Shown one piece after another: positions 1-50,096 of a stretch of 50,096 nucleotides of DNA. The DNA lies in contig JACZWL010000022.1 in assembly GCA_022572185.1 (NCBI GenBank), positions 1 to 50,096 of the forward strand. Direction: 5' to 3'. The position numbers and the translations under genes are program-made. The stretch's first letter is position 1; each line of letters starts with the position of its first letter. The stretch comes from Pseudomonadota bacterium (GTDB lineage Bacteria > Pseudomonadota > Gammaproteobacteria > Steroidobacterales > Woeseiaceae). The notes beneath the pieces are model-generated. The model worked only from the letters and a program-made list of their open reading frames with translations. It did not search any database and was not told the DNA's origin.

Positions 1-1
1 T

Positions 2-391
2 CCCGTGTTCGTCGAGGGTGCCTTGTTTTCAATCGGTGATACACACGCCGTCCAGGGAATGGGTGAAGTCGTCGGCACCGCTGTCGAGGCGCCAATGCGA
101 ATACTGTTCCGCATCAGCGTCCTAAAGGATCGCAGCATCGAAGAACCCCAGTATGAGACCGACGATTATTACGCCACCACCGGCTTCGGCACGACCATTG
201 ACGAGGTCGCACTAAAAGCAACCCGATACATGATCAAGCACATAGAAGACACCTATGGCCTGTCGTGGGCAGAAGCGTACATGCTCTGTTCTCTGATCGG
301 CGATTTAAAAATAGCAGAAGTCGTGGATTTGCCCCATGTGTTGGTAACAATGCATATTCCCAAAGACGTCTTTACATCCCATTCGAATTGA
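2..391 (+). CDS. Acetamidase/formamidase family protein, C-terminal part (5' end outside window)
   Basis: This is the C-terminal ~130 residues of a metal-dependent amidase of the FmdA/AmdA family, which hydrolyses short-chain amides such as formamide or acetamide to ammonia and the acid. The reading frame is open to the left edge. The first residues, PVFVEGALFSIGDTHAVQGM followed by GEVVGT, match the family's conserved core, where the aspartate and histidine of GDTHA lie near the metal site. The second half (ATRYMIKHIEDTYGLSWAEA and the C-terminal helix with LIGDLKIAEVVD) also fits the family. Only about 40% of a usual ~310-residue protein is present. A DUF3052 gene follows after 10 nt, probably in the same transcript. 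Family assignment is firm; the substrate is not known. Confidence 0.85.
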   Translation, partial: PVFVEGALFSIGDTHAVQGMGEVVGTAVEAPMRILFRISVLKDRSIEEPQYETDDYYATTGFGTTIDEVALKATRYMIKHIEDTYGLSWAEAYMLCSLIGDLKIAEVVDLPHVLVTMHIPKDVFTSHSN

Positions 392-401
392 TGCCTGACA
401 C

Positions 402-809
402 ATGGCCGGATACTCTGGAACTCCGTTAGCGAAAAAGCTTGGCTTCAAGGACGGGTACCGCATTCGTATCAAGAATGCGCCTGCTGATTATCTGGACCTG
501 GTCAGTCCCAGGCCAGAGAACGTGCAAATCTCAAAAAGCATCAGAAAAAATATAGATATCTTTCATTTTTTTACCAGGTCTTCCTCTGAACTTCCGTCGC
601 AACTCCCGAAACTGATGAGCGCGATTCAACAAAACGGCATGATCTGGATTTCGTGGCCAAAGAAATCATCCGGAGTTTCAACAAGTGTCACAGAGGATAC
701 GATTCGGACTGTCGCACTTCCCTTTGGGTTGGTGGATGTCAAAGTCTGCGCCGTAGATGAAACCTGGTCCGGTTTGAAATTAGTCATCCGCAAAGAATTT
801 CGCGAATGA
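402..809 (+). CDS. DUF3052 family protein
   Basis: The product is a 135-residue soluble protein of unknown function. Its N-terminus, MAGYSGTPLAKKLGFKDG, is the hallmark of the DUF3052 family, and the length is normal for it. The middle contains ISWPKKSSG followed by a TEDTIR segment, also typical of the family, in a SAM-methyltransferase-like small fold. No signal peptide or membrane segment is visible. The ATG at 402 lies 10 nt after the amidase stop, which suggests one transcript. Members are often annotated only as hypothetical, and nothing here narrows the role. Confidence 0.8.
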   Translation: MAGYSGTPLAKKLGFKDGYRIRIKNAPADYLDLVSPRPENVQISKSIRKNIDIFHFFTRSSSELPSQLPKLMSAIQQNGMIWISWPKKSSGVSTSVTEDTIRTVALPFGLVDVKVCAVDETWSGLKLVIRKEFRE

Positions 810-895
810 CTTTTAGAGAATCGTAGCACCAGGCACGGTGCTGGCCGTGAACACGGACGCCAGCTGCCACGCTACCGCTGACGAGGTGCTTTGAA

Positions 896-1267
896 ATGCG
901 AGTAAAATATACAATAGTGTTTGTCAGTGACATGAAGCGATCTGTTTCATTTTACGGTGATCTGCTCGGACTCCCGTTGAAATTCGAGTCCCCCGAATGG
1001 ACAGAATTCGCAACCGATGGGGCTACCGTGGCTCTTCACGCAAGTGAAGAAGCAAACCCTGATAGTGACGATCAGGCGCACACCGTGGCTGGCAGGTGCC
1101 GCCCCGGCTTTTGTGTGCCAAATTTGGATGCCTTTCACGAGAAGTTGGTTGGCAACGGTGTCCGCTGCGTCGAGGAGCCGAGAGAGCTTTTCGGCGCAAG
1201 GATCGCACAATATCTGGACCCCGACGGTTTGCCGATATCTGTAAGCGAAGAGACGCATAGTCCTTAA
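896..1267 (+). CDS. VOC (glyoxalase/bleomycin-resistance) fold protein
   Basis: This is a 123-residue vicinal-oxygen-chelate protein. The N-terminal strand-helix unit (VKYTIVFVSDMKRSVSFYGD, then LLGLPLKFE) is the standard first beta-alpha-beta module. The second half ends in the typical QYLDPDGLPISVSE strand. The metal-ligand pattern is incomplete compared with GloA: the first-strand position is occupied by T/I rather than H, so lactoylglutathione lyase activity is unlikely. It could be an antibiotic-binding or small-molecule lyase-like protein. The ATG at 896 follows a GAGGTG ribosome-binding site. It stands 86 nt after the DUF3052 gene on the same strand. Confidence 0.75.
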   Translation: MRVKYTIVFVSDMKRSVSFYGDLLGLPLKFESPEWTEFATDGATVALHASEEANPDSDDQAHTVAGRCRPGFCVPNLDAFHEKLVGNGVRCVEEPRELFGARIAQYLDPDGLPISVSEETHSP

Positions 1268-1404
1268 GCAGAACCTGACATATCGCTGCATTTCCTGGGC
1301 GCTTCCAGGCATGCGCAGTCTGGTAGCTAACAAGGGACAAGGCGATCTGGCCGGGGTTCTTGCTCGCTAAATTCTGCTAGCCGCAATGGGGAGGTACCTG
1401 TGCC

Positions 1405-2109
1405 GTGAACGCATCCGTGCAAGCAATATCAATGCCGACGTTGATATGGGCCTTCGTGCCCGTGGCAGCGGTTATCGGCATATTAATACGTTGGACATCG
1501 GCTGCCCGGACTGCACTCTATGCGGTTGCGCGCATGCTGATTCAGTTGCTGCTGATTGGTTATGTACTGGCATTTATCTTCGAAGCTGATAGGGCGTGGG
1601 TCATCGCACTCGTACTTACCGTGATGCTTGTTGCGGCTAGCCTGATTGCCATTCGGCCATTACAGAACAAACAACCATACCTGCTGCGCAACGCGTTTGT
1701 CGCAATCCTGATCGGTGGCGTCCTGACGCTGGCGTTGGTTACACAGCTTGTCATTGCTGTCGAACCCTGGTTCCTGCCTCGTTATGTAGTGCCCCTTGCC
1801 GGCATGGTCTTCGCCAGCTCGATGAATGCGGTCAGCCTGGCCGCGGAACGACTCGAGGCGGAACTGGCCAGATCAGTCGAATTTGCTCAGGCAAGGGCGT
1901 CCGCACTTAACACTTGTCTGATCCCCCTTATCAATTCTCTTTTCGCCGTGGGCCTGGTGTCTCTGCCCGGCATGATGACCGGTCAGATATTGTCCGGGGT
2001 CTCGCCGTTTGTTGCCGCCAAATATCAGATTGTCGTGATGTGCATGATCTTCGGTGCATCGGGCATGTCAGCCGCGATTTATCTCTCCTTAGCCCGGCGC
2101 CAACATTGA
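1405..2109 (+). CDS. FetB/YbbM-type ABC transporter permease (UPF0014), without FetA
   Basis: The product is an inner-membrane permease of the FetB (YbbM) family, 234 residues with about seven hydrophobic segments. FetB works with the ATPase FetA and in E. coli is linked to iron export under oxidative stress. The central stretch (VVPLAGMVFASSMNAVSLAA), followed by a charged loop (ERLEAELARS) and the LPGMMTGQILSGVSP segment, is characteristic of the family. The start is a GTG at 1405. E. coli FetB is about 259 residues, so this one is slightly short. No FetA-like ATPase gene adjoins it: upstream is a VOC gene and downstream is a convergent Spy-like gene. It may use an ATPase encoded elsewhere. 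The family call is good; function is inferred. Confidence 0.8.
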   Translation: MNASVQAISMPTLIWAFVPVAAVIGILIRWTSAARTALYAVARMLIQLLLIGYVLAFIFEADRAWVIALVLTVMLVAASLIAIRPLQNKQPYLLRNAFVAILIGGVLTLALVTQLVIAVEPWFLPRYVVPLAGMVFASSMNAVSLAAERLEAELARSVEFAQARASALNTCLIPLINSLFAVGLVSLPGMMTGQILSGVSPFVAAKYQIVVMCMIFGASGMSAAIYLSLARRQH

Positions 2110-2112
2110 TTT

Positions 2113-2130
2113 CGCCCGTCCTGACGGGCG
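2113..2130. terminator. Hairpin between convergent fetB-like and spy-like genes
   Basis: A perfect 7-bp GC-rich stem (CGCCCGT at 2113-2119, ACGGGCG at 2124-2130) with loop CCTG sits in the 26-bp gap between two convergent stop codons. There is no strong T-run on either side, so it may be a weak bidirectional or RNA-stabilising terminator. Confidence 0.5.
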
Positions 2131-2135
2131 ATCGA

Positions 2136-2564
2136 TTAGTCTTTTCTGAGTGACTCCAGGTATGCAATCTGTTCTTCGTTCAACAGGTTCTTCAGACGAA
2201 TGAGCATTGCGACCTGCTGCTTCTTGACCTGGTTTTCTGCGAGCAGTGCATCATTGACGTAGTCCAGTACTATGTCCTCGTCGATAGGATCTTCATCCAG
2301 CGCGGCCAGCACTTTCTGATAGGCCTCGCGCAGATCCCATTCATGTTCGGCGACGTTTGCCTGCACTTGCACTACGGCTGCCTTGATTCCCGTGAACTGC
2401 TCCTTGGTCAGGTTCAGCTCGTCCTGATTCTTGAGAATCAAATCGGGTGCAAATAATTTACCCTTGAACGGGTCAGGATTTTTGCCTCTGCCCTGCGCCA
2501 TGGCAAAGCCGGCGCACAGCATCAGACATGCAATGACTGCAATTCCATTCTTGACAATTTTCAT
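2136..2564 (-). CDS. Spy/CpxP-like periplasmic protein (putative stress or metal sensor)
   Basis: This 142-residue protein has a clear Sec signal peptide (MKIVKNGIAVIACLMLCAGF, cleavage after AMA-Q). The mature part is all-helical and charged, with an LNLTKEQ motif and an NLLNEEQIAYLESLRK end. Both resemble the LTxxQ repeats of the Spy/CpxP/CnrX heavy-metal-resistance superfamily. Such proteins are periplasmic chaperones or metal sensors. The gene is the last of a three-gene minus-strand unit; its ATG overlaps the stop of the anti-sigma gene (ATGA, 2561-2564), indicating translational coupling. No histidine/cysteine-rich metal site is obvious, so the signal sensed is unknown. Confidence 0.7.
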   Translation of the reverse strand: MKIVKNGIAVIACLMLCAGFAMAQGRGKNPDPFKGKLFAPDLILKNQDELNLTKEQFTGIKAAVVQVQANVAEHEWDLREAYQKVLAALDEDPIDEDIVLDYVNDALLAENQVKKQQVAMLIRLKNLLNEEQIAYLESLRKD

Positions 2565-2923
2565 AACAGTGGTCCTTCGTCTAAATAGTTTGTTTCAATC
2601 AGCACAGGTAATTCGCCGTAAATATCGAACTGATGTTCGGGCAGCAAAACATCGCTCGGCGCCAGCCAATGCGTAGAGCTCATCAAGTCTTCCTCTGTCA
2701 GATAAACAACTGCGACATCATTTCCGTTTGGCAGCCACGCCAAAAACAAGGTGACGACAACCGCGGCCGCAATTGCAGTGCCAGCAAATCGCTGGTAACG
2801 CGACCTTGACTCGCTATAGCGTTTTTCCGCGTTGGCCCACATTGCATCGAACCCGGGCGCATCGCCGCCCTGCCTTGATTGCAATGCACTTCGCAGTCTT
2901 TCTTTCAGTTCTTTGTCGTTCAT
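2561..2923 (-). CDS. Putative one-TM anti-sigma factor
   Basis: This 120-residue protein has a cytoplasmic, charged, helical N-terminal part (about residues 1-45, MNDKELKERLRSALQSRQGG...), a single membrane segment (about 46-64, AGTAIAAAVVVTLFLAWL) and a ~55-residue periplasmic tail. That layout fits membrane anti-sigma factors of the CnrY type: a short N-terminal region holding the sigma factor, and a periplasmic tail facing a sensor. It lies between an ECF sigma gene and a Spy-like gene. I chose the ATG at 2923, where the helical domain begins; the frame stays open 17 codons further upstream and would then overlap the sigma gene. I recognise the architecture, not a named family. Confidence 0.65.
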   Translation of the reverse strand: MNDKELKERLRSALQSRQGGDAPGFDAMWANAEKRYSESRSRYQRFAGTAIAAAVVVTLFLAWLPNGNDVAVVYLTEEDLMSSTHWLAPSDVLLPEHQFDIYGELPVLIETNYLDEGPLL

Positions 2924-2951
2924 CGTTCGGCTCTTGTTCAACTTGCTCGAT

Positions 2952-3482
2952 TCAATCGGCCTCTCGCAAAGCATTCAGCCTTCCTGTCAGAGCCTTTTTT
3001 GCACGGTCGTAATGAACTCGTCCTGTACCGACCGATACGCCCATGACGGCTGCCGCTTCTGCAATCATCATATCCTTGCAAAAAACCAGTTCCGTGATGT
3101 CACGTTGCCTGACCGGCAGGGCCTCAACTGCCTTCCATACCTGGTTACTCTCCACGCTGCCTGTTTCGATCTCGCCCGGGCCGGCGTCTTCTGCCTCGGC
3201 GGCAAATGTATTGATCAGCCGCATCCTTACGGCAATTTGCCGAAAGCGGCTGCGGGCGAGGTTCCGTATGACACCGAAGAGAAAAGTCTTCAGTGACGAT
3301 GTATTGTTAAATCGCGCCGCACCGCTCAGCACCTGGACATAGGCCTCTTGCATCAGATCCTCTGCCGCCGGCCGGTCGAATCCACACCGGCTAAGGGCCC
3401 AGCCGTAGAGCTGGCTGTGTATGGCCTCCAGTGCCTGACGTGATACATGTGGGTTATTAACAAGCGCATCGTCGTCCTTCAT
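2952..3482 (-). CDS. ECF-type RNA polymerase sigma factor
   Basis: This is a 176-residue ECF sigma-70 factor. Region 2 is visible at about residues 16-85 (AAEDLMQEAYVQVLSG, then FNNTSSLKTFLFGVIRNLAR). Region 4 is at about 112-170 (ALPVRQRDITELVFCKDMM, then a helix-turn-helix around AEAAAVMGVSVGTGRVHYDR). The linker is acidic. The ATG at 3482 was preferred over one four codons upstream because a strong GGGAGGGG ribosome-binding site lies just before it. It is the first gene of the sigma/anti-sigma/Spy-like unit, so it probably drives a periplasmic stress or metal response and autoregulates. Target genes are not evident. Confidence 0.9.
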   Translation of the reverse strand: MKDDDALVNNPHVSRQALEAIHSQLYGWALSRCGFDRPAAEDLMQEAYVQVLSGAARFNNTSSLKTFLFGVIRNLARSRFRQIAVRMRLINTFAAEAEDAGPGEIETGSVESNQVWKAVEALPVRQRDITELVFCKDMMIAEAAAVMGVSVGTGRVHYDRAKKALTGRLNALREAD

Positions 3483-3509
3483 AACCCCTCCCAAATACTT
3501 GGTGGCGTG

Positions 3510-3530
3510 TATGACAGATGCATATGACAG
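3510..3530. promoter_or_regulatory. Direct repeat TATGACAG upstream of the ECF sigma gene
   Basis: Two exact copies of TATGACAG (3510-3517 and 3523-3530), spaced 13 bp start to start, occupy the 58-bp gap before the sigma start. On the coding strand they read CTGTCATA. Position and repetition suggest a promoter or operator element, but no consensus was matched. Confidence 0.35.
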
Positions 3531-3540
3531 GAAATGCGGA

Positions 3541-4941
3541 TTATCTGGGTCGGGAGCCGCTGGCCGCTATGGCGAGAGCGATGCAGAAAGGCACGATACG
3601 CTCCGCGAAGTCACCCGGTGTGGCCGGCAACCAGGAAATCAGCACTGTCAGTCCAAAACCGGTCAGCATTGCAGTGAGCGTGCCCCGAGCTGAGACCGAC
3701 CTGCCCATCAGCCTCATGATCAGAATGGGGCCGAATGCTGCGCCAAGCGCCGACCAGGCGAAAAGCACCCGGGAAAAGATATCCGCACGCCAGACCAGAG
3801 CGAGAACAGTGGCCAGAACCAGTACGATAACGACTGTTGCGCGTGTTTTTTTCAGGCCACCATCAACATTTCCATCGGCAAGATTCCAGTCGTAGGAAAT
3901 GGCCGATGCCGCGACGAGCAACTGGCTGTCTGCTGTCGACATGATTGCCGACAAAACAGCGGCGAGCATCACGCCCGCGACAACCGGCGGCAGCAACTCG
4001 CCGGCCACCTTGAACATCACCTGTTCCGAATCGCCGAGGTCGGCAAACAGCACTCTTGCCGAGAAGCCAAGTGTGAGCATGCCAGCGTAAACAATAACGG
4101 CCCAGGCCAAAGCGATTACGCGCCCTTGTCGAAGGCTCCTCTCATCTCTTAATGCCATGAAGCGATTGACGACATGCGGCTGTCCCGGATAGCCAAGACC
4201 AATACCGAGAAGGCCGAGTGCGAACAAGACTGCCATCACAGCGGAAAGCGGTCCGGTCGGGGAGCCCGCGCTCTTCGTGGCAGTCAGGCCCACCAGCAAA
4301 GAATTGAAACCACCAACGGCGATCAATGCGACGAGGGGCAATATGATCGCCGCGGTAAGCATGAGCAAACCCTGGATGCTATCTGTCACGCTCACGGCCC
4401 AGAATCCACCAAGCAAGGTATAAGCGAGGACGATGCCGGCGCCGATCAAAATACTGGTTTGCATTGGCAGGGCAAAGGTCGCCTCAAAGGCCTTGCCCGC
4501 AGCCTCGAATTGCGAAGCGATATAAAAGACGAAGCAGAAAACGATGATTGCCGCAGCAGCACGGAGAATGACGCGCCGTGCATCTCCCAGCCCGATCGGC
4601 GCAATAATCGCGCTCAGCGTTATGGCGCCCTCGCCGCTCGCCAGTGTCTGAAGCCGCGGCGCAATCCAGACCCAGTTAAGAAGAAAGCCACCAACGGTCG
4701 CCGGAAACAACCAGAGGGCGGGCAAGCCCCAGGCATAAGCCGCACCGCTGACACCAAGCAAGGTCCATGCTGACGAGGAACTCGCCGATGCGCTGATTGC
4801 CGCAATCCATGGCCCGAGTCCCCGTCCGGCCAGAAAGAAATCAGCCGCGTCCTTGTTGCGTCCCCTTGCCCAGAGGCCAACGCCGATTAACAAGGCGTTG
4901 TACAGGACCAGCGTTAGCAGAACAGCCGTTGTTCCGCTCAT
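3541..4941 (-). CDS. Sodium:solute symporter (SSS family, PutP-like)
   Basis: The product is a 466-residue polytopic inner-membrane transporter with about 12-13 hydrophobic segments. The N-terminal DFFLAGRGLGPWIAAISAS segment, followed by SASSSSAWTLLGVSGAAYAWG, is the signature of the solute:sodium symporter family and closest in style to PutP proline permeases. Further family marks are the LLGGFWAVSVTDSIQGLLML segment and GYPGQPHVVNRFMALRD. The Na+-site region is LSAIMSTADSQLLVAAS. Substrate could be proline, another amino acid or a carboxylate. It lies 17 nt downstream of a small membrane-protein gene and 58 nt before the sigma gene. The C-terminus is slightly short compared with E. coli PutP (~500). 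Confidence 0.88.
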   Translation of the reverse strand: MSGTTAVLLTLVLYNALLIGVGLWARGRNKDAADFFLAGRGLGPWIAAISASASSSSAWTLLGVSGAAYAWGLPALWLFPATVGGFLLNWVWIAPRLQTLASGEGAITLSAIIAPIGLGDARRVILRAAAAIIVFCFVFYIASQFEAAGKAFEATFALPMQTSILIGAGIVLAYTLLGGFWAVSVTDSIQGLLMLTAAIILPLVALIAVGGFNSLLVGLTATKSAGSPTGPLSAVMAVLFALGLLGIGLGYPGQPHVVNRFMALRDERSLRQGRVIALAWAVIVYAGMLTLGFSARVLFADLGDSEQVMFKVAGELLPPVVAGVMLAAVLSAIMSTADSQLLVAASAISYDWNLADGNVDGGLKKTRATVVIVLVLATVLALVWRADIFSRVLFAWSALGAAFGPILIMRLMGRSVSARGTLTAMLTGFGLTVLISWLPATPGDFAERIVPFCIALAIAASGSRPR

Positions 4942-4958
4942 CTATTTTGCTGCGGTCA

Positions 4959-5351
4959 TCAGGGGGGCGGCACGATGGTCGGCTCAGCTGCTGTTGGTGC
5001 TGCCGGTTCGCCGACAAATTTATCCGCAACCATGTACATGAGCGCAATCCCCATCACTACGATAATGATGAAATCGAGTTTGCGTCCTGTCTGCATCGTT
5101 ATCGACTTTTCGCGATCGACATGCTTTTCGAGCTTGAGGCCTTCGGGCGTCAACTCGAAGGCCCAGGCGAAGACCAGCACCAGCGGCAAGCCGAGAACGA
5201 GGAATAAAACGAAAATTTTCAGGACCCAGCCGGGGGCACCGAAATGCCCGGCGGCGAACTCTCCTACCTGCGCCAGCAACCAGCCGGCGACCATGTAAGC
5301 AATGCCCACGCGGACTACGTTTCTACGTTTCAGTTCGGCGAAGAATGGCAT
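4959..5351 (-). CDS. Stand-alone two-TM N-terminal domain protein (ELKRRNV type)
   Basis: This 130-residue protein begins MPFFAELKRRNVVRVGIAYM. That motif normally forms the N-terminus of much larger gammaproteobacterial proteins with adenylate-cyclase-like or TPR regions. Two membrane segments are visible (about 16-33 and 45-66), and a third near 93-109 (LDFIIIVVMGIALMYMVADK). A proline/alanine-rich tail follows and then a stop codon, so no TPR region is present. It could be a genuine short family member or the remnant of a truncated gene. It precedes the symporter by 17 nt on the same strand. Confidence 0.65.
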   Translation of the reverse strand: MPFFAELKRRNVVRVGIAYMVAGWLLAQVGEFAAGHFGAPGWVLKIFVLFLVLGLPLVLVFAWAFELTPEGLKLEKHVDREKSITMQTGRKLDFIIIVVMGIALMYMVADKFVGEPAAPTAAEPTIVPPP

Positions 5352-5496
5352 TTGTTGTTACTGCTCTCCCCGGGGAAGCAGCGCACATGATACCCGTGAA
5401 ATTGGGCTCGAACCCACTGCTGTCTCATAAAAGATTGCATCATTGACTGGATCGCAGTAGTTGCGGGGGGTTCCGACAGGGTGAATCACTACGGAC

Positions 5497-5602
5497 ATGA
5501 ATTGCCAGCCTTCAGTCTGAGACCGTGGCCCGCTGGGATGCGGGCCCCGAGCTTACATGGACGTACTTGCGGCGTGTCTCAGACTGAAGGCTGGCAATTC
5601 AT
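5497..5602. repeat. Perfect 27-bp inverted repeat enclosing smaller hairpins
   Basis: Arms at 5497-5523 and 5576-5602 are exact reverse complements over 27 nt, with a 52-nt centre. Inside is a second perfect 7-bp stem (GGCCCGC 5527-5533, GCGGGCC 5540-5546) and the motif TACATGGACGTACTT (5554-5568), which recurs with one change at 22468-22482. It lies between the divergent ELKRRNV and oxoprolinase genes. It reads as an intergenic repetitive element; it encodes no protein. Confidence 0.85.
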
Positions 5603-5738
5603 ATCCTTGATCGTCGTACCCGGTTTATGGGACAGCAGTGGCTCGAACTGCACTTTTTCGTCCATGCAGAAAGGGCATTTGCGGGGCTGTACGGCAAAAA
5701 GCTGCGGTTCGAGCCAAATTTCCGTTACCTTTTTAGCT

Positions 5739-8700
5739 ATGGACGGCGAAAAACACTGGCAATTCTGGATCGACCGCGGCGGAACTTTTACCGATATCGT
5801 CGCTTTGCGGCCGGACGGGGAGCTCGAGACTGCGAAATTACTGTCGGAGAACCCCGAGCAGTATGACGATGCGGCAGCCGAGGGAGTGCGTCAGGCAATA
5901 GGCCGCTGGTCCTCGGACGGGGGCAGCGAAGCGCCAATTGATGCCATCAAAATGGGCACAACGGTTGCGACGAACGCACTGCTGGAGCGCCAGGGAACAG
6001 ACACGGCTTTGCTTGTTACGCAGGGATTCGGTGACAGCCTGGCGATCGGTTATCAAAACAGGCCTGACATCTTTGCATTGAACATCGTCAAGCCTGCACC
6101 GCTCTATAGTCGAGTAATTGAAGCGCAGGAACGGATCAACGCAGCAGGCGAAGTGCTTACGCCCCTGGACGAAGCCGAAGTTACAAGAGCGCTTGAACAA
6201 TGCATTAGCGATGGCATTTCATCGGTCGCGATCTGTCTGGTGCATGGTTACCGATACCCGGCGCACGAAGAACGTATCGCCGAGATTGCGAAAGACTTTG
6301 GATTTCAGCAGATTTCCGTTTCGCACGATGTAGAGCCGCTCATAAAATTCATCAGTCGTGCTGAAACGACACTTGCCGATGCATATCTCACTCCTGTCCT
6401 GAATAACTATATCGGCAGCTTGAGAGGCGCTCTGGCCAAAATCGAAGTTCCGCGCCGCATTTTGTTCATGCAAAGCAACGGTGGGCTCGCTCTTGCCGAG
6501 AACTTCCGCGGCAAAGACAGCATCCTGTCCGGACCCGCTGCCGGCGTTGTCGGCATGGTTGAAACCGCTACGGCGGCAGGATTTGAAAAGCTGATTGGCT
6601 TTGATATGGGAGGCACATCGACCGATGTGTCTGCCTACAGCGGCGAATACGAACGGAGTAACGATTCGGAAGTCGCCGGCGTGCGCCTGCGCGCGCCGAT
6701 GATGCGAATTCATACGATTGCGGCGGGCGGCGGTTCACACCTTCGTTATTCGGACTCGCGCTATCAGGTCGGACCAGACTCGGCCGGAGCAAATCCAGGC
6801 CCGGTTTGCTACCGGCGTGGCGGGCCTCTGACCGTTACCGACGCGAATGTGTTGCTCGGCCGAATTCCGGTCGACTACTTTCCAAGCGTTTTTGGCCCGA
6901 CCGCGGACATGCCGCTGGACAAGGAAGCGGTTCTATCGAAGTTTGATGAATTGGCGGCGGAGATTTCCAGGGACAGCGGTGTCAATGCAAGTCCGGAGGC
7001 CGTCGCTACCGGTTTCCTGACGATTACTGTCGAGAACATGGCGAACGCGATTCGCAAGATCACGGTAGAGCGTGGGGAAGACGTTCGCGATTTCACACTT
7101 TGCTGCTTCGGCGGCGCGGCTGGCCAACACGCCTGTCAGGTCGCTGACGTTCTGGGTATCAGAACGATCTGGCTCCACCCGCTGGCTGGTGTGCTCTCCG
7201 CATACGGCATGGGTCTGTCCAACATCCGCGTTGAACAGCAGCAATCGATAGACATTGAATTTTCTGCCGAACACCTTGAGCAGCTTCAGGAGCCGATCGC
7301 GCAGCTACTCAATGTCTGCGATGAAATGCTGGCAGAACAACAAGTCCCCAGGAACAACCGTCAGTTCGAAACGCGGGTGGGCCTGCGCGTTGTTGGTTCG
7401 GACACGATTCTGAATGTGGCGCCTTCGGCATTCGACGGGATGGAGGATGCATTCAGGCAGGGGTATCGCAACCGTTTTGGTGCCGACGTCGGGTCCGACA
7501 AGCTGATCATTGCAACGATTCGTGTCGAGGCTACCGGTTACGAACAGCTGTTTCGCGATCCGGCGATCGATGCCGGAGCGGCTTCATCGCCCGATGGTGC
7601 CGCGAATGTGTGGCTCGGAAACGGCTGGCAAGAGTTACCGATATTCAAGCGAAGCACTCTCGGGTCCGGTACCGAAATCGATGGTCCCGCCATCGTTGCG
7701 GAAGATAATAGTACGACCGTCATCGATGCCGGTTGGTTCGGTCGGGTGAATAAATGGGGACACCTCTTACTGGAAAAGCATAAGCATGCTGAACCTGTAT
7801 CCGATAATATTGGCGAGGACGCCAGGCCGGATCCAGTCAGGCTCGAGGTGTTCAACAATCTCTTCATGCACATTGCCGAGCAAATGGGCACCGTGCTGCA
7901 GAATACGGCTATCTCGGTGAACATTCGCGAGCGCCTCGATTTCTCCTGCGCGTTATTTGATGCAGAGGGCCGGCTGGTATCCAACGCGCCACACATGCCT
8001 GTGCATCTGGGCTCCATGGGCGAAAGCGTACGGAGCGTTATTGATGCCAGGGGTAAGGATCTCTTGCCGGGCGACTCGATAATGCTCAATTCGCCGTACG
8101 CGGGCGGCACCCATCTTCCGGATCTCACTGTTATAACGCCCTACTTCGCGGCTTCAGACCGGCCTCTGTTCTTTTTCGCGTCGCGTGCACACCATGCAGA
8201 CATCGGCGGCATCACACCAGGATCAATGCCTGCGGAAAGCAGGCATATCGATGACGAGGGTGTCCTGATCGACAATTTTGTACTCGTTCGTGGCGGCAAG
8301 TTTCGAATGACGGAGGTACGCGAAGTTCTGCTGGGCGCGAAGTATCCGGCCCGTGATCCTGACAAGAATGTCGCTGACATGCGGGCACAGCTCGCGGCCA
8401 ACCAACAGGGCATCCGTCAACTCGAGAAAACGATAGAGCGCTATGGGCTCACAACGGTGCAGCGATACCTGCGTTTCGTCCGCGATAACGCTGCCGCGAG
8501 CGTCAGGCGGCTCCTCGGTTCGCTCGAAGACGGCAGCTTCGGCTATGAGCTCGATTCGGGCGAATACATCAAAGTGACCGTCACGGTCAATCACGAGAAT
8601 CGAGAAGCGACCGTCGATTTCACCGGCACATCTTTGCAGTCGGACAATAACTTCAACGCCCCGAGTGCCGTTGCCCGAGCGGTAGTTCTCTACGTCTTCC

Positions 8701-9356
8701 GCAGCCTGATCGCAGAGGACATTCCGATGAACGAGGGATGTCTTGAACCACTCAATATTGTCATCCCCGAGGGCAGCTTGTTGAGCCCGAATTATCCGGC
8801 CGCGGTCGTCGCCGGCAATGTCGAGACTTCACAATGCGTAACAGATGCTTTGTTCGGCGCACTCAATGCGCTCGCTGCATCGCAGGGAACAATGAATAAT
8901 CTCAGTTTTGGTAATGACAATTTTCAATATTACGAAACCATTGCAGGCGGAGCCGGCGCGGGGCCGGGCTTTGACGGCGCAGACGCAGTTCAGACGCACA
9001 TGACGAATTCACGCCTGACCGACCCCGAAGTCCTCGAGCAGACGTTTCCGGTGGTGCTCGAATCGTTTTCGATTCGGAGAAATTCGGGTGGTCCGGGAGA
9101 ATGGCATGGCGGCGACGGCACTGTCAGAAAAATCCGCTTTCTCGAACCGGTAGAGGCATCGATTCTTTCGAATCATCGCCGCATCGCACCGTTTGGCCTG
9201 GAAGGCGGTCAGCCGGGCAAGACCGGCCATAACTTTGTCGAGTATGAGCCAGGCGAACGTGAAGAGCTTGGGCCAACCGCCACGGTGAAACTCCGTGAGG
9301 GAGCTTGCCTGATTATTGAAACACCGGGCGGCGGCGGTTTCGGTAAACCGCGCTAA
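5739..9356 (+). CDS. 5-oxoprolinase/hydantoinase, fused HyuA-HyuB (ATP-hydrolysing)
   Basis: This 1205-residue protein fuses the two halves of the oxoprolinase/N-methylhydantoinase family, as in eukaryotic OPLAH. Such enzymes open a lactam ring (5-oxoproline to glutamate) using ATP. The HyuA half (about 1-690) begins [19 protein letters not shown], a phosphate-binding motif, and has a second nucleotide motif at [15 protein letters not shown] and the [10 protein letters not shown] stretch. The HyuB half (about 695-1205) shows [29 protein letters not shown] and [16 protein letters not shown]. The ATG at 5739 was chosen because it directly precedes the conserved RGGTFTD; the frame is open 86 codons upstream but that region is the inverted repeat. 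Substrate specificity within the family cannot be read from sequence. Confidence 0.9.
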
Positions 9357-9531
9357 GGAAATCGCCCGTCTAATGTCGTCACACTTCGAACGGATTAAGT
9401 CAATAAATGTCATTCAGCACGCTGCTAATCACATTGGTGGGCGGACCGGAGCCCCTAAAGAGTTTTTTTGGCGCCTGGCTAGCCGACCCCGGTTCATGGC
9501 GACCGATTAATGAACACCGGCTCACACACAA

Positions 9532-9539
9532 AATTTCTA
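9532..9539. repeat. 8-bp target-site duplication, left copy
   Basis: AATTTCTA immediately outside the left inverted repeat of the insertion sequence. It is identical to 10948-10955. Eight-base duplications are typical of ISL3-family insertion. Confidence 0.92.
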
Positions 9540-10947
9540 GGCTCTTCAGGAAAATTTATGGGTAAAAATATAACGGATATGTTGCAGCGGAGATAGTTTT
9601 CTGGATTTTGAGGGTAGAGCATCCTGCCCCCACTCTGAGAAGATGAAAGTGTCGAGCCACCATCTGACGGAGCAAAAGGAACAGAATGCAGATCAAGACT
9701 ATCCTCAATCGAGTGCAGAAATTCAAATCATTTGTAATACGGATCGGTGCGTTGGGTGGAGGGAGCGCCGGTTCCGACGGTTGAAGTTGAGATACACGCT
9801 CGCTTGAACAGCCGGCCGCTGTGTAGCGAATGCGGTCGCCGGAGACCGGGATATGACAGATTGCCGGTGCGGCACTTCGAGTTTATCCCGATGTGGGGCC
9901 ACAAGGTGTTTTTTGTGTATGCACCGCGCCGGGTTGAGTGTTTGGATTGCGGGATCCGGGTAGAACGGCTGCCGTGGGTGGCGGGCAAACGCCGGCTGAC
10001 GGACGCGTATACCTGGTTTTTGTCAGGCTGGGCGAAACGGCTGAGCTGGAAGGAAGTGGCCGAGGGTATTTCGCACCACCTGGGATCATGTGTTCTGCTC
10101 GGTGGAGCGTGCTGTGAGCTGGGGACGGGAGCATCAGGACCTGTCCGGTGTTCAGGCGATTGGTGTTGATGAGATCGCTTGGCAGCGGGGGCATCGCTAT
10201 CTGACGCTTGTTTACCAGATTGATAGTCACTGTAAACGGCTGCTATGAATCGGCGAGAAGCGCACAGTCAGGAGCTTGCTGCGCTTCTTTCGCTGGTTCG
10301 GCAAAGAAAGAAGTCAGGCACTGGGTTTTGTCTGCAGTGACATGTGGAAGCCGTACTTGAAGGTGATTGCCAAAAAGGCCGGCCAGGCCATCCACATCCT
10401 GGACCGGTTCCATATCATGTCACACCTCTCGAAGGCCATCGACGAAGTCCGCGCCCAGGAAACGAAAGAGCTGAAGGAAAAAGGCTATGAGCCGGTACTG
10501 ACAAAAACACGATGGCTGCTGCTCAAGCGACCGGAGAATCTGACCGACCAACAGGACACGAAATTGTCAGAGCTGCTGCAGTACAATCTGAGATCGATCA
10601 GAAGCTATCTGCCGAAAGAAGAGTTTCAGCTCTTCTGGTCGTATATCTCGCCCTACTGGGCCGGCGTGTTTCTGGATAAATGGTGCACCAAAACCATGCG
10701 CTCGAAGATTGAACCGATGAAGAAAGTGGCCAGGATGCTGAAACGGCACCGACCCCTGCTATTGAACTGGTTTCGGGCCAAAAAACAATTTTCCAGCGGT
10801 ATTGTGGAGGGTTTTAATACCAACGCAAAACTGACTACCAGAAAAGCGTACGGTTTTCGGACCTACCATGCGGCTGAAATCGCTTTGTATCATGCGCTTG
10901 GAGCATTACCTGTGCCGGAAACTACCCACGAATTTTTCTGACGAGGC
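9540..10947 (+). mobile_element. ISL3-family insertion sequence, 1408 bp, with intact ends
   Basis: The element is bounded by imperfect 25-bp terminal inverted repeats (9540-9564 and 10923-10947, 20 of 25 positions matching; outer end GGCTCTTC versus GCCTCGTC) and flanked by an exact 8-bp duplication AATTTCTA. It carries a single transposase reading frame of ISL3 type, which is disrupted. Intact ends and an exact duplication argue that insertion is relatively recent or the ends are conserved, while the enzyme is dead, so movement would need a transposase supplied in trans. Confidence 0.92.
9686..10941 (+). pseudogene. Decayed ISL3-family transposase (two frameshifts, one nonsense codon)
   Basis: Reconstructed, this is a ~417-residue DDE transposase. 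The N-terminal zinc-binding region (LCSECGRRRPGYD, then VECLDCGIRVERL) and the IGVDEIAWQRGHRYLTLVY catalytic segment identify ISL3. The C-terminal half (SDMWKPYLKVIAKKAG, then the HILDRFHIMSHL helix and SGIVEGFNTNAKLTTRKAYG) is intact. Three lesions are visible. An extra A near 9738 separates the ATG at 9686 from the next frame. An extra G within 10064-10066 shifts out of the frame that continues FRTTWDHVF. A TGA at 10246-10248 stands where tryptophan is expected (RLLWIG). None looks programmed: no slippery A-run is present at the shifts. Confidence 0.9.
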
Positions 10948-10955
10948 AATTTCTA
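10948..10955. repeat. 8-bp target-site duplication, right copy
   Basis: AATTTCTA directly after the right inverted repeat, identical to 9532-9539. Confidence 0.92.
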
Positions 10956-11146
10956 ATTCTCCCCCATGCACAGATAGTACAGCCAAACGGCGTGACTGAT
11001 GATTTCCATCGGAAATCGACGTCCATGAAATAGTGGTTTCGTGTCTTTCATGGCCCCAGTCTGTCGGACCTGGACTTAACCTAACTTGACAGTACTAGCG
11101 ACCACCAGCAGGGTGACAGTATCAGAGTTGATGGAGCCTACAGCGC

Positions 11147-12163
11147 ATGTTGAAGGAATCGTTTTACCGACCTCTCGGTCGCACGGGCTTGAAAGTTTCG
11201 CCCATCTGCTTGGGCACAGACAACTTCGCCAACCCAACTCCGGAAGACGAGTCTGTTAGCATTATCAACTGTGCCATTGATAACGGTATCAATCTGATCG
11301 ACACCTCCAACAGTTATGCCGCCGGCGAATGCGAAAAAATAATTGGTCGGGCCCTCAAAGCCAATCGGCGACGTGATGATGTGATTTTGGCAACCAAGGT
11401 GCATTACCCGGTTGCCAACAAGGGCATCAACGACCGTGGCAACTCTCGAAAACATATCATTAAAGCTTGTGAAGATTCTCTTCAGCGCCTGCAAACCGAC
11501 TACATCGACATCTACCAGACCCATCGTGTCTGTATGGAAACAGAGTTGGAAGAAACGCTGGGCGCGCTTACTGAACTTCAACGGCAAGGGAAAATCAGAT
11601 ACTGCGGCTCAACCACGTCTCCCTCTTGGAAGATAGTGCAATCGGCGTTGCTGGCTGAGTTCAAAAACCTCACTCGTATGGTTTCTGAGCAATTGCCCTA
11701 CAATCTCCTCGACAGAAGAGTGGAAAATGAAATACTTCCTGCTTGTGAGTGGGCCGGACTGGCCGTTCTTGTTTGGTCGCCTCTGGCCATGGGCATACTT
11801 GCCGGACGATACAATAACGACGACCCCGAAAGTTTTAACACAGCCCGATTTCAACGTGGTGGTATCTACGCTGAACGTATCACTCCTAAAGCGGTAGATG
11901 CTGGAAAACGATTTGTGCAACTTGCGAAACAATTTGATATTCTCGCCGCCCACCTCGCTGTGTTGTGGGTCAAAGACCAACCCCATGTAACAGCCCCTCT
12001 CGCCGGCCCAAGAACCCTGGACCAACTCAAAGACCTTCTTCCCGTAATGGAAATGAGTTTGAGCGATGAAATTCGACAGGCCTGCGACGAACTCGTCCCG
12101 CCAGGAAGCGCTGTGGCCGACTTTCTCAACTCTGCCCCCTGGTCAAAACAGAAACTGATCTAG
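11147..12163 (+). CDS. Aldo/keto reductase
   Basis: This is a 338-residue NADPH-dependent oxidoreductase of the aldo/keto reductase superfamily with a (beta/alpha)8 barrel. The start is typical (YRPLGRTGLKVSPICLGTDN). The catalytic tetrad can be placed at D52 and Y57 (LIDTSNSYAAGECE), K84 (LATKVHYP) and H126 (DIYQTHRV). The cofactor-binding end includes APLAGPRTLDQLKDLL. The closest style is the YajO/Tas subgroup, acting on small carbonyl substrates; the true substrate is unknown. A GGAG ribosome-binding site precedes the ATG. It converges with a FAD oxidoreductase gene 13 nt away and lies about 200 bp right of the insertion sequence. Confidence 0.9.
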   Translation: MLKESFYRPLGRTGLKVSPICLGTDNFANPTPEDESVSIINCAIDNGINLIDTSNSYAAGECEKIIGRALKANRRRDDVILATKVHYPVANKGINDRGNSRKHIIKACEDSLQRLQTDYIDIYQTHRVCMETELEETLGALTELQRQGKIRYCGSTTSPSWKIVQSALLAEFKNLTRMVSEQLPYNLLDRRVENEILPACEWAGLAVLVWSPLAMGILAGRYNNDDPESFNTARFQRGGIYAERITPKAVDAGKRFVQLAKQFDILAAHLAVLWVKDQPHVTAPLAGPRTLDQLKDLLPVMEMSLSDEIRQACDELVPPGSAVADFLNSAPWSKQKLI

Positions 12164-12176
12164 TAGATCATTTTGT

Positions 12177-13562
12177 CTAGAGAATTCCTTTGGATGGGGA
12201 GTTTACGATCTCAGCCATGAGATTTTCGTCGTCGTATCTTGCCAAGCTCAGTTGGTTCGCGAAGGCGGGCAAATCGCCATCAGCCATCCAGGCTGCACAA
12301 ATTGCGCCCGCGGCACAGGCCGACATGCTGCCATAGCCAGATAAAGCACTGGCGATAAACGCTCCGTCGACGCCGAGTGGACCAAGAAGCGGCCAGTTTT
12401 CGCGCGTCATCGTGTAATAGCCACCGTAATGCGTCCAACGGCTTGGAAATGACTCGGAGTATCTTTTCAGTGGCGGATTGAGTGCCGCAGCGGACCGCAG
12501 AATGATTTCGGGGAATTGTGGATGAAAGTGCGGATCGTTTGCCAACTCCTGTTGTGGCTCGCTGGCTTCTCTATTGAACGCCCAACCAAGCTTGATCCAG
12601 GTTCCATTGTCGCCGCCGTCCGGACGACAATGTGTTCCGCCGCGGATTGGCCTGAGCAGCCATGCCATGTCCGGGTCATCGGCAAGCAATTCCCGTTCTT
12701 CAGCGGTCCAGTCCAGTTCCTGATCGTCCAGATCGAGTGAGAACGGTAGCTGCCTGGGTATTGCGCCGTACTGATCGTCAAACGCCAACTTCTGCTGAAA
12801 CACGTTCGCGATCGGCAGATCGACGCCAATCATTGCCGCTATTTCTTTCGCGAAGGGCCCTGCAGCGTTGACGATCATCTCGACATTGATTCGCTCGATG
12901 CCATCGGATCCCTCGACTTCAAGCACAAATCCCTGGTTCTGTTTAATGCCTTTGACCTGAACGCTCAGTCGTTTACCCCCAGCCTCCTTGATGCGTTCCA
13001 ACATGTATTGGCCCATTTGTTGACCACTGATGTCGCCTGCCCTGCGAATATGAAGCACATTGGCTATGTCGGGGCTGAATGTGGGGAACGTTTGTCGAAT
13101 CAGATCCTGGTTTGCCAAGACATCAACACCGTCGGGCGCTTCCGTCCAGTTCGCGGAACGAGTCGGCGGATAGGATTTTGGTGATGGCCCGCGATGAATG
13201 CGAATCAGGTCAGATTCTGTTCCCCCGTAACCTGCATGCAATTCGGCGATTAAATCGTCGATATCTGTCCGACGCGTCGCCAACGCGTAACCGCGTCGTG
13301 TCATATGCAGGACGTTTGATGATTCAAGCGCGATACGCTGCATAAGATCGATGCTGTAGTTCGTGAAGTCGACCATGGTCGGATGTGGCCACCAATTGCG
13401 ATAGTTGTCACCCGACTGTGCGCTTGTATAGGTCATAGGCTGCCTGCTATCGACTAGGAGCACGGATCTCTTTTGATATTCAGTACACAAATAGTAGGCA
13501 GTAGCGATGCCGGCAAAACCCGCACCGATCACTGCGATTTCCACGTCGCGACTAGTATTCAA
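12177..13562 (-). CDS. FAD-dependent oxidoreductase (DAO family)
   Basis: This 461-residue flavoprotein of the D-amino-acid-oxidase/glycine-oxidase fold has an N-terminal dinucleotide-binding motif (VEIAVIGAGFAGIATAYYL, residues 7-25) followed by an acidic residue region binding the ribose (VLLVDSRQP). The middle has the substrate-domain pattern ending in IVNAAGPFAKEIAAMIGVDL. The C-terminus carries the second FAD contact (NWPLLGPLGVDGAFIASALS, then GYGSM). Members oxidise primary or secondary amines such as sarcosine, dimethylglycine or D-amino acids; the substrate cannot be assigned. The start is ATG at 13562. It converges with the aldo/keto reductase gene. Confidence 0.88.
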   Translation of the reverse strand: MNTSRDVEIAVIGAGFAGIATAYYLCTEYQKRSVLLVDSRQPMTYTSAQSGDNYRNWWPHPTMVDFTNYSIDLMQRIALESSNVLHMTRRGYALATRRTDIDDLIAELHAGYGGTESDLIRIHRGPSPKSYPPTRSANWTEAPDGVDVLANQDLIRQTFPTFSPDIANVLHIRRAGDISGQQMGQYMLERIKEAGGKRLSVQVKGIKQNQGFVLEVEGSDGIERINVEMIVNAAGPFAKEIAAMIGVDLPIANVFQQKLAFDDQYGAIPRQLPFSLDLDDQELDWTAEERELLADDPDMAWLLRPIRGGTHCRPDGGDNGTWIKLGWAFNREASEPQQELANDPHFHPQFPEIILRSAAALNPPLKRYSESFPSRWTHYGGYYTMTRENWPLLGPLGVDGAFIASALSGYGSMSACAAGAICAAWMADGDLPAFANQLSLARYDDENLMAEIVNSPSKGIL

Positions 13563-14374
13563 TGGCCGTCTCTATTCACTGTCAAACGATATTATGCTGC
13601 GTTTGTTGGTTAGATGTGCGTAATCTATCCGTGCCTAATTGACTTTCAAGCAGCAGGTGGCAGGTAATATACACTGGGACAGTGTGAACGCGAGCGGGAA
13701 TCGTTCGGACTTACGAATTTCTGTATTGCGTAGTTGAACATCCGGCGGACCGTGGGCCTTAGCCGACGCTGGCGAAATCCATGGCGAGTCGTGCACGAAT
13801 CGATGCGCTATCGAACAAAATGGTCGGGGTGGCCGGATTTGAACCGGCGGCCCCTGCCTCGCGAACGCAATCCGACACTCGTTTGTTATTCAAGAACGAA
13901 TGAGAACAATCACATGCGGTGTCTGTGGATATCGCTCGATCACATTGAATCACGCTGGATATGATTCGCACTGTGGCAGAATTGTGGCAACGGCGAATGG
14001 ACGATTCGAGCACTATGAAAACAGCGTTCTAGCCAGCATAATTCACCAAGGATCGCGGCTTCTGGGCGAGGGCTCGGCCGGTTGAGGGCGGGGCCTGGCG
14101 CGACAAAATCGCCGGGAGCGATTTTGGTCAGCGGCGAAGTTGCTGACCCGCAGGGCGAAGCGCAGGACGCGCGACGCAAACCCATAGCAGTAGGTAGCTA
14201 GGGGTTGAGTGAAGGCCTAGCTCAGGCGTTCGAGGACCAGCCAGGTCCGCGATAGGCGGACGGCGGTGTTCAGCGTGCAATCAGCAATCAAAGTCTCGAT
14301 ACCTCAAAACACCGTGAACGATCAATCGCTTCCAATCGGCCGGCTGCCGCCTTGATGAAATACGCAGACTGATA
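13563..14374. other. 812-bp gap: tRNA-like fragment, hairpin, no convincing gene
   Basis: Only short reading frames without recognisable content occur here. The gap holds the tRNA-Pro-like 3' fragment at 13821-13870 and a perfect 8-bp hairpin (CAAAATCG 14104-14111, CGATTTTG 14119-14126, loop CCGGGAG). It separates the FAD oxidoreductase from the phage-type sheath gene. Confidence 0.6.
13821..13870 (-). pseudogene. 3' fragment of a tRNA-Pro(CGG)-like gene, possible attachment-site remnant
   Basis: Read on the minus strand, the segment ends in CACCCCGACCA (acceptor strand plus encoded CCA). It contains a perfect T-arm (GCCGG, TTCAAAT, CCGGC) and a variable region, then a degenerate anticodon arm with loop TTCGCGA where a proline tRNA would have TTCGGGA. 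The matching 5' half (CGGGGTG acceptor strand, D-arm) is absent upstream. Integrases often use tRNA 3' halves as attachment sites, so this could be an island boundary. No integrase gene is visible in the window. A decayed tRNA duplicate is the alternative. Confidence 0.65.
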
Positions 14375-15928
14375 TTATGCGCACTCGGCCATCACCGGTG
14401 CGAATGCAGTCGTTGCCACACGGCATCCCGAAGCGGTTTGATGAAGCGTAAGTGATACTGGCTCGTCGGCACCGAGCGGATGAAATGTCAGTAGCACGGT
14501 GATGCCGCGATCCGGATTTATCGAATGCGACTGCAGGCCAGCATCACATTGAACAAGAAAATGTTCATCAAGGAATGCACCGGCGTCCGCCAGGTAACAC
14601 ATGTAGGCATGCACCTGTGCCTGAATTGTCTCCGTAACCTGTGCTGCATCCGACTCAAAAACAGCCCATCGTGTTGATCGTTCTATCGCATTCGTAATCA
14701 TCAGACAAAGTCTTCTGACGGTCAGGCTCGTAAACTTCCTGTCCATCTGGATGCCGCGTCCCAGAGTGACAGAACCGCACAGTGTTGCACGCCCCCCCGT
14801 ATTGCCCGCGATCACGTTCAGTCCCTCCTTGACCAGCAAACGGGCATTATCAAACGTCACTACCGTAGCCGGCTCGAGCGTCCTCTTGAATCCAAGGCCG
14901 TACTGATCCAGGTCTTGCCAGGGGCCCTCAGTTCTGTCGAGCTTGCAAAGCAGCCCCGCGATCGCGCCCCCTGCCGCATGTGACGCTGACTCTTCGTCCT
15001 GCCTGGAACGCATGCGTGGATAGTAAGCAAGAATATTGGGGCTCGAGTAGCCGGAATCCCTGATACTGGCGACCGCATCCTGGGCAGATGTCCAGCTCCC
15101 GGGTGGATCCATAATCAACATGGCACCCCGTTTTCGGCAATAGAGCTCTGCTGCCAACATGGCGGTCGGGCCCAGGTCCATATGCCTGCCAGGCGGCGGC
15201 ATATAGAGAATATCGAAATGCTCGATCTGGTTCAGAGAAAACAGGCCGGTACCTTTTGCTGCGGACCCAATCAAGTCGTAATCGGACAATGCGCTGCCAT
15301 CACTGCCGCGTTGAGCGCGCCCGATATAAGGGGGCCCAAACTGGAATCCGGATCCCATTGTCGCCATTGGACGGCCGCCAGGTAACGGTGTTTCTACCCG
15401 CACAAGCGAAGAGCTCAACAACGCGTCGCCCATAAATGAACTTTCACCTTCGACACAATGCAGGCGACGGTAGATTTCCTGGTCGGCCACAAGACCACTG
15501 TCGGGTGCCACTCGTTGAACAGTCAGATTGAAGTGTTGTTCGTCTTCATCATCAATGCCGTCGTAGTCGATCGCTGCTCGAATATTTTCAGTCGACCCGG
15601 GCTCGAGGGCGCGCAACACCATAACGCCCCCTTTCGCCGGCAAACAGATCATCGCTCCGCGGACGTTATTCGCGACGCGGACGATGTAGAGCTCCCGGCC
15701 GCCGTGCTCGAAGAACTGTTTGACGGCCGGTCCGAGGCTGCTGCGATGCCAGTGACCACCAAAGCGGCGCCGGAACCCGGCAAAATTATTGATAAGAGTC
15801 GGTGCGTTCAGGGGGCCGCGGAGCGCACGGCCGATGAAAGCGGCTATGGTGTCGGGTGAGACATCGATGGGTTGGCCCATCGGCGCGATTTCGGTGACCG
15901 TGATGCCACCGTCCTGAGCATCTGACAA
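14375..15928 (-). CDS. Orphan phage/contractile-injection tail sheath protein
   Basis: This 517-residue protein belongs to the contractile tail sheath family. Typical marks are the N-terminal IAAFIGRALRGPLNAPTLIN segment, then FRRRFGGHWHRSSLGPAVKQ and FFEHGGRELYIVRV. The middle has LYMPPPGRHMDLGPTAMLAA and AMLIMDPPGSW, and the C-terminal domain contains a NVIAGNTGGRATLCGSVTLG stretch. In a phage or extracellular injection system it would wrap the inner tube and contract. Here there is no tube, baseplate, spike, terminase or ATPase gene nearby, so it is an orphan. The start is TTG at 15928, with GGAGATAGG before it. It is divergent from the PLP enzyme gene. Confidence 0.82.
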   Translation of the reverse strand: MSDAQDGGITVTEIAPMGQPIDVSPDTIAAFIGRALRGPLNAPTLINNFAGFRRRFGGHWHRSSLGPAVKQFFEHGGRELYIVRVANNVRGAMICLPAKGGVMVLRALEPGSTENIRAAIDYDGIDDEDEQHFNLTVQRVAPDSGLVADQEIYRRLHCVEGESSFMGDALLSSSLVRVETPLPGGRPMATMGSGFQFGPPYIGRAQRGSDGSALSDYDLIGSAAKGTGLFSLNQIEHFDILYMPPPGRHMDLGPTAMLAAELYCRKRGAMLIMDPPGSWTSAQDAVASIRDSGYSSPNILAYYPRMRSRQDEESASHAAGGAIAGLLCKLDRTEGPWQDLDQYGLGFKRTLEPATVVTFDNARLLVKEGLNVIAGNTGGRATLCGSVTLGRGIQMDRKFTSLTVRRLCLMITNAIERSTRWAVFESDAAQVTETIQAQVHAYMCYLADAGAFLDEHFLVQCDAGLQSHSINPDRGITVLLTFHPLGADEPVSLTLHQTASGCRVATTAFAPVMAECA

Positions 15929-16073
15929 AACCTATCTCCGCGATTATGAGTCAGATATCCGTGCGCGTAGTGTAATGGCGCCGGAACGAGATGCCAACCA
16001 GCGCAAGCAATATAACTGTTGGCGCTTTACGCGCGTCTCGGCTAGGCTTGGACAGGACCATTGCAGGATCGTC

Positions 16074-17138
16074 ATGTCAGACACTGATTACTTGTCCGCG
16101 CTGTTTCCGAAGACCGGGGAGACTCTCAAACGGGAGCGCCTGGCGAACCTGCCGACGCCGGTAAGCGATATCACGGTCGATCATCCGTCCGGCCGACATT
16201 CGCTATCGATAAAGCACGACAACCTGACCGGCGATCTGTATGGCGGAAACAAGGTTCGAAAACTCGAATACCTGTTACAGCACGCTCGCGAAAAACATCG
16301 CAGTCGCATCGCGACGTTCGGTTCCGTCGGTTCCAATCATGCCCTGGCAACTGCGCTCTACTCTCGCAAGTTGGGCTTTGATTGCACCTGTTTCCTGTCG
16401 CATCAGGAAAAAACGCCGATGGTACCCGCGACACTCAACATGCACATCACGAGCGGCACCGACCTGGTGAGATACGGAGGATCGTACGCGAAACGAATTG
16501 CGACACTGCGGCAGCACCTCTGGGGCAAGAATGCCTGGGTCGTGCCAATGGGCGGATCTTCGTGGCTCGGCGCAGTTGCTTTCGTCAACGCGGCGCTGGA
16601 ACTCGCTGAACAGGTGGCCACGGGCGTCGTTGCGGCACCGGATAGGCTTTATGTCGCGACCGGCACGATGGGCACTGCTGCCGGCCTGGCGATAGGGCTC
16701 GCGCTTGCTGAACTACCGACCGAAGTTCAAGCGGTACGCGTTTCCGACCCTGAGATCATGAATGAGGAAGCCTTGCGCAGACTCATAGCAAAAACTGCGC
16801 TGATGCTGCGGCGGATAGACGGCAAAATCCCCGCTGACCTTGAGAGCCGGGTCAGGATCGTCGTGCGCGATGAGTTTTTCGCGGGCGCTTACGCCAGGAC
16901 AGATACCGCAACAGACGCCGCCGTGCGGTTCGCGGAAGATCAGCTGCATATCAAACTTGACACAACCTATACCGGCAAAGCGATGGCAGCATTGCTAAGC
17001 GATTTCGATAATCCAGAACTGGCGGATAAGAAATTCCTGTTCTGGAATACTTACAGTTCCGCAGAGCTGCCGGTGCCGGATGGCGAACCGCTGGACAAAA
17101 CCGCTTTGCCTCCGGAGTTCATGCGTTATTTCGAGTAG
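16074..17138 (+). CDS. PLP-dependent D-cysteine desulfhydrase / ACC-deaminase-like enzyme
   Basis: This 354-residue fold-type II PLP enzyme belongs to the 1-aminocyclopropane-1-carboxylate deaminase/D-cysteine desulfhydrase group. The PLP lysine lies in GDLYGGNKVRKLEYLLQ; the phosphate-binding and substrate loops are TFGSVGSNHALATALYSRKL and VATGTMGTAAGLAIGLA; the end has FWNTYSSAEL. It would release ammonia (and sulfide, if D-cysteine is the substrate) plus an oxoacid. Which of the two activities applies cannot be decided by eye. The ATG at 16074 was chosen because homology begins near DYLSALFPKTGETLKRERL; the frame is open 33 codons further upstream. It is divergent from the sheath gene. 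Confidence 0.85.
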   Translation: MSDTDYLSALFPKTGETLKRERLANLPTPVSDITVDHPSGRHSLSIKHDNLTGDLYGGNKVRKLEYLLQHAREKHRSRIATFGSVGSNHALATALYSRKLGFDCTCFLSHQEKTPMVPATLNMHITSGTDLVRYGGSYAKRIATLRQHLWGKNAWVVPMGGSSWLGAVAFVNAALELAEQVATGVVAAPDRLYVATGTMGTAAGLAIGLALAELPTEVQAVRVSDPEIMNEEALRRLIAKTALMLRRIDGKIPADLESRVRIVVRDEFFAGAYARTDTATDAAVRFAEDQLHIKLDTTYTGKAMAALLSDFDNPELADKKFLFWNTYSSAELPVPDGEPLDKTALPPEFMRYFE

Positions 17139-17274
17139 CTTTTTTCTTTATGGCTTTGCACTTCGACGACGGCGGCGGTTGCTCCGCCCGCCTCTCATTT
17201 TCTTCCTTCGCCGCTTGTTCTTCCTGTTTCTTGCGGTCGATTTCCCCCAGCATGATGTCGAGCCATTCGTTCAT
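17119..17274 (-). CDS. Small charged ORF, 51 aa, unknown
   Basis: An ATG-to-stop frame on the minus strand encodes MNEWLDIMLGEIDRKKQEEQ and then a lysine/glutamate-rich helix, PPPSS and a basic tail. It starts 15 nt after the L,D-transpeptidase stop on the same strand, and its last 20 bp overlap the 3' end of the convergent PLP-enzyme gene. The amphipathic, non-random composition suggests a real small protein, probably soluble and helical. I do not recognise a family, and it could be chance. Confidence 0.4.
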   Translation of the reverse strand: MNEWLDIMLGEIDRKKQEEQAAKEENERRAEQPPPSSKCKAIKKKATRNNA

Positions 17275-17289
17275 CGACGAAGAAACTCC

Positions 17290-18471
17290 CTATTCGACCA
17301 ACCTGACCGCTTCGTCTGATTCCCCAAGCCCGATTGGCGCATCCAGAAGTTCCCTGATTTCAGCCAATGTCGGTGCGTCCGGATCAATCTCGACGGTATT
17401 TCGAACCAACCGCGCCCTGCCATAAAGCTCATCGGCGTCGCCGAGGAGAACCCGCACAGGCACGCCGAGCGCATCGCCCGCGATTGCTTTTGCGTAGTCT
17501 CGTTCGGCCTGATCGTTAAACGCGCCGGAGGTATTTCTCACCCTGTCGAAAATCTTTTGCAAACGCTCGTCTGCTGTTACGGCATCATCCTCCAGCGGAG
17601 AGTGGCTTTCCAGATAGAGCTCGCCTTCCAGCCAACCGACAAGAAACGGTTCGTTGACGATGATGACTGATTCGCCAATGTCGACCATCGAGTAAAGGCG
17701 CTCGATGTTTTCCGGATAAAGGCGCACGCAACCGTGACTGACGCGCATACCAATACCATACGGCTGATTCGTGCCGTGAATAAGGTATCCGGGTAGGTCG
17801 AGTTGCAATACGTGGGAGCCGAGCGGGTTGTCCGGGCCCGGCGGCACGACCGATGGCAGCGGGTCGCCATTCTCCTTATGTTCCTGCTGAACGGACCAGG
17901 GCACATACCAGTGGGGATCACGCGCTTTCGCAACTACTGTCGTTTCGCCGAGCGGCGTTTCCCAGCCGACGCGGCCGATGCCGATCGGGTACGTCAGGAC
18001 CTGGACTGGTTCACCCTCGTTGACCGCCGGGTAGTAAAAGAGCCGCTTCGACGCGATATTCAGAACGACGCCGCGCCGGGGCGTGTCCGGCAACACGTAT
18101 TGCGTCGCCAATAACACCGGCGTGTTGTCTCCGGGCAACCAGGGATCGATGTCCGGATTTGCAGCAACGAGGTCGTCATAGCCGAGCCCATACTCGCGCG
18201 CCAGGTCTGAAAACGTGTCTGTCTCGCGAGTGAATACAATCTGGGGTTCACCGACGACCGTCTGTTCAGGTGATTCCAGAACGAAGTAATTTCGGCTGAT
18301 CGGCTCGAGCAGCGGCCGCTTGTCGACCGGCAATGCCGTTGGTCGCTCCTCACGCTGTCTTGCGTCCAGAAAGTCCTGAATTGTCATACAGCCGCCCAGC
18401 TGAAGCGCCAGGAACAGCATCAGAAACCGTAAAAATGGGGGGGTCTTGTTTGGCAATGCGTCAGCCTGCAT
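17290..18471 (-). CDS. L,D-transpeptidase (YkuD domain) lipoprotein with LysM-like region
   Basis: This 393-residue periplasmic cell-wall enzyme has a lipoprotein signal ending LALQLGGC (Cys28). A LysM-like peptidoglycan-binding segment follows at about 78-126 (FSDLAREYGLGYDDLVAANP). The YkuD catalytic domain (about 134-278) has HGTNQPYG with H232 and the active-site SHGCVRL (Cys248). It fits the ErfK/YbiS/YcfS/YnhG type, which crosslinks peptidoglycan 3-3 or anchors Braun-type lipoprotein. A ~110-residue C-terminal extension is less common and of unknown role. The ATG at 18471 was chosen because it lies after the upstream methyltransferase stop and gives a short basic n-region. Same strand as the methyltransferase and M48 genes. 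Confidence 0.87.
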   Translation of the reverse strand: MQADALPNKTPPFLRFLMLFLALQLGGCMTIQDFLDARQREERPTALPVDKRPLLEPISRNYFVLESPEQTVVGEPQIVFTRETDTFSDLAREYGLGYDDLVAANPDIDPWLPGDNTPVLLATQYVLPDTPRRGVVLNIASKRLFYYPAVNEGEPVQVLTYPIGIGRVGWETPLGETTVVAKARDPHWYVPWSVQQEHKENGDPLPSVVPPGPDNPLGSHVLQLDLPGYLIHGTNQPYGIGMRVSHGCVRLYPENIERLYSMVDIGESVIIVNEPFLVGWLEGELYLESHSPLEDDAVTADERLQKIFDRVRNTSGAFNDQAERDYAKAIAGDALGVPVRVLLGDADELYGRARLVRNTVEIDPDAPTLAEIRELLDAPIGLGESDEAVRLVE

Positions 18472-18515
18472 CCGGAGTTTGGTCGATTTTCTCAGAAAAT
18501 GCCCGAAGACACTAA

Positions 18516-19283
18516 TCAGGCACGGCCGATCTTCAGATTCAGTGGCCACGAGACCTGGCGGGTACCTGCACCCCATGCCTCAAGGAGCCGACCCTCGATC
18601 AGCGACACGGGATCAGATCCCTTGTCCATCAAGTATCGCCGGGACGCTGACCAGGTCCGGAGGTAGCCGAGCATTTCTGCAGCCATCCAGTCGATCTGCA
18701 TGGCGAATTCGGGCGGCGTAATCGACGGCATTGGCAGCTCGATACTCTGGTAGCCCTCCTCGACCAGCTTGCGCTCTGGCGGCCAGTAACTGCGCAGGAT
18801 ATCAGCATAGAGTTCGTTGAGCAGCAGGTCGCAATCCGCATCGACAAAACATCTTTCATAGGACCAGACTGCCAGCACACCGCCCGGGGCAAGCACCCTC
18901 TGAGCCTCGTCGAAGAAACTCGCGATATCAAACCAGTGTAGTGCTTGTGCGACCGTAATCAGGTCGATCGAATTGTCATCCAGGCCGGACTCTTCTGCCC
19001 TGGCGACATGGAACTCGATCCCGGGCTTGCTTTTGGCGGACTGGATCTGGGCTTCGCTCGCGTCGGTTCCGATGACCTGCTCAAAGTATTCGGTAAGCGC
19101 CCGCGCTGCCTGGCCGTTGCCGGTCGCGCAGTCCCAGGCAAGCTGACGTCTGGCGCAGCAATCGGCCAGGAAACTGAACAGTGATTCCGGATAGGTGGGA
19201 CGGAATTCGGCGTACGAGCTCGAGTGGCCCGAGAAATGATCCTTGAACGATTGCTCAGACGAAGCGGTATCGACTGTCGTCAT
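18516..19283 (-). CDS. Class I SAM-dependent methyltransferase
   Basis: This 255-residue soluble methyltransferase resembles the Tam/UbiE-like group. The SAM-binding motif I is LAWDCATGNGQAARALTEYF (about residues 48-67). The acidic end of beta-2 is at VIGTDASEAQI. Motif IV lies in IDLITVAQALHWFDIASFF, and motif VI at VLAPGGVLAVWSYE. The N-terminal FKDHFSGHSSSYAEFRPTYP is typical of the subgroup. The substrate is unknown. Its ATG overlaps the stop of the M48 peptidase gene by one base (TAATG), so the two are coupled; the L,D-transpeptidase follows after 44 nt. Confidence 0.87.
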   Translation of the reverse strand: MTTVDTASSEQSFKDHFSGHSSSYAEFRPTYPESLFSFLADCCARRQLAWDCATGNGQAARALTEYFEQVIGTDASEAQIQSAKSKPGIEFHVARAEESGLDDNSIDLITVAQALHWFDIASFFDEAQRVLAPGGVLAVWSYERCFVDADCDLLLNELYADILRSYWPPERKLVEEGYQSIELPMPSITPPEFAMQIDWMAAEMLGYLRTWSASRRYLMDKGSDPVSLIEGRLLEAWGAGTRQVSWPLNLKIGRA

Positions 19284-20098
19284 TACCTCGTGCAGTTGGG
19301 GTTCTTGCCCTGGGCTTTAGCCTCGTTCATGAGTGCCAGCGCGCTCGGATACTGCGATATCAAAGCCTCGATACGTGTTTCGCTTGACGGGTGTGTGGAC
19401 AGAAACTCCGGTGGCGCATCGTCCTCGTGCTCTTTCTGCATTTTCTTCCACAACTCAACGCTCTCACGCGGATCGAAGCCGGCTTTGGCCATGTACTTGA
19501 GGCCCAGTACATCGGCTTCGGATTCCTGCGCGCGCGTATGTGGCAGGAAAATACCCAGCTGGGCCCCCGCGTGCAGGCCTTCGTACGCGGTGTGTGTCAA
19601 TCCGCTATGCCCCTGCCCCAGAACGATCGCAGCGATATAGACACCGATGTCTGTGAATTCGCCGCGTGACGCACGCTCGTTCGCGTGCCGCGCCGTTACA
19701 TGCGCAACCTCGTGTCCTATGACGGCCGCCAATTGGTCCTGGTTCGTCGCGATGCTCAGAATACCTTCATACACCGCCATCTTGCCGCCCGGCATGACGA
19801 ATGCGTTTTGCTCCTGGCTGTCAATGACTGCCAGCTCCCAGTTCAATTTTGCCTCGGGTCCCTCCAGCGATTCGACGATGTTAGTCGCGACGCAGGCGAC
19901 AAAGTCGATGGTTGCCCGGTCGGTCACGAGAGGCGCTTCGGCTCTGAGTTTCGCAAACTCCCTGGATGCCTGGGCCTCAAGCTCAGCATCCGACTTCAGG
20001 ATCATCTGGCTGCGCCCTGTCGGAGAGGTTGTGCAGGCAGTGTGCAGAAATGCCAAAAAAGTTATAAGAATCAGTGTTTTGTAACGTGGGTTGAACAT
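19283..20098 (-). CDS. M48-family zinc metalloprotease lipoprotein
   Basis: This 271-residue periplasmic protease is related to LoiP/YggG and BepA. The signal peptide ends FLAFLHTAC (Cys22), so it is a lipoprotein. The zinc site is IGHEVAHVTARH (H129, E130, H133), with the third ligand in RAQESEADVLGLKYM (E194). The conserved FLSTHPSSETRIEAL motif near the C-terminus is also present. Such enzymes degrade or assist misfolded outer-membrane proteins. It is the first gene of a coupled unit with a methyltransferase and probably the L,D-transpeptidase, which fits an envelope-maintenance context. Confidence 0.9.
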   Translation of the reverse strand: MFNPRYKTLILITFLAFLHTACTTSPTGRSQMILKSDAELEAQASREFAKLRAEAPLVTDRATIDFVACVATNIVESLEGPEAKLNWELAVIDSQEQNAFVMPGGKMAVYEGILSIATNQDQLAAVIGHEVAHVTARHANERASRGEFTDIGVYIAAIVLGQGHSGLTHTAYEGLHAGAQLGIFLPHTRAQESEADVLGLKYMAKAGFDPRESVELWKKMQKEHEDDAPPEFLSTHPSSETRIEALISQYPSALALMNEAKAQGKNPNCTR

Positions 20099-20260
20099 TT
20101 TAACTCCTCGCGGCTATGCGTGGATTATAGCCGACTCCGGCTGCGCCCGCGTCAGACTGAAATCGCACGACGCGTCACTACTAAGACAGGGTCTCTGCTG
20201 CAGGGTTCCCGGTAAGCGCCAGCACATGCAACGGTCTTAACGTTGCGGAGCCCTCGACGT

Positions 20261-21286
20261 TTACGAGCGCGGCAAACGCGATTCGAAGTGGCGGCGCCAG
20301 CGTGCCGCATCGGCTTTCTCGAGCAGCGCATCGACACTCGCCAGTATTCTTTTCTGTAATGGCTGCCTGATTTTGTAGCTCACGCGATAGAGGTCACGAT
20401 CCCTGGCGAGCTCGGCCAGCAGTTCATCGCTCGTCTTGAGCTCGTCCGCGAGGCCGAGTTCCAGTGCCCTGGTGCCGTACCAGTGTTCACCGGTGGCCAC
20501 CTTCTCGAGATCCAGATCCTGACGGTATCTGCCGACGACATCTTTGAACAAGCTGTGGACATCCTCGAGTTCCTCTTTGAGCTTGGCCCGGTCTTCGTCC
20601 GTGTTCTTGCCGAATATCGTTACATTTCGTTTGTGTTTGCCGGCCGTAATCATCTCGAAGTCGATACCATGCTCATCCAGCATCCGGTTGAAGTTCGGCA
20701 ACTGGGCGATCACACCGATCGAGCCGAGTATTGCGAACGGAGCTGCGATGAGCCTGTTGGCGACACATGCCATCAGGTATCCGCCGCTCGCGGCCACTTT
20801 GTCCACCGAAATGAGCAAGGGAATGCCCTGATCGCGAATGCGCACGAGTTGCGAGGTAGCGAGGCCGTGCTCGTGAACGATACCACCATGATTCTCCAGG
20901 CGGACAATGACCTGGTCATCCGGCCCGGCCACTTCGAGAATGGCGCTTACCTCTTCGCGGAGTGATGCAACTGCAGTTGCCTTCAAGTCGCCTTTGAAGT
21001 CTATGACAAAACTCCGCGGCCGCGTGTCGGCAGACTTGGCTTCGGCTTTGGCCTTTACCTTGTCTGCCTTGACCTGTGCCTTCCGATCGGCTTTCTTGAG
21101 AATCGCCTGCTTCAGAGCGCTTGCCAGGGTCTGGTACTTCTTGTTCAGGTGTTCGATTTCCAGGCCTTCCTGCATGGTGGCCTTGCGGCTGGCGGCGGCG
21201 ACGGTCCCGACAACAACGACGATGGCGCCGACAATCGTCACCGCTTTAAGCAGGAAAAGGCCATATTCAGCGAAAAATTCGATCAT
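20261..21286 (-). CDS. sohB: SohB-type inner-membrane serine protease
   Basis: This is a 341-residue S49-family (signal peptide peptidase-like) protease. There is one N-terminal membrane segment (about 10-32, LFLLKAVTIVGAIVVVVGTV), then a lysine/alanine-rich coiled region (about 45-88) typical of SohB. The catalytic domain carries the serine in VAASGGYLMACVAN (S168) and the general-base lysine in ITAGKHKRNV (K217). It probably cleaves membrane or periplasmic peptides. The ATG at 21286 gives the canonical MIEFFAEYGLFLL start; the frame stays open 64 codons further upstream through the lipA 3' end. It follows lipA by 40 nt on the same strand. Confidence 0.9.
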   Translation of the reverse strand: MIEFFAEYGLFLLKAVTIVGAIVVVVGTVAAASRKATMQEGLEIEHLNKKYQTLASALKQAILKKADRKAQVKADKVKAKAEAKSADTRPRSFVIDFKGDLKATAVASLREEVSAILEVAGPDDQVIVRLENHGGIVHEHGLATSQLVRIRDQGIPLLISVDKVAASGGYLMACVANRLIAAPFAILGSIGVIAQLPNFNRMLDEHGIDFEMITAGKHKRNVTIFGKNTDEDRAKLKEELEDVHSLFKDVVGRYRQDLDLEKVATGEHWYGTRALELGLADELKTSDELLAELARDRDLYRVSYKIRQPLQKRILASVDALLEKADAARWRRHFESRLPRS

Positions 21287-21326
21287 AGGTTCACTTGGTG
21301 TACGGGCAAGGCCCGGATGTTGAGGT

Positions 21327-22331
21327 TCAGATTGCGATTCCGACGTTGTTTTTCTGCAGCACGCGCTCTGCCCGATAGCTTGACCGAACCAGTGGCCCGG
21401 CAACGACTTCCACGAAACCCTTGTCGAGGCCTTCCTGTCGATACGCTTCGAACTCGTCGGGTAGCACATATCGTTCAACGGCGAGGTGGTTTGGCGTCGG
21501 TCTTAAATATTGCCCCAGCGTCAGGATATCGACGCCGATCTCACGCAGGTCATCCATGGTTTCCATGATCTCGTGGTCGCGTTCTCCGAGCCCGAGCATC
21601 AGGCTGGTCTTGGTCAGGATATCATTTCGATGTTTTTTTGCGTGGGCCAGCACGCTCAGTGTCTGTTCGTAACTCGCCCGCGGGTCCCTGACTGGCCGGG
21701 TAAGGCGCTTTACGGTCTCAACGTTTTGCGCAAAAACCTCGAGCCCCGAATCGACCACCAGCTCAACGTCCTTTAGCACACCTTGAAAGTCGGGCGTCAG
21801 CGCCTCAACCGCCGTATGCGGATTGAGTTTCTTGATCGCCTTGATGCAGGCTGCGTAATGACCCGCTCCACCGTCAGGCAGATCGTCCCTGTCCACAGAC
21901 GTCAGGACGATATATGCGAGATCCATCAGCTTGACGGCGCGCGCGGTGTTTTCAGGCTCTTCCTCGTCCAGCCAGCCCTTCGGATTACCGGTATCGACTG
22001 CACAGAATCGGCAGGCCCGGGTGCAGACTGACCCCATAAGCATGATGGTCGCTGTGCCGTTATTCCAGCATTCGCCGATATTCGGGCACATGGACTCTTC
22101 GCAGACAGTGTTCAGGCGATGGTCGCGAACGGTCTGACGAACGGCCGAGAATTTCGCGCCTGCCGGCAGCTGGGCGCGCAGCCACCTCGGCTTGCCGCCG
22201 GCCGTGAATTCCGGTGCATCCAGCTGCGTTTTTATGCCGTCCTTGATTGCCGTAAAGCCGGCCGCAGTCTCGTATTTACTGCCGCTCTTGACGATGGGAA
22301 TCCCGCGGAATTGCTTGCCGCTGTCTTTCAT
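21327..22331 (-). CDS. lipA: Lipoyl synthase
   Basis: This 334-residue radical-SAM enzyme inserts two sulfurs into octanoyl-lipoyl domains of 2-oxoacid dehydrogenases and the glycine cleavage system. The auxiliary 4Fe-4S cluster ligands are in [15 protein letters not shown] (C77, C82, C88). The radical-SAM cluster is in [18 protein letters not shown] (C103, C107, C110). The C-terminal [10 protein letters not shown] supplies the conserved serine ligand. Its length fits bacterial LipA. No lipB octanoyltransferase gene lies next to it; upstream is a repeat-rich gap and a 65-residue ORF. Confidence 0.97.
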
Positions 22332-22456
22332 GGCGCCTTTAGGTTTGTGAAGCGAAAGACGATCATTCTCTCATGAGCAGCAAGCTTGTTGAAAGTGGTG
22401 AGCGGATCAAAATGGGGACGGATCCCGATTTTTCATTCGTGGAATTGGGCGTAGAA

Positions 22457-22523
22457 GCGGCTTTTTGTACATGGATGTACTTATATCGCGGAGCACAGGG
22501 ATGTGCGAGAGCGATGAAGCCGC
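22457..22523. repeat. Cloverleaf-like repetitive element
   Basis: An outer 7-bp stem (GCGGCTT 22457-22463, AAGCCGC 22517-22523) encloses two perfect hairpins: GTACAT/ATGTAC (22467-22472, 22475-22480) and GCACA/TGTGC (22493-22497, 22502-22506) with loop GGGA. The motif TACATGGATGTACTT (22468-22482) differs by one base from 5554-5568. It looks like one member of a genome-wide intergenic repeat. Confidence 0.7.
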
Positions 22524-22561
22524 GATCGCATTGAATTGGTGCCGGGCACTGCGCCGGCAAC

Positions 22562-22735
22562 AAGCAAAAATATCGCGGCCTTTCGGCCGGGAAAATCAGC
22601 GGGCAATCTGCCCACTCAAGCCAAGAACTGCGTAACGGTCGGTGCAGATTGATCTTCAGCGCCAGTGATGGGAGCTGCTCCGAACAGAGATAAAAAAATC
22701 CCGGCCTTTCGGCCGGGAAAATCAGGGGGAAATCA
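22562..22735. repeat. Duplicated terminator-like cassette
   Basis: The string CGGCCTTTCGGCCGGGAAAA followed by TCAG occurs at 22576 and again at 22702, preceded each time by an A-run. In the left copy the outer stem is damaged (C74-G91 pairs but G75/G90 do not). It looks like a local duplication of one intrinsic terminator. Confidence 0.7.
22692..22717 (-). terminator. Intrinsic terminator after the 65-aa ORF
   Basis: A perfect 7-bp stem (CCCGGCC 22700-22706, GGCCGGG 22711-22717, loop TTTC) is followed on the minus strand by seven T residues (22698-22692). It lies about 40 nt past the stop of the small gene at 22757-22954. Confidence 0.85.
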
Positions 22736-22756
22736 TCTACGCCAGAAGAACTAAAT

Positions 22757-22954
22757 TCAGTGCAATCGTGACCAGCTAACAAGTCTCACGGCGCTCTGTT
22801 GCAGGTCGAAATTCTTGGCCAGTACGGCCTCTATGTCTGCTACCTCCGAGTTCTTGTCCATCGGGTCGCTCAGCTCGACCACACCACTAAACTCGTTACC
22901 ACCGCGGTAATATGCGTCAGTCAATCGAAACTGTGTGTAGTACTTTGCAGACAT
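22757..22954 (-). CDS. Small protein, 65 aa, unknown function
   Basis: The product starts MSAKYYTQFRLTDAYYRGGN and ends RLVSWSRLH; no signal peptide, membrane segment or cysteine is present. The alternating beta-type pattern (YYTQFRLTD, FSGVVELSDP) and the acidic middle suggest a small folded domain. It has its own strong terminator downstream and is followed on the same strand by lipA about 425 bp away. I do not recognise a named family, but composition and context make a real gene likely. Confidence 0.65.
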   Translation of the reverse strand: MSAKYYTQFRLTDAYYRGGNEFSGVVELSDPMDKNSEVADIEAVLAKNFDLQQSAVRLVSWSRLH

Positions 22955-23369
22955 GGGCTCACACTACGCTTCGACGCCTCGATGATCTGTGAGCCAAAGC
23001 ACAGATTCCGGCCCAAAATGGATGATCGCACCGGCAATCGCCAGAGCTGTGATAGGTGTCACACGACACGGGGCCCCGGCTGCCCTCAGCCACCTGTGTC
23101 GTCCCTTGATCATCTGTTTTGCTTATTTTTTGGGCCAGATTGCCTGACGCCACACAGGGCGGGCGATGCGCCTTAAATGCATGGGAAATCGCTCCGAACG
23201 GGACTCGCGGCGGCCGTATTGCAGGCGTAGAATCCGCGATCACAGCTGCGACGTTATGTTATAGAGATGCACTGCACAGAATTAGGGTTGCAGGATATGT
23301 AACATTGCGCTAGTTACATCTAGCGCTAATTGCGATTGCAGCTTTTTTATCTGAATTTGGAACTACAAA
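22955..23369. other. 415-bp intergenic region with overlapping dyads before the OmpA-domain gene
   Basis: No ORF with recognisable content on either strand. The right part holds two overlapping dyads at 23297-23326 and an AT-rich stretch just before the ATG at 23370, so the promoter and 5' leader of the OmpA-domain gene should lie here. The left part should contain the promoter of the 65-aa ORF. Confidence 0.5.
23297..23326. promoter_or_regulatory. Two overlapping, mutually exclusive dyad symmetries
   Basis: ATGTAAC (23297-23303) pairs with GTTACAT (23313-23319), and GCGCTAG (23307-23313) pairs with CTAGCGC (23320-23326). Both are perfect 7-bp arms, and the second dyad reuses the first dyad's interior and right arm, so only one hairpin can form at a time. 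It sits 44-73 nt before the OmpA-domain start. It could be an operator or a leader-RNA switch. Confidence 0.45.
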
Positions 23370-24836
23370 ATGGCCCCTAATCCCAGTTTTGTCAGATTGC
23401 TCGTGCTCGCAGCATTTCTGCTCGGCACAGTCGACTCCCTCGCGCAGGACGAACTGCGCAATACCTTTTTCAAAGACGCCGATGCCGCTTTGGCTGAAGC
23501 TGATGCGGTAGACGCCCAGCTCCTTGCCCCAAGAAGCTATGACAAAGGCACCAAAGCCTATGCTGCAGCGGATGCCGGCCTGAGACGTGGCCGAAACGTC
23601 CAGTATCTCCGTGACAAGACCGCCGAAGCCGCAAGCAGCTTTGGCGCCGCCAAGCGGGCAGCAGAGCTGGCAAAGACGGTCCTGTCACAGGTCTTGAAAA
23701 GCCGGCAGGATGCTTTCAACGCACACGCTAACGAGCTATCGCAAGAGATCTGGGACAAAGCCAACCGGGAATTTGCCTCGGCAATTCGCTACCTCGAACG
23801 CGGTGACCTGAAGAGCGCCAAACGCAAGGATATCCAGGCGACCAGCCTGTACCGGGATGCGGAGCTGATGGCAATCAAGGCCCAGTATCTGACCGAAACA
23901 CGCCGCTTGCTGGCAGACGCGGACAAACGGAGAGTCGGCCGTTACGCGCCGTTTACGCTCAACAAAGCGAAGCAGCTTCTGGCCGACGCGGAACGGGAGC
24001 TGGAGGAAAACCGCTATGACACGGACTACCCCCGCAACCTTGCTCAACAGGCAAATTACGAGGCCAAACATGCCTTCTACCTGGCTGATGTGGTCCTTTC
24101 AGTGCGCGACAAAGACCTCAGCGTCGAGATGCTGGTCCTGCAGTGGGAAGACCCGCTGCGACAGATCGCCGGGGCAGCCGATATCCTGCCGGCGATGTCA
24201 GATGGCCATGAAGGATTGCGGATCGAACTGGTTGCCTATATCGAAAATACGCAGAATGAGTTGCAAAGCCTTGGACAGGATGTCAACGCAGGCATTCTCC
24301 GCCTCGCCGATATGGAAGAGGAAATCCGGGCGCTCGACGAACGGCTTGGCGGCGCCACGGCCGAGCGGGCAGCCCTGGTAAAAAGGCTCGAAGCACAGGC
24401 TCGCGTCAAGGCCCAGTTTGAGCAGGTCGAGAAAATGTTCACGAAGTCCGAGGCACGCGTATTCCGCGAGGGCAACAACGTCATATTGCGACTGGTCGGC
24501 CTGAGCTTCGACAGCGGCGCATCAGCGATCAAGCAGGGCAGTTTCGACTTGCTCGCGAAAGTCGAGAAAGCAATCGACATTTTCCCGCGGAGTGAGCTTG
24601 TGATCGAGGGTCACACGGATTCACATGGCGGTGATGAGCTGAACCAGAAGCTGTCTCAGGAAAGAGCCGAGTCCTTGCAGCAATACATGATCAACGCGAT
24701 GCGTATTCCCAGTTATCGTGTGATCGCCACCGGCTACGGCGAGACCAACCCGGTCGCCAATAATGAGACTGCGGCGGGCCGCGCAAAAAACCGCCGTATC
24801 GATATCGTAATCAAGCCGAACCTCGATTCAGCGTAG
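23370..24836 (+). CDS. OmpA-family peptidoglycan-binding protein with long helical N-terminal region
   Basis: This 488-residue exported protein has a signal peptide (1-25, cleavage after SLA-Q). The region from about 27 to 370 is a long alanine/glutamate-rich, largely helical coiled-coil stretch with DUF4398-like repeats (YDKGTKAYAAADAGLRRG; FTLNKAKQLLADAERELEEN). The C-terminal OmpA domain (about 375-484) has the peptidoglycan-binding signature VIEGHTDSHGGDELNQKLSQ followed by ERAES, then GYGETNPVANN and AKNRRIDIVI. It probably spans the periplasm and anchors an envelope component to the cell wall. It has no operon partner; a tandem repeat array lies just downstream. Confidence 0.87.
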   Translation: MAPNPSFVRLLVLAAFLLGTVDSLAQDELRNTFFKDADAALAEADAVDAQLLAPRSYDKGTKAYAAADAGLRRGRNVQYLRDKTAEAASSFGAAKRAAELAKTVLSQVLKSRQDAFNAHANELSQEIWDKANREFASAIRYLERGDLKSAKRKDIQATSLYRDAELMAIKAQYLTETRRLLADADKRRVGRYAPFTLNKAKQLLADAERELEENRYDTDYPRNLAQQANYEAKHAFYLADVVLSVRDKDLSVEMLVLQWEDPLRQIAGAADILPAMSDGHEGLRIELVAYIENTQNELQSLGQDVNAGILRLADMEEEIRALDERLGGATAERAALVKRLEAQARVKAQFEQVEKMFTKSEARVFREGNNVILRLVGLSFDSGASAIKQGSFDLLAKVEKAIDIFPRSELVIEGHTDSHGGDELNQKLSQERAESLQQYMINAMRIPSYRVIATGYGETNPVANNETAAGRAKNRRIDIVIKPNLDSA

Positions 24837-24865
24837 TCGCGGTTTTTGGGAGCGCCGTCAGGCTC

Positions 24866-25073
24866 GATCGCGGCGGAAGCCGCTCCTGCAACCGTCTCCG
24901 TTAGCACCCGTAGATCGCGGCGGAAGCCGCTCCTGCAACCGTCTCCGTTAGCACCCGTAGATCGCGGCGGAAGCCGCTCCTGCAACCGTCTCCGTTAGCA
25001 CCCGTAGATCGCGGCGGAAGCCGCTCCTGCAACCATCTCTATTTGCACCTGTAGGAGCGGCTTCAGCCGCGAT
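24866..25073. repeat. 47-bp tandem direct repeat (4 copies) closed by an inverted half-copy
   Basis: Copies begin at 24866, 24913, 24960 and 25007. The first three are identical where read; the fourth diverges in its second half. Each starts GATCGCGGCGGAAGCCGCTC. At 25051-25073 a reverse-oriented version (GTAGGAGCGGCTTCAGCCGC) can pair with copy four into a long hairpin. This matches the style of 'GGAGCGGCTTCAGCCGCGAT' REP-type elements widespread in gammaproteobacteria. It lies between the convergent OmpA-domain and hydrolase genes. Confidence 0.9.
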
Positions 25074-25103
25074 TCCAACCAGATTCCAGCCGGAAGATGT
25101 CCC

Positions 25104-26018
25104 CTAGGTTCGGCTTTGACGCCACCATTCAGAGATATAACCCGCGGTTACCTCGTTGACGAGGTAACCGTATTCGGCGTGGACATTCAGCTCTCCCTCG
25201 AGGCGGAAGTAGTTATAGACCTCCCTGTCCTCGATGCTCTCGACGAGCCCCAGTTGCAGCATTTCCTCAAAATCGTTTTGCAGCCTCATGTCGAGGGCCG
25301 TCAAATCACCAACTGCTGCAATGTTGACCCAGCGTTTGATATTCCGCGGATGACGATTGTCGGGCTGCTCTTGCCAGCCCTTGATTCTGCGTTGAATAAA
25401 TGTCTGGCCAAGTGGGCTGCCCATCGTCAGAAAGAGATCGATATTGTAATTGTTCCCGGACTCCTGGCTGAGTTGCCACAGCGCGTCATAAGCAATGATG
25501 GAACCCATGCTATGTGCGATGAGCAATATTGGCCGCCCTGATTTCCAGGCCGCCCGCAAAGGCATTTTCAGAAGCCTGCGTATGAATTCGGCCATGTCGT
25601 ATTCGTTCTTTACGTAGCGGCGAAGATCGCGCAGATGTATCTCCAGGGTTTCATCGGCGAGCGGATGCAGCAGGAACGGAAAAAGATCGGCGATAGAATA
25701 GATCCGGTGCAGGACCTTGCGCTGCCACGAAGTTGCCTCGGCACGATCCTTATCGGTCGCTGAGTGCTGCCGAAGCAGGGCATCGATCGCGGCGAGGTCG
25801 AGATTCAGATCGTAGTGCTCGCCATAGAAATCATAAGTCCAGCCGATGATGTCGAAGCAGTGATCATGTTCCTGCATCTGCGCTGCCGAATCGGGATCGA
25901 TCCGCCGGACGCCTTCCAGCAGACAACGAAAAAGTTCATGCCGGTGCGCCCTGGGCTCGGGCTTCGGTTTCAGCCCCGGCACATAGATCATCAACGGTTC
26001 GCCGGAAAACTTACTCAT
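25104..26018 (-). CDS. Alpha/beta hydrolase (lipase/esterase-like)
   Basis: This 304-residue protein has the nucleophile elbow ILLIAHSMGSIIAYDALWQL (Ser170), a strand-elbow-helix signature of alpha/beta hydrolases, and an early strand LMIYVPGLKPKP that would hold the oxyanion region. Later MGSPLGQTFIQRR and the INIAAVGDLTALD segment suit a catalytic acid. No signal peptide. The ATG at 26018 overlaps the end of the HAD phosphatase gene by 8 nt, implying coupling; a further in-frame ATG nine codons upstream is less likely. Substrate unknown; it may act on a lipid or protein-bound ester. Confidence 0.75.
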   Translation of the reverse strand: MSKFSGEPLMIYVPGLKPKPEPRAHRHELFRCLLEGVRRIDPDSAAQMQEHDHCFDIIGWTYDFYGEHYDLNLDLAAIDALLRQHSATDKDRAEATSWQRKVLHRIYSIADLFPFLLHPLADETLEIHLRDLRRYVKNEYDMAEFIRRLLKMPLRAAWKSGRPILLIAHSMGSIIAYDALWQLSQESGNNYNIDLFLTMGSPLGQTFIQRRIKGWQEQPDNRHPRNIKRWVNIAAVGDLTALDMRLQNDFEEMLQLGLVESIEDREVYNYFRLEGELNVHAEYGYLVNEVTAGYISEWWRQSRT

Positions 26019-26733
26019 GGCCGGAATGGGAAGCCTGGTGAGCAATGGCGGGCTCGAGCACAGTCAGCAACTCCGCAATGGTAGAGATAATTACATCCGG
26101 CGCAGCAACATGCTCAGGCCAGCCATCGCCGTTGCGATTGACCCAGGCAGTACGCAGGCCTGCTTCCTGTGCACCGACAATATCGATCTCCGGATGATCA
26201 CCGACATGCAGGGTTTGCTGTGCGGTAACATCCGCGCGATTAACAGCCTCGTCGAATATCGGCCGCGCCGGTTTGGCGGCACCGACGTCGACCGCCGTCA
26301 CTACATCGTCAAAGAGATGCCGGATGCCGATGCGCTGCAGATTCGCATTTCCATTCGTTACCGCAATGAGCGAGAAATGTTCGCTGAGCACCTCCAGCGT
26401 GGGCACAACGTCCGCATATAACTCGACGTCGTTCCTCACCCGGTCGAAAACGACGAATGCGTCATCCACAAAGTCGGGCGAGTAACCGACCGTTACCGCC
26501 ATGCGTTCAAGCACCATCTTCCTCAGGAACAGAAAGTCGTGGTTTCGATCCCAGTGCTCGGTCATCACCTCCTCGCGCAGCTCGTACGCCGCCTCGGGCG
26601 AAAACACCTCCGGGATCTTCGGAAAATTCTCACCGAGCCACGCCCAGAGTGCTGCCTCTGCCCGCCTGATAACAGGCATGATTTCCCAGAGCGTGTCGTC
26701 GAGATCGAGAGTAATGGCGCGAATGCGATGCAA
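26011..26733 (-). CDS. HAD-superfamily phosphatase (YigB-like)
   Basis: This is a 240-residue haloacid-dehalogenase hydrolase. Motif I is ITLDLDDTLWEIMPVI (nucleophile D10, acid D12), motif II VTNGNANLQRIG, motif III the lysine in VGAAKPARPIFDEAV, and motif IV HVGDHPEIDIVGAQEAG. The WEIMPVIRRAE and helical cap pattern resembles YigB, which dephosphorylates the riboflavin precursor or FMN. The specific substrate is inferred from similarity only. It is coupled to the alpha/beta hydrolase gene by an 8-nt overlap. Confidence 0.85.
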   Translation of the reverse strand: MHRIRAITLDLDDTLWEIMPVIRRAEAALWAWLGENFPKIPEVFSPEAAYELREEVMTEHWDRNHDFLFLRKMVLERMAVTVGYSPDFVDDAFVVFDRVRNDVELYADVVPTLEVLSEHFSLIAVTNGNANLQRIGIRHLFDDVVTAVDVGAAKPARPIFDEAVNRADVTAQQTLHVGDHPEIDIVGAQEAGLRTAWVNRNGDGWPEHVAAPDVIISTIAELLTVLEPAIAHQASHSGHE

Positions 26734-26820
26734 GGTAGTACTCTATTAAATGTTCCGGAAAGTATTGTGGTCTTATAATGTACCCGACTTCAACTGCCCA
26801 ATGAGCGATATGGAGATTTC

Positions 26821-27240
26821 GTGAAATACCTGCATACCATGGTTCGAGTAACTGACCTGGAACGATCACTGGATTTTTATTGCAACAAGCTGGGCCTTCA
26901 GGAGCTGCGACGCTACGACGTCGAAAAGGGGCGTTTCACGCTGGTATTTCTTGCGGCACCCGGCGATAAGGACGCACAGGTCGAGCTCACCTACAACTGG
27001 GATCCCGAAGACTACGACGAAGGCAGAAACTTCGGCCATCTCGCCTATGCCGTCGATAACATCTACGAAGTCTGCCAGCATCTGATGGATACCGGCGTCA
27101 CGATCAACCGGCCGCCGCGCGATGGCCATATGGCGTTTGTTCGATCGCCCGACAACATCTCCATTGAGTTGCTGCAGAAGGGCGAAGCATTGGCGCCGGC
27201 TGAGCCCTGGACCTCAATGGGCAACACCGGTCACTGGTAG
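26821..27240 (+). CDS. gloA: Lactoylglutathione lyase (glyoxalase I)
   Basis: This 139-residue metalloenzyme converts the methylglyoxal-glutathione hemithioacetal to S-lactoylglutathione. All four metal ligands are visible: H5 (YLHTMVRV), E55 (QVELTYNW), H73 ([10 protein letters not shown]) and E116 (ISIELLQK). The length and the [19 protein letters not shown] stretch are standard for GloA; the absence of extra loops points to the Ni2+-type bacterial class. The start is GTG at 26821 behind GGAG. It is divergent from the HAD gene and ends 24 nt before a convergent lipoprotein gene. Confidence 0.93.
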
Positions 27241-27264
27241 TCAGACGGCAGCGGCCGGTCTCGC

Positions 27265-27921
27265 CTAGTCAATCACCATTAGCCGATAGTCGTAACTTGC
27301 CCCTCCAGCGTTGTAGCCATTGACTTCGACGTAATAGGCAAACCCAGCCGTCAGATCCGCAACGATTTCCTGCCTGGTGATTGTGCCCACGGGCGTGCCC
27401 GTAATCGTGGTCTGATTCTGATCGTAAATCATGATGTAGGCAGCATCGTCTTCCAGACTCTCGGCACAGGTATCAGCACACAGGTAAATGCGATGGGGAC
27501 CGCTGCGATTGGGTGTGAAAATAAGGAAATCGGCAGTGTCGCCGGTGCTTTGCACACTGCCCTTGAATTCCACACCTGTGGACAGCTCGGCTAAGCTACC
27601 TGGAAATGTCACTATGTTCGCGTTGTCGAGTACATTATTCGGCTCGAATTCATCAACCTGAACAATCCCTGGAGTTTCGCCATTGACTCCTGCAGGGGCC
27701 AATGGTTTGCCAGCCGCACTCGAGTCGTTGGCCGAAACCGGACCTGCATTCGGCAGCGGGCTGTCCGTCGACAAGATAGTACATATGATCAGGACAATAA
27801 TGTTCGCCGTGCACGGGGATGGTTCCTCTTTTTTGTCACCGCCGCATGCCGCCAGCATTGCCAGCAGGCCCAACAACGTAGCCCGGTATACAATATATCT
27901 GCTGCACTTGTTCTTTCTCAT
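27265..27921 (-). CDS. Lipoprotein with C-terminal PPC-like beta domain
   Basis: This 218-residue secreted protein has a lipobox (LLAMLAACGG, Cys about 26). It is followed by a ~70-residue linker and, from DEFEPNNVLDNANIVTFPGS onward, a domain resembling bacterial pre-peptidase C-terminal (PPC) folds: VEFKGSVQSTGDTADFLIFT and ending AYYVEVNGYNAGGASYDYRL. PPC domains usually accompany secreted proteases, but no protease domain is present here. The ATG at 27921 follows GGGAGAG, which decided the start over one 21 codons upstream. Probably outer-membrane-attached or surface-exposed; role unknown. Confidence 0.75.
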   Translation of the reverse strand: MRKNKCSRYIVYRATLLGLLAMLAACGGDKKEEPSPCTANIIVLIICTILSTDSPLPNAGPVSANDSSAAGKPLAPAGVNGETPGIVQVDEFEPNNVLDNANIVTFPGSLAELSTGVEFKGSVQSTGDTADFLIFTPNRSGPHRIYLCADTCAESLEDDAAYIMIYDQNQTTITGTPVGTITRQEIVADLTAGFAYYVEVNGYNAGGASYDYRLMVID

Positions 27922-28375
27922 GGGTACTCTCCCGTTTGTTTCGCGCCGGTGCCGACGCTGAATCCTGATGATCATTTTCAGCAAGGGACGTCGTAAGTAC
28001 CTGAGAGAACAGTGATGATTGCTTGAGGAATACCTTAGGATCTTGTGGGAGTGGGAATATGACCGGCAGAACCCAGCTTATGGAGAATCGTAGCGAACGG
28101 CCGAAATTCGAAAAATCAGAAAAACGTGATCGGCGTCTACTTGCAACTTTGGAGCTGCCGGTGAGGTGGTAGAGTTCTTAACAGCGAGAAGCGACACAAA
28201 GCGGACATCACCGGTTTTTGCTGAACGGAATGATATTTCACAATTTCGCACGATAACTACTGGTCAGGCTGACAGCCGGTGAGCGAAAATGGTGCATGGT
28301 GTTCAAACATCCAACAATTATTCTCTATCGTCGCGTGCCGAAAAGAGGGTTCTAAGGAGGGAGGTCACGTCCCAC
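27922..28375. other. 454-bp intergenic region without a recognisable gene
   Basis: No ORF or hairpin I can support. It must hold the promoter of the lipoprotein gene (minus strand) and of the small membrane-protein gene (plus strand). Confidence 0.5.
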
Positions 28376-28417
28376 ATGTAGGAAGTAGATGCCAAACAAA
28401 CGCCATGGCACCTTTGG

Positions 28418-28816
28418 GTGATTAGTGGCACAGCACTGTTGTGGAGTGCCATGGGCGCGTTTGACTATGTCATGACGCAGACAAGGAATGAAGCGTATAT
28501 GAGCGGCTTTACACCCGAGCAACTTGAGTTCTTTTACGGTTTCCCGCCTTGGGTAGTTGCTGCCTGGGCCATTGGGGTGTGGGGTGGTGTGCTTGGCGCG
28601 CTGCTATTGTTGATTCGTAGACGTCTCGCGGTTTGGGTGTTGCTCGTTTCGCTCATCGCGATGGTGATCACAGCGTTCCACAACTACGTCTTGTCCAATG
28701 GAATGGAGGTTATTGGAGATGCTTTTTCCCTAAGCTTCACTGCCGTGATTTTCCTTATCTCGCTTGCTCTGTTTCTCTACGCCCGCGCGATGCATAAGCG
28801 GGACATACTCAGCTAA
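28418..28816 (+). CDS. Small membrane protein, paralogue of the gene at 49177, with disrupted N-terminus
   Basis: The product has 132 residues and about four membrane segments. It is clearly paralogous to 49177-49626: both share AMGA(F/L)DYVMTQTRNEAYMS, FYGFP, a VWGGVLGA helix and LSNGMEVIGDAF. The paralogue starts MSEIRETDVV. Here the equivalent ATG (28376-28378), placed 11 nt after GGAGG, is followed at once by TAG, so the second codon is a stop. Translation would have to begin at the GTG at 28418 inside the first helix (after PWHLW), or the gene is silent. The family is unfamiliar to me; a structural or sensory role cannot be inferred. Confidence 0.55.
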   Translation: MISGTALLWSAMGAFDYVMTQTRNEAYMSGFTPEQLEFFYGFPPWVVAAWAIGVWGGVLGALLLLIRRRLAVWVLLVSLIAMVITAFHNYVLSNGMEVIGDAFSLSFTAVIFLISLALFLYARAMHKRDILS

Positions 28817-29002
28817 TGCGATTTCGTCTGTCGATTTTTCTTGCCACGCGTCTCCTTTGCACCTGCCATCTCAGCCGGTCAGCTGATTGACTTTCGACCG
28901 GCAAGGAGCGAGCCAAAGCCGATATTGTGTGGCTAGGCGACGGAGTTACTAGCGAACTACCATACTCGGTCTACACGTAGTATCCATCAATGGAGCAGAG
29001 CT

Positions 29003-29530
29003 ATGCAGTTACAACGATTCCCGTTAATCATGCTAGCCTTTGCTATAGGTGGTTGTTCCGCACCCAACGATGCCGAAATGGAGCAAGAAAGAACCACGTC
29101 AGTAGAGCAAAACGAGGCAGTTATTCGTCAGGTTCTCGCGCTAATCGATGAACGGAATCTAGATGAAGCATTCGAGCTTTATGCGCTTGATTACATCTAC
29201 CACGGACCCGGAGGTCAGGAATTGAGGGGTCGGGACGGCATCCGGGGTTTATGGGAGGTCTTCCTTGTTGGCTTCCCTGATCTTCATTCCACGATTGAAG
29301 ACATGGTTTCGTCAGGGGACAAAGTCGTTTTGCGGTGGCGAATTGAGGGCACCCATACAGGTGAGTTCATGGGCGTCGCGCCGTCCAACATTAAGAATAC
29401 GCTCGATGTTACCGAGATCTTTCGCGTTGCGAACGGTCAACTCGTCGAAGCGTGGGACCAGTACGACCGTCTTGGCTTGATGCAACAAATAGGTGCTATC
29501 CCGATGCAGGAGGAAGCAACAGCCGAATAG
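29003..29530 (+). CDS. SnoaL-like (ester cyclase type) lipoprotein
   Basis: This 175-residue protein has a lipoprotein signal (MLAFAIGGCS, Cys about 18) and a SnoaL-like NTF2-fold domain (about 35-165). The domain is marked by AVIRQVLALIDERNLDEAFE, YIYHGPGG, a DLHSTIEDMVSSGDKVVLRW strand pair, and GTHTGEFMGVAPSNI. SnoaL-type domains bind or cyclise small molecules, but no catalytic set can be assigned with confidence. The membrane-anchored form is less usual than the soluble one. It is 186 bp after the small membrane-protein gene, same strand. Confidence 0.8.
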   Translation: MQLQRFPLIMLAFAIGGCSAPNDAEMEQERTTSVEQNEAVIRQVLALIDERNLDEAFELYALDYIYHGPGGQELRGRDGIRGLWEVFLVGFPDLHSTIEDMVSSGDKVVLRWRIEGTHTGEFMGVAPSNIKNTLDVTEIFRVANGQLVEAWDQYDRLGLMQQIGAIPMQEEATAE

Positions 29531-29745
29531 GAGTTCCGGATACTATTTCGACTCCGTTCTTGGATCGATAGGCATTCCACCGGAGAATTTCGGTGCACAA
29601 TTTAATGCCTGCTTGTGGCCGTTTTCTGTCTGTGACGATGTCATTTTTCTGGCCGGTTGACCGACCGCTCCAAAGCGAAACCGCCATTCGAGCCCGATCA
29701 AATTTAACAGTGTCTGTACGATCGGATGTAAACCATTACATTACA

Positions 29746-31410
29746 CTACGCAGGCGAACCGGGCATCAGGGGCGGCAGGTCGTCTGCCCCAGCATCCTTT
29801 GTGTCATCGGATTTGACGGCAAATGAGCGCAATGCTTTCGCGAGATTCTCACCGTTCCATGAATCGCCCCCCGGGCCGTAGCTTGCGCTGCAAAGAGCTT
29901 CCAGTTCACCTGCGAGCGGATCCGACACGCGAGACGCGAAGTCACCGATGCTCCGCGGCCACTCGTTCGGCCATTGCAATCTGCCCCAGCTTAATAATGC
30001 CGATTTGACGATGGCAGCATCGCCGGAAAGCGCTGCACGGCGCGCTGTTTTGAGAAACTTCGCCTGCTGCTTGTGAATGGGCGGAGCTTCGCGCTCCTGC
30101 GTTTTTTTCTCAGGCCGGCGCGACCACCACCAGGCGAGCATCGTCAGCAACCACAATGCGATGAGCCCTTCGCTGACGCGCCGCCAGAAGCCACTCTCTA
30201 GCTTGATCGTCTCCGCTTCAAGCGTCGCTTCGACGGCCTGCTCGATCAGAGGAGGCCGTGCCGCTTCGCCCGATGGCAGAATCGTGAGACTGCGCGACGG
30301 CAGGCTTGCGACCTGCCACTCGCCCTGCTCGATATTCCACCACGGCAATTGGAGAGCCGGTAGCTCGACGACACCGGCACGCACACCAATCATTGCGTAC
30401 TGGTCCTTGCGCGTGGCTTTGATGCCGCCCGCCCCCGCAGTGACACGGAGCTCGGGCTTGTCCGGGTAGATTTTGACGCTATCCGAGACGGCCGGATCAA
30501 TCACCGGAATCTGGGTCGACAGCTGTCCCAATGCCGTTACGGTCACATGCCGTGTGATCGGTTCGCCGACCGGCAGCCTGTCAGGTTCACGCGACCAGAC
30601 CTCACTCAACTCCACCGACTTTGCCGGCAGCCATGCCGCGTTCGGAAACTCAGGTGGCGGCGGAGGAATGGGATTGACGACCACCGTCAGTGGCTCGGAC
30701 TCGAATACCTTCCGTCCCGTGATCCGGCCGCCGCGCAAGACACGCGCCTCGAAACGGGCGGGGGCTATCGATAGTTCACCGCTCTCCTGCGGGAAGAATG
30801 CATAAACGCGTTCGACGACATTGTAGTGCTTGCCGTTCAGTATGGACTCGTAACTGCGCTCTTCACCGGCAAGCTCTATGAGGACTTCGACGCCGCCAAA
30901 ACCGGGTTCGCTCAATCGCGGTTGGCGGGTTGCTACCGACCGGTAGACCTTGACCGTGTAAAGTACCTGCGCTTGTACATAGGACGTGTCGCGATCGACT
31001 TCGGTCGACACGAAAATATCTGCTTCGCCCGGCAGCGCATTCGACTGCGGCGCAACGACAATGTGCAGCGGCTTGCTTTGCTCATTGCCGGCCATGATTG
31101 GCGGTATGACAAGGTCGCCCGCCCGCTTCGGCATCAGGACATATGTCCAGGTCCTGCTGCGGCTGATCTGGCCGTTGATGATCGTGGTATTGCTAAGCTG
31201 GCTTCGTTGTCCGACATTGAAGTCGGCCTCGAGTACGGAGGCATCCGGCTCGGTATCGATATCTGTGTCGACCGTTACCTTGAGCATGAACGATTCATTA
31301 ATCTCTATGTCCGCCCGGTCGATGCTGGCTGTTACTGCTGCCTGGACATTCAGAACCGGCAAGATCACAACGGCTATCAAAAGCAGTAGTTGAATAGCGC
31401 GGCCTACCAC
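29746..31410 (-). CDS. batD: BatD-like protein (von Willebrand/Bat operon)
   Basis: This 554-residue envelope protein has a signal peptide (about 1-24), repeated immunoglobulin-like beta segments (VTASIDRADIEINESFMLKV, then RSRTWTYVLMPKRAGDLVIP), one membrane helix near 430-448 (LIALWLLTMLAWWW) and a cytoplasmic C-terminal region. That layout is BatD. BatD is thought to work with BatA/BatB and MoxR in aerotolerance or envelope stress. The GTG start at 31410 overlaps the BatB/C stop by 7 nt. It is the last gene of the operon. Confidence 0.9.
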   Translation of the reverse strand: MVGRAIQLLLLIAVVILPVLNVQAAVTASIDRADIEINESFMLKVTVDTDIDTEPDASVLEADFNVGQRSQLSNTTIINGQISRSRTWTYVLMPKRAGDLVIPPIMAGNEQSKPLHIVVAPQSNALPGEADIFVSTEVDRDTSYVQAQVLYTVKVYRSVATRQPRLSEPGFGGVEVLIELAGEERSYESILNGKHYNVVERVYAFFPQESGELSIAPARFEARVLRGGRITGRKVFESEPLTVVVNPIPPPPPEFPNAAWLPAKSVELSEVWSREPDRLPVGEPITRHVTVTALGQLSTQIPVIDPAVSDSVKIYPDKPELRVTAGAGGIKATRKDQYAMIGVRAGVVELPALQLPWWNIEQGEWQVASLPSRSLTILPSGEAARPPLIEQAVEATLEAETIKLESGFWRRVSEGLIALWLLTMLAWWWSRRPEKKTQEREAPPIHKQQAKFLKTARRAALSGDAAIVKSALLSWGRLQWPNEWPRSIGDFASRVSDPLAGELEALCSASYGPGGDSWNGENLAKALRSFAVKSDDTKDAGADDLPPLMPGSPA

Positions 31411-33215
31411 GGTCGCACCTCGTCATCGGGCCAGAGATTGTTGCCGTCCTGATCGCGGCCCAATCTCTGATACTGATAGCGGAATTTCCTTCGCAAGAGC
31501 CCGCCCGGATCGTTCGGAATGCGCCTCAGCCACTGTTCCATGGCCTGTCGCTGCTCTTGCGCGCGACGTTCTGCAACTTCGTTCGCGGGACTCATGGTCT
31601 CGACGTCCTGTGCTTCGCCCTGCTGTTGGCGCGCCGCTTCCTGTGCTGCCCGCTCAAGCTCGGCCCGAATCGCCTCGAGGTCCTCCTGATTCATCTCGTC
31701 TTCGCTGCGCGACGAATCGCCCGCTTCTCCCTCGGCGCCCGGATCGCCCGCCTCTCCTTCGGTGCCCGATTGATCCTGACCGCCCTCACCTTCGGACTGT
31801 TGCCCGCCGCCCCCTGACTGCGGCGAGGAGTTCTGGCCCTGGCCGCTGTCAGACTCTTGTTGCCGGTCGAGCATGTTCTTTACCAGGTCCCGGTTATATC
31901 GTGCATCTTCATTGTCGGCACTGATTTCGAGTACCTGCTCATAAGCATCGATTGCCGATGCGAACTCACCCAGCCGCGCCAGTGCATTGCCCAGGTTGTA
32001 AAGACTCTCTGTGTCTTCCTGTTCGGCAAAACCATGAGCACTGTCAGCGTACTCACCCGCACGATAGCGCGCGACTGCCTTCCAGACCGGGTCTTTGAAC
32101 AGAGTTGCGGCATCGACGGCGCTGCCTTTGGCCAGCTGCCGCTGCGCCTGTTGGTCTTTTGTCAGCCAAATGTCGTCCCAGCTAAACGCATGGACCGGTT
32201 CGGCGACCGGCATCAGTGCGAAGACGATGACCAGCACCCATCCGCGCCGGAAAGCAAAGGCAGCAAGGGGCAGCAATAACAACAACAGCCAGGGCCCTTC
32301 TTCCTGCCACTGGTCCGTCGCGAAAGATGCGTCAGATGCAGAGGAGGAGTCGATGACTCCCGACAGCAAAGCGTCCAGGTCCCTGTCGTCAGCCGACAAG
32401 ATCATGTACCGGCCGTGTCCGGCGGCAGCCAGGCTTCGAAGCTCTTTTGCCTCAAGCTTTGGTACGGCGATTTGTCCCGACCGATCGGTGACAAAGCCTC
32501 CGCCGGCCATCGGAATCGGCGCACCTTCCGGCGTACCGACTCCCAGGACTGATAAGGTATAGCCGGCATCGTATAAATCGGCGGCGGCGCGTTCCGCGGC
32601 CGGCGATGTCCCGCCATCTGTGATCAGCAGCACTTCGCCGTAGCCGACGCCGGCCTGCTGCAGGAGCTGACGCCCTTTGTTAATCGCTGCCACAGGATAG
32701 CTTCCGCGGCTCGGCATGATATCGGTGCCAAGGCTGTTGACGAGCGCGGCGACCGTATCCACATCGGTCGTCAGCGGTGTCACCGTAAACGCATTGGCGG
32801 AGTAGACGACGAGTGCAGTCTGGCCACTCTTGCGTCGCTCGAGAATGTCCAGGATCTTGAGCCTTGCGCGCGTCAGCCTGCTCGGCGTCAGGTCCTGCGC
32901 GTCCATGGATCGCGATAAATCAAGTGCGATCACCATCGCCTGTTCCGAACGAAACACGGGCAGCTCCACACGGTTCCAGCTCGGACCGGCCAGCGATAAG
33001 ACGGCAATGATTCCACCCAGCGCCAGCAACCACCACCGGTAGCTGTGCCGCCCCGATGCCGCGCGCGACAGGACATATGGCGCCAGCGCGGGATCGACAA
33101 TCCGTTGCCAATTGCCCGGTGCCAGCTCGCGCCTTGTCATCGTAAACGTGATGAGTGCGACAAGCGGCAACGCCCAGAGCCATTCCGGCCGGAGCCAGTG
33201 GAAATCAGCCAGCAT
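31404..33215 (-). CDS. BatB/BatC fusion: VWA domain plus TPR and low-complexity tail
   Basis: This 603-residue inner-membrane protein has two N-terminal membrane segments (about 9-25, 61-78) and a von Willebrand factor A domain (about 94-285) with a MIDAS motif ALDLSRSMDAQD (D99, S101, S103). A third TM lies at about 310-340. TPR repeats follow (about 385-445, LYNLGNALARLGEFASAIDA), then a glutamine/glycine/glutamate-rich low-complexity stretch and a basic C-terminus. In many species BatB and BatC are separate; here they are one chain. It overlaps BatA by 11 nt and BatD by 7 nt. Confidence 0.9.
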   Translation of the reverse strand: MLADFHWLRPEWLWALPLVALITFTMTRRELAPGNWQRIVDPALAPYVLSRAASGRHSYRWWLLALGGIIAVLSLAGPSWNRVELPVFRSEQAMVIALDLSRSMDAQDLTPSRLTRARLKILDILERRKSGQTALVVYSANAFTVTPLTTDVDTVAALVNSLGTDIMPSRGSYPVAAINKGRQLLQQAGVGYGEVLLITDGGTSPAAERAAADLYDAGYTLSVLGVGTPEGAPIPMAGGGFVTDRSGQIAVPKLEAKELRSLAAAGHGRYMILSADDRDLDALLSGVIDSSSASDASFATDQWQEEGPWLLLLLLPLAAFAFRRGWVLVIVFALMPVAEPVHAFSWDDIWLTKDQQAQRQLAKGSAVDAATLFKDPVWKAVARYRAGEYADSAHGFAEQEDTESLYNLGNALARLGEFASAIDAYEQVLEISADNEDARYNRDLVKNMLDRQQESDSGQGQNSSPQSGGGGQQSEGEGGQDQSGTEGEAGDPGAEGEAGDSSRSEDEMNQEDLEAIRAELERAAQEAARQQQGEAQDVETMSPANEVAERRAQEQRQAMEQWLRRIPNDPGGLLRRKFRYQYQRLGRDQDGNNLWPDDEVRPW

Positions 33216-34239
33216 TGAGTCCCGCCTTTATCAGCCGCGAAATCTGAAATCCCTGTAACAGACCCATGACACAAAGAAAAACCGTCAGCACGAAAGCACC
33301 GCCCAACGGCCAGTAATAAAGAGACTTGACGGGCCTGAAGCCGGCCTCGGGTTCGGCGACAGGTTCCATTTCATCGAGGAGGCGATAGATGTCCTGCAGG
33401 CCGGCGGTGTCCTTCGCACGGAAATATTGCCCGCCCGTGATTGCCGCAATCCGGGTCAGGGTCTCTTCGTCGAGATCCGCCGACGGATTGACGGGTCGCA
33501 GTCCGCCGGTAATCGATGACACCATCATCTGTTCTGCGCCGATGCCGATCGTGTAAATTCGCAGTCCGATTTGTTGCGCAAGCTCGGCCGCTTTGATCGG
33601 ATCGATCTCGCCGGCGGTATTCGCGCCATCGGTCAGGACAATCAATACCTGTTCGTCACCCACTGCGTCCTGCTCGTAGATGCGTTTAACGGCAAGTGTG
33701 ATCGCATCACCGATCGCCGTTTTTTCGCCCGCGAGTCCGATGAACGCTTCCATCAGGAGAATGTTGACGGTTTCGCGATCCAGCGTCAGCGGGACCTGGA
33801 GGTATGCTCTTTCGCCAAAGAGGATCAGGCCGATGCGATCGCCTTTGCGCCGTTCGATAAAGTCGCTCGCGACAGCTTTGGTCGCGGTAAGCCTGTCCAC
33901 GCGGCGATTACCAAGCACGAAATCCTTCGCATCCATGCTGCCCGACAGATCGACGGCAAGCATCAGATTACGGCCCGATACGGGCACATCGAGTTCGTCG
34001 CCGATGCGCTCCGGCCTCGCTGCGGCCAGAACGAGTAAAACCCAGGCGATAATGGCAAGCCATACACGCCAGTTCAGCAGCTGTTCGGCTTCGGAGCGGT
34101 CTGTCAGCACCGCGAAACCCTTGAAGCTCGGAACCTTGAGCCCGGCTTCCTGCGTTTCCGTCACCGGCGATAACAGGGACCTTGCCAGTAGCGGCAGCGG
34201 GAGGGCAAGAAGCATCCAGGGCCAGGCGAGCGACCACAT
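33205..34239 (-). CDS. batA: BatA-like VWA-domain membrane protein
   Basis: This 344-residue protein has an N-terminal membrane segment (about 5-20), another at about 58-75, a VWA domain (about 91-290) with MIDAS residues in LAVDLSGSMDAKD (D97, S99, S101), the TNGxN-like LIVLTDGANTAGEI strand, and a C-terminal membrane helix (about 310-332). It would bind a partner through a divalent-metal site at the membrane. The ATG overlaps the DUF4381 stop (TGATG). Confidence 0.9.
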   Translation of the reverse strand: MWSLAWPWMLLALPLPLLARSLLSPVTETQEAGLKVPSFKGFAVLTDRSEAEQLLNWRVWLAIIAWVLLVLAAARPERIGDELDVPVSGRNLMLAVDLSGSMDAKDFVLGNRRVDRLTATKAVASDFIERRKGDRIGLILFGERAYLQVPLTLDRETVNILLMEAFIGLAGEKTAIGDAITLAVKRIYEQDAVGDEQVLIVLTDGANTAGEIDPIKAAELAQQIGLRIYTIGIGAEQMMVSSITGGLRPVNPSADLDEETLTRIAAITGGQYFRAKDTAGLQDIYRLLDEMEPVAEPEAGFRPVKSLYYWPLGGAFVLTVFLCVMGLLQGFQISRLIKAGLNAG

Positions 34240-34730
34240 CAGACCGGCTCCGGAACTGGTGTTTTCAGCCGCTGACGAACTGCGTGGATCAGGCCATCTA
34301 CATCAATGTCGCTCGTCTCCAGTCCGGGGTTGCGATAGGGGAGGCTCTCGATGTTTCGTCCCGGCCCCTCAGTGAATGCCTTACTGCTAAGGCCCTGATC
34401 CAGCCATTCGAGCCAATTCGTGCCGGTCAGGCCCGCGACTTCATCGCGCGGCGCATACGCGAGCATCGCTCGACGCAGGAGTTCGGAAATCCCGACACCC
34501 AGCGATACAGCATCGCGACTGCGGTCGTACTCCGCCTGCAGGAGCCTGAGCTGGGAAAGCGCCCTGCGTCTGTCGGCATTCCTTTGATATTTCTGCAATG
34601 CACGCCAGATAATAAAGCCAAGACCGAACAACAACAGGCTGAACAACAGCCACCACCCCGGCGCAACTGGCCACCAACCGATCATCTCCGGCAGATGCAG
34701 ATCTCGAAGCGGTATGTTCTCGGAATTCAC
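34239..34730 (-). CDS. DUF4381 family membrane protein (Bat operon)
   Basis: This 163-residue protein has a single membrane segment near residues 26-44 (GWWLLFSLLLFGLGFIIW) after an IPLRDLHLPEMIGWWPVAPG start, which is the DUF4381 signature. A cytoplasmic helical region follows with SELLRRAMLAYAPRDEVAGL and TNWLEWLDQGL. Function unknown, but the gene is a regular member of MoxR/Bat operons between the DUF58 and BatA genes. Confidence 0.88.
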   Translation of the reverse strand: MNSENIPLRDLHLPEMIGWWPVAPGWWLLFSLLLFGLGFIIWRALQKYQRNADRRRALSQLRLLQAEYDRSRDAVSLGVGISELLRRAMLAYAPRDEVAGLTGTNWLEWLDQGLSSKAFTEGPGRNIESLPYRNPGLETSDIDVDGLIHAVRQRLKTPVPEPV

Positions 34731-34732
34731 GG

Positions 34733-35677
34733 CTAGCGGGCCCTCTTACCCAGCGCAGTTTGCATGCTCACGACCGGATCTTCTTCCGTCGATATTGACA
34801 GTAGATGGATACCGTAGCGCTGGCAAAATTTTTCCAGACTATGCTGACGCTCCTCAAACGCGCGCTCGTAGTCCCGTCGCGCCGTGCGGGCATAGGTATC
34901 AATGGCCAGTTCAACATCGTTGCTGACAAGCCGGTAACGTCCGGGCGGTGGCAACTCATGCTCCAGCGGATCGCTGATAAAAATCGCCAGCACTTCATTA
35001 TGCCTCGCGACACCAGTGAGATAGGTCTGTGCCGCCCGGGAAAATCCGACGAAGTCGCTGATCACGACGACCAGGCTGCCCGGCCTGGCCACGCGGCGAA
35101 GCGCCGCCATCGCCCGGGTTAACGGTGGTTCCTCATCTTTGGCCGGACCCTCAGCGCCCCTGTGCCAGTCAGGGTGATTAACCAGTTCGTGTACGTATCG
35201 CAGGGCAGCCTGACGCCCGAGCTTGGGCTTGAGCTCGCGGTGCGTCGAGTCGCCGAATATCAATCCGCCAAGTCTGTCCCCGCGGTGATGTGCTGCCCAT
35301 GAAATGAGTGCTGCAGCACGGCTTGCAATAACAGACTTGAATGAGCCCTGTGTTGCAAAGTGCATATTGCTTCTAAGATCGACAAGCACCAGCACGGGAC
35401 GTTCACGTTCTTCGCGAAAGAGTTTTGTATATGCTTGCGTGCTGCGAGCGGTCACCCGCCAGTCGATGTTGCGTGGATCATCGCCGGGCTGGTACGGCCG
35501 CGACTCATCGAACTCCATCCCGCGGCCGCGAAAATGTGAGACATAGGCGCCTGTTTGCAGGGAATTGATCCTGAGGACATCCAGGGCGATTGCGTGAGCC
35601 GGGCCATTCAGTCTAATCAAGCCGGCCTGGCTGACACTGACAGGCGATGCGTCCGCATGGAGTTTATCGTGGCGCAT
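34733..35677 (-). CDS. DUF58 domain protein
   Basis: This 314-residue soluble protein has the DUF58 core GRGMEFDESRPYQPGDDPRN (about 51-70), continuing IDWRVTARSTQAYTKLFREE and PVLVLVDLRSNM. A VWA-like fold is expected in the C-terminal half (LVVVISDFVGFSRAAQTYLT). In Bat operons this gene follows moxR and is presumed to bind MoxR or its client. It lies 177 nt after moxR, separated by a palindromic element, and 2 nt before DUF4381. Confidence 0.9.
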   Translation of the reverse strand: MRHDKLHADASPVSVSQAGLIRLNGPAHAIALDVLRINSLQTGAYVSHFRGRGMEFDESRPYQPGDDPRNIDWRVTARSTQAYTKLFREERERPVLVLVDLRSNMHFATQGSFKSVIASRAAALISWAAHHRGDRLGGLIFGDSTHRELKPKLGRQAALRYVHELVNHPDWHRGAEGPAKDEEPPLTRAMAALRRVARPGSLVVVISDFVGFSRAAQTYLTGVARHNEVLAIFISDPLEHELPPPGRYRLVSNDVELAIDTYARTARRDYERAFEERQHSLEKFCQRYGIHLLSISTEEDPVVSMQTALGKRAR

Positions 35678-35690
35678 TCTTGCAGGTCCT

Positions 35691-35854
35691 AGCCCGAATG
35701 TTGTACCAGTTTGCGCGTAAGATCGCTCGAGGATTTGGTCATCGCAAGATTTTTCTGACTGAGTGACATACCGGGTGTATTTCCGAAGGAAGAAAACTCT
35801 TGCGATGACCTAAAGACTAAGCGAGAGCGCGACAAACTGGTGCAGAATTCGGGC

Positions 35855-35855
<1 letters not shown>
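35691..35855. repeat. 165-bp imperfect palindromic element in the Bat operon
   Basis: The ends AGCCCGAAT (35691-35699) and ATTCGGGCT (35847-35855) are exact reverse complements. Further in, CCAGTTTG and the 13-nt GGTCATCGCAAGA occur in both arms in opposite orientation. The centre holds TTCCGAAGGAA. The last base coincides with the moxR stop codon. Only a shadow frame runs through it. It resembles a MITE or REP-like element. Confidence 0.85.
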
Positions 35856-36823
<968 letters not shown>

Positions 36824-36952
36824 CTAGTACTCCGTAGGCCGAAAAGGCGTGCCATTGTAGTGATGATGCGCTGGCAGGCCAACCAGTCACCGGTATTTTT
36901 ACTTATGCTAGGTAATAATGACCCCCTTTTCGACAGCAGAAGAGTTCGTACA

Positions 36953-37519
36953 TTGCGTAAAAATCCGGGAAATGGGAGCGGACCGCACTCGAACTCAGGT
37001 CTTCGGCCTGGGCCGGCAGGCACCCGAGCGAGCCGCCACGCCCGGATCTGCGTGGCCCTTGCCGCGTCCACCCTCTTTTCCTTCATCGCAGTAAACGCCG
37101 ACGACGATCTCGCGAGCGCATTTGACAGCAGCACGATTATTATCGCAGCAAGCGAGGATGCCTGTTACCGGTTCGATATCTATCTGGCGACAAGCAGAGA
37201 ACAGCAGCTACGCGGCTTAATGCACGTGCGCCATTTGCCCGAGTTCACCGGCATGCTCTTCGCTTACTCGTCGCCCGACATGCGCTCGATGTGGATGAAG
37301 AACACTTACCTGTCACTGGACATTTTGTTCCTTCGCGAGGACGGCACCATCTCCAATATCGCAGCCAATACGGAACCGCTTTCCCTGAAGCCGATAGGTT
37401 CGACGGAACCAGTGACTTATGTTCTGGAGCTGAACGCCGGTGTCAGCGCAAAGCTTCATATTGACACTGACAGTCTCATCCACCTCCGGGCCAGGGAGGG
37501 AATTTCAAATGACAAGTAA
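36953..37519 (+). CDS. DUF192 family exported protein (start uncertain)
   Basis: The mature part (residues from about DACYRFDIYLATSREQQLRG onward) is a DUF192 domain, identified by GLMHVRHLPEFTGMLFAYSS and MRSMWMKNTYLSLDILFL. The hydrophobic stretch ICVALAASTLFSFIAVNA is a signal peptide. The start is unclear: I give the TTG at 36953, which supplies a basic n-region (RASRHAR); an ATG at 36905 or a GTG at 37052 are alternatives. Periplasmic, role unknown. Overlaps the next gene by 11 nt. Confidence 0.72.
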   Translation: MRKNPGNGSGPHSNSGLRPGPAGTRASRHARICVALAASTLFSFIAVNADDDLASAFDSSTIIIAASEDACYRFDIYLATSREQQLRGLMHVRHLPEFTGMLFAYSSPDMRSMWMKNTYLSLDILFLREDGTISNIAANTEPLSLKPIGSTEPVTYVLELNAGVSAKLHIDTDSLIHLRAREGISNDK

Positions 37520-38108
37520 TCAGAAGAACTGGACGGTGCTGCTCACATCGATGCTGGTAATCGGCGTACCCGTGCTGGCGCTTCTTCAAATGAACGCCGC
37601 CGATGAAGAAAGCGTGACTCTGGTGCTGCGCCTCACTGCCTGGATATCGTTCCTCGTCTATGTGTTGATATTTATCACGAGACCTGTGCGACAGCTTTTC
37701 GCATCATCACTGACGCGAACCATGCTGAATAATCGCCGCTATTTCGGCATCGTGTTTGCGGGATCGCACACGGTGCATCTGGCGCTGATCATCAAGTTTG
37801 CACTTGACCCGAATAATCTTCCGCCAACACTTCTTATTGGCGGCGCTGCGTACGCATTGCTTTATCTGATGCTGATTACTTCCTTCAACGCGCCGGCAGC
37901 AGCGATTGGGCCCGTTGCATGGCGCCGCCTGCACAAGACCGGACTTTACTGGATCGGTGGAACCTTCACCTTTACGCTCGTCTCCAATTTCCTGTCCGCC
38001 CCTGACAACCTGGCTCTGCAGGCATCTACGGTGCTCATTCTCGGCGCGATCAGTGTGCGGATACTGGCATTCCTGAAAAACAGGGGTCGAACCGCTAGAC
38101 TGGCTTAG
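37509..38108 (+). CDS. Ferric-reductase-like multi-TM membrane protein
   Basis: This 199-residue protein has about six membrane segments. The arrangement resembles ferric-reductase-like domains (MsrQ/FRE-type): FAGSHTVHLALIIKFALDPN contains two spaced histidines, and a second pair candidate is in RRLHKTGLYWIGGTFTFTLV, which may ligate b-type heme. The ATG at 37509 follows GGGAGGG and overlaps the DUF192 gene by 11 nt, so they are coupled. No MsrP-like periplasmic partner is nearby. Function inferred only. Confidence 0.7.
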   Translation: MTSNQKNWTVLLTSMLVIGVPVLALLQMNAADEESVTLVLRLTAWISFLVYVLIFITRPVRQLFASSLTRTMLNNRRYFGIVFAGSHTVHLALIIKFALDPNNLPPTLLIGGAAYALLYLMLITSFNAPAAAIGPVAWRRLHKTGLYWIGGTFTFTLVSNFLSAPDNLALQASTVLILGAISVRILAFLKNRGRTARLA

Positions 38109-38120
38109 CGGTTCGATCCC
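38078..38120 (-). terminator. Intrinsic terminator for the aminotransferase transcript, inside the convergent gene's 3' end
   Basis: A near-perfect 15-bp stem (38083-38097 with 38106-38120, one mismatch) has an 8-nt loop and on the minus strand is followed by CTGTTTTT (38082-38075). The stem spans the ferric-reductase-like gene's TAG stop. The minus-strand aminotransferase ends 26 nt away. A third partial copy of GGGGTCGAA lies at about 38131-38142. Confidence 0.65.
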
Positions 38121-38145
38121 TTAGAGCAGCGATTCGACCCCTTGA

Positions 38146-39330
38146 TTACAGAACGGCAGCAATCGAGCTGGCAAGATGCTCGACGTTGCCTTGCGTAATG
38201 CCGGCAACGTTTATTCGACTCGAGTTCACCATGTAAACCGCGAATTCGCTTTTCAAGCGCTCCACTTGCTCAGTCGAAATTCCAACGAAGGAAAACATCC
38301 CGTTTGCCCGCTCAATGTGCGAGAAATCGTGATCGGGCGCTTTTTCCCTGAGCGCAGCGCCGAGTAACGCGCGCATTTCTTTCAGTCGATCACGCATCCC
38401 CGCCAACTCGACCAGCCAATCGTCACGAAGGTCCGCATTGTTCAGGATATGGCTGACGACGGCGGCACCATGATCGGGCGGCATCGAGTACATCGTCCTG
38501 ACGATGTTCAGCGTCTGGCTCCTCAGATTTCCGCTGGTCGCGCTATCTTTGGCGACAATCGACAACGAGCCGACCCGGTCCCGGTACAGCCCGAAATTCT
38601 TTGAGCACGAACTCGAGACAATCATCTCAGGTACACGGTCGAACATTATTCGAACCGGATACGCGTCTTCTTCCAGGCCATCAGAAAAACCCTGGTAGGC
38701 AATATCGATGAAAGGCACCAGGTCCCGTGTCACGACAAGGTCGACCACCGTCTGCCATTGATCCCTGGACAGGTCCATACCGGTCGGGTTGTGACAGCAG
38801 CCGTGCAACAGCACGATATCGCCACTGGGCATATCGTTAAGTGTTTCGAGCATCTCATCGAAGCGGATGTCCTTGCGCTCTGTGTCGTAGTACGGATACG
38901 ACTTCAGCTCGAGGCCGGCGCCACCCAGCAATGGAATATGGTTTGACCAGGTCGGGTCGCTTGCCCACAAGGCGACGTCTGGCTTCGCCCGCATGATTAA
39001 TCCGGCCGCAACCCGTAGAGATCCGGAACCACCGGGCGTCTGCACGGTTGTGACGCGTTTGTCGGCCCGTGCGCCGCCGCCAAAGGTAATTGCCTGTATT
39101 GCTTCGTTGAACTCCGGGTTTCCACCAGAGCCCAGATAAGACTTTGACGGCTGCGAATCAAGCAGGTGTTGCTCGGCCTTCTTGACCGCTCTCAGTATCG
39201 GCGTCTGTCCGCTCTCGTCCCGGTAGACGCCTACGCCGAGGTCGATTTTGTTTTCACGTGCGTCACTCTGATGCTCGCCGATCAGCGTGAGAATGGCGTC
39301 GGGCGGCATTGCTTTTAGTGTTTCAAACAA
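38146..39330 (-). CDS. Aromatic/aspartate aminotransferase (class I, fold type I)
   Basis: This 394-residue PLP aminotransferase resembles AspC/TyrB. The Schiff-base lysine is K244 in SSSCSKNFGLYRDRVGSLSI. N181 (CHNPTGMDLS), D209 and Y212 (IDIAYQGF) bind the cofactor, and the phosphate arginine is R252 (LYRDRVG). The substrate-carboxylate arginine lies in VNSSRINVAG near the end. It interconverts aspartate, phenylalanine or tyrosine and their oxoacids. No operon partner on its strand adjoins it; an MBL-fold gene starts about 70 nt upstream. Confidence 0.93.
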   Translation of the reverse strand: MFETLKAMPPDAILTLIGEHQSDARENKIDLGVGVYRDESGQTPILRAVKKAEQHLLDSQPSKSYLGSGGNPEFNEAIQAITFGGGARADKRVTTVQTPGGSGSLRVAAGLIMRAKPDVALWASDPTWSNHIPLLGGAGLELKSYPYYDTERKDIRFDEMLETLNDMPSGDIVLLHGCCHNPTGMDLSRDQWQTVVDLVVTRDLVPFIDIAYQGFSDGLEEDAYPVRIMFDRVPEMIVSSSCSKNFGLYRDRVGSLSIVAKDSATSGNLRSQTLNIVRTMYSMPPDHGAAVVSHILNNADLRDDWLVELAGMRDRLKEMRALLGAALREKAPDHDFSHIERANGMFSFVGISTEQVERLKSEFAVYMVNSSRINVAGITQGNVEHLASSIAAVL

Positions 39331-39400
39331 CGGGGTTCTCCAGATACGAGAGAGTCAACCAAATTCGTGATTTCGCACGCAGCGAATGGTCGCTCATCAC

Positions 39401-40264
39401 TCAAATCGTATCCAGAGGAATCTTTATATAAGCGACTTGATTGTCTTCCGGGTCCGGCAGATGTCCCGCACATATGTTGACCTGGACTGCTGGCAGGATC
39501 AGTTCCGGTAGCTCGAGCGTAGCGTCTCTTTTTTTGCGCATGTCGATGAACTCACACTTCGATACGCCGTCACCGACATGAATATTGGCCTGTTTCTGTT
39601 CCGCGACCGTGCACTCGAAGCGAAGATCGCGCCCTTCGGGTGGATAGTCGTGGCACATGAACAGACGAGTCTCATCGGCAAGCGAAAAGAGCTTCTGGAT
39701 CGAATCGTACAACAGACCCGCATCCCCGCCGGGAAAGTCGCATCGGGCAGTACCGTAATCGCACATGAACAGGCTGTCGCCAACAAATGCGGCATCTTCC
39801 ACCAGGTAAGTCACGCTGTCGTCCGTATGGCCCGGCGTGGCGAGCACCCGGCAGTCGAGACTCCCAATCTGGAAAGAATCGCCGTCTGAAAAAAGTCTGT
39901 CGAACTGGTGTCCGTCGGCCCTGAACGGTGCCTGCATATTGAAGACTTTCGCAAAGTGCTCCTGCACAGTGCGAATGCCCTGCCCGATCCCGACCTGACC
40001 GCCAAGCTCCGACTTCAGGAATTGGGCAGCCGTCAGGTGATCGGCATGCGCGTGCGTTTCCAGAATCCACTCGAGGGACAGGCCTTCCGTTTGTATGTAT
40101 TCGATAATTTTCCGGGCACCGGATTTGTCAGTTCTGCCGGATACGGCTGAAAATCCGAGCACCGGGTCGATTATGGCGGCAGATTTCGAGTCGGGGTCGC
40201 TGATGACATATGACAGCGAACCGGTTTGCTCATCGTAGAAATGCTGGATGCCGGGGCGGATCAT
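39401..40264 (-). CDS. MBL-fold hydrolase (ETHE1/Blh-like persulfide dioxygenase type)
   Basis: This 287-residue metallo-beta-lactamase-fold protein has the metal motif THAHADHLTAAQFLK (H71, H73, D75, H76), a second histidine in TPGHTDDSVTYL, and the last in LFMCHDYPPEGRDL. The DYGTARCDFPGGDAGLLYDS stretch is characteristic of Blh/ETHE1-like proteins, which oxidise glutathione persulfide in sulfide detoxification. The C-terminal ~40 residues match the Blh subgroup. Its ATG overlaps the stop of the DUF962-like gene (TGATG). Confidence 0.85.
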   Translation of the reverse strand: MIRPGIQHFYDEQTGSLSYVISDPDSKSAAIIDPVLGFSAVSGRTDKSGARKIIEYIQTEGLSLEWILETHAHADHLTAAQFLKSELGGQVGIGQGIRTVQEHFAKVFNMQAPFRADGHQFDRLFSDGDSFQIGSLDCRVLATPGHTDDSVTYLVEDAAFVGDSLFMCDYGTARCDFPGGDAGLLYDSIQKLFSLADETRLFMCHDYPPEGRDLRFECTVAEQKQANIHVGDGVSKCEFIDMRKKRDATLELPELILPAVQVNICAGHLPDPEDNQVAYIKIPLDTI

Positions 40265-40605
40265 CAGGTCGGGATACCGGCAGTTTTATATTGGCGCCAC
40301 CAGCGCCCCGTAATCAAAAACACCGGGAACTTGAAGTACTGCTCCGCAAGCCAGCGCTGCAGGAAGTCAAGCGGCCTGTTGAACGGTTTCGGTTGGTTTG
40401 ATTCTTTTGCATGCCCGAGTCCCTGCAAAACCATACTGCCAGTCGCCGCAAGAAAAGAACGGGCCGCCAGAATCCACTCGCCCCGCGCGATAGCTATCAG
40501 CGCGACCAGGAAGGCAATGTCGAACAGCGGCACCGCAAGCAAATGTATGAGCAGGTTGCGGCGGTCTGCGTGCACTCGCTCGTAGTCACTCCAGTCTACA
40601 GACAT
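40264..40605 (-). CDS. DUF962/Mpo1-like small membrane protein
   Basis: This 113-residue protein has two hydrophobic segments (about 18-38 and 46-62) and a conserved-looking end, EQYFKFPVFLITGRWWRQYK. The HLLAVPLFDIA and GLGHAKESNQPKPFNRPLD stretches resemble the DUF962/Mpo1-like group, whose eukaryotic members act in sphingolipid breakdown. The histidines at RNLLIHLLAV and LGHAKES could ligate iron. It overlaps the MBL-fold gene by one codon base. Family call moderate. Confidence 0.65.
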   Translation of the reverse strand: MSVDWSDYERVHADRRNLLIHLLAVPLFDIAFLVALIAIARGEWILAARSFLAATGSMVLQGLGHAKESNQPKPFNRPLDFLQRWLAEQYFKFPVFLITGRWWRQYKTAGIPT

Positions 40606-40673
40606 GGTGATTCTCTGGCTGGTGGTCCAACAAGGTCAGCCGCGAACCGGGACGGACGGGGCCGATTGTTGAT

Positions 40674-40997
40674 TCAGGGTTTGGGTGCCCAGACAGAGCA
40701 CCATCCTTTATTGTTAACGAGCTTGCCCGGGAATATCTGGCACGGCCTCCATGCGGCAGTTTCATCGCCCTGAACAAGGGCGCAGTTCGCACAGGACTGG
40801 TCCGGTGCAGGATTGGCCCTGGAGGCAGCATCGACAGTGCTGGCATCGTGCGTATATTTCATTGCCTGTGCCATTGCATCGTCTTCGGCCAATTTCGGCA
40901 GGTCCTCGGCTCTTGCCTCGGAGCCCGGGCGAACAAGAAAGCCGGCTGCCGCAACAGCCGATAGTTGAATAAACTGGCGCCTTGCAATCTTGCTCAA
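40674..40997 (-). CDS. High-potential iron-sulfur protein (HiPIP), Tat-exported
   Basis: This 107-residue periplasmic electron carrier has a Tat-type signal (SKIARRQFIQLSAVAAAGFL). The four cluster cysteines are in QSCANCALVQG, WRPCQIFPG and NKGWCSVWAPKP, which is the HiPIP pattern. The TTG at 40997 was chosen because GAAGGAGA lies just before it; an upstream ATG eight codons earlier has no such site. HiPIPs carry electrons to terminal oxidases or reaction centres. A 5'-leader hairpin lies 30-50 nt upstream. Confidence 0.9.
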   Translation of the reverse strand: MSKIARRQFIQLSAVAAAGFLVRPGSEARAEDLPKLAEDDAMAQAMKYTHDASTVDAASRANPAPDQSCANCALVQGDETAAWRPCQIFPGKLVNNKGWCSVWAPKP

Positions 40998-41027
40998 GAG
41001 AATCTCCTTCGTTCTTGTCATATAGAG

Positions 41028-41047
41028 GCCCGGGAACCTTCCCGGGC
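41028..41047. other. Perfect hairpin in the HiPIP leader region
   Basis: GCCCGGGAA (41028-41036) and TTCCCGGGC (41039-41047) are exact reverse complements with only CC between, so the loop must open by 1-2 pairs. It lies upstream of the HiPIP start, in the 313-bp gap 40998-41310, in which I see no gene. Confidence 0.5.
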
Positions 41048-41310
41048 GTGCAGTATCTTAATACAAACGGATATGGACCGGCGCCTTCTGGCGGAAGAAG
41101 CTGAATGCCGGCATAACGGTAAGCCCTTGTTGCACCACTGGGTCAGAACGGCGCATCCGCGATTTGACCGTCGACCGAACAGAATTGATGATTTGCGAGG
41201 TCTGAAAATGTGAACGCCCTCACAATCAGACCTTTGTATTGTTTAACGATTTGGCTGCTGCTGCATAATAAGGCACCTATGTACACCCTGGCTGAAATTC
41301 TATCGGCGTC

Positions 41311-42816
41311 GTGACGCCACATTTGCAGGCCGACCGTCATCCGGAGCGGCCGCGCCACCCCTTCGCGGCTTCGCTGGCAGCACTCGTCGTCTACTGTGGA
41401 ATGGTGGCAGCCGCGCCCGTTCCGGACATCCATTACTACACGATCACTATCGACTACGCGATGAGCCGGCTCTGGGTCGAGGCCCGCTTCAGCCCGAGCG
41501 TGCACAGTGTGACCGCCCGGTCCCACGACGCCGGCAAATTCCTGATCGACGCCCGGGAATGCGAGCACTCCGGACAGATAAGAATGCGAAACCAGCGCAT
41601 GCTGCTGCCGGCAAAAGGCATTCGCTGCATGTATTACACGGTTGATCTGGAACGTGCCGCCCGTCAGGAACGACGCAACCAGACTCTTCTGCCGGACAAC
41701 GTCATTGTTTCACCGTCACTCTGGCTGTGGCGCCCGGAACTGACCGGCAGCACGGAGCTGCGTGTGCGGTTTCAATTGCCGGATAACGTCAAGGTCAGCG
41801 TTCCCTGGGAACTGATCAGTGCTGATCGGCAGGAATACCGGCTGACCAAATCGCCCGAGAGCGCCAATGCGCCGGCTGTGTTCGGCAGTTTTGAATACCG
41901 GGAGGTCGGCGTACCCGGTGCGGTACTGCGCGTCGGCCTTTTGCAAGCCAAGGGCGGCATGGATACGGAAGCGATCATAAACTGGATTCGAGCGACAGCG
42001 ACAGACGTTAGCCTGGCTTATGGCCGTTTTCCGAATCCGTCACCACAGGTCATTGTGATCCCCGTTGGCGACAGCGGAGACGAAAGCCGGCCCGCGGTAC
42101 CGTTTGGCCGTGTTATAAGAGACGGCGGCGAAACCGTTGAACTATTCATCGATCAGGGCCGGCCTATCGAAGCGTTTCTCGAGGACTGGACGGCCACACA
42201 CGAATTCAGCCACCTCATGCTGCCTTATATGCACAGTCAGCAGAAGTGGGTATCCGAAGGCTTTGCTCAGTATTATCAGAACGTATTGCTCGCGCGCTCC
42301 GGCACCTATGACGACCTGACCGCGTGGCAAAAGCTTTATGAAGGGTTCGAACGAGGCCGGCAATCCCGGCCCGAAATGTCGCCGAACGGGGCGTCAACCG
42401 GCAGCGTAAGGACCGGGCTGATGAAAGTGTATTGGAGCGGCGCCGCGCTCGCGCTCATGGCCGATGTCAAGCTTCGCGAACAATCCGGCGGAGAGGAAAC
42501 ACTGGATCTCGTTCTCGGCCGGTTGCAGGAGTGCTGTTTGCCTTCGGACCATGCCTGGTCGGGCCCGGAGCTTTTCGCGAAGCTGGACTCACTCTCGAGC
42601 TATCCTGTATTTACGCAGCTTTACCGCCGCTACGCCGATACGGCTGGCTTTCCCGACGTCCGGCCCCTCATTGAACGGCTGGGCTTATCCGTCTCCAGCG
42701 GCAAAGTGCATCTGCGGCGACACGCCGAACTTGCTGATATTCGCCTGGCAATCACAGCAACAGATACGGCAGCTGCCGACTGGCGGCAGCAACTCGCCGC
42801 AAACGATCGCAAATAA
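41311..42816 (+). CDS. M61-like gluzincin aminopeptidase, exported
   Basis: This 501-residue protein has a hydrophobic signal (about 18-36) and a zinc site ATHEFSHLMLPYMHSQQKWV followed by SEGFAQYYQ (H297, E298, H301, E316). That HExxH-(14)-E spacing with the ELR-type strand architecture resembles the M61 glycyl aminopeptidase family or a related gluzincin. The N-terminal ~200 residues form beta-rich domains. It probably trims peptides in the periplasm. The start is GTG at 41311; a later start is possible. No operon partner. Confidence 0.75.
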   Translation: MTPHLQADRHPERPRHPFAASLAALVVYCGMVAAAPVPDIHYYTITIDYAMSRLWVEARFSPSVHSVTARSHDAGKFLIDARECEHSGQIRMRNQRMLLPAKGIRCMYYTVDLERAARQERRNQTLLPDNVIVSPSLWLWRPELTGSTELRVRFQLPDNVKVSVPWELISADRQEYRLTKSPESANAPAVFGSFEYREVGVPGAVLRVGLLQAKGGMDTEAIINWIRATATDVSLAYGRFPNPSPQVIVIPVGDSGDESRPAVPFGRVIRDGGETVELFIDQGRPIEAFLEDWTATHEFSHLMLPYMHSQQKWVSEGFAQYYQNVLLARSGTYDDLTAWQKLYEGFERGRQSRPEMSPNGASTGSVRTGLMKVYWSGAALALMADVKLREQSGGEETLDLVLGRLQECCLPSDHAWSGPELFAKLDSLSSYPVFTQLYRRYADTAGFPDVRPLIERLGLSVSSGKVHLRRHAELADIRLAITATDTAAADWRQQLAANDRK

Positions 42817-42857
42817 CAGTCAGCGACAGACTATGTCAGGGCTTTTCCGCTCAGCGT

Positions 42858-42937
42858 GAGTGGTATGTATGCGTCCGGTATGTCCCACGAGCGAGTCAAG
42901 ATCCGAGCGAGGGGGAGATACCGGACGCATACCACTC
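42858..42937. repeat. Imperfect inverted repeat before fdhD
   Basis: The left arm (42858-42881) and right arm (42918-42937) are complementary except for a 4-nt TATG duplication in the left (GGTATGTATGCGTCCGGTAT against GGTATGCGTCCGGTAT). It is a further palindromic intergenic element, with an arm sequence unlike the other palindromes in the window, about 130 nt before the fdhD start. Confidence 0.7.
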
Positions 42938-43065
42938 GCGGCCCCGCAGCTTTTCGCGGCACACAGCAGGCGACCGATGCGGGCCGGAGGAGCACCGACG
43001 ATCCGGTCCGTCCTCAAATGCGGTTGATATATACTCGATAGCCCTATTTGACAGCGGAACCAACC

Positions 43066-43908
43066 ATGACGGGCTCAAGCCTCGCCATCGACATCAGCAA
43101 GGTCAGCGGCGATCAGCGCGTTTCAAAATCTGACAATGTTGCTGTCGAGGAACCCCTGGAAATCCAGCTCAGCTATCCGTCCGCTGAAGGAGCGGCCGCA
43201 AAAAGCATCTCAATAACGATGCGTACGCCGGGCGAAGATGCCGAACTGGCAGCCGGATTTCTTTATACAGAAGGGATTATTCGCAGCGGCGAACAACTGG
43301 CATCTGTCGAACATCGTGGTGCTCCAGCACCTGAAAGTGCCCTCAGAAACATCATTTGCGCCAGGCTAAAGCCAGGGGTAGACGTTGATCTCGGCCGCTT
43401 GCAGAGACATTTCTATACGACATCGAGCTGCGGCGTCTGCGGCAAAGCCTCACTTGACGCGCTTCGTGTAACAGGGCTGAAATCGCTGGCAGACAAAAGC
43501 ACGACCTTTCGACGCGACGTCATTGTCGCTTTGCCGGACAGGCTGAGAGCAAGGCAACAGGTATTCACAAGAACGGGCGGTCTGCATGCGGCGGCGGTAT
43601 TTAATCCCGGCGGCGAAATTTTATTCGTGCGAGAGGATGTCGGGCGACACAACGCGGTCGACAAAGTAGTCGGAGCGCTGCTGTTCGAGGATATGCTACC
43701 GGCAAACGAACTGGGACTTATGGTATCGGGCAGGGCAAGCTTCGAGTTGATGCAGAAGGCGCTGGTCGCTGGCATTCCGCTGCTCGCTGCTGTAAGTGCG
43801 CCGTCCAGTCTCGCCGTGCAACTGGCGCATGAATTTGATATGACGCTCATCGGGTTTTTGAGAAAAGATACATTCAATATCTATGCGGGTGAACAAAGAG
43901 TGATCTAG
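43066..43908 (+). CDS. fdhD: Formate dehydrogenase sulfurtransferase FdhD
   Basis: FdhD (280 residues) transfers sulfur from IscS to the molybdenum bis-MGD cofactor of formate dehydrogenase. The active cysteines are in TTSSCGVCGKASLDAL (C122, C125). HAAAVFNPGGEILFVREDVG and RHNAVDKVVGALLF are the conserved cofactor-binding stretches. The ATG at 43066 follows GGAA; a TTG at 43048 is an alternative. Its stop lies in the left arm of the hairpin before fdsG. It precedes the FDH structural genes in the same direction. Confidence 0.94.
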   Translation: MTGSSLAIDISKVSGDQRVSKSDNVAVEEPLEIQLSYPSAEGAAAKSISITMRTPGEDAELAAGFLYTEGIIRSGEQLASVEHRGAPAPESALRNIICARLKPGVDVDLGRLQRHFYTTSSCGVCGKASLDALRVTGLKSLADKSTTFRRDVIVALPDRLRARQQVFTRTGGLHAAAVFNPGGEILFVREDVGRHNAVDKVVGALLFEDMLPANELGLMVSGRASFELMQKALVAGIPLLAAVSAPSSLAVQLAHEFDMTLIGFLRKDTFNIYAGEQRVI

Positions 43909-43941
43909 TACTCCGTCAAGGTAATATTGATGGAGTACTAG
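43905..43941 (+). promoter_or_regulatory. RBS-sequestering hairpin between fdhD and fdsG
   Basis: The arms CTAGTACTCCGTCAA (43905-43919) and TTGATGGAGTACTAG (43927-43941) pair over 14 of 15 positions with a 7-nt loop. The right arm contains the GGAG (43932-43935) that would serve the short ORF at 43945. Stem formation would occlude it. The left arm includes the fdhD stop, so ribosomes finishing fdhD could open it. Confidence 0.6.
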
Positions 43942-43944
43942 CAC

Positions 43945-43974
43945 ATGAGCCTGGAACCAAAACCGAAGAAATGA
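43945..43974 (+). CDS. Nine-codon leader ORF overlapping the fdsG start
   Basis: ATG at 43945, 9 nt after GGAG, encodes MSLEPKPKK and stops at TGA (43972-43974), which overlaps the fdsG ATG (43971-43973) as ATGA. fdsG has only a weak ribosome-binding site of its own, so reinitiation or coupling from this ORF is plausible. The product itself probably has no role. A chance frame cannot be excluded. Confidence 0.5.
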   Translation: MSLEPKPKK

Positions 43975-44438
43975 AAGCCACATACGATAATGCGGCGGCG
44001 CACAAGCTGATCGGCGAAGTGGGCGCTGCGCCGGAAATGCTCGTACAGATTCTGAACGCCTTCGTCGAGAAGTTCTCGTACATCAGCGAGGAAGCTGTTC
44101 GTCAAATCGCGCAGGAACTGAACCTCTCACGCGCCGACGTGCATGGCGTCGTGAGTTTCTATCACGACCATCGTACCGAGCCGGCCGGCAAGCGGTTAAT
44201 AAAGATCTGTCAGGCCGAGTCCTGCCAGGCCATGGGCAGTCAGGCCCTGACCGCGCACGCGGTAGAGTCCCTGGGCGTAGGACTGCATGAGACAAGCGAA
44301 GACGGCGAGGTAACGCTTGAGCCGGTGTATTGCCTCGGGAACTGCGCCTGCTCTCCGGCAATCATGATCGATGACCGGGTCTACGGGCGCGTAGACGCAA
44401 AGAGACTTGACGACCTCGTAGCGGCAATGAGGAACTGA
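43971..44438 (+). CDS. fdsG: NAD-dependent formate dehydrogenase gamma subunit (NuoE-like)
   Basis: This 155-residue 2Fe-2S protein has a thioredoxin-like fold. Ligands are C80 and C85 (KICQAESCQAMGS) and C121 and C125 (VYCLGNCACSPAIM). It passes electrons between the alpha subunit and the NuoF-like beta subunit in soluble FdsABG-type formate dehydrogenases. The stop lies 5 nt before fdsB. Confidence 0.92.
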   Translation: MKATYDNAAAHKLIGEVGAAPEMLVQILNAFVEKFSYISEEAVRQIAQELNLSRADVHGVVSFYHDHRTEPAGKRLIKICQAESCQAMGSQALTAHAVESLGVGLHETSEDGEVTLEPVYCLGNCACSPAIMIDDRVYGRVDAKRLDDLVAAMRN

Positions 44439-44443
44439 CAGGA

Positions 44444-46000
44444 ATGGGCAAATCTATAACGGTCTTTGTGCCGCGGGAAACGTCTGCTATTTCTCTCGGC
44501 GCCGATGAAGTCGCCGATCGCATTCAAGCCGTTGCTTCGGACAATCAAGCGGGTATTACACTCGTCCGAAATGGCTCCTGGGGTATGTGCTGGCTTGAGC
44601 CGCTGGTCGAAGTCGCCGTTGACGGCGAGCGTATTGCATACGGTCCTGTCTCCGTCGGCGATGTGGATGATTTATTCAAGGCCGGTTTCCTGAAAGGCGG
44701 CGAGCACACGCTGAGACTCGGCAAAACCGCCGATATTCCTTATTTAAAGAACCAGGATCGCTGGACATTCAGGCGTTGTGGCCTCACCGACCCGATTTCA
44801 ATCGACGACTACCGCGCGAACGGGGGCTTCGATGGATTCCTGGCGGCAACGAAGATGGGCGCGATCCGCATTCTTGAAGAAGTCAAAAAGTCCGGCTTGC
44901 GAGGCCGGGGTGGCGCCGGATTTCCAACGGGTATCAAGTGGCAGACCGTTGCGGATGTTCCAGCCGATCAGAAATACATAGCCTGCAACGCAGATGAAGG
45001 AGACAGCGGCACATTTTCCGACCGCATGCTGATGGAGGGCGATCCGTTTTGCCTGATAGAGGGCATGATGATTGCAGGCCTCGCCGTCGGCGCTGATCGC
45101 GGCTACGTCTATTTGCGATCTGAATATCCATTGACCCGCGGAATATTCGGCGAGGCATTACAAGCCGCGAAGGATGCGGGCTGGCTTGGCGAAAACATTC
45201 AGGATAGTGGCTTTGACTTCGAGATCGATTTGCACATTGGTGCAGGCTCTTATGTCTGTGGTGAAGAGACGGCAATGCTCGAGAGCCTCGAGGGCAAAGC
45301 AGGCATAATCCGGTACAAGCCCCCCCTGCCCGCAGTCGAGGGCTTGTTCGGTGAGCCGACCGTTGTCAACAACGTCATCACCCTGGCTACCGTGCCCGAT
45401 ATTCTCGTTGCGGGCGGTGATAAATATGCGGTGCTTGGCATCGATCGGTCGAGAGGCACGCTTGCATTTCAGCTTGCAGGTAATATCAAGCATGGCGGCC
45501 TCGTCGAAAAAGCTTTCGGCCTGACGTTGCGGGAACTCATCGAAGACTTCGGTGGGGGCACGGCATCGGGCCGCGACATTCGCGCAGTGCAGGTTGGCGG
45601 CCCGCTCGGTGCTTACTTTCCTGAGAATCTGCTCGATACACCACTGGACTACGAAGCATTCGCTGAACTTGACGGCATCATCGGTCACGGCGGAGTCGTC
45701 GTTTTCGATGACCGTGTCGACATGGCTGCCCAGGCGCGGTTTGCAATGGAGTTCTGCGCGATCGAGTCCTGTGGCAAATGCACGCCGTGCCGGATCGGAT
45801 CCGTGCGCGGCGTCGAGGTAATCGACAGAATCGTTGCCAACGAAAACCGAGACGCGAATCTTGAGCTTCTTCGTGAACTCTGCGACACATTGGAGGACGG
45901 TTCGCTGTGCGCGATGGGGGGAATGACGCCGTTTCCGGTTCGTAGTTCGGTAAAATACTTCCGCGAGGACTTTACACGTCCCCCAGGAGCGGAAAATTGA
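44444..46000 (+). CDS. fdsB: NAD-dependent formate dehydrogenase beta subunit (NuoF-like)
   Basis: This 518-residue flavoprotein carries FMN, NAD(H) and one 4Fe-4S cluster. The N-terminal ~110 residues form a ferredoxin/thioredoxin-like domain as in FdsB. The FMN/NADH site is GLRGRGGAGFPTGIKWQ (about 151-167) and GAGSYVCGEETAMLESLEGK (267-286). The 4Fe-4S ligands are in ESCGKCTPCRIGSVRG (C443, C446, C449) and C489. It reduces NAD+ with electrons from formate. Its TGA stop overlaps the fdsA TTG. Confidence 0.94.
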   Translation: MGKSITVFVPRETSAISLGADEVADRIQAVASDNQAGITLVRNGSWGMCWLEPLVEVAVDGERIAYGPVSVGDVDDLFKAGFLKGGEHTLRLGKTADIPYLKNQDRWTFRRCGLTDPISIDDYRANGGFDGFLAATKMGAIRILEEVKKSGLRGRGGAGFPTGIKWQTVADVPADQKYIACNADEGDSGTFSDRMLMEGDPFCLIEGMMIAGLAVGADRGYVYLRSEYPLTRGIFGEALQAAKDAGWLGENIQDSGFDFEIDLHIGAGSYVCGEETAMLESLEGKAGIIRYKPPLPAVEGLFGEPTVVNNVITLATVPDILVAGGDKYAVLGIDRSRGTLAFQLAGNIKHGGLVEKAFGLTLRELIEDFGGGTASGRDIRAVQVGGPLGAYFPENLLDTPLDYEAFAELDGIIGHGGVVVFDDRVDMAAQARFAMEFCAIESCGKCTPCRIGSVRGVEVIDRIVANENRDANLELLRELCDTLEDGSLCAMGGMTPFPVRSSVKYFREDFTRPPGAEN

Positions 46001-48831
46001 GTCTGATCAAAGACATAGACTACGGCACGCCGGAGAGTCTGTTCGAGGATACGGTAGACATCGAGATTGACGGTCTGCCGACAACGGTGAAGGCAGGTAC
46101 AACGATACTGCGGGCGGCCCGCGAGATGGGCGTAGACATACCCAGATTATGTGCAACCGACAGCCTGAAACCGTTTGGTTCCTGTCGCCTGTGCGTCGTC
46201 GAGGTCGAAGGCCGCAAGGGCTACCCGGCATCGTGCACGACCCCGGTCGAACCCGGCATGAAGATCCTTACTCAGACAGATCAGGTGGCCCGGCTCCGCC
46301 GCAACGTGATGGAGCTATACATTTCCGATCACCCGCTCGATTGCCTGACCTGTTCTGCGAATGGCGACTGTGAATTACAGGATATGGCAGGTGCCGTCGG
46401 TTTGCGGGAGGTGCGCTACGGCATGGACGGTGCGAATCACCTCGACGCACCCGTTGATGACAGCAACCCGTATTTCTCGTTTGACCCGAGCAAGTGCATC
46501 GTGTGCTCACGCTGCGTTCGTGCCTGCGACGAGGTGCAGGGAACATTCGCGCTAACGATCGAAGGGCGAGGTTTCGATTCGAAGGTGGCAGCCAGCATCG
46601 GCGAGACTTTTCTCGATTCGGAGTGTGTTTCCTGCGGCGCTTGTATTCAGGTATGCCCAACTGCGACACTGATGGAGAAGACCATCATCGATCACGGTCA
46701 GCCGGAGCATAGCGTCATAACTACCTGCGCTTATTGCGGTGTCGGCTGTGCATTCAAGGCCGAAATGAAAGGCGATCAGCTAATCAGGATGACGCCGTAT
46801 AAAGACGGCCACGCAAATCACGGGCACAGTTGCGTAAAAGGTCGCTTTGCGTGGGGTTACGCGACGCACAAGGACCGCATTCTTGATCCGATGATCCGCG
46901 ACAACACCAGCGACCCCTGGCGAAAAGTCACGTGGGACGAAGCGATCGGTTTTGCAGCCAGGCGATTCAAAGAGATTCAGAAAAAGTACGGCAGGAAATC
47001 AATTGGCGGCATTACGTCCTCGCGCTGCACCAATGAAGAAGTCTGGCTGGTGCAGAAACTGGTCCGCGCGGCCTTCGGTAACAACAACGTAGACACCTGT
47101 GCACGCGTCTGCCATTCGCCGACGGGTTACGGGCTGAAGCAAACACTCGGAACGTCGGCCGGCACTCAACTGTTTGACAGCGTCATGGATGCGGACGTTA
47201 TCACTGTGATCGGGGCAAATCCGACTGTAGGTCATCCTGTCTTCGCGTCTCAGATGAAACAACGGCTTCGCCAGGGCGCGAAGTTAATCGTCATCGACCC
47301 ACGCGAGATTGACCTCGTGCGTTCCCCACACGTCGAGGCCGACTATCATCTACCGTTGTTACCTGGCACGAACGTGCCGATCATCAACGCCTTTGCCTAT
47401 GTCGCCATCACCGAGGGATTCATCGACGAGAAGTACGTTGCGGAACGCTGCGATACAGAGTCGTTCGAGGCCTGGAAAGCCTGCATACTCAAGCCTGAAA
47501 ATTCGCCCGAGGAGGTCGCAAAGATCTCGGGCGTCCCGGCAGATGTCATACGGGACGCGGCAAGACTCTATGCGAGCGCCGATCGGGCAGCCATCTATTA
47601 CGGGCTTGGCGTGTCCGAGCACAGCCAGGGCTCGACGATGGTCATGGGCATGGCGAATCTCGCAATGGCCACGGGCAACATCGGCTTTACCGGTGTTGGC
47701 GTGAACCCGCTGCGTGGACAGAACAATGTGCAAGGCTCCTGCGACATGGGCTCATTCCCGCATGAGTTGCCGGGTTACCGGCCTGTTCAGGACGATGAGG
47801 TGCGGTCGACCTTCGAGAAGCGTTGGGGCGTCGAACTCGACCCGGAACCGGGTTTCCGCATCCCGAATATGTTCGACGCGGCGATCGCCGGAAAATTCAA
47901 GGGCATGTACATTCAGGGCGAAGATCTGGCTCAGTCCGATCCCAACACTCAGCATGTCGAAGCAGCATTCAGCAGTATGGAATGTATCGTCGTACAGGAC
48001 CTGTTCCTTGTTGAAACGGCCAAGTTCGCCCACGTGTTTCTGCCCGGCACCTCTTTTCTTGAAAAGAACGGCACCTTCACTAATGCAGAACGGCGCATAA
48101 ACCGGGTGCGCCCGGTGATGAAGCCCAAGCAGGGTAAAGCCGAATGGCGGATTACCCAGGAGCTCGCGCAGGCACTCGGCTATCCGATGAATTACAACAA
48201 CGAAGCCGAGATCATGGATGAGATCGCGGCATTGACGCCGGCGTTTACCGGCGTCTCGTTCGACTTCCTGGACCGTGTCGGCAGTGTGCAATGGCCCTGC
48301 AACGAAAAAGCGCCGATGGGCACGCCCATCATGCACGTTGATAATTTTGTGCGCGGCAAAGGTCTGTTTGTCGAAACTGATTATGTGCCAACACAGGAAC
48401 GGACCAACAATAAATTCCCGCTGCTGTTAACGACCGGCCGAATATTGAGCCAGTACAACGTCGGCGCTCAGACGCGGCGAACGGAAAATGTCGTGTGGTA
48501 CGACGACGACGTGCTCGAGATTCATCCGCATGACGCCGAAACACGCGGTATCAATAACGGTGATCGAGTTTCACTGGCAAGCCGTAAAGGTGACATCACG
48601 CTTCGTGCCACAATCACCGAACGGGTACCTCCAGGCGTCGTTTACACCACGTTCCATAATCCGGAAACCGGCGCCAACGTCGTGACGACAGAATACAGTG
48701 ACTGGGCGACGAACTGCCCTGAGTACAAGGTTACAGCAGTGCAGGTCGCGCCGGCCGTACATCGTTCGAAGTGGCAGCACGAATTCGAAGAGCGGGCCCG
48801 CAGCCAGGGCAAGATACTCGAATCGGTTTAG
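45997..48831 (+). CDS. fdsA: NAD-dependent formate dehydrogenase alpha subunit, molybdenum-containing
   Basis: This 944-residue catalytic subunit oxidises formate to CO2 at a Mo-bisMGD centre. The N-terminal 2Fe-2S ligands are C52, C63, C66, C80. The His-Cys-ligated cluster is H112, C116, C119, C125. Two ferredoxin-type clusters are at C167/170/173/177 and C210/213/216/220. The MGD-proximal 4Fe-4S is CAYCGVGC (C244, C247, C251) and C279. The active site is NVDTCARVCHSPTGYG, with C372 and H373; it is cysteine, encoded by TGC, not selenocysteine. The C-terminal MopB_CT domain has NVVWYDDDVLEIHPHDAETR. The start is TTG behind AGGAG. No fdsD or other FDH accessory gene follows. Confidence 0.95.
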   Translation: MSLIKDIDYGTPESLFEDTVDIEIDGLPTTVKAGTTILRAAREMGVDIPRLCATDSLKPFGSCRLCVVEVEGRKGYPASCTTPVEPGMKILTQTDQVARLRRNVMELYISDHPLDCLTCSANGDCELQDMAGAVGLREVRYGMDGANHLDAPVDDSNPYFSFDPSKCIVCSRCVRACDEVQGTFALTIEGRGFDSKVAASIGETFLDSECVSCGACIQVCPTATLMEKTIIDHGQPEHSVITTCAYCGVGCAFKAEMKGDQLIRMTPYKDGHANHGHSCVKGRFAWGYATHKDRILDPMIRDNTSDPWRKVTWDEAIGFAARRFKEIQKKYGRKSIGGITSSRCTNEEVWLVQKLVRAAFGNNNVDTCARVCHSPTGYGLKQTLGTSAGTQLFDSVMDADVITVIGANPTVGHPVFASQMKQRLRQGAKLIVIDPREIDLVRSPHVEADYHLPLLPGTNVPIINAFAYVAITEGFIDEKYVAERCDTESFEAWKACILKPENSPEEVAKISGVPADVIRDAARLYASADRAAIYYGLGVSEHSQGSTMVMGMANLAMATGNIGFTGVGVNPLRGQNNVQGSCDMGSFPHELPGYRPVQDDEVRSTFEKRWGVELDPEPGFRIPNMFDAAIAGKFKGMYIQGEDLAQSDPNTQHVEAAFSSMECIVVQDLFLVETAKFAHVFLPGTSFLEKNGTFTNAERRINRVRPVMKPKQGKAEWRITQELAQALGYPMNYNNEAEIMDEIAALTPAFTGVSFDFLDRVGSVQWPCNEKAPMGTPIMHVDNFVRGKGLFVETDYVPTQERTNNKFPLLLTTGRILSQYNVGAQTRRTENVVWYDDDVLEIHPHDAETRGINNGDRVSLASRKGDITLRATITERVPPGVVYTTFHNPETGANVVTTEYSDWATNCPEYKVTAVQVAPAVHRSKWQHEFEERARSQGKILESV

Positions 48832-49176
48832 TCGGGGCAGAGCAGGATTTTCGCCCGTGGTGCCGGTCAGCCATATCAGTCGGTATCCGACCGGACAGAC
48901 CCTCTCAGATTTGGTCGAGCTCCACTGGCGGCTGCCGCCTGATTTCAGACGCTCGATGGCTGGAAAAACTGGTCCCGCGAAAGACCGAAAACGACCCTGG
49001 CGGACATTGCAATGCCACATAGTCTGTGCCTGACCAAAAACAATTCTGACTGATAAGTACTGGTAATGTTGGCGCATAACTATTCTCGTCGAAAAACTTC
49101 ACGCGATAGCGTGAAAGTTGTCAAAACCTGTATTGGACCGTATTGTGGCCGCCGGTAGGATTAGTTGGGAGAAGAC
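48832..49176. other. 345-bp gap after fdsA with one hairpin
   Basis: No gene recognised; the longest frames are shadows of fdsA. A perfect 7-bp hairpin TTCACGC/GCGTGAA (49098-49104, 49109-49115, loop GATA) lies about 60 nt before the next ATG. The promoter of the membrane-protein gene should be in this region. Confidence 0.5.
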
Positions 49177-49626
49177 ATGTCGGAAATACGCGAGACAGAT
49201 GTCGTACCGACGCCCAAGCACCTGTGGGTGATCGGCGTTATCGCACTCTTATGGAATGCCATGGGAGCATTGGACTACGTCATGACGCAGACCAGGAACG
49301 AAGCGTACATGAGTGCATTTACACCGGAGCAGCTTTCCTTTTTTTACGGCTTTCCTGCCTGGGCAGTTGCGACCTGGGCCATTGCGGTTTGGGGCGGCGT
49401 ACTTGGCGCGTTCCTGCTGCTATTCAGGCGGCGTTATGCGGTATGGGTGTTTCTTACCTCGCTAATCGCGATGGCAATCACCGCGTTTCAAAATTACGCC
49501 CTATCCAATGGAATGGAAGTTATCGGAGACGCCTTTACCCTTGGATTTACCGCCGCGATATTCCTGATTGCGCTGGCACTGTTTCTGTACGCCCGCGCGA
49601 TGCATAAGCGGAAGATCCTCGTCTAG
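49177..49626 (+). CDS. Small four-TM membrane protein, intact paralogue of 28418-28816
   Basis: The product has 149 residues and about four membrane segments (near 19-37, 60-80, 87-106, 118-138) with short loops. Conserved with the paralogue: MGALDYVMTQTRNEAYMS, FTPEQLSFFYGFPAW, VWGGVLGA, LSNGMEVIGDAF and the end YARAMHKRKIL. A strong GGGAGAAG precedes the ATG at 49177; an in-frame TTG four codons upstream is less likely. I recognise no characterised family. A clear terminator follows at 49739-49766. Confidence 0.8.
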   Translation: MSEIRETDVVPTPKHLWVIGVIALLWNAMGALDYVMTQTRNEAYMSAFTPEQLSFFYGFPAWAVATWAIAVWGGVLGAFLLLFRRRYAVWVFLTSLIAMAITAFQNYALSNGMEVIGDAFTLGFTAAIFLIALALFLYARAMHKRKILV

Positions 49627-49722
49627 CCGGAAAGCGTCGCGATCCGGAAGCCGGTCGTCGCGTTGAAAGCGCCGCCTGACAAATCGCTGCACTGCCTGCC
49701 ATGCATGCCCTGGCGCCCCCAA

Positions 49723-50096
49723 TTAGTCCTTGTCATCGAAGAGCCACTGTTCCAGTGGCTCTTTTATAAGCGCTGTAAAGAACAGGTACATCGCGACGAG
49801 TAACGCCAATCCCCATGGTGGCGAGTACGAAATGATAGGCACTGGCCAGATGAATGCCTGAATCATGTTCCGTAGAGAATCACCGACAAATCGAAATATT
49901 AATTCGACGAGCTGTTCGGTGAAAAACTCGACGATCCCCTCACTCGCCAGAATCTCCCCGATGATCGTCGTCGCTTCGAGATAGACAAAAGTCACCACGA
50001 AACCACAAGCGTACAGGCCGCCGCCTCTGGCCTTCCACACCTTGCGGAACCAGGGCCGCAACGTTTTCGCTGTTTGCCCGGGAAATGCTTTCGGTT
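49723..50096 (-). CDS. Membrane protein of unknown function, possibly incomplete at the window edge
   Basis: The frame has at least 112 residues (TTG at 50061) and stays open to the window edge (KAFPGQTAKT...), so the start may lie outside. Two hydrophobic segments are visible (GLYACGFVVTFVYLEA; LALLVAMYLFFTALI), with a long amphipathic middle (ILASEGIVEFFTEQLVELIF). Its last codons overlap a plus-strand terminator. No family recognised. Confidence 0.55.
   Translation of the reverse strand, partial: PKAFPGQTAKTLRPWFRKVWKARGGGLYACGFVVTFVYLEATTIIGEILASEGIVEFFTEQLVELIFRFVGDSLRNMIQAFIWPVPIISYSPPWGLALLVAMYLFFTALIKEPLEQWLFDDKD
49739..49766 (+). terminator. Intrinsic terminator of the membrane-protein gene, overlapping the convergent ORF
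   Basis: A perfect 11-bp stem (AAGAGCCACTG 49739-49749, CAGTGGCTCTT 49753-49763, loop TTC) is followed by T residues on the plus strand. It lies 113 nt after the stop at 49626 and inside the 3' end of the minus-strand ORF. Confidence 0.8.

Follow-up and report, generated by a model that had tools for sequence, protein, structure and literature searches.

The window analyzed in this study, a stretch of 50,096 nucleotides from a member of the Woeseiaceae, a family that NCBI places in the order Woeseiales, contains an intact gene for a contractile-sheath protein with no injection gene among its scanned neighbors. Sheath proteins are generally seen as the engines of injection machines, and a lone sheath gene retained under strong selection, mostly within one neighborhood, across an order implies use of the fold beyond injection. 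An earlier note on this DNA had considered a remnant, a decoy, or part of a dispersed injection system, and had taken the intact frame to imply selection or recent arrival.

Sheath Gene, Start Codon, and Leader

The solo sheath protein gene (14375..15928, minus strand) displayed an open frame along the full length of the ORF, coding for 517 amino acids from a TTG start. Conservation of the ORF in other genomes showed that it did not arise by chance. The TTG start is credible, given the GGAGA site at 15939-15935 upstream of it in the window sequence and the choice of TTG as the script-picked start in 62 of 83 lone relatives (hereafter solo sheaths). The source genome, a 3.14 Mb draft in 99 contigs at 96% completeness, carried one sheath copy.

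A sigma-70-like promoter match (TTGGCA-17-TACACT; 15969..15997, minus strand) was located upstream of the sheath gene, the count being one match on either strand compared with a mean of 0.3 in shuffles. The family leader consensus includes TAGAAT at the -10 place, a GGAGA site, and a TTG start. In addition, a possible leader hairpin (15920..15956, minus strand) would span the TTG start, with the 5' arm ATCTGAC (15956-15950), GGAGA in the loop, and the 3' arm GTCAGAT (15926-15920) overlapping the TTG; it is suggestive only. Paired cells reached 95.5% across 54 of 60 leaders, a count flattered by the prior removal of six leaders (the near-duplicates L132 and L142, and L014, L011, L037, and L055 as off-pattern), and among all 60 leaders 42 had 7/7 pairs at the best of 30 places, a figure with no chance control. 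The covariation score was reached by 0/500 shuffles; pairs changed on both sides (1/7) were matched by 411/500 shuffles and the pair-type count by 170/500. Codons for Ser-Asp constrain the 3' arm as well, and the z-scores of six single sequences were weak (-0.8 to -2.0). An Rfam search near the sheath gene gave one match with an E-value of 0.47, far under the family gathering score. The TTG start and the hairpin might conceivably hold expression low.

Sheath Identity and Predicted Structure

The window protein matched the sheath-family profile phrog_23 (E 2e-31) and the sheath of a Streptomyces injection system in the PDB (E 1.4e-18, or 3e-43 with the family profile), its best PDB sequence relative being 8bky. 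The window protein itself scored below the Pfam cut-offs while 27 of 31 family members matched PF17482 at E<=0.1, NCBIfam gave no match to the window protein, and a PF04984 scan of the source genome returned nothing and so missed the sheath gene. A structural model from an alignment of 20 sequences, for which 14 viral-contig loci were added solely to deepen the folding alignment, had a pLDDT of 79 and a pTM of 0.76, with residues 1-17 and 501-517 below a pLDDT of 50. A first model from a six-sequence alignment was poor (pLDDT 44) and was discarded for the 20-sequence model. The best Foldseek match of the model was the sheath 9ezm (E 2.8e-26), and VIA comparison with 9gts gave a Z of 34.1 and an rmsd of 2.6 over 326 residues at 25% identity. 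By profile and predicted fold, the window protein was assigned to the contractile-sheath family, the predicted fold being that of a sheath subunit.

Gene Neighborhood

Pfam scanning of seven flanking ORFs identified a PLP enzyme, an FAD oxidoreductase, an aldo/keto reductase, an ISL3 transposase (two ORFs), a YkuD L,D-transpeptidase, and a methyltransferase; no phage gene, injection gene, AAA ATPase, or spike was found among them. The PLP-dependent enzyme (PF00291; 15975..17138, plus strand) is divergent from the sheath gene and adjoins it in most family loci, its likelier start by eye being the ATG at 16074. The L,D-transpeptidase was assigned by Pfam (17290..18576, minus strand), and a YkuD homologue lay at most eight genes from the sheath in 24 of 32 order loci and was unseen in the other eight. 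The commonest family gene order was lipA, sohB, M48 peptidase, YkuD, divergent PLP enzyme, and sheath, and in locus L114 the sheath gene directly followed YkuD on the same strand. The neighborhood was kept in most loci examined. Sheath identity to relatives also tracked that of several neighboring proteins (Spearman 0.78 for LipA, 0.74 for a 65-aa protein, 0.69 for the PLP enzyme, and 0.51 for YkuD), values that are not independent since every identity was measured from the window protein; M48, SohB, and oxoprolinase were not significant at 0.05 in the same test.

A sigma-factor module (2136..3494, minus strand) was located about 10 kb from the sheath gene in the window. It included an ECF sigma factor homologue (2952-3494) from the same cluster as the homologue in locus L032, together with a possible anti-sigma (2561-2974) and a small exported protein (2136-2564), both assigned by eye and all on the minus strand. 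In many relatives, the sigma-factor module comes immediately after the sheath gene on its downstream side. The downstream module common to these relatives consisted of the ECF sigma, possible anti-sigma, and small exported protein genes followed by genes for DUF1800 and DUF1501 proteins, and occupied 11702-16102 in L032. The roughly 10 kb between the sheath and sigma-factor genes of the window hold the ISL3 transposase (9747-10941), apparently split into a 140 aa ORF with no Pfam match and a 221 aa ORF with DDE_Tnp_ISL3. Separately, a segment at about 13821-13880 (minus strand) resembled by eye a tRNA 3' end with CCA and may be what is left of an integration site; no tRNA was identified there by ARAGORN or Rfam.

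Absence of Injection Partners

The source draft genome lacked matches to the PF06841 tube, Baseplate_J (PF04865), and the VipB/TssC type VI secretion sheath (PF05943), and a tube profile built from the nearest injection clusters found none in it even at E<=10. These components were also rare among relatives, with the PF06841 tube present in 5/107 family genomes and 11/296 order genomes, Baseplate_J in 2/107 family genomes, and VipB in 4/107. In a locus control with the closer tube profile, a tube was found beside the sheath in 0/83 solo loci compared with 23/25 comparison loci. Forty of the 83 solo loci spanned 12 kb or more and 40 were shorter than 9 kb, many comparison loci covered just 3-4 kb, and the 25 comparison sheaths had been picked by score and coverage rather than by known function. 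The two comparison loci without a tube were L056 (genome G097) and L105, the latter a 3.6 kb stretch. L056 and L057, both second copies from family genomes, grouped with the comparison sheaths.

Several of the nearest relatives among the loci listed (L116, L117, and L120-L122) were by eye clusters with tube and DUF4255-like genes, and also ATPase and DUF4157-like genes where the contig allowed. In locus L057 (genome G076, 8831-14746), the second sheath is of the injection type and adjoins a broken tube, with TPR and TIR-domain genes nearby; this locus is probably a decaying injection cluster. A lone sheath was also observed in another gammaproteobacterial family (L235 in genome G798, 8233-10463) with no tube in 18 kb, a sporadic second and possibly independent case.

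The genome search for tube and baseplate genes and the survey of related genomes for orphan sheaths were both run, the former finding neither component in the draft genome and the latter no tube in any of 83 solo loci. Together with the Pfam assignments of the seven neighbors, these results bear out the earlier description of a full-length sheath gene orphaned from injection neighbors. The suggestion that it belongs to a dispersed injection system found no support, as the PF06841 tube was missing from 285 of 296 order genomes and from the source genome.

Distribution, Inheritance, and Selection

A sheath match was identified in 92 of 107 family genomes, including 42 of the 45 of high quality. 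Uninterrupted copies of at least 490/517 residues were present in 82 family genomes and partial matches, which may reflect contig edges or decay, in 10; the remaining 15 had none. Thirteen of these 15 genomes are 2.0 Mb or smaller, and one genome that small has the sheath. Lacking in 13 of these 14 small genomes, the gene is dispensable, and the pattern suggests that it was lost as genomes shrank. Across the order, defined as the grouping used by the genome search and with sheath and tube counts assumed to cover the same 296 genomes, a match was found in 233/296 genomes and 58/68 genera. All but four of the 233 matches were strong (229 at E<=1.5e-45, including the broken copy of G637; weak in G478, G480, G486, and G672). 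Wider draws gave any match in 45/369 genomes of the class and 28/398 of the phylum, and scores above 300 bits occurred in order members only.

A tree of 66 proteins separated 41 solo sheaths, as one clade, from 25 comparison sheaths with an SH-aLRT of 100, the solo rows being 41 of the 83 (18 of 60 from the family and all 23 from other families). The partial L075 was left out of the tree. The solo part mostly followed families, and family f2 was not resolved as one clade. The dN/dS values of the five closest pairs were 0.060, 0.064, 0.079, 0.091, and 0.062, from a calculation on the top 40 of 107 pairs passing a k-mer filter, and displayed strong purifying selection. The sheath is a single chromosomal gene that was inherited mostly vertically and kept by selection.

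Neither the family profile against viral contigs nor tblastn against 50,697 phage records recovered a relative. An injection-type sheath query against the viral contigs returned 39 loci. Among plasmids, 20 of 72,556 records matched, all below 32% identity. Three were opened: a Streptomyces plasmid carried annotated sheath, tail protein, DUF4255, and ATP-binding genes, and two rhizobial plasmid stretches were unannotated, yet a tube was found in both.

The earlier inference of selection from the intact frame agrees with the dN/dS of 0.06-0.09 and with presence in 92 of 107 family genomes. Its alternative of recent arrival is contradicted by a gene found in 233 of 296 order genomes that mostly follows families in a mostly kept neighborhood, and the order-wide presence, purifying selection, and conserved surroundings equally contradict a remnant. 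Neutral decay in relatives, a further point of the earlier note, was clear in one copy, that of G637, and may also lie behind some of the 10 partial matches among the 92 of the family.

Altered Constraints Compared With Tube-Linked Sheaths

In known sheaths, the N-terminal arm and the C-terminal region link subunits and meet the tube. Site conservation was compared between 41 solo sheaths and 11 of the 25 comparison sheaths, a small set of related sequences that all have an adjacent tube, scoring a site as kept if at least 90% constant in tube-linked sheaths and retained in at least 80% of the 41 solos. The tube-linked signature was kept at 3/19 N-arm sites, 12/18 sites at residues 31-110, 7/8 at 111-190, 21/64 at 191-395, and 10/70 at 396-500. 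Conservation was restricted to the solos at a further 18 sites, of which nine lie at 111-190. A C-terminal tail, which takes the solos 9-69 residues beyond where the other sheaths stop, was present in 41/41 solos and 0/11 tube-linked sheaths. Both termini are present in the window protein, with the conserved arm signature mostly altered. This pattern is read as a changed function in which the first half of the core would have been kept and the subunit-linking and tube-facing parts altered.

Proposed Role and Alternative Explanations

The reading that best accounts for these observations, with a probability of roughly 0.7 as a whole, is that the solo sheath is a contractile-injection sheath subunit that was exapted to act on its own in the cytoplasm, probably as a self-assembling scaffold that does not contract. 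The first part of this reading, exaptation without an injection machine, is very probable. An ancestor of the order would have acquired or retained the sheath gene alone, and the gene has since been passed on mostly vertically under selection. The solo sheath is unlikely to inject anything, as no tube or baseplate was detected in the genome. The mechanism itself is offered tentatively and at less than even odds: a soluble cytoplasmic protein may still self-associate through sheath-type contacts and serve as a scaffold that does not contract. Assembly of a lone sheath is physically plausible because a recombinant phage sheath forms tubes by itself (PMC6357053). Self-assembly may equally have been lost, since the subunit-linking N-arm and C-terminal region are the parts least like tube-linked sheaths. 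A rather doubtful extension is that most of this order of Gammaproteobacteria builds, without tube or baseplate, a novel protein that forms filaments or rings in the cytoplasm. In a literature search on orphan, solitary, or domesticated sheaths and on Woeseiaceae or Steroidobacter sheaths, with most subscription papers outside its scope, no such gene was described. Counting sheath matches as injection systems could miscall genomes of the order, and the gene offers a simple one-gene experimental system.

The strongest competitor, although still unlikely, is a non-polymerizing adaptor, a single chain whose sheath core would serve for binding other molecules, perhaps in envelope maintenance near the L,D-transpeptidase. 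The divergence of the N-arm and C-terminal region, the residues conserved in solos only with their concentration at 111-190, and the nearby YkuD homologue in 24 of 32 loci are all consistent with this role. However, the neighborhood may reflect nothing more than inherited gene order, YkuD was unseen in eight of the 32 loci, and by eye the sheath protein has no apparent signal peptide whereas L,D-transpeptidase acts in the envelope.

Less probable again is that the protein acts as a decoy or poison, a monomer resembling a sheath subunit that would insert itself into sheaths being built by phages, tailocins, or competing injection systems and block them. Retention of much of the sheath core with altered N-arm and C-terminal signatures would suit such a function, as would dispensability in small genomes. 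A rapid arms race is a poor match for the strong purifying selection and mostly vertical descent of the gene, and no close target for a decoy is known, given the lack of a relative in the 50,697 phage records or the viral contigs.

The two least likely alternatives retain a link to injection or phage ancestry. A dispersed injection system, with diverged tube and baseplate genes elsewhere in the genome, is highly improbable. The predicted sheath fold is intact, and injection partners could also escape Pfam since the solo sheath itself falls below its cut-offs; a tube may have diverged beyond the reach of PF06841 and the closer profile, the draft is 96% complete, and a few relatives hold other injection- or phage-type clusters (L058, L060, and L062, with ORFs judged by eye and a tube found). 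Against this, the tube occurs in 5/107 family and 11/296 order genomes compared with 92/107 and 233/296 for the sheath, Baseplate_J occurs in 2/107, and the closer tube profile was empty in the source genome at E<=10. Complete loss of tube signal is unlikely because seven tubes from the nearest injection clusters (one partial) share a mean column identity of 84%, and even a tube split in two was still recognized in G076 beside the injection-type sheath. The most remote possibility is that the gene is the residue of a prophage or injection cluster on its way to loss, as the broken G637 copy, a few partial copies in relatives, and the broken tube adjoining the second sheath of G076 stand against 82/107 family genomes with at least 490/517 uninterrupted residues, dN/dS of 0.06-0.09, no phage gene among the Pfam-scanned neighbors, and no tube in 83 solo loci.

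Comparison With Known Systems

The exapted scaffold proposed here can be set beside four described systems. Cis2, the sheath of the cytoplasmic contractile injection system of Streptomyces coelicolor (8bky, 8bl4, and 9gts), has the same fold as that predicted for the solo sheath (VIA Z 34.1). Its gene accompanies those for a tube and further components, and the protein builds particles that contract (PMC10066040). The solo sheath differs from it in having no detected partners and in its N-arm and C-terminal signatures. Cis2 of Halogeometricum borinquense (9ezm), the best Foldseek match (E 2.8e-26), belongs to a cluster of 14 structural genes (PMC11566945).

A model for how a lone sheath could work is provided by the polysheath of gp053, the sheath of phage vB_EcoM_FV3, which as a recombinant protein formed tubes without other viral proteins (PMC6357053). 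gp053 is a recombinantly expressed phage protein, whereas the solo sheath is a single chromosomal gene kept by a bacterial order. The HK97-fold cellular shells known as encapsulins are a precedent in kind for the proposed exaptation of the solo sheath, their fold being unrelated to the sheath fold. These shells derive from phage capsids, one virus structural protein having been retained by cells for its ability to assemble, and are proposed to compartmentalize proteins (PMC8987985).
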